From: a virus | DNA: 42,991 nucleotides | Virus record (IMG/VR): IMGVR_UViG_3300017991_000179 | Coordinates: 1 to 42,991 of that record | Direction: 5' to 3' (one strand) | Shown: positions 1 to 42,991 of the stretch, piece by piece | How the letters are laid out: every line of letters starts with the position of its first letter | How positions within the stretch are numbered: position 1 is the first letter of the stretch | The notes under the pieces: model-generated | What the model saw: the letters and a program-made list of their open reading frames with translations, nothing else | Database searches by the model: none | What the model was told of the DNA's origin: nothing | Translations under genes and position numbers: made by a program

Positions 1-123
1 ACGCATTGGATTTTAAAGCCTCAACATTTGTTTGGGATTTGGAATCGGGCTGGACTATTGATTCGGGTTCTGCTGATTTCAGTAGTTCTGTTGATGCTTT
101 GGCTCAGTTATACCATGTGGTCT
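1..123. repeat. Terminal direct repeat (left copy)
   Basis: Positions 1-123 are identical to 42869-42991. The repeat lies inside one open reading frame that continues across the junction, so it is best read as the overlap of a circular assembly and not as a biological terminal repeat. The true unit length would be 42,868 bp. Confidence 0.97.
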
Positions 124-884
124 GTACAAACCAAAGGTATGAGGTAACTTACACGCTTTCAGGCATGTCTGTTGGCGAACAGTTCAAGGTTTTTCTAGGG
201 TTAAATGGTGGTACAGTAAGGGGAATTGACGGCACTTACACGGACACTATTGACGCGGCTGGGGATGACTTAGTTTTAAGCGCAACAGCATCAGGTGCTT
301 CATCTTTTTCGGTAACTGATTTTTCAATTGTAGCGGTTGACCCTGAGCCAACTTACATTAGTAACACAATAAAAGTATCGGAGTCTTTCAATTGCACGAC
401 ATTAGCATTGGCAATGTGTAACGATTCGGACGCTTTCGGGTTCGGTTTTGAAAACACGGGATTTCGCCCGTTAATGCGCATACCAGCAAGTTTAAACCGT
501 TCTAGTTATCCGATGGAGCGTCTAGCGTATGAAAACTCAGTAGGTCGCAAATACACGTACTACGGAAGGTCAAGAAAGGCGCGTGAGTTAGGTTTTGACG
601 GTTTAGAATTTATGCACGACTTCGCGCATCTGTGGGGCATGGCTGACCACTTTTACATTGATGACACGGAGTATGTTGTCGAAGAGGATGAATACCCGTC
701 AATAAGTTGGGCTGATAACGATGATGTTGGCGGTGTAACACTTATAGTCAGCGAAAAAATTCAACTAATTGAAAACAGAAGATTGTCAAGTGCTTCGGTC
801 GGATGTGTACCCGAAGGCACTTCTATAACAGACAATAACGGCACAGTAATCGTGGATTCAGAAGATACAAGTTTAACAGGATAA
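1..884 (+). CDS. Tail-tip/baseplate protein, 3' part of junction-spanning gene
   Basis: This is the 3' part of a gene that starts at ATG 42178. Joined over the circular junction (691 nt, then positions 1-884) it encodes about 524 residues, ending at TAA 882-884. The visible part begins with a beta-rich module resembling a carbohydrate-binding jelly roll. A second such module lies upstream in the other part of the gene. The C-terminal third is rich in acidic and aromatic residues and has no motif I can name. Its place, directly after the tape measure and another tail protein, suggests a tail-tip or receptor-binding role. The TTG near position 6 is not the real start, because the frame is open further upstream through the junction. 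Family not identified. Confidence 0.8.
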   Translation, partial: ALDFKASTFVWDLESGWTIDSGSADFSSSVDALAQLYHVVCTNQRYEVTYTLSGMSVGEQFKVFLGLNGGTVRGIDGTYTDTIDAAGDDLVLSATASGASSFSVTDFSIVAVDPEPTYISNTIKVSESFNCTTLALAMCNDSDAFGFGFENTGFRPLMRIPASLNRSSYPMERLAYENSVGRKYTYYGRSRKARELGFDGLEFMHDFAHLWGMADHFYIDDTEYVVEEDEYPSISWADNDDVGGVTLIVSEKIQLIENRRLSSASVGCVPEGTSITDNNGTVIVDSEDTSLTG

Positions 885-894
885 AAACAAAAAA

Positions 895-1431
895 ATGACA
901 TTACCAAGACAAAGATTTACCCAATACCCAGCGGCATCGGTAGATGATTACGCAGATGCAACTACGTTTTTGATAGCAAATCCGCAAGGCACGATTAAAC
1001 AAGCGACACTTGAAAAAATGAGGGAACTTTATTTGGGAGACATAAGACCAGCTACATTAACAGTTACAAGTGCGCAAGTGTTGGCACTTCATTCAACGCC
1101 TCAAACAGTTGTTTCGGCTTTGGGTGCTGGCAAAGGTATAAAAGTGATAAGCGCAAGCGTTAAAATAGATAACCCTTCGGCTGCTTATGCTACAAACGTA
1201 GCTTTAGCGTTGCAATGTAACGGAGCTGCGGAAGCTCAATTTGTAAGTAATACTGCTTTAAACGCAAGCGTAACGTCAACAAGGCTTATGACTGCTGATA
1301 CTACATTTGCGGCAACTGACACGCAAATAATTGCAAACGCAGCTTTAGAAGTTTTTGTTCCGAGTGGTGACCCAACAGGCGGTGATGCCGACATTGAAAT
1401 TCACGTGCTTTATCAAGTTATTGATGTATAA
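895..1431 (+). CDS. Putative virion protein, beta-rich
   Basis: A 178-residue protein of unknown family. Residues 1-50 are mixed. The rest is rich in Ala, Thr, Val and Ser with alternating hydrophobic residues, as in a small beta-sandwich appendage or decoration protein. It starts 10 nt after the tail-tip gene and ends 8 nt inside the next gene, so it belongs to the tail operon. A structural role (fibre tip or cap) is inferred from position and composition only. Confidence 0.6.
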   Translation: MTLPRQRFTQYPAASVDDYADATTFLIANPQGTIKQATLEKMRELYLGDIRPATLTVTSAQVLALHSTPQTVVSALGAGKGIKVISASVKIDNPSAAYATNVALALQCNGAAEAQFVSNTALNASVTSTRLMTADTTFAATDTQIIANAALEVFVPSGDPTGGDADIEIHVLYQVIDV

Positions 1432-2281
1432 AGCGTTAAGTACCATTCACGACAAGTACGGGAATACAGTTAAAGCAGGTTCATTAGTTGACCCTGCTAA
1501 CCTTACTGAATCGCACTTGTTCAAGATGGTTCAACGCGGTTGTTTGGTCAGCGCAACCGAACAAGAACCGATTGAATACAACGGCAAAATAAAACCATGT
1601 ATAGTAACGGGTATGTGGAAAAGACCCGAAGTGTTCAAGATATTCGGGCAACATTACAAAGAGTTAGGCATTGACGTAATCGTTGCAGGTAGCAAGGGCA
1701 ACAAGTCTAAACAGCTTGCAGAATCATTCGGTTTCATCTATTTAGAGCGTCCTAATCAACCTTTAGCCGATAAGATGAACGCTACCATTACCGAAGGGCT
1801 GAAACGCGGTTACACGCACTTTATATGCGTTGGTAGTGACGACCTATTAACTAAAGATTTAGTTGATGAGTATATCAGGCTGATTCGTTCAGGGTATCAT
1901 TTTATCGGTGTACTCGATTTCTACTTTTACGAACTTAAAACAGGCAAAGCAAGTTATTGGGGTGGTTACAGAGATAGAAAACGCTTCGGGAATACTTGCG
2001 GTGCTGGTCGTGTACTTAGTCGCAAATTAGTTGAATCTTGGAACGGCAAAGTTTGGGAGGGTGAACGCTATTTAGACAGTTCAATGCAGCAAAGGTTAGC
2101 AACGTCCGATTTACCTAAATACGTATTTAAGCTAAAGGATAAGGGCTTATTAGCGGTTGACATCAAATCGGAAACAAACCTAACACCATTCTCATTGTGG
2201 GGGAATAGTTCGTATATTGACGGGCAAATTTTAGAAGATGAGTTTTGCCTTAAAAGAGATAGAAGATTGTGCGGAATATAG
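1424..2281 (+). CDS. Glycosyltransferase-like protein (GT-A type)
   Basis: 285 residues from ATG 1424, which overlaps the previous stop by 8 nt; a longer frame from 1355 would run deep into the previous gene. Residues 1-45 form a small separate region. From about residue 57 the sequence follows a GT-A pattern: a beta strand (KPCIVTGMWKRPE), a Rossmann-like stretch, then GSDD at 137-140, which resembles a metal- and sugar-nucleotide-binding DxD motif. A later stretch rich in Gly and aromatic residues (YWGGYRDRKRFGN) may contact the acceptor. The enzyme could add sugars to a virion protein or to host glycans; donor and acceptor are unknown. It is the first of three GT-like genes in the virion region. 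Confidence 0.65.
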   Translation: MYKALSTIHDKYGNTVKAGSLVDPANLTESHLFKMVQRGCLVSATEQEPIEYNGKIKPCIVTGMWKRPEVFKIFGQHYKELGIDVIVAGSKGNKSKQLAESFGFIYLERPNQPLADKMNATITEGLKRGYTHFICVGSDDLLTKDLVDEYIRLIRSGYHFIGVLDFYFYELKTGKASYWGGYRDRKRFGNTCGAGRVLSRKLVESWNGKVWEGERYLDSSMQQRLATSDLPKYVFKLKDKGLLAVDIKSETNLTPFSLWGNSSYIDGQILEDEFCLKRDRRLCGI

Positions 2282-2468
2282 AGGTGTTTCTGTTTGCTTA
2301 TTCGGAACGGTTGATAATTGGCGAGAAGTAGCAAAAGAAAACAATCTTATAGCCGAAAATCAATCTGAACTATTAGCGTGGTGGGTGTACCATAACAAAC
2401 CGATTGACGTATTCAAAGGAAACTATTTAATCTTACATGATGAACCTATACCACACAGATTGGATTGA
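2238..2468 (+). CDS. Small protein of unknown function
   Basis: 76 residues from ATG 2238. It overlaps the glycosyltransferase-like gene by 44 nt and the acyltransferase gene by 32 nt. Sequence features are a hydrophobic strand (GVSVCLFGTVDNW) and an acidic, aromatic C-terminal half. The tight overlap on both sides suggests translational coupling with the sugar enzymes. No family recognised. Confidence 0.55.
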   Translation: MSFALKEIEDCAEYRGVSVCLFGTVDNWREVAKENNLIAENQSELLAWWVYHNKPIDVFKGNYLILHDEPIPHRLD

Positions 2469-2946
2469 GATAGATGGTAACCACATCCATCCAACGGCTA
2501 TTATTTACCCTAACGTAAAACTAGGAAAGGGTAACTGGATTGGTGCTTATACGGTAATAGGCTCAAACGGTGAGATTAGAAATAAGAATCAACGCGACTT
2601 CAAAGGAAACGTTACAATAGGCAACAACAACGTTATTTCAGAACACGTAACTATTCAACGTCCTTTCGATTTCAAAACTACGTACATTGGAGACAATAAC
2701 ATTATCATGGCTCATTCTCACATTGGGCATGATGCTAAGATTATGAATGACTGCGAAATCTGCACAGGCGTTATTATTGGCGGTCATTGCGTTATTGAAA
2801 GCGGTGTTAAAATCAAACTTGGTTGCACCGTTCGTAACCGTATCAAAGTAGGTTCTAACGCTTTGATTGGTTTGGGTTCAGCAGTAGTTAAGGACGTTGA
2901 AAATAACACTACTGTTTACGGCAATCCTGCAAAACCTAAAAACTAA
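2437..2946 (+). CDS. Left-handed beta-helix acyl/acetyltransferase
   Basis: 169 residues with repeated hexapeptides of the [LIV]-G-x4 type (for example IYPNVKLGKGNWIGAY, VTIGNNNVISEHVTIQ, IGDNNIIMAHSHIGHD), the mark of the left-handed parallel beta-helix transferases (LpxA, sugar O-acetyltransferases). The HSHIGHD segment near residues 94-100 resembles the catalytic His region of LpxA-like enzymes. It ends with the typical VxGNPAK motif seen in sugar acetyltransferases. Such enzymes act as trimers in the cytoplasm on nucleotide sugars or on glycans. ATG 2437 and ATG 2440 are both possible starts. With the nearby GT-like genes it suggests a glycan-modifying set. Confidence 0.8.
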   Translation: MMNLYHTDWIEIDGNHIHPTAIIYPNVKLGKGNWIGAYTVIGSNGEIRNKNQRDFKGNVTIGNNNVISEHVTIQRPFDFKTTYIGDNNIIMAHSHIGHDAKIMNDCEICTGVIIGGHCVIESGVKIKLGCTVRNRIKVGSNALIGLGSAVVKDVENNTTVYGNPAKPKN

Positions 2947-2957
2947 CTTCTTTTTCG

Positions 2958-2965
2958 TAACTTTG
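2958..2965 (+). promoter_or_regulatory. Bacteroidota-type -7 box for tail-tube gene
   Basis: TAACTTTG fits TAnnTTTG exactly. No clear -33 TTG is seen at the usual distance. It lies 72 nt before ATG 3038 and is followed by GTA, as at the capsid promoter (10930-10937). Confidence 0.6.
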
Positions 2966-3037
2966 TAGCAACCGCAAAACGAGGCTAATTACTCAAAGCC
3001 TGCATAGTTGAGTAGATAATATCTAAATTACTCAATC
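2966..3037 (+). promoter_or_regulatory. Structured 5' leader with H-type pseudoknot
   Basis: Stem 1 is AGGCT (2982-2986) with AGCCT (2997-3001). The loop holds ACTCAA (2991-2996), complementary to TTGAGT (3008-3013), which comes after a 6-nt GCATAG linker. This gives an H-type pseudoknot. The capsid leader at 10987-11014 has the same layout, with the same stem 1 and linker but different bases in stem 2. TTGAGTA (3008-3014) can also pair with TACTCAA (3029-3035), 2 nt before the ATG, so two exclusive folds are possible. A role in translation or RNA stability of a highly expressed gene is inferred. Confidence 0.6.
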
Positions 3038-3586
3038 ATGGCTAATTGTTCAAGCTATAATTGCGACCCATTAGACCCACAGGTACGTAATGATTGTGGA
3101 GACCTTTTGAACGGTTCAGGTGCTGAGGTAGTTGTTTTCCAATGTGGAAACGTGCCAACAGATCCAACGGACGGTACAGAGGTCAATAACCTCATTACGG
3201 CTGGAACGGCTGTCCTTTTTAAGGAAATAATGGTTGAATTGCCCGAAGGTTCTGCGGTAGAGGGTGCGAGTTACGTTGCAGGTGGTCAGACACGAGTTAG
3301 CACTTACGAGAGAAGTGTAACGTGGACTGATGCTAACGTTAACGAGTACTCACACGTGGCTTACGATTCGGTTGACTTCGCAAGTGGTCAGTCAATAGGT
3401 GCAATTCTAATCAAACTATACGAAGAAGATTATTGTTTATACATAACGCCAAACGTTGCTGGCATTGCTTTTAAAGGAACTATGACGGGTTCTGACACCG
3501 AAGCATTGCGTTACGTTTATACGGCAAATTGGAAGAACAAATTAAATCCGCGTGTAGTTGCCGAGCCTGCTGGTGTATTCAGCTAA
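3038..3586 (+). CDS. Putative major tail (tube) protein
   Basis: 182 residues. The N-terminus is Cys-rich (NCSSYNCDPLDPQVRNDCGD) and the rest is a beta-rich domain of the size usual for tail-tube proteins. The gene is a self-contained unit with its own promoter (2958), structured leader and strong terminator (3606-3638). The capsid gene has the same arrangement, which fits a protein needed in many copies. The tail-tube call rests on size, fold type, expression design and position in the tail block. A second abundant head protein is the main alternative. Confidence 0.55.
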   Translation: MANCSSYNCDPLDPQVRNDCGDLLNGSGAEVVVFQCGNVPTDPTDGTEVNNLITAGTAVLFKEIMVELPEGSAVEGASYVAGGQTRVSTYERSVTWTDANVNEYSHVAYDSVDFASGQSIGAILIKLYEEDYCLYITPNVAGIAFKGTMTGSDTEALRYVYTANWKNKLNPRVVAEPAGVFS

Positions 3587-3605
3587 TAGGTAGCAAAAGA
3601 AAAAG

Positions 3606-3638
3606 AAGCCCCGTTCCTTTGTTGGTTCGGGGTTTTTT
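3606..3638 (+). terminator. Rho-independent terminator after tail-tube gene
   Basis: CCCCG (3609-3613) pairs with CGGGG (3628-3632), extended by weak pairs at the base. It is followed by TTTTTT (3633-3638). Confidence 0.85.
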
Positions 3639-3653
3639 GTTTTACTTTGGGTT

Positions 3654-3809
3654 ATGAAATACATAGTAGCTGTTTTATTTGCAATACTTACTTTTTTTGC
3701 ATGCCAAAATTTTGGCATTGATGGATTTATGAGAGGATTAATTTTTGCATGTTCTTTTTATTTTGGAAGGGATTTAGTTGTTTTTTTATCACAACAGAAT
3801 GAAAACTAA
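3654..3809 (+). CDS. Small lipoprotein-like / membrane protein
   Basis: 51 residues. The N-terminus (MKYIVAVLFAILTFFAC) is a lipoprotein-type signal with Cys at 17 and Ala at -1, although the -3 and -2 positions (Phe-Phe) are not ideal. A second hydrophobic stretch covers about 27-46. A TACTTTG box ends 4 nt before the ATG, so the gene may be read as a leaderless transcript right after the terminator. Small phage lipoproteins often block superinfection; holin-like or other membrane roles are equally possible. Confidence 0.5.
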   Translation: MKYIVAVLFAILTFFACQNFGIDGFMRGLIFACSFYFGRDLVVFLSQQNEN

Positions 3810-4443
3810 AATAGGCATACGTTGGTTTCCCCGCAAGGTCGAAACATTCCACCAGATGCAACATTCAATCGGTCATAAAGACTGTATTGTTTACCCTGAT
3901 GGTCTTGAGTTTTCGCATAGAACAGACTTTGAAGTTCGTATGCTTGGAGATAACGTAGGGTGTTTCAAACACTATTACAGAACGCTTGAAGATTTGCTAA
4001 AAACGGACGCTGAAATAATAGGTTCGTTTCCTGATGACATTATCTTCAAAGATGGGTGGTTATCAATAGCACACCAACAGTTCCGTAAAAACCCGTACAT
4101 CGGCTATTTAGCGTGTTTCACGCCTAGAGGTATATTGGGTATTCAAAGGCAAATTACAGGTCGTAAAGGATGGCACGAGATAAAAGGCGGCTGGGCTACA
4201 TCTTGGGGCGGTGGTTATCTTTATAGGCGCGAAGTATTGGAGCAGATACTCAAACACCCTTACATCATTGAACATAGGGATAGCTACGAAAAGAATCAGC
4301 AAATTGACCATGCAATACCCGAAGTGATTCACAGAATGGGTTACTTGCAATTTGTTCACAATCCAAGTCTGATGAAACACATCGGGAAGTTCAGTACTAT
4401 TGGTCATTCTCACCGCAAAATTGACGATGCTCTAAATTGGTAA
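3799..4443 (+). CDS. Glycosyltransferase-like protein
   Basis: 214 residues from ATG 3799, overlapping the previous gene by 11 nt; the longer frame from TTG 3778 would run further into that gene. An early strand (KIGIRWFPRK) is followed by FPDDIIFKDGW, a DD motif like the metal-binding DxD of GT-A enzymes. Later come ATSWGGGYLYRREVLE and a C-terminal His-rich region (LMKHIGKFSTIGHSH), both common in GT2/GT25-like phage enzymes. It is the second GT-like gene in the virion block. Donor and acceptor are unknown. Confidence 0.6.
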   Translation: MKTKIGIRWFPRKVETFHQMQHSIGHKDCIVYPDGLEFSHRTDFEVRMLGDNVGCFKHYYRTLEDLLKTDAEIIGSFPDDIIFKDGWLSIAHQQFRKNPYIGYLACFTPRGILGIQRQITGRKGWHEIKGGWATSWGGGYLYRREVLEQILKHPYIIEHRDSYEKNQQIDHAIPEVIHRMGYLQFVHNPSLMKHIGKFSTIGHSHRKIDDALNW

Positions 4444-4444
4444 A

Positions 4445-4747
4445 ATGTCAGAGCAAATATTTAAATACAAAAGACTAACTGATTTCGAGAAACTTCTATT
4501 TACAGAACGTGAATTGCGTTTAGTTAAAGAAGAATTGAAAAAGAAGAATGTTGAAATAGGAATGCTAAAATCTGAAATCGAAGAGTTTCAAGATGCTGGA
4601 TTTAAAAAAGGCATTTTAGACATTCAAAAGAAATATACCAAAAGACTAAAGCCTTCTGCCGTGTTATTTGCGGCACAAAAGATAAAAGATAAAAACGATA
4701 ATTACACAACTTTGAGTGAGTTGTTTAAAAATACACCGAACTGGTAG
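4445..4747 (+). CDS. Small helical protein, unknown
   Basis: 100 residues, rich in Lys and Glu. Residues 13-50 have coiled-coil spacing (FEKLLFTERELRLVKEELKK). It starts 1 nt after the glycosyltransferase-like stop, so it is in the same operon. No family recognised. Confidence 0.55.
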   Translation: MSEQIFKYKRLTDFEKLLFTERELRLVKEELKKKNVEIGMLKSEIEEFQDAGFKKGILDIQKKYTKRLKPSAVLFAAQKIKDKNDNYTTLSELFKNTPNW

Positions 4748-4797
4748 AGCAATGTAAACACAACAACAGTTGATAAATCAAAAATCATAAACTACAA

Positions 4798-4956
4798 ATG
4801 AAAAAAATTTACAATGGGTTTGAAAAGTGGATTAAATCAAAATCCATTTTAGAGAATGTGTTTCTTAAATTAACCGTAAGCAACAACATTATTTTTTTTA
4901 TAGTGATATTGTTAATACTTAAACTTTTTTGGTTTATTATAAACACATTTAACTAA
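4798..4956 (+). CDS. Small single-pass membrane protein
   Basis: 52 residues. A basic, amphipathic N-terminal half (about 1-28) is followed by one hydrophobic span at about 31-48 and a very short tail. The stop lies inside the double-palindrome operator at 4951-4986. It could be an inner-membrane anchor or small lysis or exclusion protein; nothing further can be said. Confidence 0.5.
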   Translation: MKKIYNGFEKWIKSKSILENVFLKLTVSNNIIFFIVILLILKLFWFIINTFN

Positions 4957-4986
4957 ATCTTTAGTTTCGTAACTAAGTAATTAGTT
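4951..4986. promoter_or_regulatory. Double-palindrome operator (copy 1)
   Basis: Palindrome A pairs AACTAAA (4951-4957) with TTTAGTT (4960-4966). Palindrome B pairs AACTAA (4971-4976) with TTAGTT (4981-4986). Their centres are exactly 20 bp apart, about two helical turns. The site covers the -33 region of the promoter at 4993-5000. A second copy with the same spacing is at 33623-33658. This is the pattern expected of an operator for a dimeric regulator bound twice; the small HTH protein at 26369 is a candidate partner. Confidence 0.6.
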
Positions 4987-4992
4987 TTTGCG

Positions 4993-5000
4993 TATATTTG
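4993..5000 (+). promoter_or_regulatory. -7 box TATATTTG, near-leaderless
   Basis: An exact TAnnTTTG match ending 5 nt before ATG 5006. The transcript would begin at or next to the start codon. This supports ATG 5006 over the upstream TTG 4988, which would lie within the promoter. Confidence 0.7.
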
Positions 5001-5005
5001 ACGCA

Positions 5006-5887
5006 ATGAATGTTGTTTTAGCAGCCTTCGGCAAACACGGTTATTACTTTGCAGCTTATAACCTAGCCTTTACAATTAAGCATTACGACCCTGATGCTAA
5101 GATTCTATTGATACACGATAGGAACTTAGGCAAAAGGAATCTTACACCTGATGAAATAAAGGTTTTTGACAAGCTGCATGAAGTTGATGAAGCCACAACG
5201 CACCCGAAAGGTATGTTTGATGCTGGCAACGTTAAGTTGAACGTTTACAAGATTGCCACAAAGTATTTCAGAGAATACCTATTCTTAGACGTTGATGCAA
5301 TTGCGTTAAAGTCATTGCGCCAATGGTACGAAGATTGTCAAGCAAGCGATAAGGACTTTCTAACAGATGTCAGGGGTTCAGGTGGTATTGACGACACTAT
5401 TAACTATTCTGTTTGGGCTTCTAATGCTGACATTTGGGAGGAGTTCGGATTGAATGATTCTGATGTTTGGCGGGCTATTCAATCTTCTTGGCACTATGCT
5501 AAAAGGACAAAGGAAAACACGGCACTATTTAAAGATGCTTGTAAGCTCAATTTAGAGACTTTCACTGACAAAACTAAGCTACTTATCAAATGGGGTAAGT
5601 CATTGCCTGACGAGCTTGTTTTAGGCGGTGCAATAGCCCGTAAACAAATAAACCCTTCATTTGCTTACGAACCTATCTTTTTTCCGAATAAGCACAAGCC
5701 TTTGCAAGAGGTCAAAGAGAAGTATTACATCTTGTCAATGTTTGGAAATGGTAGGGGTGCAACGATGGTCAAGGTTGACTTCAAAGAGTTTTACGATAGG
5801 TACTTACTCAAAGAAATATTTAAACCAAAAGGAATGAATCACAAGTACAAGAACGCATTTGTTATGCGTGACAAAATGATAGGATAA
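5006..5887 (+). CDS. Glycosyltransferase, GT8-like
   Basis: 293 residues from ATG 5006. The early strand VVLAAFGKHGYYFAAYNLA and the pattern KILLIHD are followed by YLFLDVDAIALKSL. This carries the DxD motif (DVD) used by retaining GT8 (glycogenin/LgtC-like) enzymes to bind metal and the nucleotide sugar. A later conserved-looking part (LPDELVLGGAIARKQ) fits the acceptor side. It is driven by its own promoter under the double-palindrome operator and followed closely by the 5889 gene. The target could be a virion protein, host glycan or modified base; no evidence separates these. Confidence 0.7.
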   Translation: MNVVLAAFGKHGYYFAAYNLAFTIKHYDPDAKILLIHDRNLGKRNLTPDEIKVFDKLHEVDEATTHPKGMFDAGNVKLNVYKIATKYFREYLFLDVDAIALKSLRQWYEDCQASDKDFLTDVRGSGGIDDTINYSVWASNADIWEEFGLNDSDVWRAIQSSWHYAKRTKENTALFKDACKLNLETFTDKTKLLIKWGKSLPDELVLGGAIARKQINPSFAYEPIFFPNKHKPLQEVKEKYYILSMFGNGRGATMVKVDFKEFYDRYLLKEIFKPKGMNHKYKNAFVMRDKMIG

Positions 5888-5888
5888 A

Positions 5889-6308
5889 ATGGCACTAACA
5901 GACAAAGTAGAAATCGTATTTTCAAGTACGGGGCGAAGAAGAAAAGTCCTAATATCTTGGCTATTGAGTGAATCGGCAATTTTTGCAATGGAAGCAAACG
6001 AGTTCATCATTACAGACACTTCGATTAAGAACAAGGTCAATGGGGAAACGTTTATGGGGCAACCTATTAAACCTCAGTTAATAATGCGTTACCCGTACCT
6101 TCGGACAATCTTTGCCGAGCCTGTTGAAGATGAATTAGAGGACGCTGAAGAAACGGTATTGGAAGAAATTCTAAACGAACCAACCGAACTTTCAGAACTA
6201 AGCGTTGAACAGCTTAAATCAATCTGTGATGAACGCGAAATCGAATACGATGGACGTAAAAGAAAAATAGAATACTTTATTGAATTAATCGAACAAAATG
6301 GAAATTAA
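5889..6308 (+). CDS. Virion-associated protein with SAP/HeH-like C-terminus
   Basis: 139 residues. The N-terminal half is mixed alpha/beta with no clear family, followed by an acidic linker (about 78-100). The last 35 residues (LSELSVEQLKSICDEREIEY) form a short helix-extended-helix pattern like SAP/HeH or Rho-N type nucleic-acid-binding modules. Small proteins of this kind with a C-terminal HeH module are common near phage scaffold and capsid genes. It overlaps the scaffold candidate by 11 nt. Confidence 0.5.
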   Translation: MALTDKVEIVFSSTGRRRKVLISWLLSESAIFAMEANEFIITDTSIKNKVNGETFMGQPIKPQLIMRYPYLRTIFAEPVEDELEDAEETVLEEILNEPTELSELSVEQLKSICDEREIEYDGRKRKIEYFIELIEQNGN

Positions 6309-7110
6309 AGACATTGCAGGTTACTTAGGAATTGAACTAGGTGAAGATGACAACCTAGACACGTTTAAAAACAAATTCAGTTCTTCATTCATTCGCAAGG
6401 ATAGAGCAGCAGAAGATGAAGATGTTGCAAAGGCGGTAATGGGTAAACAGACTCGTGAATACGCTACTGAAATTAAACGTGTAGCAAAGGAAAGCGGAAT
6501 CGAATTAAGCGAAGAGGAAAGCAAGCTACCTGTTGCAGACCTTCTAAGGGTTATTCCAACTAAAAAGGATGAGTTCTATACCTCACAGATTGAAAAGCTA
6601 AAAGAAGGGTCTAAAAAGCCGTCAGAACAGGTGCAAGAGTGGGAACAGAAGTTTAACCAACTGAATACAAAGTATGAGGACACGGTTAACTTGTTGAACA
6701 ACACCAAAAGCACGTTGCAAGAAAAAGAACAGGAGTTTGTAACGTTCCAAAAAAACTTCAAAAAGAACGAGGTTGTTAAGGACGTTTGGTCAAAGGCTAA
6801 TTCATTTATTAGCGAAACTGCCAGCGACCTAGAGCGAACAGGATTCCAGTCTTACATCAATCAGAATTACACGATTGACCTAGAAGATGACAAGCCAGTT
6901 ATTTTGAAAGACGGACATCGTATTCCAGACCCGAATAAAGCAGGTGAGTTCTTAGACCCTGTAACGGCTATCCGAATGGAAGCTGAAAAGAACAAGATTC
7001 TGAAAGTAACCGATGCGTCAAAGGTTACACCACCGCGTCAAGAAGCACCAAAGAACTTTACTCCCGAAGGTACACGGACAACGGGTCGTAGAGTAGTACG
7101 TCATAAGTAG
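6298..7110 (+). CDS. Putative capsid scaffolding protein
   Basis: 270 residues, mostly charged helix. Residues about 95-160 have strong coiled-coil character (EWEQKFNQLNTKYEDTVNLL). A short basic C-terminus (TTGRRVVRHK) resembles the capsid-binding tail of scaffold proteins. Length, coiled coil and position before the capsid gene fit a scaffold, although an accessory island of about 4 kb now separates the two. It is the last gene of its operon, ending at the terminator at 7140-7170. Confidence 0.6.
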   Translation: MEIKDIAGYLGIELGEDDNLDTFKNKFSSSFIRKDRAAEDEDVAKAVMGKQTREYATEIKRVAKESGIELSEEESKLPVADLLRVIPTKKDEFYTSQIEKLKEGSKKPSEQVQEWEQKFNQLNTKYEDTVNLLNNTKSTLQEKEQEFVTFQKNFKKNEVVKDVWSKANSFISETASDLERTGFQSYINQNYTIDLEDDKPVILKDGHRIPDPNKAGEFLDPVTAIRMEAEKNKILKVTDASKVTPPRQEAPKNFTPEGTRTTGRRVVRHK

Positions 7111-7139
7111 TAGTTTGTTTCTTTTTTTCTGTTGTTTTG

Positions 7140-7170
7140 AAGGGGTTGGCTTTTAGCTTGCCCCTTTTTT
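7140..7170 (+). terminator. Terminator of the 5006-7110 operon
   Basis: AAGGGG (7140-7145) pairs with CCCCTT (7161-7166), followed by a run of T to 7170. Confidence 0.8.
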
Positions 7171-7171
7171 G

Positions 7172-7179
7172 TATATTTA
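7172..7179 (+). promoter_or_regulatory. -7 box for candidate small RNA
   Basis: TATATTTA differs from TAnnTTTG only in the last base and equals the box before the homing endonuclease (24698-24705). It starts 2 nt after the terminator T-run and is followed by a non-coding structured segment. Confidence 0.55.
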
Positions 7180-7184
7180 CATTT

Positions 7185-7327
7185 AATAGGAAGCTCGCCA
7201 AAGTATGTGATTGGTACGCTTATAACGGATAGGGAGTTCCCTGTCGGGCGCACTTACCAATCGTTTCTAAACCCTGACACTTAGACCTCAAGTTCCACTT
7301 GAATCGAATATAGTGTTGGGGTTTTTT
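7185..7327 (+). ncRNA. Candidate phage small RNA (~143 nt)
   Basis: No gene lies between 7111 and 7513. This part has its own promoter box upstream and its own terminator. Visible structure: GATTGGTA (7209-7216) with TACCAATC (7255-7262), which encloses GATAGGG (7228-7234) with CCCTGTC (7239-7245) over an AGTT tetraloop. Then comes an 11-bp stem at 7271-7281 with 7312-7322, itself holding TCAAGT (7288-7293) with ACTTGA (7297-7302), followed by TTTTTT. It matches no tRNA, tmRNA or riboswitch that I know. Functions such as regulatory, packaging or anti-host RNA are guesses. Confidence 0.55.
7271..7327 (+). terminator. Terminator of candidate small RNA
   Basis: An 11-bp stem (7271-7281 with 7312-7322, including two G-U pairs) with an inner 6-bp hairpin, ended by TTTTTT (7322-7327). 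Confidence 0.7.
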
Positions 7328-7369
7328 ATTTTGTAGTTTCAAAACAAAACGTTAAGTTTGACTTATAAT

Positions 7370-7498
7370 TACGGTAGGTATATGGTTAGTGCGCCTACCA
7401 CAAAACTTCCTTACTCGCCAATTTGGCGGGATAATGGCGAGATAGAACAAAAGCACCGACCTAACTTGGCGCATTAACTATATACATTGTTGTGTGCC
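7370..7498. repeat. Cassette-type palindromic boundary 1
   Basis: TATATGGTTAGTGCGCC (7379-7395) can pair with GGCGCATTAACTATATA (7468-7484), 17 bp with few imperfections. The interior holds CTCGCCA/TGGCGAG and CGCCA/TGGCG alternatives around 7414-7442. The left edge reads TTACGGTAGG and the right edge TTGTTGTGTGC. The same edge types recur at 7736-7797, 8818-8881, 9864-9958 and 31355-31862, always between small genes. Confidence 0.5.
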
Positions 7499-7513
7499 GT
7501 TAATTTTAGAACT

Positions 7514-7732
7514 ATGATTCAAAATTGGAATGATAAAATAGACTTTGGTAAATTTAAAGGACAAACAGTAAAGCAAGTTTTTGAATATGATGCGACCTAC
7601 TTGTGGTGGGCAATGATGAATACTGATAGAACCAACTTTGAAAAAGAAGTAAAGGATGCTATTCAAAAACGAACAGAAGAGATAGATGCTGAAAAGTATG
7701 AAGATTTATCTTGGGGTGACTTTCATACTTAA
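7514..7732 (+). CDS. Small ExoX C-terminal-like protein
   Basis: 72 residues from ATG 7514; the upstream TTG codons lie inside the palindrome edge. The core KIDFGKFKGQTVKQVFEYDA followed by YLWWAMMN matches the short FGKYKGKT...DPxYLxWLL motif of the ExoX C-terminal-like domain, found at the end of DNA-repair exonucleases and as stand-alone phage proteins. No catalytic residues are present, so a binding or accessory role is likely. It sits between two cassette-type palindromes. Confidence 0.6.
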   Translation: MIQNWNDKIDFGKFKGQTVKQVFEYDATYLWWAMMNTDRTNFEKEVKDAIQKRTEEIDAEKYEDLSWGDFHT

Positions 7733-7735
7733 TGG

Positions 7736-7797
7736 CACACAACGATGTAGCTATGGTGCGTATCCCGTAGGGTATGCACCATAGCGTGTGTTGTGTG
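7736..7797. repeat. Cassette-type palindromic boundary 2
   Basis: The outer arms CACACAAC (7736-7743) and GTTGTGTG (7790-7797) are perfect complements. The inner arms GCTATGGTGC (7750-7759) and GCACCATAGC (7776-7785) are also perfect, extended by CCC/GGG with one bulge. It directly follows the stop codon at 7732. There is no T-run, so it is not a typical terminator. Confidence 0.65.
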
Positions 7798-7830
7798 TAG
7801 TGCGGATTATTAACGATAAATTTAATTAGA

Positions 7831-8130
7831 ATGAAAATACCGAAAAAATTCAAAGTCTTTGCGTCTACAATAAATGTAGGCTTTGAAAATGCGAGATTAA
7901 GTAACGAAGGAGTGCTTGGTGATTGTAGTTTTACTGATAACCAGATAAATATTTGCACTGAATACAAAGGCGAAAAAGTATCTGAATGTAGTACGATAGA
8001 CACATTCTACCATGAAAAAGTACATATTATTTTAGATGCTATGGGAGAGCATGAACTATCTAAACAAGAAAAATTTGTAGAAGTATTTGCGAGGTTGCTA
8101 AGGCAGTCTGATGAAAGTGCAGAATTTTAG
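7831..8130 (+). CDS. HExxH metalloprotease-like protein
   Basis: 99 residues. FYHEKVHIILDAMGE carries the HExxH zinc-binding and catalytic motif (HEKVH), and the following LSKQEKFVEVFARLL supplies the Glu-rich third helix. This pattern is familiar from small phage and prophage ImmA/SprT-like hydrolases of about 100-130 residues. Residues 1-50 are beta-rich (FKVFASTINVGF). Substrate unknown; ImmA-type relatives cleave repressors. It lies between palindromic boundary 2 and the RNA-like segment 8131-8280. Confidence 0.65.
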   Translation: MKIPKKFKVFASTINVGFENARLSNEGVLGDCSFTDNQINICTEYKGEKVSECSTIDTFYHEKVHIILDAMGEHELSKQEKFVEVFARLLRQSDESAEF

Positions 8131-8175
8131 CATTACCCCCAACTAGTTGCTAAACGCAACGACAAATTTGACTTA
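8131..8175 (+). promoter_or_regulatory. Promoter-like repeat, copy without start codon
   Basis: This segment closely matches 23617-23661, the leaderless start of the 80-residue gene at 23659: ATTACC, CCAAC, TTGCTAAA, AACGACAA, TTTGAC and TAT in the same order. At 23659 the TAT is part of the ATG start; here it reads TATAAA, so no gene begins. The copy may drive a non-coding RNA. Confidence 0.45.
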
Positions 8176-8280
8176 TAAAAAAACTTTTAATAAAGGTTTT
8201 TAATGAAAACAGTATTAACGCATCGTTTTCATGGTTTCGTTGTTTTGGTTATGCCCCCTTGATGCGTGGGGGCTTTTTTT
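8176..8280 (+). ncRNA. Candidate small RNA or leader peptide RNA
   Basis: About 105 nt between the promoter-like repeat and a strong terminator. ATGAAAAC (8203-8210) pairs with GTTTTCAT (8225-8232). ACGCATC (8218-8224) is also complementary to GATGCGT (8261-8267) in the terminator loop. A 19-codon frame (8203-8262) ends within the terminator. No plus-strand gene follows for 2.7 kb, so attenuation of a downstream gene is unlikely. Confidence 0.35.
8253..8280 (+). terminator. Strong terminator before convergent gene
   Basis: GCCCCC (8253-8258) pairs with GGGGGC (8268-8273), followed by seven T. It separates plus-strand transcription from the convergent minus-strand gene ending at 8279. Confidence 0.85.
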
Positions 8281-8800
8281 ATTTAAGCAACCTTTTTGCT
8301 TTGTAAATGAGATTAGGCGTTAAACCAGCGTAAGGGTCAACCCAAATAAAGTTTTCGCGCTGCCACCATAGCACATCACTATCATCATCAAATATTACGT
8401 ATTGAAGGTTTGACACTTTTTCGTTAAGTATTCCTTTGTTGTTTTCAATCCATGCTTTGATTTCACAACCACGAGGAACTGAGGTGTTTCGCCAATCTTC
8501 GCCCTGATTATGACCAAACCATAAGTAAGGCGTTTTTCCAATTATTTCACCTTTAAAGCCGAACCAATCAAACAGTTCAGTTAAATCTTCAACCGTTCTA
8601 CCGTTTCGCCATGATGAAGATATAACCACTTTTGCGCCTGTTGCATCAATTAAATTGTTTAACAATCCAACCTTTTCAGGGTCAATATCATGCGCTCCAT
8701 TTGGCGCGTCTGTGGTTAACTCCTTTCTTTTATCGCATTGCCGTTGATAAAATAGTTGGTGGTTCAGAACCCCGTCTATGTCTAAAAAAATCAGTTTCAT
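8279..8800 (-). CDS. HAD-fold phosphatase, SAK type (paralog A)
   Basis: 173 residues. MKLIFLDIDGVLN gives HAD motif I with Asp 7 and Asp 9; KVVISSSWR is motif II; YVIFDDDSDVLWW is the acidic motif IV. This layout is that of the HAD domain of 'Swiss Army Knife' RNA-repair proteins (PF18143), where it acts as a 3'/5' phosphatase on nucleic-acid ends or nucleotides. Its neighbour at 9956-10483 is about four fifths identical, and the PP-loop enzyme lies between them. A cassette-type palindrome precedes the start codon. Confidence 0.7.
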   Translation of the reverse strand: MKLIFLDIDGVLNHQLFYQRQCDKRKELTTDAPNGAHDIDPEKVGLLNNLIDATGAKVVISSSWRNGRTVEDLTELFDWFGFKGEIIGKTPYLWFGHNQGEDWRNTSVPRGCEIKAWIENNKGILNEKVSNLQYVIFDDDSDVLWWQRENFIWVDPYAGLTPNLIYKAKRLLK

Positions 8801-8817
8801 CTTATGTCAAATTACTG

Positions 8818-8881
8818 TAGCCAACATCACCTAAAAAATACCTACGGTCGCTGCGCTATTTTTTATCCTACCGTTGTGTGT
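8818..8881 (-). repeat. Cassette-type palindromic boundary 3
   Basis: On the minus strand, ACACAACGGTAGGAT is followed by AAAAAATA, a short loop, then TATTTTTT (plus 8833-8840 and 8857-8864), ending near GATGTTGGCTAC. The edge type equals the plus-strand boundaries. It separates the PP-loop gene from HAD paralog A. Confidence 0.45.
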
Positions 8882-8923
8882 AATAAAATAAAACCCACCG
8901 CACTTTGGCTGCTAAGGCAGCCA

Positions 8924-9823
8924 TTATGAAAAAACCTCACAGCTTTCTTCACATCCATTAGTTACGTCAAGTTCAGTTCCATCATGTAAAATTGAAACTT
9001 GATAATTCGTAAGGTGGCGTTCATCAATTGCACGTTCAAAATTTTCTTCTTTTCCAATGTCAAACACATCATTCACGGTCTTATGCTCTCTAAAAAAGTG
9101 ATGCGGTGCTTTATAGGTTTTGTGGTCTTTTCTTCCAGCTGGTGTAAACTCTGAAAATTCACTTTCCATGCGCTTAAATACTTGAAACCAATCAGGAGTT
9201 TCAACGCTAATAGTTGCCAGTTTTCTAAATGATTTCTTCCAACAGGTTTTGCAGTTTCCCTCATAGGTTTTAATTCCTAATCGAAAAGGCATCTTAGACC
9301 AAAATGCGTTAATTAAAGGTTTGCTTATGTCGGCATGAATTAGCGGATAGTAATGTTTTCCAGCTCTATCAATTTCATCTGCACGAATACCAATTGCGTA
9401 GGTAATATCTTTCGGCTTCCAACCGATTGAACTCATATATCTGTTCATGGGGTATTCCTTCAATTCCCTTGTGCAAATCATGTTTTCCATGTTGGGTATT
9501 CCTTGGCGTTCAATCATCTTTCTAAAAGGGTGGTTTTGCCAACCATTTGCAACTTCAATCGGATTATCGCTTCTGTAAGCAGTTTGAAAATTCACTTGCT
9601 TAAAAGATGGTTTTTCGTTCACCACATCAAATTCCACCCACGTTACATTAAGTCCAAAATACTTATCGCATTGGTCAACAAATTCAAGTGTTTCTTCCGC
9701 TTCTTCGCCAGTATTGGCAAAGATGAATTTCATATCGTATTCATGTGATTTATTGAGCAATAGCCAATTGCACATATAAGCCGATGTTTCTCCTCCAGAA
9801 AATGATACTACTAATTTTTCCAC
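8924..9823 (-). CDS. PP-loop enzyme, PAPS-reductase-like
   Basis: 299 residues from GTG 9823 (no ATG is near). VVSFSGGETSAYM carries the PP-loop SGGxTS (residues 9-14) that binds ATP pyrophosphate in the PAPS-reductase/ATP-sulfurylase-type family. MKFIFANTGEE and ENMICTREL are typical following motifs. CKTCW near residue 190 and the C-terminal CEESC may bind metal or sulfur. In phages these proteins are linked to sulfur or adenylation chemistry, in some cases DNA modification (DndC-like), but the substrate here is unknown. It sits between the two HAD paralogs and has palindromic boundaries on both sides. Confidence 0.75.
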   Translation of the reverse strand: MEKLVVSFSGGETSAYMCNWLLLNKSHEYDMKFIFANTGEEAEETLEFVDQCDKYFGLNVTWVEFDVVNEKPSFKQVNFQTAYRSDNPIEVANGWQNHPFRKMIERQGIPNMENMICTRELKEYPMNRYMSSIGWKPKDITYAIGIRADEIDRAGKHYYPLIHADISKPLINAFWSKMPFRLGIKTYEGNCKTCWKKSFRKLATISVETPDWFQVFKRMESEFSEFTPAGRKDHKTYKAPHHFFREHKTVNDVFDIGKEENFERAIDERHLTNYQVSILHDGTELDVTNGCEESCEVFS

Positions 9824-9863
9824 CCTTCTTTTTATTTTACTTGCCTACGCACAAAGCGACCGC

Positions 9864-9958
9864 ACACACACAACACCAGCTATACAAAAAAGCGGACAGG
9901 TTGGCGGTAAATTGAAAGTTCATCTTAGTGCTTCTTTGCATAGCTGTTTCCGTTGCTA
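9864..9958 (-). repeat. Cassette-type palindromic boundary 4
   Basis: Plus 9878-9892 (AGCTATACAAAAAAG) pairs with 9931-9945 (CTTCTTTGCATAGCT), with only one mismatch and one G-U pair. The edges read CAACGGAAAC on one side and GTGTTGTGTGTG on the other (minus strand), matching boundaries 1-3. It overlaps the last codon of HAD paralog B. Confidence 0.55.
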
Positions 9959-10483
9959 CAATAATAGCCGCTGTGCCTTGTATATCAGGTGTGGCGTTAA
10001 TCCAGCGTAAGGGTCAACCCAAATGAAATTATTTCTTTGCCACCAAAGCATGTCGCAACCATCATCGAATATCACATATTGAAGTTTTGACATCTTCTCC
10101 CCAAGTATTCCTTTGTTGTTTTCAAGCCATGCTTTGATTTCGCAACCGCGCGGAACAGATGTGTTACGCCATTCTTCTCCTTGGTCGTGATTGAACCACA
10201 AGTAAGGTGTCTTGCCAATTATCTCACCTTTGAAACCAAACCAGTCAAACAATTCTTTCAAATCATCAATCGACCGACCACTTCGCCATGAGGATGATAT
10301 GACAACTTTTGCGCCAGTAGCATCAATCAGGTTATTTAGTAATCCTATCTTTTCGGGGTCAATATCATGCGCCCCATCTGGAGCATTTTCAGGAAGTTCC
10401 TTCCATCTATCGGCTTGACGTTTTTCATGCCAAAACAATTGACTGTTAAGAACTCCGTCTATATCTAGGAATATCAATTTCAT
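9956..10483 (-). CDS. HAD-fold phosphatase, SAK type (paralog B)
   Basis: 175 residues with the same HAD motifs as paralog A: FLDIDGVLN with Asp 7 and Asp 9, KVVISSSWR, and YVIFDDGCDMLWW. The two proteins are about 80 percent identical by eye, with differences grouped in residues 14-35 and near the C-terminus. The duplication around a PP-loop gene suggests recombination or cassette gain. It is the first gene of the minus-strand group and would be read from upstream sequence at 10484-10880. Confidence 0.7.
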   Translation of the reverse strand: MKLIFLDIDGVLNSQLFWHEKRQADRWKELPENAPDGAHDIDPEKIGLLNNLIDATGAKVVISSSWRSGRSIDDLKELFDWFGFKGEIIGKTPYLWFNHDQGEEWRNTSVPRGCEIKAWLENNKGILGEKMSKLQYVIFDDGCDMLWWQRNNFIWVDPYAGLTPHLIYKAQRLLL

Positions 10484-10515
10484 GTTTACTGTTTATTTAT
10501 TTACTAATATAGTTA

Positions 10516-10566
10516 ATTCTGCTTTTGTTAGATTCAAGGTTTGTGAAGGTCAGCACAAGCAAGTCT
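10516..10566. repeat. Diverged direct repeat, copy 1
   Basis: Begins ATTCTGCTT, then GTT, TTCA and AGG at the same offsets as copy 2, and ends GCAAGTCT. AAGTCTAAC (10561-10569) forms a 9-bp stem with GTTAGACTT (10589-10597). No gene is seen in 10484-11037. Confidence 0.45.
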
Positions 10567-10607
10567 AACCCCCTACCCCCTAAAGAGAGTTAGACTTACC
10601 TGAACAC

Positions 10608-10665
10608 ATTCTGCTTCCGTTGAGTTCATAGGAATTAGTTTTGGCTGATAGCGCGTAGCAAGTCT
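10608..10665. repeat. Diverged direct repeat, copy 2
   Basis: Begins ATTCTGCTT and ends GCAAGTCT, as copy 1. Its end lies in the loop of a hairpin formed by GATAGCGCG (from 10648) and CGCG...CTATC (to 10684). AGACTT (10592-10597) could pair with the AAGTCT of either copy. Confidence 0.45.
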
Positions 10666-10781
10666 GAGAAGGCGCGTTTCTATCATTTAACAGCGGGTAC
10701 ACTCATTAACTTGGTATTGAGTTGACCTAATCGTTTAATGGACCCTACTGTTTTTATTTTGTTTGGCTTAGAACAATACCC

Positions 10782-10868
10782 AAAAAAAACCCCGTCAATA
10801 GTGGAGGCTATATCAGGGGTTCTTATGGTATCCTTGTAATCACTGCCTCCACAATGATTGAATTATCT
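10782..10868 (-). promoter_or_regulatory. Attenuator-like RNA before minus-strand genes
   Basis: On the minus strand, GTGGAGGC (plus 10852-10845) can pair with GCCTCCAC (plus 10808-10801). The second arm lies in the loop of a terminator formed by AACCCC (10821-10816) and GGGGTT (10793-10788), followed by eight T. Forming the first stem would prevent the terminator, the usual layout of an attenuator or riboswitch. The next minus-strand gene begins at 10483. It could also simply be an RNA of about 85 nt ending at the terminator. Confidence 0.5.
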
Positions 10869-10872
10869 GATG

Positions 10873-10880
10873 CAAATATA
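10873..10880 (-). promoter_or_regulatory. -7 box TATATTTG on minus strand
   Basis: An exact TAnnTTTG match in minus orientation, just upstream of the attenuator-like segment. It is the only clear promoter found ahead of the three minus-strand genes. Confidence 0.55.
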
Positions 10881-10929
10881 AAAAAATTTTCATTCACATA
10901 GCGCAAACAGATTTAAACTAAATTATTCT

Positions 10930-10937
10930 TACCTTTG
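10930..10937 (+). promoter_or_regulatory. -7 box TACCTTTG of capsid gene
   Basis: An exact TAnnTTTG match followed by GTA, 100 nt before ATG 11038. The same arrangement precedes the tail-tube gene (2958-2965). Confidence 0.65.
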
Positions 10938-11037
10938 TAAAAGCGGTTATTCGTGGGGTGACCTTACCCATTATAAAAGGTTTACGAGGCTAAAAGGACA
11001 GCCTGCATACGTCCAAGTATCAAGTAAACCTAATAAA
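10938..11037 (+). promoter_or_regulatory. Structured capsid leader with H-type pseudoknot
   Basis: Stem 1 is AGGCT (10987-10991) with AGCCT (11000-11004). The loop end GGAC (10996-10999) pairs with GTCC (11011-11014) after the linker GCATAC. ATAC (11007-11010) could instead pair with GTAT (11017-11020). An outer 8-bp stem, AGGTTTAC (10978-10985) with GTAAACCT (11024-11031), closes the element 6 nt before the ATG. Upstream, GGGT and ACCC (10957-10970) form a further small hairpin. The core matches the leader at 2982-3013. Confidence 0.65.
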
Positions 11038-12090
11038 ATGAGTTACACTCCTTCAACTCTTGTAGCTTGTCCTAACATACAAGAGAGATTAGATAGCGTG
11101 TTTGAAAATGAAAACGCACGCTTTTTTCAGGACAAAATTCCATTCTCTGAATTTTTGATGTCTCCACTCAACCGTAATGAGCTTGCTCAACGTGTTGCAC
11201 CGGGACGTTCCAAAATCAGAACAGTTGATTTAACGTATCAACCACGAATCCTTCAAAGTGAGAAATTTACCAACAGCTCAGACTATTGTACTGCAACATC
11301 CGAGCGTGGTGATACTTCTGCATCTTACGAAATCGACACTACTCAAAACGTAGGGTTTGAACAAAAGTTTGATGTTGAGAAGTTGAAATCATCTTGTGAA
11401 GATAACGAGATGTGGTTTATGGATCAAGTTGGTAAGATGGTAGCGGCTACTGACGTAGCTGTTAACGATAAGAACGCTTCACAGGCTAACGCTCTATTGG
11501 GCGGATGGTCAACTGATGTTTCAGGTGTTCCTTTCGTGACTTTGAATGGTGATATTTTGGAAGTTCAGACGCTTGTTCCTTCAAGCACTTACGAACCATT
11601 TCCGTCAACGCTTCAGGGCATTCAATCTGCATTGAGCGCGTCAAGTTTCGGTAACTCTACGTTGGTTGGTGGTTTCCAACTACACAACTACTTAGAGCTT
11701 ATTCGTAACGGATGTTGCACAGACTACGGATTGGACATTGCAGGAATCCAAGCTGATTACGGTATTGCCTCTATTTACGATAGAGCAGTAGCATCTACGC
11801 AAGGCAACAACGCGACTGCTTGGGCGGTAGCTAACGGAGCATTGCAAGTGCTTTACTACAACCGTTGGTCAGGTCTTTTCGAGGCTCAAGACGCCAATCA
11901 GTCTTACGGTCAAATTATGGGTGCTTTGGGTATTCCTTACGATTTGGTCATTAAGCATGATTGCGGTGTGATTCAAGTAACCGTAACAGCCACAACTAAG
12001 TTGGTAGCACTACCTGATGATATGTATCAGACAGGTGACCACTTGGATGGTGTGAAAGGTTTCGCTGAAATCAACGTAGTTAATTCGTAA
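11038..12090 (+). CDS. Major capsid protein
   Basis: 350 residues, a normal size for an HK97-like capsid protein. It begins with a helical N-arm (about 1-60) and continues as a mixed alpha/beta domain with PFSEFLMSPLNRNELAQ, a Cys-containing central part and a C-terminal beta region (VIKHDCGVIQVTVTATTKLV). This pattern is familiar from capsid proteins of Bacteroidota siphoviruses. It forms the head shell. Strong promoter, structured leader and an own terminator at 12099 point to very high expression. No protease gene is recognised nearby. Confidence 0.75.
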   Translation: MSYTPSTLVACPNIQERLDSVFENENARFFQDKIPFSEFLMSPLNRNELAQRVAPGRSKIRTVDLTYQPRILQSEKFTNSSDYCTATSERGDTSASYEIDTTQNVGFEQKFDVEKLKSSCEDNEMWFMDQVGKMVAATDVAVNDKNASQANALLGGWSTDVSGVPFVTLNGDILEVQTLVPSSTYEPFPSTLQGIQSALSASSFGNSTLVGGFQLHNYLELIRNGCCTDYGLDIAGIQADYGIASIYDRAVASTQGNNATAWAVANGALQVLYYNRWSGLFEAQDANQSYGQIMGALGIPYDLVIKHDCGVIQVTVTATTKLVALPDDMYQTGDHLDGVKGFAEINVVNS

Positions 12091-12098
12091 ATTGTAAC

Positions 12099-12126
12099 GG
12101 GGGTTGGTTTCGGCTAACCCCCTTTA
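12099..12126 (+). terminator. Terminator after capsid gene
   Basis: GGGGGTT (12099-12105) pairs with AACCCCC (12116-12122), followed by TTTATTTA. The interrupted T-run suggests partial termination, letting some transcripts continue into the neck genes. Confidence 0.75.
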
Positions 12127-12135
12127 TTTAACTCA

Positions 12136-13131
12136 ATGAGCTGTTTCGATAATATCATATCTTACAAAGGCGGTTGCACAAGTGTTAGCGGTCTGCTATT
12201 GGATGAACTTATTCCTATTCGTGAGGTTGAAAAATACACGGGTGAAGATTACGGAACGGCTAGTGAACTGATTGAAGATAAGATTGACTTTGCGGTTAGG
12301 CTTATAAAAAAGGAACTTATCGGAATGTTCCAACATAACTACATTCCGAGAACCATTTTAGAAAACAAACGTGCTGGATTCATTGCAGAAACGCAAACAG
12401 AAAAATCGGCAGCAGCACAATTCAGAGGCGTTGAACTAAGAGTATGCAACCAAGAAAGCTACCTTAGCTTATACGTTTCTTCGATTGATACTTATTTGAA
12501 TTATACGGGTGCTTTGAATGTTTTGGTAATTGACACCATGACGGGCGAAACACTTGACACGATAGCGGTAACTTCGGTTGCTGGACAAGTTGTAACAACT
12601 TACGTAGATAAGACTTACAACGCTGAAAAGCGCAAGCGTAGAATTGCGTTCGTTTACGATTGCACGTCTATTTCTAATTATCTTACTTCATTAATTGGTG
12701 AAGGTTGCACAACTTGCAACGGTGGGTTGTATAACTTGAACGATTGGATAACAGGGAGGTCAATCAAATACGATACGGGCGCAACTCCAATTTTGGCGAA
12801 TATAGACGGTCATACGGACACGGCAGGACTTAGCATAAACTTTAGTCTGATTTGCGACCAAGAAAGCTGGTTGTGTGCAAGTCGTAACCTGTTAGCAATG
12901 CCTATCATGTATCGAACGGCTCAGGCTATTTTAGAGTATGCTTACTTCAATTCTGATAGATTCAACTCCAAGACTGCAATTAGAAAGGATGAGATGAAAG
13001 AGCGCATCGGCTTGTACCATTCCGACTATACTAAACAGATGGAATTGATATTGAAGAATATTAGAACGCCTATGGACGGTATTTGTTTCACTTGTAAACC
13101 ACGCTCAAAATCAGTAACAACGCTACCATAA
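12136..13131 (+). CDS. Putative neck/head completion protein
   Basis: 331 residues of unknown family. An N-terminal helical part (about 20-70) is followed by a beta-rich middle (residues 95-175) and a pair of CxxC-like motifs (CTTCNGG near 195 and CFTCKP near 319). The C-terminal helix is amphipathic. Between capsid and portal genes such proteins usually connect head and tail. An extra out-of-frame coding-like stretch follows its 3' end (13098-13208). Confidence 0.5.
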   Translation: MSCFDNIISYKGGCTSVSGLLLDELIPIREVEKYTGEDYGTASELIEDKIDFAVRLIKKELIGMFQHNYIPRTILENKRAGFIAETQTEKSAAAQFRGVELRVCNQESYLSLYVSSIDTYLNYTGALNVLVIDTMTGETLDTIAVTSVAGQVVTTYVDKTYNAEKRKRRIAFVYDCTSISNYLTSLIGEGCTTCNGGLYNLNDWITGRSIKYDTGATPILANIDGHTDTAGLSINFSLICDQESWLCASRNLLAMPIMYRTAQAILEYAYFNSDRFNSKTAIRKDEMKERIGLYHSDYTKQMELILKNIRTPMDGICFTCKPRSKSVTTLP

Positions 13132-13208
13132 AAGTTGGCAACCAAGAGGTTATCACTATCTTTTATGAAGATGGTAGTTTTAAGATGTTCTACGTATGGC
13201 TCAACTGA
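13098..13208 (+). other. Out-of-frame coding-like stretch without a normal start
   Basis: After TAA 13095 the frame is open for 36 codons to TGA 13206. Its last 25 residues (IKVGNQEVITIFYEDGSFKM, then FYVWLN) look like a real beta-hairpin protein. There is no ATG, GTG or TTG upstream of ATG 13185. The end overlaps the next gene start by 13 nt, in the way real genes here overlap. A -1 shift on AAAA near 13107 from the 331-residue gene, or a rare ATA start at 13128, could express it. Confidence 0.35.
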
Positions 13209-13765
13209 CAGAGGCACAATTCGCTAATAAGATTCGTGAGAAGGTCAAACTACTTGCGAAGGACAACGTGCCTTTAAAGTTGGCGGCTGCAAGTGTTCAC
13301 GCTGATAGAATCAATAGAATCTTTTACGTTGGTTTAAATTCAAACTCGGCACGTATTGGAACATACGACACAACGCGCGAACTATGGGTGTCTGATAACC
13401 AACTAAGGCGAAAAGGAACGAACAGAGGTAAGACTGGAAAGCCTACCAAAACAAGTTATTACAAAAACTACAAGACTTTAAAAAAGCAACAAGGCTTTAG
13501 GGATGATAGGGTTAACTTACGGATGACAAACAACCTGCAAAGTGAGTTTGCAAATGTTAACATCAGCGCGTCAAGTAATACTATTCCAAGAAACGCAAAA
13601 CCTATAAAGGTCAATAAGGATAAGTACATTGAACGCATTGACAACGTTAAGAAGCTGGAAGGAATAGAGGCTAAATACGGAGATGTTTTTGATTTTACCA
13701 AAGGTGAGGTTAACAAGTTTTACAAAGTGTATAACGCAGAAGCAATACGAATTTTAGAATCATAG
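13196..13765 (+). CDS. Putative neck / virion morphogenesis protein
   Basis: 189 residues, basic, with a central Lys/Arg-rich segment (RRKGTNRGKTGKPTKTSYYK) and helices at both ends. Position between head and portal genes and the HK97 gp10-like composition suggest a head-tail joining or minor tail role. No certain family. Confidence 0.5.
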   Translation: MAQLTEAQFANKIREKVKLLAKDNVPLKLAAASVHADRINRIFYVGLNSNSARIGTYDTTRELWVSDNQLRRKGTNRGKTGKPTKTSYYKNYKTLKKQQGFRDDRVNLRMTNNLQSEFANVNISASSNTIPRNAKPIKVNKDKYIERIDNVKKLEGIEAKYGDVFDFTKGEVNKFYKVYNAEAIRILES

Positions 13766-13767
13766 TC

Positions 13768-13818
13768 ATGGGATGTAATTGCGGTAAAAAGAAAGGCGGT
13801 AAAAAGAAGTACAAGTAA
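13768..13818 (+). CDS. 16-residue Cys/Lys/Gly micropeptide
   Basis: ATG 13768 to TAA 13816-13818 encodes MGCNCGKKKGGKKKYK. The stop overlaps the portal ATG by one base (TAATG), as for coupled genes. Short peptides of the MGCxCxKK type next to capsid or portal genes occur in other Bacteroidota phages as I remember it. A metal- or DNA-binding role, or simple coupling of portal translation, are possible. Confidence 0.4.
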   Translation: MGCNCGKKKGGKKKYK

Positions 13819-15680
13819 TGAAAAGCGCAGAAGAAATACAGGCTATTCTTAGCGGTGTTTTAGAAGCTTCAAAAGACCTTTATACGGTATCTCGTGAAGG
13901 TAATTGGAGTTGGAAGTATTGGGAAACCAAAGACTCGAAAGACATTCCGCATTATTACGATGGTTACCGAAAGGCGGTCATGCAGTCGGAACGTATTTCT
14001 ACGCACTCAGAAGTTGACAAGTACCCCGAAAAGCTATTTGAACAACGCGCCCCGAATCAGAACGAAGAGGAAAGCGAGTACGTTAAAAACAACTACAAAA
14101 ACACTACGCATCCTGTTTTCATGGATTACCTTTCGATAACAACGAGAGGACTTCAAGATAACAACTGGTCAATCCAATATCCTAACGGAAGCGCAGAGGC
14201 AGACGATTACAATCAGTACGTTAATAGCGGTATTGATGTATTTGGAAGCATAGAAAACTATGTTAAGAACATTGTTCCAAGTATTCGAGCAAACGACCCT
14301 AACGGAGTAATGACGTTCTACATCAAAGAACCAACTCTGATTGAGGTTGATGGTGAAATGGTCGTTGCCGATAACAAACGATTAGAACCACAGCCCAAAT
14401 ACTTCAAATGCGGTCAGGTCGTGCATTGGGAATGGAACGAGGCTGCAATGTTTGAAAGCCACGAAAAGACTGTTGTAGAGTATAATGGAAAGCCTTATAA
14501 GGTCGGAAGGGTGTTCTACTTATACGATGACACGAACATTTGGAAGATTGAACAGGTAGGTAAATTCATTGACCATAGCTTTAATTTTTCGATAGTATTC
14601 CGTCACGAACTTGGAATGTTTCCATGCATTAAATTAGGTGGTGTACCTTCGATACTTTCGGATAATAGCATCTACTACACTTCGCGCTTTTACTACGCGG
14701 TTGACTTGTTGGATTGGTCGTTATTGTATGACAACTATTTGAACGTTTCAATAGCGAATGTTTGCTTTCCATTTAGATGGATGGTCGGAGATGAGTGTGA
14801 TTTTCATGATGAAAGAGGCGCATGTGTTGATGGTAAGATAGCTTCAGAATTAGGTTTTGTAGACTGTCCAAGCTGTTCAGGTACAGGAATGAAGGTTAGA
14901 ACTTCGCCAATGAAAACCTATTTGCTTAAGAGCGAAAAAGGACAAGACAAAGGCGATACTTCTTTTCCAACGCCTATTGGATTCATTAGCCCTGAGACAC
15001 ACACTTTAGAGTTTACTAAAAAGACCTCACAGGAATACAAGAACGATGCTAGGCAGATGTTGCACGTTTACACAACGAACGACAAAGCAACGGGTTCAGA
15101 TGAAACGGCAACTGGTAAGATGATTGACCTGAAAGCAATGTATGCTTTTGTTCAGCCTGATTCAGACCAAACGTTTGACGTTTTTCAATTCCTTTTAGAT
15201 GTTATTGGCAAAGTTCGTGAGGGTGAAAACTTTGAGGGTGCTGTTCTGAATTATCCTACTTCATTCGACTTTAGAACGGATGCCGACATTTTGGATGACA
15301 TTAGAGTTGCAAGAGAAGCAGGCGCACCTACACACATTATTAACTCATTGATGTATCAGTACATCTCGCATCGTTTCTACACCGAAAGCGATACTGCAAG
15401 GGTTAGCGAGTTGATAATGGCGGCAGATAGGCTATTGACTTTGAATAACGATGAAATAATCCAAAGAAAAGCACAAGGGGCGGTTAATAATTGGGAGATT
15501 GTTCTGCATGATTCAGCCTTCAACTTTGTCAATGATTTGATTGATGAAGATGCTGGTTTCCTTGACCTTGAATTACAGGCGCAAGTTGAACGATTGGAAG
15601 CGAAGGCAAAAGAGAAAACACCTTCGGGCATTAACACTAACCAAGCAAGAGCAGAAAGGTTATTAAATGTCGGAAATTGA
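13818..15680 (+). CDS. Portal protein
   Basis: 620 residues, the right length for an SPP1/HK97-type portal. Residues 85-165 (HPVFMDYLSITTRGLQDNNW) and 170-320 alternate beta and helix as in portal wing regions. The C-terminal 200 residues are mostly helical, with an acidic coiled part. A Cys quartet at 327, 336, 350 and 353 (CDFHDERGAC then CPSCSGTG) looks like an inserted zinc ribbon. The ring sits at the capsid vertex and passes DNA from the terminase. It is followed with 14 nt overlap by the MuF gene, the usual order. Confidence 0.75.
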   Translation: MKSAEEIQAILSGVLEASKDLYTVSREGNWSWKYWETKDSKDIPHYYDGYRKAVMQSERISTHSEVDKYPEKLFEQRAPNQNEEESEYVKNNYKNTTHPVFMDYLSITTRGLQDNNWSIQYPNGSAEADDYNQYVNSGIDVFGSIENYVKNIVPSIRANDPNGVMTFYIKEPTLIEVDGEMVVADNKRLEPQPKYFKCGQVVHWEWNEAAMFESHEKTVVEYNGKPYKVGRVFYLYDDTNIWKIEQVGKFIDHSFNFSIVFRHELGMFPCIKLGGVPSILSDNSIYYTSRFYYAVDLLDWSLLYDNYLNVSIANVCFPFRWMVGDECDFHDERGACVDGKIASELGFVDCPSCSGTGMKVRTSPMKTYLLKSEKGQDKGDTSFPTPIGFISPETHTLEFTKKTSQEYKNDARQMLHVYTTNDKATGSDETATGKMIDLKAMYAFVQPDSDQTFDVFQFLLDVIGKVREGENFEGAVLNYPTSFDFRTDADILDDIRVAREAGAPTHIINSLMYQYISHRFYTESDTARVSELIMAADRLLTLNNDEIIQRKAQGAVNNWEIVLHDSAFNFVNDLIDEDAGFLDLELQAQVERLEAKAKEKTPSGINTNQARAERLLNVGN

Positions 15681-16515
15681 GCGAATCATAAACCTAAAGG
15701 TCGAAAGGCTTGAAAACATTCCTGATGCTTTTGCAGATAGGATGGTTGCAATTCAACGCGCTAAGTTTTCAGGGATAGTCGCGCTATTAGATGAACTTGA
15801 CTACACGGGCGGTAATATTGTTGTCAATCAAGCGAACCTTTTACGAATAGAACAGATAGTAGAACAAGCGAAAGACCTACTTACAACGGGCGAATTTGAA
15901 ACGGTTGTTGGTGAGTTGCTAGGCGAATTTGATGACCAAGCTGCGATTACTTACAAATACTTTGATGAGGCGTTTACAGATTTTGAAGTTCCAGCGATTG
16001 CAAACGAGATATTGGCGCAAAAGAAACGCGAGGCGGTAATAGACCTGTTGAATTCAACAGACCAATACTTAAGCAATCCTGTTCGTCAAGCATTGAGTAA
16101 CGCGGTAACTTCGGGCGCAAGTCGAAAAGATGTAATTGATGTGTTCAGATTGCTAATAGAAGGAGATGCGGACACCGTAGGACGTTTAGAACGCGCCACA
16201 CGGCAAATAGTATCGGACACATTTGCGTTAAGCGATAGGGCTGTTACTAACGCTGTTTCAGAGCAATTGGATGCGAAGTGGTTCAGATACGTTGGCGGAA
16301 CAATGGACACAACTAGACCATTCTGCAAAGCTCGTAACGGTAAATACTTCTCAAAAGCGGAGGTTCAAAGTTGGGCGGCTACTGATTGGGAAGGTAAAAT
16401 GGCGGGTACTGATAGCAAAACAATCTTCGTAACGGCAGGCGGTTACAATTGCCAACACTCTATTTTACCCGTTGCTGAAAGCGCAGTACCAAACAGATTT
16501 AAAGACAATGCTTAA
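15667..16515 (+). CDS. MuF / SPP1 gp7-like minor head protein
   Basis: 282 residues. The N-terminal two thirds are helical. The C-terminal part (WFRYVGGTMDTTRPFCKARN ... GYNCQHSILPV) is the hallmark of the phage Mu F/SPP1 gp7 head-morphogenesis family, with Cys and His residues at the conserved places. These proteins bind the portal and are ejected or stay inside the head. It overlaps the portal gene by 14 nt and the next gene by 8 nt. Confidence 0.85.
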   Translation: MSEIERIINLKVERLENIPDAFADRMVAIQRAKFSGIVALLDELDYTGGNIVVNQANLLRIEQIVEQAKDLLTTGEFETVVGELLGEFDDQAAITYKYFDEAFTDFEVPAIANEILAQKKREAVIDLLNSTDQYLSNPVRQALSNAVTSGASRKDVIDVFRLLIEGDADTVGRLERATRQIVSDTFALSDRAVTNAVSEQLDAKWFRYVGGTMDTTRPFCKARNGKYFSKAEVQSWAATDWEGKMAGTDSKTIFVTAGGYNCQHSILPVAESAVPNRFKDNA

Positions 16516-18685
16516 AAGTCTTATTACATATCTAAACCTAAAATTAGACCTACTTAACTACTTTGATTTAACCCGTTGTTTGGTTGAGTTAAAGGAAGAT
16601 TCAGAGGGTACAAGGCAACCTGTTGAATACATTTCAAATGGTGATTATGACGTTATAAATTTCGATGAGTTCAACGGTGTTTCTTATTGGAGGTTACGAG
16701 ATGAACCAAGCACTGATAGAACGGAAGAGCGAAAATACAAGGCGGGTGCAAGAAACAACATTGAAACAACCGTACCTTTAAAGTTAGTTTTTGCTGTTCC
16801 AAGAACTAAGCTAACAGAGGATGACGCTTATTCATTTGACCGAATACGTCAAACGATGGTTAAACAGTTTGCAATTGATGATGATGTTATCAAAACAACG
16901 TTGCAAGCTGAAAGCGTTCGTATCAATGTAGTAACGGCTAATTCAGATGCCAAAGATGTTTGGGAGGACGAAACAGGCGGTACGGGCACATTTGAGCCAA
17001 AATACGAAACGGTTTTCGGGTCGATTGATGTTGACGTTGTAATCATTTCAAAGCACAGTTGCCTACCTACTGAATGTGATGACGTTGAAAGTGATATTAT
17101 CAGAGCGTTCGATTGGTGTGGTAATACGGCTGTAACTGTTGGTAGATTAACGCTAGCACAACAAACTTGCGTATCTGATTTTCTTTGCTCTTGCGCTGAT
17201 GCAACCGTGCAATTGAATGGTATCGAAGTAGCAACACCTGCAAGCGGTGGAACTGTTGACATTCCTGTTAACCTTGACGGTGTTCCAAGTGGTTCATGGG
17301 ATGGGGATAGTTGGGAGGTTACATCAAACCCATGCGCAGACGCTACGGTTCAATTGAATGGTGTTGACATGACCGACATTCCATCGGGAGACACGGAGAA
17401 CATTCAGGTGAGGCAGTCGAGCGGTTCTACGCTGGTCGGATCTAAACAAGGTCAATATTGGCGAATTGATGATAGCGATATAAGTATCAACGGTTCACCT
17501 GTTGCAGATGTAATGGCGGAGGATTCGTTGAATATTGATGTAACTCAAGACGGATTAGCCGTTGGAAGTTGGAATGGTTCTGCATGGATTGTTCCAAGTT
17601 GTCCTGCTGGAGGTGGTTCAATTGAAGTAACCGCGAGCGATAGTTCGCCAAGTTTAGGCGATACGATTACAATAACAGGAACGGCAAGTGGATACACACC
17701 TGATAGCTATTTGTTTTTCGCATACGATGGAACAAGTGAAGTGTACTTCATTGCAGAACAAGCGTCAAATAGCTTTGATTGGCAGATACTCGGACTGAAC
17801 GCTGGAACATATACCATTTACGTTCTTGGAGTTGATAATGGCTCGCCAGATGTAACTGCTCTCGGCACGGTTGACATTACATTAAGCGTTGATTTTCTAC
17901 TCGACCAAACATACGGGCAAGATATAGATGTAGCATTTGCATTTTACAAGGTTCGGGAGGCTTTCAATGATTATGTCGCCATAATAAGAAGAGAATCAGA
18001 CAACGCGCAAGATAGTTGGAATCTCGACTCTAATGGCGTTCTAAGCCTATCAAGTCAGAACGTAGCAGAAACAACGACTTTAGGTGATTGGATAGGCTCT
18101 GATAATGGGTATCTGGTAACTTGGAAAGACCAAAGTACAGCAGGACTTACGGCTACTAACTCAAATGCCACTACACAAGCTAAGGTAATATCTTTAGGCT
18201 CGTTGATTACGCTTAATGGAATACCATGTGCAGAAAAAGATTTGTGGCAGCGTTACGCAATAAGTACAACTATAACAACTCGTACATGTATAGCAATAGG
18301 TCAGAATAGTTTACTTGGTCAAAGACTGATACACACAATAGCTGGTGGTGATAACGTTGCTTTCTTTTTTAGTGGAACAGGTTCTGTTGATGGTATAGGT
18401 TATTTCAAAATTGGTGATGTCGCTGTTACTGATGTCAATAACACAGATCCTAATTTGGTGAGCTTCATGTTGAACGATGCTATTTATGTGAATGGAGTTT
18501 CTGAATTAACTTACAGCACGATTCCTTTTGTAGACATTACTGGAATAGCAGGTAGAACAGATAACTTGACAACTAATTTTTACGGAAAGATTTGCGCCCT
18601 GTTCTTCTCCTCACAGTATTTAGGAACTGAACGAACAGACATTGAAGCGAACATAAATAACAACTTCACACCAAGCATATTATGA
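16508..18685 (+). CDS. Neck/tail-completion protein fused to fibre domains
   Basis: 725 residues from ATG 16508; the longer frame from 16472 would overlap the MuF gene more. Residues 1-190 resemble a small neck or tail-completion protein (helical start, then beta strands such as ETTVPLKLVFAVPRTKL). Residues 229-275, 276-320 and 322-365 are three repeats built on ATVQLNG...IPSG...GSW(D/N)G...W. About 370-450 forms an Ig-like domain (SIEVTASDSSPSLGDTITIT). About 455-725 resembles the concanavalin/LamG-like domain of arabinofuranosidase-type fibres (RRESDNAQDSWNL and LVTWKDQSTAGLTAT). The fusion suggests fibres anchored at the neck or tail for glycan binding. Confidence 0.65.
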   Translation: MLKSLITYLNLKLDLLNYFDLTRCLVELKEDSEGTRQPVEYISNGDYDVINFDEFNGVSYWRLRDEPSTDRTEERKYKAGARNNIETTVPLKLVFAVPRTKLTEDDAYSFDRIRQTMVKQFAIDDDVIKTTLQAESVRINVVTANSDAKDVWEDETGGTGTFEPKYETVFGSIDVDVVIISKHSCLPTECDDVESDIIRAFDWCGNTAVTVGRLTLAQQTCVSDFLCSCADATVQLNGIEVATPASGGTVDIPVNLDGVPSGSWDGDSWEVTSNPCADATVQLNGVDMTDIPSGDTENIQVRQSSGSTLVGSKQGQYWRIDDSDISINGSPVADVMAEDSLNIDVTQDGLAVGSWNGSAWIVPSCPAGGGSIEVTASDSSPSLGDTITITGTASGYTPDSYLFFAYDGTSEVYFIAEQASNSFDWQILGLNAGTYTIYVLGVDNGSPDVTALGTVDITLSVDFLLDQTYGQDIDVAFAFYKVREAFNDYVAIIRRESDNAQDSWNLDSNGVLSLSSQNVAETTTLGDWIGSDNGYLVTWKDQSTAGLTATNSNATTQAKVISLGSLITLNGIPCAEKDLWQRYAISTTITTRTCIAIGQNSLLGQRLIHTIAGGDNVAFFFSGTGSVDGIGYFKIGDVAVTDVNNTDPNLVSFMLNDAIYVNGVSELTYSTIPFVDITGIAGRTDNLTTNFYGKICALFFSSQYLGTERTDIEANINNNFTPSIL

Positions 18686-18882
18686 TGCTACTACCATTCG
18701 AAAATAAAGAAGCGGCAGACGAACGCAACAAGTTCGAAGCGTTCAAACGTGGATGCCAGCCGCCTACCATCTGTTGGTGGTCAAACCCTATTGAGTACAA
18801 CGAACAATGGTGTTTAGATGTTGGCGATGGTGAAGGATTAACGCAAGAAGAATTGGATAGGTGTATAGAATTGGAAACGTAA
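18682..18882 (+). CDS. Small acidic protein, unknown
   Basis: 66 residues, with ATG 18682 overlapping the previous TGA (ATGA). Rich in Glu, Asp, Trp and Cys (CQPPTICWWSNP). Coupled to the fibre-fusion gene, so it may be a small chaperone or cap of that protein; this is inference from position only. Confidence 0.5.
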   Translation: MMLLPFENKEAADERNKFEAFKRGCQPPTICWWSNPIEYNEQWCLDVGDGEGLTQEELDRCIELET

Positions 18883-18896
18883 AATGAGAATTGAAA

Positions 18897-19124
18897 ATGG
18901 ATGTAATACTTGAATCACTTGCGAACTACGGAATAGCTGGAATTTTCTTGGCTGTGTTGGTTTATTACCTTAATAAGCTAACTGATATTCATCGAGAAGA
19001 ACGAAAGGAATGGCAAGATGCCAATAACAGGCACGTTGAGAAATTCGCGGAGGTAATAAGCGAAAACACGAAAGCAATCAGCGAAATGAGGAGCGAACTT
19101 AGAGATGGTAAATGCAAGATGTAA
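18897..19124 (+). CDS. Holin-like protein (BhlA/UviB-type)
   Basis: 75 residues from ATG 18897; an in-frame TTG lies 6 nt upstream. One hydrophobic segment at about 12-27 (IAGIFLAVLVYYLNKL) is followed by a charged helix (REERKEWQDANNRHVEKFAE). This is the layout of BhlA/UviB-like holins. It sits two genes before the amidase, as expected for a lysis set. The stop overlaps the next ATG (TAATG). Confidence 0.6.
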   Translation: MDVILESLANYGIAGIFLAVLVYYLNKLTDIHREERKEWQDANNRHVEKFAEVISENTKAISEMRSELRDGKCKM

Positions 19125-19213
19125 TGGCGAATAAAGTTTGGTGTGCTACGAAACCTATAGAATGCTCAAAGAATTGTTTACGAACGGGTAAATGCGAAAT
19201 ATCAACAAAATAA
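19124..19213 (+). CDS. Cys-rich 29-residue peptide
   Basis: ATG 19124 to TAA 19213 encodes 29 residues with four Cys (7, 14, 18, 24), in the order C-x6-C-x3-C-x5-C. It begins in the holin-like stop codon (TAATG) and overlaps the amidase by 22 nt, so translation looks coupled. The Cys pattern may bind zinc or form disulfides. Function unknown. Confidence 0.4.
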   Translation: MANKVWCATKPIECSKNCLRTGKCEISTK

Positions 19214-19602
19214 TAGTTCACTGTACTGCAACTCCCGAAGGTAGAGATGTTAGCGTAGATACCATTAGAAAGTGGCACGTTGAAGATAACGGTTGGTCAG
19301 ATATTGGTTATCACTGGATTATAACTTTAAGTGGTGCAATAGAAAAAGGACGGCACGAAAGTAGGTCAGGCGCACACGCTAGAGGTTTTAACAAAAACAG
19401 TATTGGAATTTGTTATGTTGGCGGTGTTGATTCTGACATGAAACCGAAGGACACGCGAACAGAAGGGCAAAAGGAAACGCTAAGATGTTTGCTTGAAGAT
19501 TTAAAAGACCGTTATCCGAACGCTGAAATCATTGGTCACAGAGACGTTTCAAGCAAGGCGTGCCCGTCCTTCGATGCTAAAAAAGAGTATTCAGATATTT
19601 AA
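19192..19602 (+). CDS. N-acetylmuramoyl-L-alanine amidase (endolysin)
   Basis: 136 residues of the amidase_2 (T7 lysozyme/PGRP) family. KIIVHCTAT gives the first zinc ligand His 10. IIGHRDVSSKACPSFD gives His 116 and Cys 124, the other ligands in the T7-type arrangement. It cuts the amide bond between muramic acid and L-Ala of the host peptidoglycan. No signal peptide is present, so release needs the nearby holin-like protein. The length is that of the bare catalytic domain. Confidence 0.92.
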   Translation: MRNINKIIVHCTATPEGRDVSVDTIRKWHVEDNGWSDIGYHWIITLSGAIEKGRHESRSGAHARGFNKNSIGICYVGGVDSDMKPKDTRTEGQKETLRCLLEDLKDRYPNAEIIGHRDVSSKACPSFDAKKEYSDI

Positions 19603-19604
19603 AG

Positions 19605-19662
19605 TTATACCCGATGCGGTATAATTACTTGCAAATCAACTAAATTCGTACCCGATAAGGTA
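19605..19662. repeat. Paired palindromic repeat between lysis genes
   Basis: TACCCGATnnGGTA occurs at 19608-19621 and 19649-19662, 41 bp apart. The first copy extends to a perfect TTATACC/GGTATAA palindrome (19605-19624). Both lie in the short gap before ATG 19667. This could be an operator pair or small RNA hairpins controlling the spanin-like gene. Confidence 0.5.
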
Positions 19663-19666
19663 TAAA

Positions 19667-20278
19667 ATGACCGACCTACAAACACACCTTTTCAAAACCT
19701 ACTTTCCTTACTTGGTCTGTTTCCTTTTAGGCGTTCTTGTAGCTTGGAAAGGATGCAATGATGGAACAACTGATGGAACAACTGAGGTAATAACCATTAA
19801 TAAACCCGTACCCGTTACAGAATACGTTGATAGATGGCGAACTGATACCGTTCGTTTTGTTTCTAAGAAAGTAATAACCGTTACCGATACAATCTATCAA
19901 CGCGAAACAATTAGGCGTTTAGATACGTTGTTTATAATTGACACGGTTAAAATAGTCGAAGCATGGTTAACCGAAGTTCAGAAATACGACACAACAACAA
20001 CGTTTGAAGGTGCTGATATTCGTTTACGTTGGCATAATTACCAAAACATTTCAGAGAATCTTCGCATTGATTACACTCCGAAAGTGGTACGTGCAAATTT
20101 TGCACTTGGCATACACGCAAACGCTGGGTTAATAAGCGATTTTCAAACTAGATACACGCCTTTATTCGGGTTGGGTTTGCAGTTTTCAATAAAAAGAAGT
20201 TATATTGCAGCCGATTACGGTTTTAACGGGCAGCATTATATAGGTGTTCGTTACGGTCGAAACATTATTCAAAGGTAA
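19667..20278 (+). CDS. Spanin-like membrane-anchored protein
   Basis: 203 residues. A hydrophobic segment at about 14-26 (YLVCFLLGVLVAW) ends at a Cys-containing turn. Then comes a long periplasmic stretch rich in Thr, Asp and Val (VTVTDTIYQRETIRRLDTLF) and a C-terminal beta region (FALGIHANAG ... HYIGVRYGRN) that looks like the last strands of an outer-membrane barrel. Next to the amidase this suggests a protein spanning both membranes in the final lysis step. No lipobox is certain. Confidence 0.5.
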   Translation: MTDLQTHLFKTYFPYLVCFLLGVLVAWKGCNDGTTDGTTEVITINKPVPVTEYVDRWRTDTVRFVSKKVITVTDTIYQRETIRRLDTLFIIDTVKIVEAWLTEVQKYDTTTTFEGADIRLRWHNYQNISENLRIDYTPKVVRANFALGIHANAGLISDFQTRYTPLFGLGLQFSIKRSYIAADYGFNGQHYIGVRYGRNIIQR

Positions 20279-20321
20279 AACACGTTAAAAATTACTCTTG
20301 TTTAACATTTAATTTAACATA

Positions 20322-21119
20322 ATGGAGGATAAAGGATTGAGATTCAATGACGGAAAAATAAGGCATGAACTTACACCTCAATTTGCGCAAAATGAATACG
20401 CCAAAGTACTAACTAAAGGCGCTGAGAAATATGCTGAAAGAAATTGGGAACTTGGCATGAAGTGGAGTAAAGTAATAGCTTCATTAAAAAGGCATACAGC
20501 TGCATTTGAAAGAGGCGAAGATTTTGACCCTGAAACAGGACTGTTGCATACAGCACACATAATGTGTAATGCAGCATTCTTAACAGAGTATTACAAGATA
20601 TACCCACAAGGTGACGACAGACCACACAACTACCTTAGACGTGCTAAAATAGGTCTTGATATTGACGAGGTTTTAGCCGATTGGGTTGGTCATTGGACTA
20701 AATTTCATGGTCAAGAAGTGCCTGAAACATGGAACTTTGATAGAAACATATCGGAAAAGTTTAAAGCGTTATCTAATGATAAAGATTGGTGGTTATCAAT
20801 ACCTGTAAAAACAAACCCTAAAGACATACACTTTGAGCCTCATTGTTACATAACGTCAAGGTCAATACCTAAAGAATGGACTGAAGAATGGTTAGACAAG
20901 AATGGGTTTCCTACAATGCCTGTTTATTCAATTGGACACGGTGAAAGCAAGGTGGATGTTGCAATGAAAAGCGGTATTGAAATATATGTTGACGATAGAT
21001 ATGAAAACTTTGTCGAATTGAATAATGCTGGTATATGTTGCTTTTTGTTTGATGCTCCTCATAATAGAAGGTATCAAGTAGGATTTAAACGAATTTATTC
21101 ATTATCTGAATTGACTTAA
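20322..21119 (+). CDS. dATP/dGTP diphosphohydrolase-like domain fused to HAD nucleotidase
   Basis: 265 residues in two parts. About 1-95 (GLRFNDGKIRHELTPQFAQN ... HIMCNAAFLTEYY) matches the dATP/dGTP diphosphohydrolase N-terminal family (DUF5664, all-helical, MazG-like). From about 107 (KIGLDIDEVLADWVGHW) a HAD domain follows with Asp residues of motif I, YITSRSIPKEW for motif II and YVDDRYENF for motif IV, like deoxynucleotidases of the NT5C type. The fusion would remove or dephosphorylate selected (deoxy)nucleotides. It opens the nucleotide and replication block. Confidence 0.7.
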   Translation: MEDKGLRFNDGKIRHELTPQFAQNEYAKVLTKGAEKYAERNWELGMKWSKVIASLKRHTAAFERGEDFDPETGLLHTAHIMCNAAFLTEYYKIYPQGDDRPHNYLRRAKIGLDIDEVLADWVGHWTKFHGQEVPETWNFDRNISEKFKALSNDKDWWLSIPVKTNPKDIHFEPHCYITSRSIPKEWTEEWLDKNGFPTMPVYSIGHGESKVDVAMKSGIEIYVDDRYENFVELNNAGICCFLFDAPHNRRYQVGFKRIYSLSELT

Positions 21120-21136
21120 ACTACTAACTTAACATA

Positions 21137-21346
21137 ATGAACATTACACGCGAATTTGATTACGATGCTTACCGTGACAGTGAAACGGTTCAAGAATTGG
21201 TTAACGCTATTCTAGTCGTAAATAGAAACATTCAGTCAAACAGCGATGATGAAGAACTGAAAGCCATTTACGATAAGTACATGGAAAGCGAAATCAACCG
21301 CGTTGCGCCTAAGTATTGGGAGCGCATAAAGCTAGAACACCAATAG
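21137..21346 (+). CDS. Small acidic protein, unknown
   Basis: 69 residues, acidic and helical (YDAYRDSETVQELVNAILVV). It lies 17 nt after the fusion gene and 18 nt before the phosphoesterase, in the same transcript. No family recognised. Confidence 0.5.
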   Translation: MNITREFDYDAYRDSETVQELVNAILVVNRNIQSNSDDEELKAIYDKYMESEINRVAPKYWERIKLEHQ

Positions 21347-21364
21347 GCTAACTAAACCGAAACC

Positions 21365-22390
21365 ATGAGCAGAACAGTTAAAGGTCAAATCGTTCTAGAA
21401 TACTTGAACGATGGATTGACAAAAGAGCTACCTAGCAAATCACTTGCAGAACTTATTTACAAGAAGAACGTCAAGGTATTTAAAGACGTTGAAAATGTCC
21501 GTAGCATTATACGGTATTATAGGGGTCAGCGTGGTAGCCAAGATAGAAAACATCGTGAAGGCTCTGACCTTTTAACAGAAAAAGCACAACACGCTAAAGC
21601 ATTAGGAATTGGTAACCCGTTCGGATTACCTGACACGGATGAAGATGAGTGGGATGCGTATGTACTACCAAAAGGCGCAACTCGAATACTTCTTTTGTCG
21701 GATATTCACGTACCTTATCACAACATTGAAGCGTTGACCATTGCCATCAATTACGGCAAGGAAAAGAACGTTAACGCGGTTGTGTTGAACGGTGACACGC
21801 TGGATTGCTATGCGTTGTCGCGTTATGAAAAAGACCCGCGTAAAAGAAAGTTCAGCGAAGAACTAGAAGCGTGTCGGCAACTATTGGAAATCATTCAGCG
21901 TGAGTTGCAATGCCCTATCTACTTTAAACTTGGAAACCATGAGGAAAGGTATGAGGCTTACTTGCGAACCAAAGCACCTGAACTACTTGGAACGTCTGAA
22001 TTTACTTTAGACACTTTGCTAAAGTTCGGTCAATACGGTTGTGAGTTAATACAGGACAAACGAATTATCAAAGCTGGACACTTGAACATTCTACACGGTC
22101 ACGAGTTCGGGCGTTCTGTTTTCAGTCCTGTTAACCCAGCTAGAGGGTACTACATGCGGGCTAAGGCTTCGGTTATCTGTGGACACAACCACCAAACAAG
22201 CGAACACACGGAAAACAACTTAGAAGGCAAGATTGTAACTACATGGTCAACGGGTTGCTTGTGCGAAATGCACCCACAGTATATGCCGATAAACAAATGG
22301 AATCATGGATTTGCATACGTGTCTGTCGACCCTGCCGATGGCAGTTACGAGGTTGACAACTTCCGAATTATCGAAGGTCGTTTACGATAG
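21365..22390 (+). CDS. Calcineurin-like metallophosphoesterase
   Basis: 341 residues. About 1-70 is a small helical N-terminal domain that may bind DNA or RNA. The catalytic domain shows all the usual motifs in order: LLLSDIHVPYH (D, H), VLNGDTLD (GD), FKLGNHEERYE (GNHE), LHGHEFG (GH) and ICGHNHQ (GHxH). Such enzymes use two metal ions to hydrolyse phosphodiesters or nucleotides; phage members include DNA-processing nucleases. Substrate unknown. Confidence 0.85.
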   Translation: MSRTVKGQIVLEYLNDGLTKELPSKSLAELIYKKNVKVFKDVENVRSIIRYYRGQRGSQDRKHREGSDLLTEKAQHAKALGIGNPFGLPDTDEDEWDAYVLPKGATRILLLSDIHVPYHNIEALTIAINYGKEKNVNAVVLNGDTLDCYALSRYEKDPRKRKFSEELEACRQLLEIIQRELQCPIYFKLGNHEERYEAYLRTKAPELLGTSEFTLDTLLKFGQYGCELIQDKRIIKAGHLNILHGHEFGRSVFSPVNPARGYYMRAKASVICGHNHQTSEHTENNLEGKIVTTWSTGCLCEMHPQYMPINKWNHGFAYVSVDPADGSYEVDNFRIIEGRLR

Positions 22391-22434
22391 TCTGAACACA
22401 AAAGGTTAATTATTTCCACTTTTTCTTGGTCAAA

Positions 22435-22494
22435 ATTTGCATAAGTCAAAACTATGCCGTTATTTTGGTGTCATAATCAAAACAACTAAACAAC
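22435..22494 (+). promoter_or_regulatory. Repeated promoter-leader, copy A
   Basis: ATTTGC (22435-22440), then AAGTCAAA, a TATTTTG box (22461-22467) and an A/C-rich leader (TCAAAACAACTAAACAAC) to the ATG, 60 nt after the start of ATTTGC. Copies B (25627) and C (33242) have the same spacing of 61-62 nt. The unstructured A/C-rich leader is typical of well-translated Bacteroidota mRNAs. Confidence 0.6.
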
Positions 22495-22746
22495 ATGGAA
22501 AAAGAAACAGACATAACATGGCAAGGGCTGAAGGTAACAGTTCATTACGAACCGAACGGAATGCCCGATTTAATTCTATTAGACGCATACTGTCCTGAAA
22601 ATCCTATTGAGTTCTTGGAAAAGGTGCAAGGCAATGAGAACGCACTTGACGAGATTGCTACAATAGTTGGCGAAGATTGGGCGGCAGAGAATTACTGCAC
22701 AGAGATTGACGTTGATTACATTTACGAAAGAAGCGTTGACAAATGA
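22495..22746 (+). CDS. Small acidic protein, unknown
   Basis: 83 residues, acidic, with a beta-hairpin-like start (DITWQGLKVTVHYEP). First gene after promoter-leader copy A, overlapping the next by 4 nt (ATGA). Probably an early protein; function unknown. Confidence 0.55.
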   Translation: MEKETDITWQGLKVTVHYEPNGMPDLILLDAYCPENPIEFLEKVQGNENALDEIATIVGEDWAAENYCTEIDVDYIYERSVDK

Positions 22747-23003
22747 AGGCAATAGACTTTTTAAACAAGTTCACAGACCCGAAGATTCCCGCTTTAGCTA
22801 GAACGATAGCACAACTGGCGGTGAACGAACTGAACGAAAGTAATTTTGAACCGATTGAAGTAACTGAATTAGAGTTCAATATGGTGTGTAGATACGCTGA
22901 CTATCAACCAATTAAACCCGCTTTAGGCACAGATTTTATTCGTATCTTCGATAGCCTAGACAACAGTAAAGACATACAAATTCAAAACCCTTGGAAACGA
23001 TGA
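22743..23003 (+). CDS. Small protein, unknown
   Basis: 86 residues, mainly helical, with an acidic middle (NELNESNFEPIEVTELEF). ATGA overlaps on both sides couple it to its neighbours, the last being the ERF recombinase. No family recognised. Confidence 0.5.
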   Translation: MKAIDFLNKFTDPKIPALARTIAQLAVNELNESNFEPIEVTELEFNMVCRYADYQPIKPALGTDFIRIFDSLDNSKDIQIQNPWKR

Positions 23004-23575
23004 AAAATATATTTAAAGCACTCGCAGCATTTCAACAAGAAGTACCTGTAATACACAAAGACACTCAAGGCTACGGCTATTCTTATGCCGACCTACCTGC
23101 AATCTTTGACGTTATTAACCCATTGATGCAAAAGCATGGTTTAGGGTTTACACAAACGGTCAACGGTACACAACTTTGTACGACTGTTTTTCACGTTGAA
23201 AGCGGTGAAATGTTGGAAGGTTGTGCAGATATTCCACAGGGCGTTAACCTCAAAGGAATGAATGATTTTCAGGTGTTAGGTAGCGCAATTACTTACATGA
23301 GGCGTTACCAACTTTCGGCAATGCTTGGATTGGTAACGGACAAAGATACCGATGCTGGCGGTCAACAGACAAAACCAACGGCACAAACACCAAAGCCAAT
23401 AACAACGCCTGTAAAGACCGAAGTAAAAGAAGGTGACAAAGTATTCATGGCGATACTAAAAGGCGTGTCAGAAGGTAAAGGAACTATTGAGCAAGCTAAA
23501 GTGAAATATTCAATCAGCGAATCAGTAGAGGCTAGTTTGAAGGAAAAGATTCGAGCACTTAAAGATGTTATGTAA
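23000..23575 (+). CDS. ERF-family single-strand annealing protein
   Basis: 191 residues from ATG 23000 (ATGA overlap with the previous stop); a TTG 9 nt upstream is less likely. YGYSYADLPAIFDVINPLMQ, GLGFTQTV and GSAITYMRRYQLSAMLGL are the diagnostic ERF motifs. A flexible Thr/Pro-rich linker (about 125-145) leads to a helical C-terminus. ERF proteins anneal single DNA strands in phage recombination and in genome circularisation. With the SSB-like protein and RusA it makes a recombination set. Confidence 0.88.
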   Translation: MKNIFKALAAFQQEVPVIHKDTQGYGYSYADLPAIFDVINPLMQKHGLGFTQTVNGTQLCTTVFHVESGEMLEGCADIPQGVNLKGMNDFQVLGSAITYMRRYQLSAMLGLVTDKDTDAGGQQTKPTAQTPKPITTPVKTEVKEGDKVFMAILKGVSEGKGTIEQAKVKYSISESVEASLKEKIRALKDVM

Positions 23576-23616
23576 CAGGCACATAATGGGAATAAATACG
23601 ATTATCTATCATTTTT

Positions 23617-23658
23617 ATTACCACCAACAATTGCTAAAATTAACGACAATTTTGACCT
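23617..23658 (+). promoter_or_regulatory. Leaderless promoter of 23659 gene
   Basis: ATTACC, CCAAC, TTGCTAAA and AACGACAA lead to CAATTTTG (23647-23654), 4 nt before ATG 23659. The same block is found at 8131-8175 without a start codon. Spacing of TTTG to ATG equals that of other promoters in this genome. Confidence 0.5.
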
Positions 23659-23901
23659 ATGAGCAAAGACCTATTTAACGACCTCCGCGAAACGTACATC
23701 TACGCAACGATTGACGAAGAGCGTTTCATGGAAATACCTTCGGAAATCCGCGAAGAAATGACAATCAAACGCATTGACCAACCTAACTTTCGACCACTTT
23801 ACGAACAGGATTTAGAATGGAAGAAACGGCAAGAAGCTGTTAAAAAGGCTTTGCAAGCTAGGTCTGAGCGAGAGGATGAAATCAGAGCCACGTATAAATG
23901 A
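23659..23901 (+). CDS. Small charged protein, unknown
   Basis: 80 residues, with about half the residues charged and a helical C-terminal half (WKKRQEAVKKALQARSERED). It overlaps the next gene by 4 nt. No family recognised. Confidence 0.5.
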   Translation: MSKDLFNDLRETYIYATIDEERFMEIPSEIREEMTIKRIDQPNFRPLYEQDLEWKKRQEAVKKALQARSEREDEIRATYK

Positions 23902-24251
23902 AAGACCCAACCAAACAGATAGCCGACCTTCAATCATTCGTTAACCTTTATTATCGTTCTAAAAGACAAGACGGTGAAGAGTTGTCAATGCTATTGCAAA
24001 AGATAACTGGAATACTGTTCTTTTTGGAAACGGTACGTAGCGAAGTTCACGACCTGTACGAAAGCAAAGTATTTGAATTGGTCAAAGAAGGTAACAGCGT
24101 TGCAAGGGCTGTAAACGAAGCGAATGTAATCTATCCGCAGATGTATCAACTAAGGCATATAATGTCATCAGGTTACAAGATAGCAGATGCAATTAGAACA
24201 AACATCAGTTACTTAAAATCAGAAAAACAATCAGTAAATTCACAAATATAA
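23898..24251 (+). CDS. Helical protein, unknown
   Basis: 117 residues, helical, with a hydrophobic stretch ITGILFFLETVRSEVHDLY. It lies between a small charged protein and the SSB-like gene, so a role in DNA metabolism is possible. No family recognised. Confidence 0.5.
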   Translation: MKDPTKQIADLQSFVNLYYRSKRQDGEELSMLLQKITGILFFLETVRSEVHDLYESKVFELVKEGNSVARAVNEANVIYPQMYQLRHIMSSGYKIADAIRTNISYLKSEKQSVNSQI

Positions 24252-24259
24252 ATAAGAAA

Positions 24260-24625
24260 ATGAGCAACACATTAACAGCACCAGTTCACAAAGTACTGGA
24301 CACACAAACATTTGAAAGCGGATTTACTAAAAGAGTTCTTGTGTTAAAAACCACAGGAGACTATCCGCAAACAATTCCTTTTGAGTTTACTAAGGACAGA
24401 ACGGCACTACTTGACAACTTGCAAGAGGGGCAAATTGTAACCGTACATTACGACATTAGAGGCAATGAGTACAACGGTAAATTCTATTGCAACCTTACAG
24501 CTTGGAAAGTTGATTCAGAAGAAAACGGAAGCGCGGTTATCGCTGAAGCTGCTAGGGAGAAGGCGCAACATCCAAAAGGACACATTATTTGTGAGGACAT
24601 AACAGACCCTGATTTACCGTTCTAA
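24260..24625 (+). CDS. DUF3127 / SSB-like single-strand DNA-binding protein
   Basis: 121 residues. The region HKVLDTQTFESGFTKRVLVL ... YPQTIPFEFTKDRTALLDNL ... GNEYNGKFYCNLTAW matches the DUF3127 OB-fold family of Bacteroidota and their phages. The C-terminus is acidic and ends DITDPDLPF, like the protein-docking tip of bacterial SSB (DDDIPF). It probably coats single-stranded DNA and recruits partners during replication and recombination. Confidence 0.82.
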   Translation: MSNTLTAPVHKVLDTQTFESGFTKRVLVLKTTGDYPQTIPFEFTKDRTALLDNLQEGQIVTVHYDIRGNEYNGKFYCNLTAWKVDSEENGSAVIAEAAREKAQHPKGHIICEDITDPDLPF

Positions 24626-24697
24626 TTACCGTTTTGATAGTCAAAGTCAAACCATTATCAGTCAACCAAGTATGGCAGGGTTTAAAGTATTAATTCG

Positions 24698-24705
24698 TAT
24701 ATTTA
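24698..24705 (+). promoter_or_regulatory. -7 box TATATTTA, near-leaderless
   Basis: TATATTTA lies 4 nt before ATG 24710. The homing endonuclease gene thus carries its own promoter, as expected for a mobile gene. Confidence 0.6.
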
Positions 24706-24709
24706 CGTA

Positions 24710-25300
24710 ATGAATACAAACATAAAATACTTTGACAATATGGTTACTGATAATGATTGGAAAGACTTTAACCCTTACACCGATGAATTATGGAAAGACA
24801 TAAATGGATATGAGGGTTACTACCAAATAAGCACACTTGGAAACGTAAGGAGTTTAGACAGAATCGTTACATACAAAAATGGAAGAACGGCAAAATACAA
24901 AGGCTCTATGCGTTCTCCAAGTGTTTCTGAATATAGATTAATAGCACTTAGTAAAGATGGTAGTGTTTCGGTTAAGAAAATATCTAGGCTTGTAGCAGAG
25001 CATTTTTTATTTAAGATTGATGGCAAAGACATAGTAAATCATATTGACGGTAACAAGAAAAATGATTGTGTTGCAAATTTAGAATGGTGTACACTATCTG
25101 AAAATTCAATTCACGCTTTTGAAAACAATTTAAGTTCAAAGAAAAACAAAGTTGCTGGCGTTTTCTATGAAAAAAGAAGAGGTAAATGGGCTTCATATCT
25201 TTATAGAAATTCTAAGAATATATTTATAGGTAGGTATGAAACACAATTACAAGCCATTGAAGCAAGAGAAAATTACATTAATGAAAAAGGTGTGTGTTAA
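24710..25300 (+). CDS. NUMOD4/HNH homing endonuclease
   Basis: 196 residues. WKDINGYEGYYQISTLGNVRS is the NUMOD4 motif, followed by a basic region. LVAEHFLF ... IVNHIDGNKKNDCVANLEWC is the HNH nuclease core (NHIDGN, then N). The C-terminal part (VAGVFYEKRRGKWASYLYRN) resembles an AP2-like DNA-binding domain. Such free-standing enzymes cut a related phage genome to copy themselves. Its 3' end overlaps RusA by 20 nt, a sign that it entered this place. Own leaderless promoter. Confidence 0.9.
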   Translation: MNTNIKYFDNMVTDNDWKDFNPYTDELWKDINGYEGYYQISTLGNVRSLDRIVTYKNGRTAKYKGSMRSPSVSEYRLIALSKDGSVSVKKISRLVAEHFLFKIDGKDIVNHIDGNKKNDCVANLEWCTLSENSIHAFENNLSSKKNKVAGVFYEKRRGKWASYLYRNSKNIFIGRYETQLQAIEARENYINEKGVC

Positions 25301-25610
25301 ACCATTAAGTGTTAATGCCTGTTTTCAAGGCAAGCGGTTTAAAACCAAAGCATACAAGCAATACGAAAAGGAAATATTGTTAAATCTTAATCCAATTGAA
25401 GTAAAGGGCGGCAAATTGTCGCTCTTTCTTCGTTTTGGGCTATCTTCAAAAAACGCTGATATTGATAACCCAGTGAAACCATTTGTGGACTGTTTGCAGA
25501 AGCGGTACGGGTTTAATGACCGACACATTTACAGGTTGGAAGTTGAGAAAGTTGACGTTAAGAAGGGTGAGGAGTTCATAGAATTTGAACTTAAAACGTT
25601 GATTTCCTAA
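25281..25610 (+). CDS. rusA: RusA-like Holliday-junction resolvase
   Basis: 109 residues from ATG 25281; the longer frame from 25236 runs into the homing endonuclease and adds residues that do not match the family. KPLSVNACFQGKRFKTKAYK is the RusA N-terminal pattern. NADIDNPVKPFVDCLQKRYGF followed by ND holds the conserved Asp residues that bind catalytic metal. RusA dimers cut four-way junctions during late replication or packaging. Confidence 0.85.
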   Translation: MKKVCVKPLSVNACFQGKRFKTKAYKQYEKEILLNLNPIEVKGGKLSLFLRFGLSSKNADIDNPVKPFVDCLQKRYGFNDRHIYRLEVEKVDVKKGEEFIEFELKTLIS

Positions 25611-25626
25611 AAAATTTTGACTTAAA

Positions 25627-25688
25627 ATTTGCACAAGTCGAAATCGTTTGCGACATTTGATTCATCAAAACAAACAAACAACAAAGAC
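25627..25688 (+). promoter_or_regulatory. Repeated promoter-leader, copy B
   Basis: ATTTGC (25627), AAGTCGAAA, ACATTTG and TTCATCAAAACAAACAAA leading to ATG 25689, 62 nt in all. It supports ATG 25689 instead of the upstream in-frame ATG 25629. Confidence 0.6.
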
Positions 25689-25967
25689 ATGACAACAATA
25701 ACGGGAACATACAACAAAACCACTACTCTAATCGAAACAGAGGTTTCAGTAATCAACGGAGTTATTACCGAAGGCGCTTCTAAGGTTAAAACATTCAAAA
25801 CTAAAAAGTCATTTTTTGACTACATTGAAGGGCAAGAAGCTTGTAAAATCAAGGTAACTTCAAACATAAAAGGTTTCGTTAAGAAAATGGAATCTTTAGG
25901 CTTTGAATGTGATGTTGATAGCAGCTACGGGTTCGATTGGGAAAGTCAAGTTCTTTGTTCTAAGTGA
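25689..25967 (+). CDS. Small protein, unknown
   Basis: 92 residues from ATG 25689. Begins with a beta-rich Thr stretch (TTITGTYNKTTTLIETEVSV), then a Lys-rich middle and an acidic end. First gene behind promoter-leader copy B, so likely an abundant early product. No family recognised. Confidence 0.55.
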   Translation: MTTITGTYNKTTTLIETEVSVINGVITEGASKVKTFKTKKSFFDYIEGQEACKIKVTSNIKGFVKKMESLGFECDVDSSYGFDWESQVLCSK

Positions 25968-26185
25968 TGATTTACTCAATAGAAACGCTTGAAAAAGAAA
26001 AGCGGTTAATAGACGGTTGTCTTGCTGGATTTGATAAGGTAAAATATCATGAAGCCTTTAAACGACAAAAACAGAAATCTAAAGAACTACAAAAAGCAAT
26101 CAGTAAATTAAAATCAATAACAAATGACAAAGACAAGCATCTTCGGACAACCCGAAGTAAAACAAGAAGAGAAAAAGCCGATTGA
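25967..26185 (+). CDS. Small Lys-rich helical protein
   Basis: 72 residues from ATG 25967 (TGATG with the previous stop); GTG 25964 is an alternative. Strongly basic, helical (KRQKQKSKELQKAISKLKSI). The last 62 nt overlap the next gene in another frame, so the C-terminal end is less sure. It could bind nucleic acid. Confidence 0.45.
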   Translation: MIYSIETLEKEKRLIDGCLAGFDKVKYHEAFKRQKQKSKELQKAISKLKSITNDKDKHLRTTRSKTRREKAD

Positions 26186-26372
26186 GTTTGTGAAATACTT
26201 AAGTATATCCAAGGAGAAGTTTGGTGAAGCAGTGCGAAAACCAAATATTTGGGAAAATGTAATTCTTTTAGAGAAAGACTACACGTGTAATTTTGATTTG
26301 ATGTGGGCTTATGATAGCAACCCAAATTGCGGTTGTCTATATCTCGGACATTGGAATGATGGAATAACATGA
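26124..26372 (+). CDS. Small protein, unknown
   Basis: 82 residues. A basic start (TKTSIFGQPEVKQEEKK) is followed by a Trp/Tyr/Cys-rich end (WAYDSNPNCGCLYLGHWNDG). The ATGA overlap with the HTH gene couples the two. No family recognised. Confidence 0.5.
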   Translation: MTKTSIFGQPEVKQEEKKPIEFVKYLSISKEKFGEAVRKPNIWENVILLEKDYTCNFDLMWAYDSNPNCGCLYLGHWNDGIT

Positions 26373-26554
26373 TACACCTTAACATCCCCAAACTGGACGA
26401 GGTTATCGAAGAAGCTAACAAGAAAGGTTTAAAGCCTTCGCAAATAGCTAAAGGAATCGGATTAGCACCTTCAACTGTTTGCCGTTATTTCTGCGGTGAA
26501 ACCCCGTCACTTGAGACAATGGAAAAGATAATCGAATACATCAACAGGCAATGA
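26369..26554 (+). CDS. Small HTH (Cro/CI-type) DNA-binding protein
   Basis: 61 residues. LKPSQIAKGIGLAPSTVCRY is a helix-turn-helix of the XRE type, followed by a short helix (SLETMEKIIEYIN). The size is that of a Cro-like regulator with no other domain, so it would act as a dimer. It is a candidate for binding the double palindromes at 4951 and 33623 or the pair at 19605; no direct evidence. It overlaps both neighbours by 4 nt. Confidence 0.75.
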   Translation: MIHLNIPKLDEVIEEANKKGLKPSQIAKGIGLAPSTVCRYFCGETPSLETMEKIIEYINRQ

Positions 26555-26982
26555 CAAAGAAAGATAAAAAAGAAATAATGTCAATACTAGAATATTACGA
26601 AAGCCTCATAGGTATTGACAAAAGCAAAATAGCAAACCTAAAAAAACAGGTTAACTTAATCAGAACAATAGACCCCAACGAAACTGTTGATGAACAGATT
26701 TGGAACGACATCATATATTGGGCTAACGTTTTAGATTACAAGCTAGATAAAGAAACAAACTTGAACAGAGACCAAACTTTAGTTGCAAAGCGCGATGTTA
26801 TTGTTTACTTGGTTCAAGATAGATTTTACTTTTACGGTCTTGTTGATTATATTTTAGCCGAGGCGCTAAATAAGGACAGGACTAGCATCATGGCAGCTAC
26901 AAAACGCGCTAAAGAAAGGATGGAAAGCAAAGATTATTTGTTTATGGACGCTTACGAATTAACCCAAAGAATTGCAGCATGA
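26551..26982 (+). CDS. DnaA C-terminal-like HTH protein
   Basis: 143 residues. The C-terminal part (LVAKRDVIVYLVQDRFYFYG ... LNKDRTSIMAATKRAKERME) resembles domain IV of DnaA, where RDHSTVxxAxxKI contacts the DnaA box. Here DRTSIMAATKRAKE takes that place. The N-terminal 80 residues are helical and unassigned. It could mark the phage origin or compete for host DnaA boxes. There is no ATPase domain. Confidence 0.5.
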   Translation: MTKKDKKEIMSILEYYESLIGIDKSKIANLKKQVNLIRTIDPNETVDEQIWNDIIYWANVLDYKLDKETNLNRDQTLVAKRDVIVYLVQDRFYFYGLVDYILAEALNKDRTSIMAATKRAKERMESKDYLFMDAYELTQRIAA

Positions 26983-27104
26983 AACGATACCAAGTTAGAC
27001 GTTGGGATAAGGCTAACACATTACGCTTTCGTAAATACGCTTTCCCCTTGTGGTTTACAATTAACCTACTTACATTGGGCATGATTTACGCGATGACGAT
27101 ATGA
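26979..27104 (+). CDS. Small membrane protein
   Basis: 41 residues. A basic N-terminus (KRYQVRRWDKANTLRFRKY) is followed by one membrane span (FPLWFTINLLTLGMIYAM). ATGA overlaps with both neighbours support it as a real gene. Function unknown. Confidence 0.5.
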   Translation: MKRYQVRRWDKANTLRFRKYAFPLWFTINLLTLGMIYAMTI

Positions 27105-27739
27105 ACAGAAGCAACATTGAACTTTACAACATGGACTGCATGGAGGCTATGAAAGATATGCCTGATAATGCTTACGACTTGGCTATTGTAGACCCGCCTT
27201 ATGGGATTGGATATGATGGAGCGAAGCAAACAAGTGGAAGTCATGGAGGTAGAAAGGCACATAAATTCAAGGGGTGGGATACTAAAATACCATCAAACAA
27301 GTATTTTGAAGAACTATTTAGAGTATCTAAAAATCAAATCATTTGGGGTGCAAATTATTTTACAAAGCATTTACCTAATTCTATGGGTTGGGTTGTTTGG
27401 AGAAAGGATAGGGGAAATTTCAGTTCATCAGATGCTGAATTAGCTTTTACGTCATTTCAAAGAGCATTAAGGGAATACACTAAAAACCCGCTCGTATTAG
27501 TCAGAGAGGGAGGAACAATACACCCAACGCAAAAACCAATTTGCCTATACGAATGGCTACTAACAAACTACGCAAAGGAAGGTGACAAGATACTCGACAC
27601 GCACTTAGGCTCAGGATCAATTGCCATAGCTTGCCACAATCTAAAGTTCGACCTTACAGGATATGAACTTGATGCAGAGTATTACGAAGCAGCTGTTAAA
27701 CGATTGGAACAGCATAGAAAACAACTGCAACTCTTTTAA
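27101..27739 (+). CDS. DNA N6-adenine/N4-cytosine methyltransferase (beta class)
   Basis: 212 residues. DPPY at 31-34 (motif IV) precedes the SAM-binding motif DTHLGSGS at 166-173 (motif I), with HPTQKP (motif X-like) at 141-146. This order is that of beta-class amino-methyltransferases. It transfers a methyl group to adenine N6 or cytosine N4 in a short target. No partner endonuclease is present, so it is an orphan enzyme, likely for protection against host restriction or for regulation. Confidence 0.88.
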   Translation: MNRSNIELYNMDCMEAMKDMPDNAYDLAIVDPPYGIGYDGAKQTSGSHGGRKAHKFKGWDTKIPSNKYFEELFRVSKNQIIWGANYFTKHLPNSMGWVVWRKDRGNFSSSDAELAFTSFQRALREYTKNPLVLVREGGTIHPTQKPICLYEWLLTNYAKEGDKILDTHLGSGSIAIACHNLKFDLTGYELDAEYYEAAVKRLEQHRKQLQLF

Positions 27740-27779
27740 CAAAATAATCGAAACAAGCAAATAATTTAGTATAATTCCG

Positions 27780-27787
27780 TATATTTG
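27780..27787 (+). promoter_or_regulatory. -7 box TATATTTG before structured leader
   Basis: An exact TAnnTTTG match, 141 nt ahead of ATG 27929. It heads the replication group DUF6291-like protein, Mom-like protein and DnaB. Confidence 0.65.
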
Positions 27788-27928
27788 CGTGTCCGATGAC
27801 AAGGGCTGAATAAGAATGACCAATGATTCGAATAACATTTGTAAGAGGAAGTAACAAAGGTCGCGGGTTGTCATTCGCCCCACTTTGTTCTACGTTGTCA
27901 GCGTAGCCTCTTACAATCATTTATTAGA
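27788..27928 (+). promoter_or_regulatory. Long structured 5' leader (three-way junction)
   Basis: P1 is TTGTAAGAGG (27839-27848) with CCTCTTACAA (27907-27916), a perfect 10-bp stem ending 12 nt before the ATG. Inside are P2, AACAAAG (27853-27859) with CTTTGTT (27883-27889), and P3, CTACG (27890-27894) with CGTAG (27902-27906). Both hairpin loops carry TTGTCA (27868-27873 and 27895-27900), complementary to TGACAA at 27797-27802. A control RNA or riboswitch is possible; no known class fits by eye. Confidence 0.55.
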
Positions 27929-28570
27929 ATGGCAACAGGTAAAAAATCATTTATTCTGTACTGCGACCAACGCGGTATATTCGACAAACTTTCAGACGAA
28001 CAGGCTGGTTCGTTGATTAAGCACATATTTGCTTATGTAAGTGATGAGAACCCTGAATCTGATTTTGTTACTGAATTAGCTTTTGAGGGTATAAAGAACA
28101 CGCTAAAAAGAGATTTAAAGAAGTGGGAAAGCCAACAAGAGCAGAGGTCAGAAGCTGGCAGACGTTCGGCAGAAGTACGCAAACGAAACGCTGAAATCGT
28201 TAAACGAAAATCAACGACCGTTAACGACCGTTCAATTTCGTCTACTGTAAGTGTAAGTGATAGTGTTAATGTAAGTGATAGTGTAAGTGAAAAACATAAA
28301 CTTATTACATGGATTGCCGCTAACGCTAATCGCGTTAACAAGATGAAAGAGCCTTTAACGTTTGAACAATGCACGAAACTCAAGGATGACTTCCATAGCG
28401 ACTTCATCATTGAGATACTTTTAGCAATGCACAACCACGAACCTTTGCTTTCTAAAAACAGAAGTGCTAATTTGACCTTCCGCAATTGGGCTAAACGCGA
28501 TGAACGTTACAGGAAATGGCGAGAAGCAAAAGGGTTAATCAAACCGACATTAAATTTAGACAGACAATGA
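27929..28570 (+). CDS. Replication-associated protein, DUF6291-like
   Basis: 213 residues. SFILYCDQRGIFDKLSDEQA at the N-terminus resembles the DUF6291 family found beside phage helicases. A basic linker (about 75-95) and a run of SVSDSVNVSDSVSE repeats (about 105-120) join it to a helical C-terminal domain (LKDDFHSDFIIEILLAMHNH). This two-domain plan is like DnaD/helicase-loader proteins, and DnaB lies two genes downstream. Role as helicase loader is inferred. Confidence 0.55.
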   Translation: MATGKKSFILYCDQRGIFDKLSDEQAGSLIKHIFAYVSDENPESDFVTELAFEGIKNTLKRDLKKWESQQEQRSEAGRRSAEVRKRNAEIVKRKSTTVNDRSISSTVSVSDSVNVSDSVSEKHKLITWIAANANRVNKMKEPLTFEQCTKLKDDFHSDFIIEILLAMHNHEPLLSKNRSANLTFRNWAKRDERYRKWREAKGLIKPTLNLDRQ

Positions 28571-29265
28571 GAAAAGATTTAATTTACGACAACCAAACAA
28601 CGCTTTGGGGTTCAAAAGAAGTTATCGGATTTGGTTCTGATGATTGGCACGTTAAGGAGATAGGTCGAAAACTTGCGAACGAGATAATTATTAAAAACCA
28701 CTATTCGCACAAGATTTACAACGCTACTTATATTCACTTAGGCGTTTTTATAAATGGCGAGTTGCTTGGTGTATTGCAATACGGTTACGCTATGAATCCA
28801 GCAAGTTGCGGAAGCGTAGTTGAAGGTACTGAAATGGATGAGTACTTAGAACTTAATCGTATGTGGTTAGATGATAAAGCCGAGCGAAACAGTGAAAGCA
28901 AAGCAATAAGCTATTCGCTTAGATACATTCGCTCAAAGTTTCCTAAAATAAAATGGATTCAATCTTTTGCAGATGAGCGATGTGGTGGTTTTGGAATAGT
29001 TTACCAAGCGGCAAGTTTTTCTTTCTACGGGGAGCATATTAGCGACTTTTACGAGCTTGATGGGGAGGTTTACCATAAAATCCAATTTACGGTAACACCA
29101 AAAGATAAAAGATATAAAGCCGTTAAACATTTAATTGAACGAAAAGACGAAGCCATAAAACACAGTTTAAGACAATTTAGATATATTAAATTCATTGATA
29201 AGCGTTGGAAGAAAAAGTGTTTATTGAAGGAGCAACCGTATCTTAAACACTACAACGGAGACTAA
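28567..29265 (+). CDS. Mom-like DNA modification protein (GNAT-type)
   Basis: 232 residues from ATG 28567 (ATGA with the previous stop); ATG 28516 would add 17 residues and overlap more. IIIKNHYSHKIYNATYIHLG, then GVLQYGYAMNP, YLELNRMWLDDKAERNSESK and WIQSFADERCGGFGIVYQAA match the phage Mu Mom family in order. Mom turns adenine into the N6-carbamoylmethyl form and so protects phage DNA against many restriction enzymes. It lies between the loader-like gene and DnaB, so it would be made during replication. Confidence 0.8.
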   Translation: MRKDLIYDNQTTLWGSKEVIGFGSDDWHVKEIGRKLANEIIIKNHYSHKIYNATYIHLGVFINGELLGVLQYGYAMNPASCGSVVEGTEMDEYLELNRMWLDDKAERNSESKAISYSLRYIRSKFPKIKWIQSFADERCGGFGIVYQAASFSFYGEHISDFYELDGEVYHKIQFTVTPKDKRYKAVKHLIERKDEAIKHSLRQFRYIKFIDKRWKKKCLLKEQPYLKHYNGD

Positions 29266-30602
29266 TGAACGACCTACCAACAGAGCAAATAGTAATCGGT
29301 AGCATACTCGCAGAACCTACGTTATACCTTGAGGCTACTGATGTAATTGATTCTGAAACCTTTTACAATCCAACGAACCGTGACGTGTTCCAAGCGATAC
29401 ACAACCTATTTGACAAAGGTGAGGACGTTACCATATTCACGGTTGCAGACCAAGTTAAAAAGGACACGGGCAAAGAGGTAGATTGCTTTGGTTACATTGA
29501 ATCTGCCAACGGTGGCAACGGGTTTTTAAAGCATTGTTTAATACTCAAAGAGAAGCAACTTGCAAGGCTACAAGGTGCGTTAGCTGTTGAGTTATCGGCT
29601 AAGAGTTCCGACCCTAAACAAGACCCGTTAGATACAAATGAGTTCATGTTATCGCAAGCGGAAAAGATTGCGACGCTGACAACACTTAGCAAGCCTAAGA
29701 CCAACAGCGAACTTATCAAATCGGTAACGGATAAGATAGACGCGGCAAGTACATTTAACGGTATTACTGGCGCAAGAACAGGCTTTAAAGAACTTGACAG
29801 AATCTACGGTGGTCGGCAAAATACAGACCTAATAATCAAAGCTGGACGCCCTGCGATGGGTAAGACTTCTTTAGCATTGTGTGAGGCTAAATACATGGCA
29901 TACGAGGACAAGAAAAAGGTGGTGTTCTTTTCGTTAGAAATGGGTGCAGAGCAATTGATGCAAAGGCTTATTTCAGTACATACAGGAATACCTTTGCAAG
30001 ATATAAGGCAAGGAACGATGTCTCAAGAACAATGGTCGATATATTGGAAGGAGGTGGATGACCTTCGCAGCGATAACCTCGTTATCATTGATGACGTTTA
30101 CTCACTTAGTGGCATAAAGACAACGGCAAAGAAGCTAAAGATGCGCGGAAATTGTGATGCCATTTACATTGACTACCTGCAACTTATTGAACATCGTTTA
30201 GGTGGTCGGTCTAAAGAGAATGAGGTTAGCGAAATTTCACGCGGTCTAAAGATGCTTGCGAAACAATTAGACGTTCCGATAGTGGCACTTTCACAACTTA
30301 GCAGGGCTGTTGAATCACGCGGAGGTGATAAGAAGCCTATGCTTTCAGACCTACGTGATAGCGGTGCAATAGAACAGGATGCTGACATTGTGGAGTTCGT
30401 TTACCGTCCTGAGTATTACAATCCTGACCAACCTGAATTTTCTAACAAGGCTTACGTGATAATATCGAAGAACCGTAACGGTAGCTGCAAGGATGTTGAG
30501 TTCTACTTCAATAAGGAGTGCACGAGGTTTGAGAACCCAAGAGATGACTATAAACCGCAATACACTAACTACCATGAGCCAAACGACAACGACCCTTTTT
30601 AA
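29265..30602 (+). CDS. dnaB: Replicative DNA helicase, DnaB family
   Basis: 445 residues. The N-terminal domain (EQIVIGSILAEPTLYLEATD) and the RecA-like C-terminal domain are both present. Walker A is AGRPAMGKTS (residues about 193-202), Walker B lies in AIYIDYLQLI, and RDSGAIEQDADIVEFVYRPE is the typical late motif. It unwinds DNA at the fork as a hexamer. The C-terminal tip (EPNDNDPF) resembles an SSB tail end. ATG 29265 overlaps the Mom-like stop by one base. No primase or polymerase gene is seen, so host enzymes must be used. Confidence 0.93.
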   Translation: MNDLPTEQIVIGSILAEPTLYLEATDVIDSETFYNPTNRDVFQAIHNLFDKGEDVTIFTVADQVKKDTGKEVDCFGYIESANGGNGFLKHCLILKEKQLARLQGALAVELSAKSSDPKQDPLDTNEFMLSQAEKIATLTTLSKPKTNSELIKSVTDKIDAASTFNGITGARTGFKELDRIYGGRQNTDLIIKAGRPAMGKTSLALCEAKYMAYEDKKKVVFFSLEMGAEQLMQRLISVHTGIPLQDIRQGTMSQEQWSIYWKEVDDLRSDNLVIIDDVYSLSGIKTTAKKLKMRGNCDAIYIDYLQLIEHRLGGRSKENEVSEISRGLKMLAKQLDVPIVALSQLSRAVESRGGDKKPMLSDLRDSGAIEQDADIVEFVYRPEYYNPDQPEFSNKAYVIISKNRNGSCKDVEFYFNKECTRFENPRDDYKPQYTNYHEPNDNDPF

Positions 30603-30735
30603 ATTGCTTGACTTGGGAGAAAAGGCATCTAATGAAGTATGCAATAACCCAACGAAAACGAACTGCAATAAACTAGAACAGATAACAAAGTTGACACAGG
30701 ATGAAATTCAACGGATAAAAAATTTGCGTAATTGA
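30574..30735 (+). CDS. Small protein, unknown
   Basis: 53 residues from ATG 30574, overlapping the DnaB end by 29 nt; the longer frame from 30493 is less likely. Helical, polar (LDLGEKASNEVCNNPTKTNC). No family recognised. Confidence 0.4.
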   Translation: MSQTTTTLFKLLDLGEKASNEVCNNPTKTNCNKLEQITKLTQDEIQRIKNLRN

Positions 30736-30769
30736 GAAACGCTTTATACATTGCACTAAAATTAATGAC

Positions 30770-31228
30770 ATGGAAAAGAAAGTAACAAAAGCAGAAGTTG
30801 AACGGGTGCTGAACATTTACATATGCAATTCACAACGGGTTGACAACATCCTAAACGAACTGTTCTCTAGTTTCAAAATTGGGGATTATTTCGTTTGTCC
30901 TGAGAGACCAATAAATCCTGATTTACGTAATTATGGATGGGATAAGCAAATGGATCTACTAGTTGGTAGTGTCATGAAGGTTGGTGGCTTTGATGGTGAC
31001 CTTGCTATTGAAGATGAAGAGCATGAATATAGTTGGGCTGTTGAATGGGTACGCCACGCCACGCCCGAAGAGATAGCTGCTGCTGAGTGGGAAGAGGGTA
31101 GATTTTATCGGGTTTGGATTCGTGATGAATGGATGGTTAGAATTTCAGCGTGTAGAGTTGGATGGTTTTATGACCACGGAAGTTTTGCTGGAGCATCAAC
31201 TAAGCACGACAAATACGAAAAGCTATGA
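30770..31228 (+). CDS. Hypothetical accessory protein
   Basis: 152 residues. Helical start, then a beta-rich acidic part with many Trp (YSWAVEWVRHATPEEIAAAE, VWIRDEWMVRISACRVGWFY). No family recognised. It starts the accessory region; the stop overlaps an ATG of the broken frame after it. Confidence 0.5.
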   Translation: MEKKVTKAEVERVLNIYICNSQRVDNILNELFSSFKIGDYFVCPERPINPDLRNYGWDKQMDLLVGSVMKVGGFDGDLAIEDEEHEYSWAVEWVRHATPEEIAAAEWEEGRFYRVWIRDEWMVRISACRVGWFYDHGSFAGASTKHDKYEKL

Positions 31229-31354
31229 ACAATAAACGAGGACGGAACAGAGGTTACACTGCATAAGAGAGAATCATGCTAACAGGAAAGAATAAAGAAC
31301 GGTTTAGAAACTTACTTAATAGATGGTGATGAACTTGAAAAAGTGGTTTAATTG
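31229..31354 (+). pseudogene. Remnant small gene (interrupted frame)
   Basis: One frame reads EDGTEVTLHKRESC, a TAA stop at 31280-31282, then QERIKNGLETYLIDGDELEK, and ends at TAA 31350-31352 just before a cassette-type edge. It looks like one small gene broken by a single stop. Two alternative short frames (13 and 17 codons from 31225 and 31276) are less convincing. Confidence 0.35.
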
Positions 31355-31385
31355 CCTACAACGTTTCGGGGCTATATGCAGTGCG
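31355..31385 (+). repeat. Cassette-type edge (single arm)
   Basis: Reads CTACAACG, then GGGGCTATATGCAGTGCG, the left-edge form of the palindromes at 7736 and 31578. No matching right arm was found before the next small gene. Confidence 0.4.
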
Positions 31386-31411
31386 AATTTTAACAACAAA
31401 ACTTTAATAAG

Positions 31412-31573
31412 ATGACAGAACAAGACGAAAAACAATTATGGATGGAGATAGAGCATATCTTCGAATCAGGTGCTAATGAATTGCGAGTGTTTAATATGGT
31501 GAAAGCCTTTATTGAAAAACGATACCAAGCATTGCATATAGCCGATGTTGTATTGGCGAAGCGAACGTTTTAA
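31412..31573 (+). CDS. 53-residue cassette-type protein
   Basis: 53 residues, ATG 31412 to TAA 31571-31573. Helical, with an acidic start (MTEQDEKQLWMEIEHIF) and a basic end. It lies exactly between two cassette-type edges. No family recognised. Confidence 0.45.
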   Translation: MTEQDEKQLWMEIEHIFESGANELRVFNMVKAFIEKRYQALHIADVVLAKRTF

Positions 31574-31577
31574 TGCA

Positions 31578-31674
31578 ATACAACGGTTTGGCTAAGATTA
31601 GTAGCCTAAGTAATGAACTAATCAATTAATAAACTAAGTGTATTAAGGCTATTAATTTTAGCCTTTGTTATGCG
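31578..31674. repeat. Cassette-type palindromic boundary 5
   Basis: ACAACGGTTT is followed by GGCTAAGATTAGTAGCC (31590-31606), which pairs with GGCTATTAATTTTAGCC (31647-31663) over all 17 positions with two G-U pairs. The right edge reads TTTGTTATGCGC. It separates the 53- and 47-residue genes. Confidence 0.6.
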
Positions 31675-31692
31675 CTTTTAATACTTTGAAAT

Positions 31693-31836
31693 ATGGAAAA
31701 ATTTAATATATGGTGGAACAACTTAACACCAACAGAAAAACAAGAGAAAACAAACAAATACTATTGTATGTTTAGGCAGATGTTTTGGAAAGATGTGTCA
31801 AGCGAAGATATACAGCGAATGTTTAATTGCATATAA
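31693..31836 (+). CDS. 47-residue cassette-type protein
   Basis: 47 residues, ATG 31693 to TAA 31834-31836. Rich in Trp, Lys and Phe (NIWWNNLTPTEKQEKTNKYY), helical. Its stop codon lies inside the next cassette-type edge. No family recognised. Confidence 0.45.
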   Translation: MEKFNIWWNNLTPTEKQEKTNKYYCMFRQMFWKDVSSEDIQRMFNCI

Positions 31837-31862
31837 CGGTTACGGCTATGGGGAGCGCATAC
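31826..31862 (+). repeat. Cassette-type edge (single arm)
   Basis: Reads TGCATATAACGGTTACGGCT, then ATGGGGAGCGCATA. This is the same left-edge form as at 7736 and 31578, with no clear right arm. Confidence 0.4.
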
Positions 31863-31906
31863 CAAAACAATGAAACGAGTAATAAACCTTTAAAATTTAG
31901 AGCGCG

Positions 31907-32011
31907 ATGGACTTGACGGAAAACATAATTAGTGACGCATTGCAAAGGTATCCTAACGAAAAAACAGGTGAGCCAAGTTTAGTTTACAAATTGAATTTAA
32001 AAACGGAGTGA
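31907..32011 (+). CDS. 34-residue peptide, unknown
   Basis: 34 residues, ATG 31907 to TGA 32009-32011, one base before ATG 32013. Short and polar (MDLTENIISDALQRYPNEKT). The spacing to the next gene supports it weakly. Confidence 0.3.
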   Translation: MDLTENIISDALQRYPNEKTGEPSLVYKLNLKTE

Positions 32012-32012
32012 T

Positions 32013-32234
32013 ATGAAAAAGACAGCAATGCAACTGCTGATTGAGGACGTTAAACGAATGGAACAAGGTTTAGACGTTGAAGAACTATCTGCATACGTTT
32101 ACAAGAAAGCAACCGAACTACTAGAAACGGCACGGGAGCAGATTGAGGAGGCTTATAATTGTGGTAATTTAGATAACGATGGCTTCACTCCTGATAAATT
32201 AGGTGAACAATACTTCAAAGAGACTTACGGATGA
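32013..32234 (+). CDS. Small acidic helical protein
   Basis: 73 residues, acidic and helical (MQLLIEDVKRMEQGLDVEEL, TARTEQIEEAY-like end with a DGFTPDKLG motif). Similar small proteins are frequent in phages, without known role. Overlaps the next gene by 4 nt. Confidence 0.5.
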   Translation: MKKTAMQLLIEDVKRMEQGLDVEELSAYVYKKATELLETAREQIEEAYNCGNLDNDGFTPDKLGEQYFKETYG

Positions 32235-32407
32235 TTGAAGTAACGATGACAGTCAGGGTCAGAATGACCGAAAAACACTACAAGAATGTAGTAGAAAAAG
32301 ATGTCAATGATATTAAGTCTAGAAAACTTCAACGTGAATTGATGGAGCAAGAAGGAGTATCTAAGGTAACTGCAACATTTCAAGTAATTAAACCAAAGAA
32401 CAAATGA
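32231..32407 (+). CDS. 58-residue protein, unknown
   Basis: 58 residues, ATG 32231 to TGA 32405-32407. Strand-helix-strand pattern (MIEVTMTVRVRMTEKHY, then VSKVTATFQVIK). ATGA overlaps on both sides support it as a real gene. Confidence 0.5.
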   Translation: MIEVTMTVRVRMTEKHYKNVVEKDVNDIKSRKLQRELMEQEGVSKVTATFQVIKPKNK

Positions 32408-32943
32408 AAACAAGAGAGCAAGCAGAAGCTAGGGCTATGGAGTTGTTTCCTAAAGTGCCTATCCACTCACAGCATTACGTAACAAATCAAATTGGTAGAC
32501 AAGCCTTCTTACAATGCTGGGATGAAATGAAAAGACATCAGAATGAAGAAAGGTTAAAAGATGTTCCAAAAAAGTATAGAGATATGCCTATTGAGGTTGT
32601 AAACAAACAGACCTGTGGTTTCTGCGTTGAGCCGAATGGAAATCAACCTATAAGTGAACAATCTGAAAAAAAAGTAAACAAATCCGTTCAAAAGGAACTT
32701 CTTTCCGAAATGATGCGTAAGGATGAAGAAGATGGGATTTATATCAGAACAGTTACCCACTGCCCTACGTGCGGGGCGGAATGCACCGTTGAGGGAGAAG
32801 GCGAAACGCATTATTACCGACCAAAAGAAAATAAACTACGGGAAGCGGCTGAATACGCTTACAAAGCACTAAGGGTTGAGAGCGTAGATTTAAGTGGCGC
32901 GTTATTGGTCGCAAAAGTTAAACTCGAAAAAGCACTAAAATGA
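32404..32943 (+). CDS. Hypothetical protein with CxxC motif
   Basis: 179 residues. A basic helical N-terminal half is followed by THCPTCGAECTVEGEGETHY, which holds CPTCGAEC and a His and may bind zinc. The C-terminal helix is amphipathic. No family recognised; overlaps both neighbours by 4 nt. Confidence 0.5.
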   Translation: MKTREQAEARAMELFPKVPIHSQHYVTNQIGRQAFLQCWDEMKRHQNEERLKDVPKKYRDMPIEVVNKQTCGFCVEPNGNQPISEQSEKKVNKSVQKELLSEMMRKDEEDGIYIRTVTHCPTCGAECTVEGEGETHYYRPKENKLREAAEYAYKALRVESVDLSGALLVAKVKLEKALK

Positions 32944-33242
32944 AAATAGAATCAAACGAATATCTACAAGTTGGCTATGACCCAGCAACATTTCAAAACG
33001 TACACCGTGAGGATTTAAGACGGGTTAACAAAACAGCAGTTGACCCTAACCCGAAACAGAATCAGTATTGGCAAAGTCAAGGTTTGCAATATCATCACAT
33101 CTTTGTTGAGCATTTTATTGAGTTCGCTCGGTACATACCTAACAAGTATGACGTTATACACTTTACTAGAGGTGCTACTGATTACGAATTGAAGTTAGCG
33201 GAAAAGCTACTGAATGAAGGTGGCGAGATTATTTGCAAATAA
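32940..33242 (+). CDS. Hypothetical protein
   Basis: 100 residues. Mixed, with aromatic stretches (YWQSQGLQYHHIFVEHFIEF) and a C-terminal strand (GGEIICK). Its stop lies at the start of promoter-leader copy C. No family recognised. Confidence 0.5.
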   Translation: MKIESNEYLQVGYDPATFQNVHREDLRRVNKTAVDPNPKQNQYWQSQGLQYHHIFVEHFIEFARYIPNKYDVIHFTRGATDYELKLAEKLLNEGGEIICK

Positions 33243-33302
33243 TTTGCGTATGTGACAATCATTGTTTTACTTTGATTCATCAAAACACAAAACAACAAAA
33301 CG
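33242..33302 (+). promoter_or_regulatory. Repeated promoter-leader, copy C
   Basis: ATTTGC (33242), TACTTTG (about 33269-33275) and TTCATCAAAACACAAAACAA leading to ATG 33303, 61 nt in all. TTTGATTCATCAAAACA is shared with copy B. Confidence 0.6.
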
Positions 33303-33500
33303 ATGAACTTAATCAACACAAAACTAACAGCTAAACAACTAAGAGTAGCAATAGGTACAGATGACCTAGCAAACATTTGCACCAACTTGAACGATATAGA
33401 AGTAGTTAATACTGGTTTAGGTGTTGAGATTTCAGTTATGGGGTATGTTTTTAACTCAATTTCTTACGAAACTTTAAAAGAAATACAAGCGTATTACTAA
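33303..33500 (+). CDS. Small early-type protein, unknown
   Basis: 65 residues. Helix then strands (LINTKLTAKQLRVAIGTDDL, VEISVMGYVFNS). Sole gene behind promoter-leader copy C, so probably expressed strongly. No family recognised. Confidence 0.55.
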   Translation: MNLINTKLTAKQLRVAIGTDDLANICTNLNDIEVVNTGLGVEISVMGYVFNSISYETLKEIQAYY

Positions 33501-33606
33501 TGCAAAACGGGGGCGCGGTATCCCTAGACCACACCGTATAATCAAACACTTGCGAAGATAGAATGGTGCAGCAAGTGATAGCCCTGACATACGTTGGGGC
33601 TTTTTT
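33501..33606 (+). terminator. Structured 3' region with terminator
   Basis: AGCCCTGAC (33580-33588) pairs with GTTGGGGCT (33593-33601) over an ATAC loop, then TTTTTT. Upstream, CACTTGC (33547-33553) pairs with GCAAGTG (33571-33577), and GCGGT with ACCG (about 33515-33534). It may be just a 3' end, or a small RNA. It closes transcription before the terminase promoter. Confidence 0.7.
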
Positions 33607-33608
33607 GT

Positions 33609-33616
33609 TATCTTTG
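33609..33616 (+). promoter_or_regulatory. -7 box TATCTTTG of terminase operon
   Basis: An exact TAnnTTTG match, 62 nt before ATG 33679 and just upstream of the double-palindrome operator. Confidence 0.65.
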
Positions 33617-33622
33617 TATTAA

Positions 33623-33658
33623 AACTAAATTGTTAGTTTTGTAACTAAAGTTTTAGTT
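33623..33658. promoter_or_regulatory. Double-palindrome operator (copy 2)
   Basis: AACTAA (33623-33628) pairs with TTAGTT (33633-33638), and AACTAAA (33643-33649) with TTTAGTT (33652-33658). Centres are 20 bp apart, as in copy 1 (4951-4986). It lies right after the promoter box, where a bound regulator would block or slow the polymerase. Confidence 0.6.
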
Positions 33659-33678
33659 GATTATTCAAAACGCAATCA

Positions 33679-33954
33679 ATGCCACGAGGAGGAAAACGAC
33701 CAAATGCAGGTAGGAAATCAAAGGCAGAAGAACAGCGCATTAGAGACATTCTTTCGCCTTATAGAGAGGAAACAATTGAGAAGGTTGTAAACATTATGAG
33801 AACAGCCGAAAAAGAATCAGACCAACTTGCAGCCGCTAAACTTTTAATGTCTTATGATTGGGGTCTACCAAAGCAAAGGACAGAGGTTTCAACTGATGAC
33901 GGTCAACCATTCATTTTAACATTAAATAGTGGAGTTAAGCAAGAAGCAAACTGA
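33679..33954 (+). CDS. terS: Small terminase subunit
   Basis: 91 residues. MPRGGKRPNAGRKSKAEEQR is the basic GGxRxGAGRK-type start often seen in small terminases and related DNA-binding proteins. A helical centre and a short beta end follow. It would bind the phage pac/cos site and present it to the large subunit. Overlap by 26 nt with the large subunit start supports the call. It is shorter than most TerS proteins. Confidence 0.65.
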   Translation: MPRGGKRPNAGRKSKAEEQRIRDILSPYREETIEKVVNIMRTAEKESDQLAAAKLLMSYDWGLPKQRTEVSTDDGQPFILTLNSGVKQEAN

Positions 33955-34021
33955 GGCTTTTGAATTAGCAACATCGGGCAAGAAAGATGTAGTCTTGTAC
34001 GGTGGTGCTATACGGTATTAG
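33929..34021 (+). CDS. terL: Large terminase, N-terminal fragment (broken frame)
   Basis: GTG 33929 starts a frame reading ELSKKQTEAFELATSGKKDV, then VLYGGAIR and TAT TAG (stop 34019-34021). GGAIR is the first half of the TerL Walker A motif; the second half, GGKTYW, is found at 34056 in another frame. A 40-nt insert (34016-34055) parts the two. Without it the gene would be continuous, about 440 residues, the normal TerL length. Confidence 0.75.
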   Translation: MELSKKQTEAFELATSGKKDVVLYGGAIRY

Positions 34022-34055
34022 CCCCCAAATCTAACGAGGCGGGGGCAAACCTTGA
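34016..34055 (+). other. 40-nt insert within the Walker A codons of terL
   Basis: It follows CGG (Arg of GGAIR) and precedes GGC GGC AAA ACA (GGKT). Removing exactly 40 nt restores GAIRGGKT, a perfect GxxxxGKT P-loop. The insert holds TAG 34019 and TGA 34053 in the relevant frames. GCCCCC (34021-34026) and GGGGGC (34041-34046) form a strong hairpin. It could be a bypassed segment, an excised sequence, an inactivating insert or an assembly error. Confidence 0.6.
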
Positions 34056-35291
34056 GGCGGCAAAACATATTGGCTACTAACCACGTTCTGTTATTTAGCG
34101 TCCACTTATCCTAAGTCTCGATGGGTTATCGTTCGTGAATCATTACCAACGTTAAAGCGAACAACCTTAGTCTCCTTTGCAGCGTTACTTTCCGAAGGGC
34201 TTGACAAATACGTTCAAGACTTTAACAGAGATACGTACACGGTAACGTTTCGAAATCAGTCGCAGATTATCTTCATGGCTGAATCGTTTGATACCGACAA
34301 GGAATTGAACCGCTTTAGAGGTCTTGAAATCAACGGTGCAGGGGCAGAAGAAATAAACGAACTGCAAGAAGCAACGTTCTACAAACTCATTGAACGTTCG
34401 GGAACGTGGCTAAAGGCGGGCGATGTTCCAAGCGTTATATTGGCTACGTGTAACCCTACGCATAATTGGGTAAAGGCTAAGTTCTACGATAGATGGGTGG
34501 ATGGTTCGTTACCTGAACGCTGGGCATACATTCAAGCAAAGATTACCGATAACCCATTTATACCTGAAAGCTATCTGCAAAGCCTAAAAGCTAATATGAT
34601 GCCAACGGACTACCAAAGGTTCGTTGCGGGCGATTGGGAGGCAATAGAGGTAAAGAATCAGTTTGCTTACAACTTTAAAGACTATCACATCAAACCATGC
34701 TACCACTTACCCGAACGTGAATTGATTATTTCAATGGACTTTAACATAGAGCCTTTCGCGTTTATCTACTCTCATGTATGGCAAGACAAGGACGGTTGGC
34801 ATTGTCATATCTTCATGGAAGAAACCATTGAAAGCGGTTCTATTCAGAAAGCCGTTGAGAATATCAAATACAAGTTTTACGAACATACTTGGAATTGCAT
34901 AATAACAGGCGATTACAACGGCAACAAAAGGGAACTTAGTCAGAATGACCACGCTAGTAATTTCGAACAGATTAGACGCGAACTAGGTATATCAGCGAGG
35001 CAGATACAAACATCTCCCAACCCGAAGCACATCAATAGCCGTAACGACCTTAACTACGTGTTGTACCATTCAGAAGGTAAGCCGCATGATATTGACTTTA
35101 GGATAGACCCGCGATGTGAGAACACTATTCGTGACCTTCGATTTGTTGAGGCTGATGGTACGGGTTCAATAGCTAAGAGTAACAGGAAACACGAACACGA
35201 AAGAGCCGACCACATGGACGCGGTTAGGTACTTGGTCAACCACGAAAAGGTTCAAAAGTGGATTAAGTTCCGTCAAAAGTTGCGTGTCTGA
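34056..35291 (+). CDS. terL: Large terminase, main part (ATPase core and nuclease)
   Basis: The open frame from 34056 gives 411 residues: GGKTYW (Walker A end), WVIVRESLPTLKRTTL, FRGLEINGAGAEEINELQEA (Walker B and catalytic Glu region), VILATCNPTHNWVKAKFYDR (motif III) and the nuclease domain with ISMDFNIEPFAF, CIITGDYNGNK and HERADHMDAVRYL, whose Asp residues bind metal. It pumps DNA into the head through the portal and cuts it. The first ATG in frame is 34275, but starting there would remove the P-loop, so the true product must include the fragment from 33929. Confidence 0.85.
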   Translation, partial: GGKTYWLLTTFCYLASTYPKSRWVIVRESLPTLKRTTLVSFAALLSEGLDKYVQDFNRDTYTVTFRNQSQIIFMAESFDTDKELNRFRGLEINGAGAEEINELQEATFYKLIERSGTWLKAGDVPSVILATCNPTHNWVKAKFYDRWVDGSLPERWAYIQAKITDNPFIPESYLQSLKANMMPTDYQRFVAGDWEAIEVKNQFAYNFKDYHIKPCYHLPERELIISMDFNIEPFAFIYSHVWQDKDGWHCHIFMEETIESGSIQKAVENIKYKFYEHTWNCIITGDYNGNKRELSQNDHASNFEQIRRELGISARQIQTSPNPKHINSRNDLNYVLYHSEGKPHDIDFRIDPRCENTIRDLRFVEADGTGSIAKSNRKHEHERADHMDAVRYLVNHEKVQKWIKFRQKLRV

Positions 35292-35298
35292 AAATGAT

Positions 35299-35306
35299 TA
35301 TATTTG
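35299..35306 (+). promoter_or_regulatory. -7 box TATATTTG, near-leaderless
   Basis: An exact match, 4 nt before ATG 35311; a TTG at 35280-35282 lies 16 nt upstream as a -33 element. Confidence 0.7.
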
Positions 35307-35310
35307 ACGA

Positions 35311-35478
35311 ATGCTAACAAAAGAACAAGAGGACAACCTACGTTATAACGCTAAGTTGTACGCAGACGAAAAGAACCGTATTCACAAGGAGTTCAACAAG
35401 CTGATTAAAGCGGCTCAAAAGATGGGTTACAGGGTTAACCCTAAGACGGGGGAAATGACTAAATCAATAATCGTATGA
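35311..35478 (+). CDS. 55-residue helical protein
   Basis: 55 residues, ATG 35311 to TGA 35476-35478. Charged helix (MLTKEQEDNLRYNAKLYADE, then KEFNKLIKAAQKMGYRVNPK). The ATGA overlap with the next gene and the well-placed promoter support it. Function unknown. Confidence 0.6.
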   Translation: MLTKEQEDNLRYNAKLYADEKNRIHKEFNKLIKAAQKMGYRVNPKTGEMTKSIIV

Positions 35479-35690
35479 TTTTAAGAGGTAAAAACAGAGT
35501 GCCTAAATTTGATGGTGATTTAAACGGAGTTGAGGTTGATGTTACGGTTTACGTTTACGAAAACCATTTGAAGTATTCGATTGAATTTCAAAGACACAGA
35601 ACTTCAACTATTGTTTCAAATCAAAAAGACCTGCATACAGACATTTTGAATACTTCTTTATCTTTAATTGATAAGGTATTTAATTCGTAA
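35475..35690 (+). CDS. Small beta-rich protein
   Basis: 71 residues, alternating hydrophobic and polar residues (VEVDVTVYVYENHLKYSIEF). The final codons overlap the promoter of the next gene. A small virion or tail-assembly role is possible; no family recognised. Confidence 0.5.
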   Translation: MILRGKNRVPKFDGDLNGVEVDVTVYVYENHLKYSIEFQRHRTSTIVSNQKDLHTDILNTSLSLIDKVFNS

Positions 35691-35695
35691 CTTTG
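35688..35695 (+). promoter_or_regulatory. -7 box TAACTTTG, near-leaderless
   Basis: An exact TAnnTTTG match, 4 nt before ATG 35700. Confidence 0.7.
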
Positions 35696-35699
35696 CATT

Positions 35700-36071
35700 A
35701 TGAGTATTTGCAGCCCTTGTACCAAGACCAAACCCGTTCTTTATTGTTCAACAGCTATTCATGTAGCCGATTGGATTGCAGGCGTTGGTGTTGACGTATT
35801 CGTTTGGTATCGCAACACGGCAACGGGTAGAACAGAAGTTGAAGAGGTTACAACGGGTGTTGACGGTAAGGTGTCTATTGCTTTCACTAACAAGATGGAA
35901 GGCAACAGTTACGAACTATGGATAAACACTTCAAAGTCAGCTATGAATGACAAGGATAGTTTCTACTTGCCCGATACAACGACAAGCGTTACTTGCATTA
36001 CCGTTAAGTTTGACCGCGCTTATAATAGCGGTTCGGTTACGGTTGCGGAATCTGTAATTGAGGCGGTATGA
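35700..36071 (+). CDS. Putative small virion protein (Ig-like)
   Basis: 123 residues. A Cys-containing start (ICSPCTKTKP) is followed by a beta-sandwich-like sequence with TGVDGKVSIAFTNKMEGNSY, as in small Ig-like or carboxypeptidase-regulatory-like domains. Own leaderless promoter suggests high expression. Perhaps a tail or head decoration protein. Confidence 0.5.
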   Translation: MSICSPCTKTKPVLYCSTAIHVADWIAGVGVDVFVWYRNTATGRTEVEEVTTGVDGKVSIAFTNKMEGNSYELWINTSKSAMNDKDSFYLPDTTTSVTCITVKFDRAYNSGSVTVAESVIEAV

Positions 36072-36274
36072 CACGTTACTATTATTGGCATAACGAATTG
36101 TTAAAAGCCGATTACTTAGGTAAGATTACGGGTAATAAATCAAAAGGTTATACGATAACCCCGTGTTATAAAAAGGTATTTCCTGTAACTTTTTACTCCC
36201 CATTAGAGTGTGTTGGTGGATTTAATTGTCAAGGCATTCTTTGTGATGAAAGCGGAAACCCAAAGTTAAAATGA
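36068..36274 (+). CDS. Small Cys-containing protein
   Basis: 68 residues, aromatic and basic (TRYYYWHNELLKADYLGKIT), with Cys near the end (CVGGFNCQGILCDESG). Overlaps both neighbours by 4 nt. No family recognised. Confidence 0.5.
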   Translation: MTRYYYWHNELLKADYLGKITGNKSKGYTITPCYKKVFPVTFYSPLECVGGFNCQGILCDESGNPKLK

Positions 36275-36564
36275 TACAACTACTTTCAGCATTTGCAATA
36301 GTGGGTCTACACAATAGCGTTGACCTTTTGTTGTATCACTTCACAGGAAAGGACTTAGAAGTGTATTACGACCAATTAGAAGGTAGCATTTGGCAGACAA
36401 TTCTAAAGCCTATTATCTTTTGCGTGTACTGCATGGCTTCTGTAATGGGTACTTTACTCTACTTTACCTTTGCATCATTGCGAGGGTTGCAAGAGTTTGA
36501 TTTCTATCTTTGGTTACCTTCGCTGTTTGTTATCGCTGGGTTGATTAAATGGATAGAGAAGTGA
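36271..36564 (+). CDS. Multi-pass membrane protein
   Basis: 97 residues with about three hydrophobic segments (IQLLSAFAIVGLHNSVDLLL, LKPIIFCVYCMASVMGTLLY, WLPSLFVIAGLIKWI). Between terminase and tail genes it might be a second holin-like or an exclusion protein. CVYC could bind metal. Confidence 0.5.
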   Translation: MIQLLSAFAIVGLHNSVDLLLYHFTGKDLEVYYDQLEGSIWQTILKPIIFCVYCMASVMGTLLYFTFASLRGLQEFDFYLWLPSLFVIAGLIKWIEK

Positions 36565-36764
36565 AAGCAATAGTTTTAAAAGACATTAGTCCCGAAATAA
36601 AGAAGGGTGATACACTTGTTCTTAACGGTAATTTTTATGTTAAGGAAGGTTCTGAAAAGGGCTATGTTGAACACATGCATTTTGGTAACTCTGTAAAGTC
36701 TCCTAACTTTTACGACAAAGATTCTGTTTGGTATCAAAAAGACTACTTTAAAATAGTTGAATGA
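36549..36764 (+). CDS. Small protein, SH3-like or beta-barrel
   Basis: 71 residues. Strands with turns (KGDTLVLNGNFYVKEGSEKG) suggest a small beta barrel. It overlaps the membrane protein by 16 nt and the next gene by 4 nt. Function unknown. Confidence 0.5.
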   Translation: MDREVKAIVLKDISPEIKKGDTLVLNGNFYVKEGSEKGYVEHMHFGNSVKSPNFYDKDSVWYQKDYFKIVE

Positions 36765-36856
36765 CTTTTACAGAAGAGTTTCTAATTGCCAACCCTGATT
36801 GGGCTGAGATACTTACAGACGACCCACCTAAACAACTGACAATTGAGTTTGATTAA
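36761..36856 (+). CDS. 31-residue acidic peptide
   Basis: 31 residues, ATG 36761 to TAA 36854-36856 (ATGA with the previous stop). Acidic (TFTEEFLIANPDWAEILTDD). The overlaps suggest it is translated and coupled; function unknown. Confidence 0.4.
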   Translation: MTFTEEFLIANPDWAEILTDDPPKQLTIEFD

Positions 36857-37100
36857 GATACCTTTTGTTTTTTACAAACCAGACAATTCCGATGTTGATT
36901 ATGAAGCATTGGGTATTGAACCACCAAAACAGGATATTACCGAAGAAATCATTAAGGATGTTTGGGTTCGTTACGACATAATCACTACAATCGAGCCTAA
37001 TATAGATGGCGATGGGTGCTATATTGATTTAGGTAAAGAAAGGTCTTGGTTGAGTCCACTAAGTCCTGATGAAGTTGCAAAGAAGATTAACGAAGCGTGA
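36843..37100 (+). CDS. Hypothetical acidic protein
   Basis: About 85 residues from TTG 36843; TTG 36849 is an alternative, and no ATG is available. Acidic with beta strands (IKIPFVFYKPDNSDVDYEAL, VRYDIITTIEPN). Overlaps the 31-residue gene by 14 nt. No family recognised. Confidence 0.45.
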   Translation: MSLIKIPFVFYKPDNSDVDYEALGIEPPKQDITEEIIKDVWVRYDIITTIEPNIDGDGCYIDLGKERSWLSPLSPDEVAKKINEA

Positions 37101-37101
37101 A

Positions 37102-37335
37102 ATGAATAAAGACCTAAAGCCAAACATTGATAAAATTGATTTGAACGGCTGTAATGTTCAAATGCAATTCGGCTCGTCTATCACATTGACCGTTGATAAA
37201 AACGGCAAAGATATAGTTGAGCAGTACGATTCTAAAGGAATAGCAGAAATGAGAAAGCGATTCAACAAGGGTGGTGGAAATTACATAGAAGATAGAATCA
37301 AAGTTTTTGTTAATGCGTTAAACGCTGTTGAGTGA
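37102..37335 (+). CDS. Hypothetical small protein
   Basis: 77 residues from ATG 37102, 1 nt after the previous stop; the frame from 37069 would overlap more. Beta-rich (LNGCNVQMQFGSSITLTVDK) with a helical end. It overlaps the next gene by 4 nt. Perhaps a tail protein. Confidence 0.5.
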   Translation: MNKDLKPNIDKIDLNGCNVQMQFGSSITLTVDKNGKDIVEQYDSKGIAEMRKRFNKGGGNYIEDRIKVFVNALNAVE

Positions 37336-37958
37336 AAGACCTGTTATTCAAATTCTTATCCAAAGTAAGCCCGAAAACGGTTGACGAGTACATTATCCAG
37401 CGATGGGTTAAGCCGTTGGACTTGAAAGACCTTAATTTCGCTTTTGTTGATAGCGATGGTAAGGCGTGGTACGAATATCCCGAAGGTCTAGGAATCAACA
37501 TGAAACGTCTATCCCGTAACCTTCAAGCGTACGAATATCTTACGGCAAGACTTAGCCCCGAAATGTTTGATGCGGCTGTTGAGGACATCAACAAGGCTTT
37601 AGCGCATGGAAAAGTAGTTGAGGCTGGGGCTATATTAACGCGCCTAAAGACGTTAAAAGACGAGATAATACCTTTAGACGTTCTTATTAGTTTAATTGCC
37701 ACAGACCTTGTAAGAGAGGACGAAACTATGGACGGTGATAACATGACCATCCATCAGGAAAAGTGCGATTATCTAAAGACATCAATCGAACGCGGTGATA
37801 GCTTTTTTTTTCGGTTGACCGTTGTGAAAGACCTATCAGAACGGTTCAAGATTTCCAAAGAAGGATGGATGACCATCTTAAAAGGATTTCAAGACGCGGT
37901 AAAGGAAGCAAAAAGGGAAAGGGATATACTTCTTTCGATGAACTCCGACAAGGAGTAG
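37332..37958 (+). CDS. Tail assembly chaperone, first frame (G-like)
   Basis: 208 residues from GTG 37332 (GTGA overlap). Helical with an acidic middle and a Lys/Arg-rich end (KEAKRERDILLS). Position directly before the tape measure, plus a second frame overlapping its 3' end in -1 phase, is the hallmark of the lambda G/GT type. Its product would coat the tape measure during tail assembly. A low share of ribosomes would shift near 37910-37917 to give the longer form. Confidence 0.6.
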   Translation: MKDLLFKFLSKVSPKTVDEYIIQRWVKPLDLKDLNFAFVDSDGKAWYEYPEGLGINMKRLSRNLQAYEYLTARLSPEMFDAAVEDINKALAHGKVVEAGAILTRLKTLKDEIIPLDVLISLIATDLVREDETMDGDNMTIHQEKCDYLKTSIERGDSFFFRLTVVKDLSERFKISKEGWMTILKGFQDAVKEAKRERDILLSMNSDKE

Positions 37959-38131
37959 CCAAGAACGCTGTTGCATTAAATGACTTCATTCGCGATGTAA
38001 TGTCAAGCGATGCGGAAGAGTATGACTATCTGATGTCGTTATCTGCTAAACGCTTTTTATTAGAATTGCGTACCTTTGTAAAACGTGTGGAAAAAGCACG
38101 GAACGAGCGCGACAAAAGGGCGGCTTCATAA
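37865..38131 (+). CDS. Tail assembly chaperone, second frame (T-like, -1)
   Basis: An open frame in -1 phase to the G-like gene, overlapping it by 94 nt. A run of five A then GGG (37910-37917) is the best slip site; a shift there gives a fusion of about 266 residues. The part after it (GYTSFDELRQGVAKNAVALN ... LLELRTFVKRVEKAR) is a helical domain. ATG 37865 may be incidental, because the first 20 residues look like an unused frame. The slip site is not a perfect X XXY YYZ. Confidence 0.5.
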   Translation: MDDHLKRISRRGKGSKKGKGYTSFDELRQGVAKNAVALNDFIRDVMSSDAEEYDYLMSLSAKRFLLELRTFVKRVEKARNERDKRAAS

Positions 38132-38155
38132 CCCTTAAAACATCCAACCTATGGA

Positions 38156-40279
38156 ATGGCTGATAAGATTGTCGCAGAATACACCGTTAAAGTTGATAAG
38201 GCGTTAAAAGACCTTAACAAGTTAGCCGCAAGGGTTGACAAGGTTGATGACGAACGCAAGAAGGTTCAGAACGGGTTTAAAGATATGTCTAAGGGTATGG
38301 CTGCTGACTTCAAAAAGGTCGGGGCTGCTATTGGTTTGGCTTTTGGTGTTGACCAATTGGTTTCATTCGGAAAAGAGGCGGTAAGAGTTGCAGCACAAGC
38401 AGAGGGTATCAGAACAGCGTTTGCGCGTCTTAATCAACCTAATCTATTAAACGAATTACGCAAGGCAACACGGGGCGCGGTTGATGACATTACATTGATG
38501 CGTCAAGCAATACGGGCGCAAAACTTCAAAGTACCATTAGAACAGCTAGGAACTTTCTTTGAGTTTGCCACAAAGCGGTCAATTCAAACGGGTGAAAGCG
38601 TTGACTATTTGGTTAACTCCATCATTGACGGTATCGGGCGAAAATCTACGTTGGTATTAGACAACTTAGGAATCAGCGCAACCGAACTTCAAGAAGAAAT
38701 GAAAAAGACGGGTGATTTTGGTGCTGCTGCTGGTGCTATCATTGCGCGTGAACTTGAAAAAGCGGGTGATGTTGCTGATACTACTGCTATTAAGTTGGCA
38801 AGGTTAGATACGACCATGCAGAACTTAAAAGTAACAATTGGTGAATTGCTAATTGATTTCGGTGATTTTGCATTGATACTTGATGACATTTCAAAGATTA
38901 CAAACCTTTCAGAAACAGGTCTTGATAATTACACGCAAAGAGCAGCAGAGGCTGGAAAGGCAATAACAGAGCTTTCATTAGCAAGGAATGAAGAAATAGG
39001 CGTTTTAGAACGTTACAAAATACTTCTATTGGGAATATCAGATGCTCAGAAAGAAGAAATAAGACTTTCAAGAGAGAGTAACGAATTAAGCGAAGATGAA
39101 TATGTAACGCTTTCAAGGCTAAATCAACTTTATAGTGAGTTGGATGTAAAGGAAAAAGAACAGATTAAAAACCTTGCATACTACAACCAATTAATTAAAG
39201 ACCTGCAAGCGGAACAGGCAGATGCAAATACAACACGCGAACGGGTAAGACAATTAGAAGATGAAATAAACGAGGCTATACGTCAAAGGCTTATTCTATT
39301 AGGCAAACTTCGTGAGGTTGGTTCTGGCGATGAAGAAAGGTTTGATTTAGTTAGAGGCACGGCAGCTAGAATGACGGACGCTGAATTTGATGCCGCTAAA
39401 AAATCACTTGTTATTCAAGAAGATTTAACGGATGACATTTTGGAAGATGCTGATAGGCGTAATGCTGGCTTAATAGCAAAAGGGCAAGATTTAGTTTCAG
39501 CACAAAGAGCATTACAAGAACAGATAACAAAAGACCAAGAAGAACAGGAGCAAATAAGGGAAATGTTATCTTTTGCGGCTGTTGATGGATTGATAAGCAT
39601 TGTTGGAAGCGTAGCTCAAATTCAAAACAATCTAATCCAAGACGAATTAAACGATTTACAAGCTGCATTAGAGAATGGCAGCATTACTCGCGAAGAGTTT
39701 GAAGATAGAAGAAAGCAACTATTAAGAGAACAGGCTGAAAATCAAAAATCAGCAGCTTTATTTCAAGCGACTATTGACGGTGCTGCGGCTGTTGTAGCCA
39801 CTTTTAGAACAGACCCGACGGGAATATTGGCAGCGATTGTAGGTGCTACAGTTGCGGCTAATATAGCTGCGATTGCATCTCAGCCATTGCCTGAGTTTGC
39901 CGAAGGTGGTTTTGTAAACGAACATGGAGAAATTAGAGGTCGCTCACACAAACAGGGTGGTGTTAAGATTGAGGCGGAAGGCGGTGAGTTTATCACATCG
40001 GCAAAACACGCTAAACAAAACGCAGACATTCTTAAAGCTATCAATTCGGGACAATGGGAAAAGTATAAGATGGAAAACATCATTGCGCCTGCTATCAACC
40101 AAGTGTTAGAAGGCGGCTTTGAAAATATGGGTGCTTCTTATTCCTTGCAAAACAACTTTAACGATAAGAATCTACTTCGCGCAATAGATAGGCATAGAAC
40201 AAGTGACAAGGACGGTTTCATATTCCTAGCGCAAGAATTGAAAAGATTAAAACCACGTAAACGAGGAGGCTTTGCTTGA
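38156..40279 (+). CDS. Tail tape measure protein
   Basis: 707 residues. Long helical stretches (DKIVAEYTVKVDKALKDLNK; many Gln, Glu and Lys heptads at 300-550) surround a hydrophobic segment (AAIVGATVAANIAAIASQ, about 560-590). A C-terminal region with EFAEGGFVNEHGEIRGRSHK is very common in tape measures. It sets tail length; at about 0.15 nm per residue the tail would be near 105 nm. It is among the longest genes here and the chaperone genes lie just before it. Confidence 0.88.
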   Translation: MADKIVAEYTVKVDKALKDLNKLAARVDKVDDERKKVQNGFKDMSKGMAADFKKVGAAIGLAFGVDQLVSFGKEAVRVAAQAEGIRTAFARLNQPNLLNELRKATRGAVDDITLMRQAIRAQNFKVPLEQLGTFFEFATKRSIQTGESVDYLVNSIIDGIGRKSTLVLDNLGISATELQEEMKKTGDFGAAAGAIIARELEKAGDVADTTAIKLARLDTTMQNLKVTIGELLIDFGDFALILDDISKITNLSETGLDNYTQRAAEAGKAITELSLARNEEIGVLERYKILLLGISDAQKEEIRLSRESNELSEDEYVTLSRLNQLYSELDVKEKEQIKNLAYYNQLIKDLQAEQADANTTRERVRQLEDEINEAIRQRLILLGKLREVGSGDEERFDLVRGTAARMTDAEFDAAKKSLVIQEDLTDDILEDADRRNAGLIAKGQDLVSAQRALQEQITKDQEEQEQIREMLSFAAVDGLISIVGSVAQIQNNLIQDELNDLQAALENGSITREEFEDRRKQLLREQAENQKSAALFQATIDGAAAVVATFRTDPTGILAAIVGATVAANIAAIASQPLPEFAEGGFVNEHGEIRGRSHKQGGVKIEAEGGEFITSAKHAKQNADILKAINSGQWEKYKMENIIAPAINQVLEGGFENMGASYSLQNNFNDKNLLRAIDRHRTSDKDGFIFLAQELKRLKPRKRGGFA

Positions 40280-42185
40280 GACTTATTTAGACGGCACTTT
40301 AGTTAATGAACCTATTGATTTAGATAAGGTTTCTGAACATCTTTATTATTCGGAAGAGTTATCTTCTTACATATTAGAGGTTGATGGAAATATTACGTTT
40401 ATGGGTGACGAGTATGACTACATAAGAAACGTATTCTTGACCAATGTTTGCGGGTCGATTGATGTTAGGATACTAGATACTGAAAATGCTGAAATTGACT
40501 TTCAGGGAATAATAAACGTGTCAGACACACAATTCAATCCAAGTAAAAGGTTTGCAATATGTGAGATTCAAAACAACAATATCACATCAAGGATTCAAAA
40601 CAACAGGTCTATACTTTGCAATTTAACTGCTGGGAGAAGTAAGAATGACATTGATTATTCTGTAACTCAACAGACAATTACATTGCTAGACCCTACTAAT
40701 TCCAACTCAATAGAAAGGGAGGGAATAAGGATATTTGATGCTTTTTCTTCAATCATTACGTTCATTAGCGATGGTGAACTTGGTTTTGTGAGTGATTACT
40801 TCGATTACAACACTAATACAGACCCACAGGTTTATTCTGTTTTAATGACGGGTGAAGAGGTAAGGACGGGCAATGGCAATTCCCCTACAATATCCTTTGA
40901 AGATTTGTTTAACGACATGAACTCGCTTGAAAACTTAGCGGTAGCATATGAAGAAACAACAAATCAAATAAGAATAGAAGATAAAAACTACTTCAAACAG
41001 CAAACATCATCAGTTTCTTTTGACAATGTAAACGACCTATCACAGGCATTAGCAACTGAAACATTATTTGCTAAAGTGACATTCGGTAGCGCAAAAGTTT
41101 CAAGTGATTTTGATTACCTGCAAGACATAAGGTTTAACTCTTTTGCCAACGAGGAATACCATTTAGGCGGTCAATGTAACACCGATACAGAATTAAAACT
41201 AGACCTAAACGCAATAATAACAGACACAAACATTATACAGGATGTTTTGCCATCAGGTTCAATGGGCGGCTCAGGTAATGACAATTACGATGATGATGTT
41301 TTAATCATACACTGTAATTCGTCAAACGAAGTTCAGCTAACAGAAAAGCCAGCAATACCTACTGATTTTTACTACAATGATAGGTTCGTAAATAAAAACG
41401 TTGCCCTACGTTGGCTAGGTCAAATACCCCAATCAATCTATGCCTTTTTAGGCGAAGGAAACGATGGTTGTTTTATAAATTCGCCAAATAGCTTTAGTGG
41501 TGTAACTATTCTACAAGGCTATCAAGGAACACAGGAAACGCCATTACCTTGGAATGACGTGAACAGCAACTATCAGGTGGCTACTAGGTGGTTTCCGATA
41601 CAAGGGTATACAAATCAATACATAATAGACAATGAAGGAACACCGCAGGCTGGGGGTGTTATATTTAACAACCAACATACAATAGGTATTTACACAGCAC
41701 CCGCAAACGATGTTTATTCCTTTGAAATAGACGTTAGAAGTACTTTGAACTCAATAGGTTTTTTTGGTAAAATGATTGCAAATTCTGTTTCAGGCGGTTG
41801 GGGGTGTGTGTTTATTAATGGTGTTTTAGAGGGTGGTGGAGTTTACAGGTATCAGGGCGGTGCAACTTTCTACTTAAACGCTGGCGAATACGTTGGTTTT
41901 AGTTTAAACAATGGTCTTTATGAATATGAATCTGGGTCTACATTTAAGGTTTACGACCCTTTAGGTGGTGTTTGGCAAACCTATGATGCTGCAAGCGTTT
42001 ACAACATAGAAAATCAGACCACTTACCCAATACCTATTGACGATTGGAAAACAATTAAATCAGCGCCTTATCAAGCAATGGGACTTAATTATAATGGCGG
42101 CTCAACCTTGGGTTGGCTAAAGGACATTAGCAGAAACCTAAAAACAGGTAATGCAGAATTAACATTACTAGGACAAAATGGCTAA
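40272..42185 (+). CDS. Tail tip / distal tail protein
   Basis: 637 residues, starting at TTG 40272 inside the tape measure end; the next in-frame ATG would remove 43 residues that look like the family start (LETYLDGTLVNEPIDLDKVS). The N-terminal half is a distal-tail-like beta domain; the C-terminal third (ANDVYSFEIDVRSTLNSIGF, then GGVYRYQGGATFYLNAGEYV) is a C1q/TNF-like jelly roll. It follows the tape measure, as baseplate hub genes do. Overlaps the next gene by 8 nt. Confidence 0.65.
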   Translation: MLETYLDGTLVNEPIDLDKVSEHLYYSEELSSYILEVDGNITFMGDEYDYIRNVFLTNVCGSIDVRILDTENAEIDFQGIINVSDTQFNPSKRFAICEIQNNNITSRIQNNRSILCNLTAGRSKNDIDYSVTQQTITLLDPTNSNSIEREGIRIFDAFSSIITFISDGELGFVSDYFDYNTNTDPQVYSVLMTGEEVRTGNGNSPTISFEDLFNDMNSLENLAVAYEETTNQIRIEDKNYFKQQTSSVSFDNVNDLSQALATETLFAKVTFGSAKVSSDFDYLQDIRFNSFANEEYHLGGQCNTDTELKLDLNAIITDTNIIQDVLPSGSMGGSGNDNYDDDVLIIHCNSSNEVQLTEKPAIPTDFYYNDRFVNKNVALRWLGQIPQSIYAFLGEGNDGCFINSPNSFSGVTILQGYQGTQETPLPWNDVNSNYQVATRWFPIQGYTNQYIIDNEGTPQAGGVIFNNQHTIGIYTAPANDVYSFEIDVRSTLNSIGFFGKMIANSVSGGWGCVFINGVLEGGGVYRYQGGATFYLNAGEYVGFSLNNGLYEYESGSTFKVYDPLGGVWQTYDAASVYNIENQTTYPIPIDDWKTIKSAPYQAMGLNYNGGSTLGWLKDISRNLKTGNAELTLLGQNG

Positions 42186-42991
42186 CACGATACCAAATCA
42201 ACCGATAGTATTTGACCAAGATGAAAACTGCTGGTTAGAAGATTCAGGAATAAAAGTTCTAGCTGAGCACGGAGACATTACGCAGTTTCAAATGAAGTTA
42301 AACCCTTGCGGTTCTGATTTCAATTTGATACAGAACGGCAACTTTCTATTAACCTCAGGGATGGTAGGTAGTTTTTGGGAACGAAATTCAAACTATTGGT
42401 TTATTCAAGATGGTGAGGCTAGAAAGGTTCAAGGGCTGAGTGGGTCGTTTTATCAAGAAGCTCCAGCGTCTCAGGGAACTTTGGCACGATTAACTTTTGA
42501 CATTGTAATAGGACAGGGTGAAATTCAGGCGGGGTGGTCAAGCACCGCGGTAACAATTACTGAAAGTGGTTCGTATGAGTTTTGGATAGAAGCGGTTGCG
42601 GGCACAAACTTGGTTCTTTTCTTTGGTGATGCGTCCTCTGTTGCTACATTAACAAACGTACAGTTAATATCTGTAAATGATGACTTTCTAGTCAACATAG
42701 TTGACGAATCAGGCGTTGTTGTTGATTCACTTGAAAAGGCTGACGGTTACTTTGACATTTCAGAAGGTTACTTTACTTGCTCAATAGATTGGGAGGCTCT
42801 TTCTATACCCGATGGGTGCTACACATTAGAGGTAATTGACCCCTGCGATTGTGCTAAACGAGGAATATACGCATTGGATTTTAAAGCCTCAACATTTGTT
42901 TGGGATTTGGAATCGGGCTGGACTATTGATTCGGGTTCTGCTGATTTCAGTAGTTCTGTTGATGCTTTGGCTCAGTTATACCATGTGGTCT
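42178..42991 (+). CDS. Tail-tip/baseplate protein, 5' part of junction-spanning gene
   Basis: ATG 42178 opens a frame that runs to the end of the window and continues at positions 1-884 (about 524 residues in all). Residues about 45-160 (NLIQNGNFLLTSGMVGSFWE ... TLTNVQLISV) look like a carbohydrate-binding jelly roll. A second like module spans the junction. DGCYTLEVIDPCDC resembles linker repeats of Bacteroidota phage tail proteins. Probably the host-recognition tip. Confidence 0.75.
   Translation, partial: MANTIPNQPIVFDQDENCWLEDSGIKVLAEHGDITQFQMKLNPCGSDFNLIQNGNFLLTSGMVGSFWERNSNYWFIQDGEARKVQGLSGSFYQEAPASQGTLARLTFDIVIGQGEIQAGWSSTAVTITESGSYEFWIEAVAGTNLVLFFGDASSVATLTNVQLISVNDDFLVNIVDESGVVVDSLEKADGYFDISEGYFTCSIDWEALSIPDGCYTLEVIDPCDCAKRGIYALDFKASTFVWDLESGWTIDSGSADFSSSVDALAQLYHVV
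42869..42991. repeat. Terminal direct repeat (right copy)
   Basis: Identical to positions 1-123 and in the same reading frame; see the left copy. Confidence 0.97.

Follow-up and report, generated by a model that had tools for sequence, protein, structure and literature searches.

Known natural translational bypass sites outside yeast mitochondria amount to a handful, and the phage T4 gene 60 has been the sole well-studied case for decades. There, a short hairpin occupies the A site at take-off and excludes RF1 (PMC7282821), and a stem-loop 5′ of the take-off codon is proposed to zipper up and thereby pull the mRNA (PMC5009743). Synthetic stop-hops of 9 nt, in which a stop codon lies between two matched codons, are decoded as one amino acid, and no natural in-frame stop hopping is known according to the same review (PMC5009743). 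Bypassing has also been proposed for the terminase of Streptomyces phage phiHau3, as far as its citation in PMC5009743 tells.

Here, we analyzed a virus DNA of 42,991 nt, positions 1–42,991 of the IMG/VR record IMGVR_UViG_3300017991_000179, hereafter the window. Its large terminase gene (terL) carries an insert directly after the Arg codon of the Walker A motif, and comparison with relatives suggests that this insert is very probably a programmed translational bypass element. The terminase locus has the following features.

33679–33954, + strand: terminase small subunit gene, overlapping the terL start (phrog_2538, E 3e-4)
33929–34015, + strand: terL 5′ part from the GTG start to the putative take-off codon, encoding VELSKKQTEAFELATSGKKDVVLYGGAIR; same start in the relative L012
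33966–34010, + strand: 5′ stem-loop in the coding sequence before the take-off codon, arms 33966–33983 and 33993–34010, −18.1 kcal/mol
34013–34015, + strand: putative take-off codon CGG, the Arg of the Walker A motif; position aligned across 148 TerL genes
34016–34055, + strand: 40-nt insert, a putatively untranslated gap; missing in 72 relatives, 39–44 nt in 45 and short in 24
34019–34021, + strand: in-frame stop TAG, one codon past the take-off codon
34021–34046, + strand: gap hairpin GCCCCC...GGGGGC, beginning 5 nt past the take-off codon
34053–34055, + strand: putative landing triplet TGA, which is CGN in 41 of 45 hairpin relatives in the 148-gene alignment
34056–35291, + strand: terL 3′ part, GGKTYW..., 411 aa (PF03237, E 3.6e-5; phrog_979 terminase large subunit, E 3.4e-21)

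The 5′ frame runs from GTG 33929 through VELSKKQTEAFELATSGKKDVVLYGGAIR and one Y to the stop TAG at 34019–34021, and the remainder, in another phase, stays open from GGC 34056 up to its stop at 35291. The first-pass annotation had read this as terL split in its Walker A motif, with YGGAIR-Y-TAG followed by GGKT at 34056, and had noted that removal of 34016–34055 restores the motif as YGGAIRGGKT. Both readings are confirmed, and so is its GCCCCC/GGGGGC hairpin, whose arms at 34021–34026 and 34041–34046 fold with −14.6 kcal/mol, equalled by 3 of 200 shuffled sequences. GTG 33929 is a plausible start, being used by the uninterrupted relative L012 as well. At 33580–33608, a terminator-like hairpin, AGCCCTGACATACGTTGGGGCTTTTTT, separates the terminase genes from those upstream of them.

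The window contains one terL only. In the downstream frame, TGA 34053–34055 directly adjoins GGC 34056 and the first later start is ATG 34275, 73 codons downstream, so re-initiation cannot yield a protein that bears the P-loop. The two-piece terminase offered by the annotation is thus very unlikely, since no start codon would include the P-loop.

The terL alignment of related phages that the annotation had proposed was run on relatives from IMG/VR protein searches and DNA-pattern scans, several hundred loci in all. A TerL profile filter and near-duplicate removal left 148 distinct genes. Among them, 72 are empty with GGxxR and GGK contiguous, 45 have an insert of 39–44 nt with a hairpin, 24 have a short insert and 7 are others, namely 6 without the Arg codon and L280. 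Because part of the collection scans selected for ATACG or CGN, frequencies taken from the resulting loci are biased. Three loci (L144, L145 and L147) matched the DNA pattern and are not terL, and L015, L016, L217–L219 and L160 were rejected as carriers, having GGxxG-type P-loops without the Arg codon.

In the alignment, the insert follows the same Arg codon in all 69 filled genes other than L280. Such sharing of one site by 45 hairpin and 24 short relatives is, on this alignment, far beyond chance. Close relatives already differ: L002 and L004 are empty at 97% identity to the protein of the window, and L003, at 98%, carries the window's insert in a 41-nt version. A small clade of about 90% protein identity (L193–L201) holds four filled alleles of 40, 41, 43 and 44 nt together with several empty alleles, a good natural experiment on gain and loss of the insert.

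The hairpin inserts are 39 nt in 14 genes, 40 nt in 3 and 41 nt in 26, and 43 and 44 nt also occur. Their lengths span all three phases, so a frameshift cannot account for them. Moreover, the window (40 nt) and L003 (41 nt), and likewise L092 (40 nt) and its kin (41 nt), are a single base apart, in the spacer that precedes the landing triplet. The gap tolerates one-base indels, since no phase links the two coding parts. As judged from these pairs, frameshifting and readthrough are excluded for the gaps of the window and L003 and of L092 and its kin.

Matched CGN codons flank the gap in 41 of 45 hairpin members and 22 of 24 short ones. The landing triplet of the 45 hairpin inserts is CGA in 20, CGT in 13, CGC in 8, TGA in 2 and AGA in 2. 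The 36 CGA take-offs always land on CGA, CGT or CGC, and the 8 CGG take-offs on CGA, TGA, AGA or CGT. CGA, CGT and CGC make up the codon set of the inosine-34 tRNA-Arg. The annotation had counted a lack of matching take-off and landing codons against bypassing; this holds literally for the window with CGG and TGA, but is misleading in view of the relatives. Re-pairing would be imperfect in the window and two relatives, since their landing triplets are UGA and AGA.

The codons before the gap are also skewed. At the loci from protein searches, 29/29 filled and 53/72 empty genes have CGN as the take-off Arg codon (Fisher p 0.0013, ignoring shared ancestry), and AUA as the Ile codon before it occurs in 16/20 hairpin genes, compared with 13/72 empty ones (p 5e-7, likewise ignoring shared ancestry). 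In L280, the insert sits one codon earlier, with AUA as both take-off and landing codon, and the 5′ stem-loop extends to the take-off codon. The phage record of L280 (L433) has a tRNA with anticodon CAU at 1501–1574, called tRNA-Met by ARAGORN, that would read AUA if it is tRNA-Ile2. It is the sole tRNA among 20 carrier records, and the window has none, so a phage tRNA-Arg was not found as a helper in either.

A stop codon lies directly 3′ of the take-off codon in 23 of the 24 short members and 12 of the 45 hairpin members (TAA 10, TAG 1, TGA 1). Many hairpin members thus have another codon in the A site, including the window, where TAT precedes TAG.

The gap hairpin begins 5–6 nt past the take-off codon in 44 of 45 hairpin members and ends mostly 6–10 nt ahead of the landing codon. 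It has 9–10 bp in most members, often with a GNRA tetraloop. Pair counts were taken from the equal-length set A4, because the MAFFT alignment A2 misaligns the gap hairpins. Among its 12 equal-length variants, 98% of cells are paired and 17 two-sided compensatory changes are seen versus 6.7 in shuffled sets, with a covariation score of 0.54 versus 0.21 when shuffled and at most 0.11 when slid. The predicted geometry fits the A-site hairpin of T4 gene 60.

Gap-hairpin matches outside terL were rejected as elements, being mostly intrinsic terminators (CCCCTTTCAGAAATGTTAGGGGTTTTTT), so a hairpin sequence match is no evidence of an element elsewhere. Intrinsic terminators of other phages (L085, L096, L101, L104 and others) have a hairpin, CCCCTTNCAGAAATGTNAGGGG, that is nearly that of the 41-nt gaps. 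Intrinsic terminators are a possible source of the gap hairpin. A generic scan of 6.7 Mb for a hairpin with CGN gave 387 distinct matches, of which 32 have the GGAIR motif of TerL; it is uninformative on other genes, since the remaining matches that were read were mostly GC-rich chance.

A second structure lies upstream. Over the 84 nt before take-off, pairs of hairpin genes of 80–90% identity have a third-position identity of 0.84 versus 0.68 downstream, and empty genes lack such raised likeness over this stretch. This stretch folds as a long stem; the P-loop coding sequence forms its 3′ arm, which ends near or inside the take-off codon. Relative to synonymous recoding, z averages −3.31 for hairpin, −3.36 for short-insert and −0.34 for empty genes, with z below −2 in 29/30, 16/20 and 6/70 of them, respectively. 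The window's own stem-loop is only moderately unusual (z −1.79).

Watson-Crick pairing in the 5′ stem falls from 74% to 51% when codons are drawn from the empty genes with the proteins fixed. Its covariation score is 0.297, compared with 0.161 when shuffled and at most 0.12 when slid. In these statistics, the 5′ stem-loop sets the filled genes apart from the empty ones and unites the 40-nt and 6-nt classes.

The 6-nt inserts read CGN-(TGA/TAG/TAA)-CGN in several divergent TerL groups. In 22 of 23 distinct 6-nt inserts, an Arg codon directly adjoins the stop on either side, and TAA, TAG and TGA all occur. By its sequence, the class looks like natural stop-hops. Five stop-hop genes of other TerL families (L211, L304, L313, L326 and L331) have no strong 5′ stem-loop. 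An unrestricted scan for 6-nt inserts at this site gave, among the matches listed, one further TerL only, L368 (minus strand, about 2717), with CGG-CAG-TGA-GGC; its stop is in the second codon and its landing triplet is TGA as in the window. At the same P-loop codon, a Bacteroidetes MAG contig (L216, about 2985–3005) reads CGA-TAGC-GGG GGA AAA, with an insert of 4 nt that includes a stop and has no clear landing match. L216 (4 nt) and L368 (CAG TGA) fit the bypass scheme poorly. A tail-protein-like family (L382–L420) repeatedly reads ATGGAIS-xx-GGKTIHTF; it was rejected as a terminase, being an unrelated chance match to the 6-nt control pattern.

A new type of bypass was one of five options in the annotation, and the matched codons, the hairpins and the 5′ stem-loop of the relatives now support it. 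Site, gap, hairpins, matched codons and selection are all read off the sequences, and from them we infer the following ribosomal steps. The first 29 codons would be translated, with the ribosome unwinding the 5′ stem-loop, until the Arg codon CGN is in the P site and a stop or an ordinary codon moves into the A site. The gap hairpin, 5–6 nt off, would fold in or beside the A site and keep out tRNA or release factor, and the 5′ stem-loop would re-fold behind the ribosome and pull the mRNA. The peptidyl-tRNA-Arg could then release its codon and the ribosome slide, until the anticodon re-pairs at the CGN just ahead of GGN, or at the near-cognate UGA in the window. Decoding would restart at GGKT and make the intact P-loop GGAIRGGKT. 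In the 6-nt class of CGN-stop-CGN, the same step would be a plain stop-hop, aided by the 5′ stem-loop in most members.

Removal at the RNA level would instead make the insert a micro-intron, which an RNA-processing enzyme, unknown or from the host, would excise from the terL mRNA. Exact excision would restore terL, and a hairpin of fixed geometry could serve as the enzyme's substrate. However, a 6-nt insert at the same site cannot be an intron, and this reading predicts neither an insert ending in CGN, nor the AUA-AUA variant, nor exon sequence that forms a 5′ stem-loop. Nor did Rfam give any match at E≤1 in 33600–34400, or at gathering scores across the window. We regard such an intron as highly improbable. 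The RNA or DNA excision suggested in the annotation fares poorly in general, as it predicts neither the matched gap ends, the 6-nt class, the AUA-to-AUA hop nor a 5′ stem-loop confined to filled genes.

The insert could also be mobile or phase-variable DNA that is lost in part of the population, with the filled copies non-functional or repaired by recombination. Filled and empty genes do alternate throughout the tree: on its 63 rows, the state changes 19 times, the same as with shuffled labels, so it turns over very fast. The N-terminal 84 nt also move along with the insert. Yet purifying selection is equal in filled and empty genes, the filled ones show RNA-specific covariation, and the window holds neither a second terL nor a spare N-terminal part. 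There is very little chance, in our view, that DNA-level loss accounts for the inserts.

Readthrough of the stop or frameshifting in place of bypassing would require no more than an A-site stop, and two classes, 6 nt and 39 nt, keep the phase. The two readings of the 6-nt class differ in product: readthrough would yield GGAIRxRGGKT, in which GxxxxGKT is disrupted and the P-loop broken, whereas a hop would yield GGAIRGGKT. Gaps of 40, 41, 43 and 44 nt shift the phase and contain stops, and no single codon reassignment fits, because all three stop codons occur. Readthrough or frameshifting is thus scarcely credible as a general explanation.

A broken gene (a pseudogene or a sequencing or assembly error) or a TerL supplied in trans would suit an interruption of terL's most conserved motif, but it has a negligible probability and is already refuted by the comparative data, save isolated cases such as L211, whose contig has frameshift-like errors and is weak evidence on its own. 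The assembly error considered by the annotation is excluded by dozens of independent contigs with one site and differing inserts, and its dead gene by intact downstream ORFs, mostly of 394–429 aa in the carriers, with a downstream dN/dS of 0.044 among hairpin genes, matching the 0.057 among empty genes. By this measure, the downstream protein is under normal purifying selection and the interrupted terL is in use.

Most genomes in which the window's TerL has relatives are MAGs with a Bacteroidetes or Sphingobacteriales label, and the tape-measure-like protein of the window has matches in Porphyromonas phages. We infer a Bacteroidota-type host for the window phage. Five phage-collection records, the isolates BS-TP1, lotta8-1, FPSV-S1 and 11b and the metagenomic MT835681, contain no carrier.

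As to the role of bypassing, the P-loop site, the fast turnover and the movement of the N-terminal part and the gap as one cassette would be consistent with a selfish cassette, or with protection of the conserved P-loop sequence from a cutting endonuclease, a shield of the kind proposed for T4. Limiting TerL synthesis is equally possible. Tentatively, and as a possibility rather than an expectation, we suggest a large, fast-turning family of P-loop bypass elements in Bacteroidota-linked phages, including the first natural stop-hops, that gates or shields packaging in that only hopping ribosomes would make a working motor. Judged from the open-access literature, the family is undescribed, and the kind of event is translational bypassing. 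With its length variants, covariation, empty sisters and minimal 6-nt form, the requirements for ribosome hopping become comparative and testable. In practice, terL, the commonest phage marker gene, may look broken in annotation though intact.

The 50-nt bypass of T4 gene 60 resembles the terL elements in being in a phage gene, in its similar gap size, in the hairpin near the take-off codon and the stem-loop 5′ of it, and in the stop adjoining take-off, as in most 39-nt members and the 6-nt class (PMC5009743, PMC7282821). It differs in lying in a topoisomerase gene and using Gly codons, compared with terL and Arg or Ile codons here, and the terL elements have many diverse members and no visible sequence similarity to it. 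A nascent-peptide signal of its KKYK type was not recognized by eye in the terL N-terminal peptides. The window also differs in having no HNH gene, so HNH as a mobilizer of the insert, after the T4 mobE-type homing cassette, was rejected; in a search that covered HNH (PF01844) only, 3 of 37 genomes, filled or empty, had one.

The synthetic stop-hops have the same arrangement as CGC-TGA-CGT and its kin here, but they are E. coli constructs, whereas most terL members additionally have the 5′ stem-loop. The Magnusiomyces mitochondrial bypasses likewise skip short inserts in essential genes, with landing codons that may match imperfectly. They occupy 81 sites in 12 mitochondrial genes independently of mRNA context, in contrast to the one fixed codon in one gene and the conserved structures of the terL elements.

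In our own reading of phiHau3 (NC_018836; L423, 2600–2635), terL breaks in the Walker A region as KGWG, TTACTCC and GGT-AAG-GAC, with the 7-nt break between the matched Gly codons GGC and GGT. It differs in this 7-nt spacer, whose rare UUA codon has been proposed as the trigger as far as PMC5009743 relates it, and in its lack of a gap hairpin, its actinobacterial host and its unrelated sequence. As its terL also breaks in the Walker A region, the P-loop appears to be a favored spot in unrelated phages.
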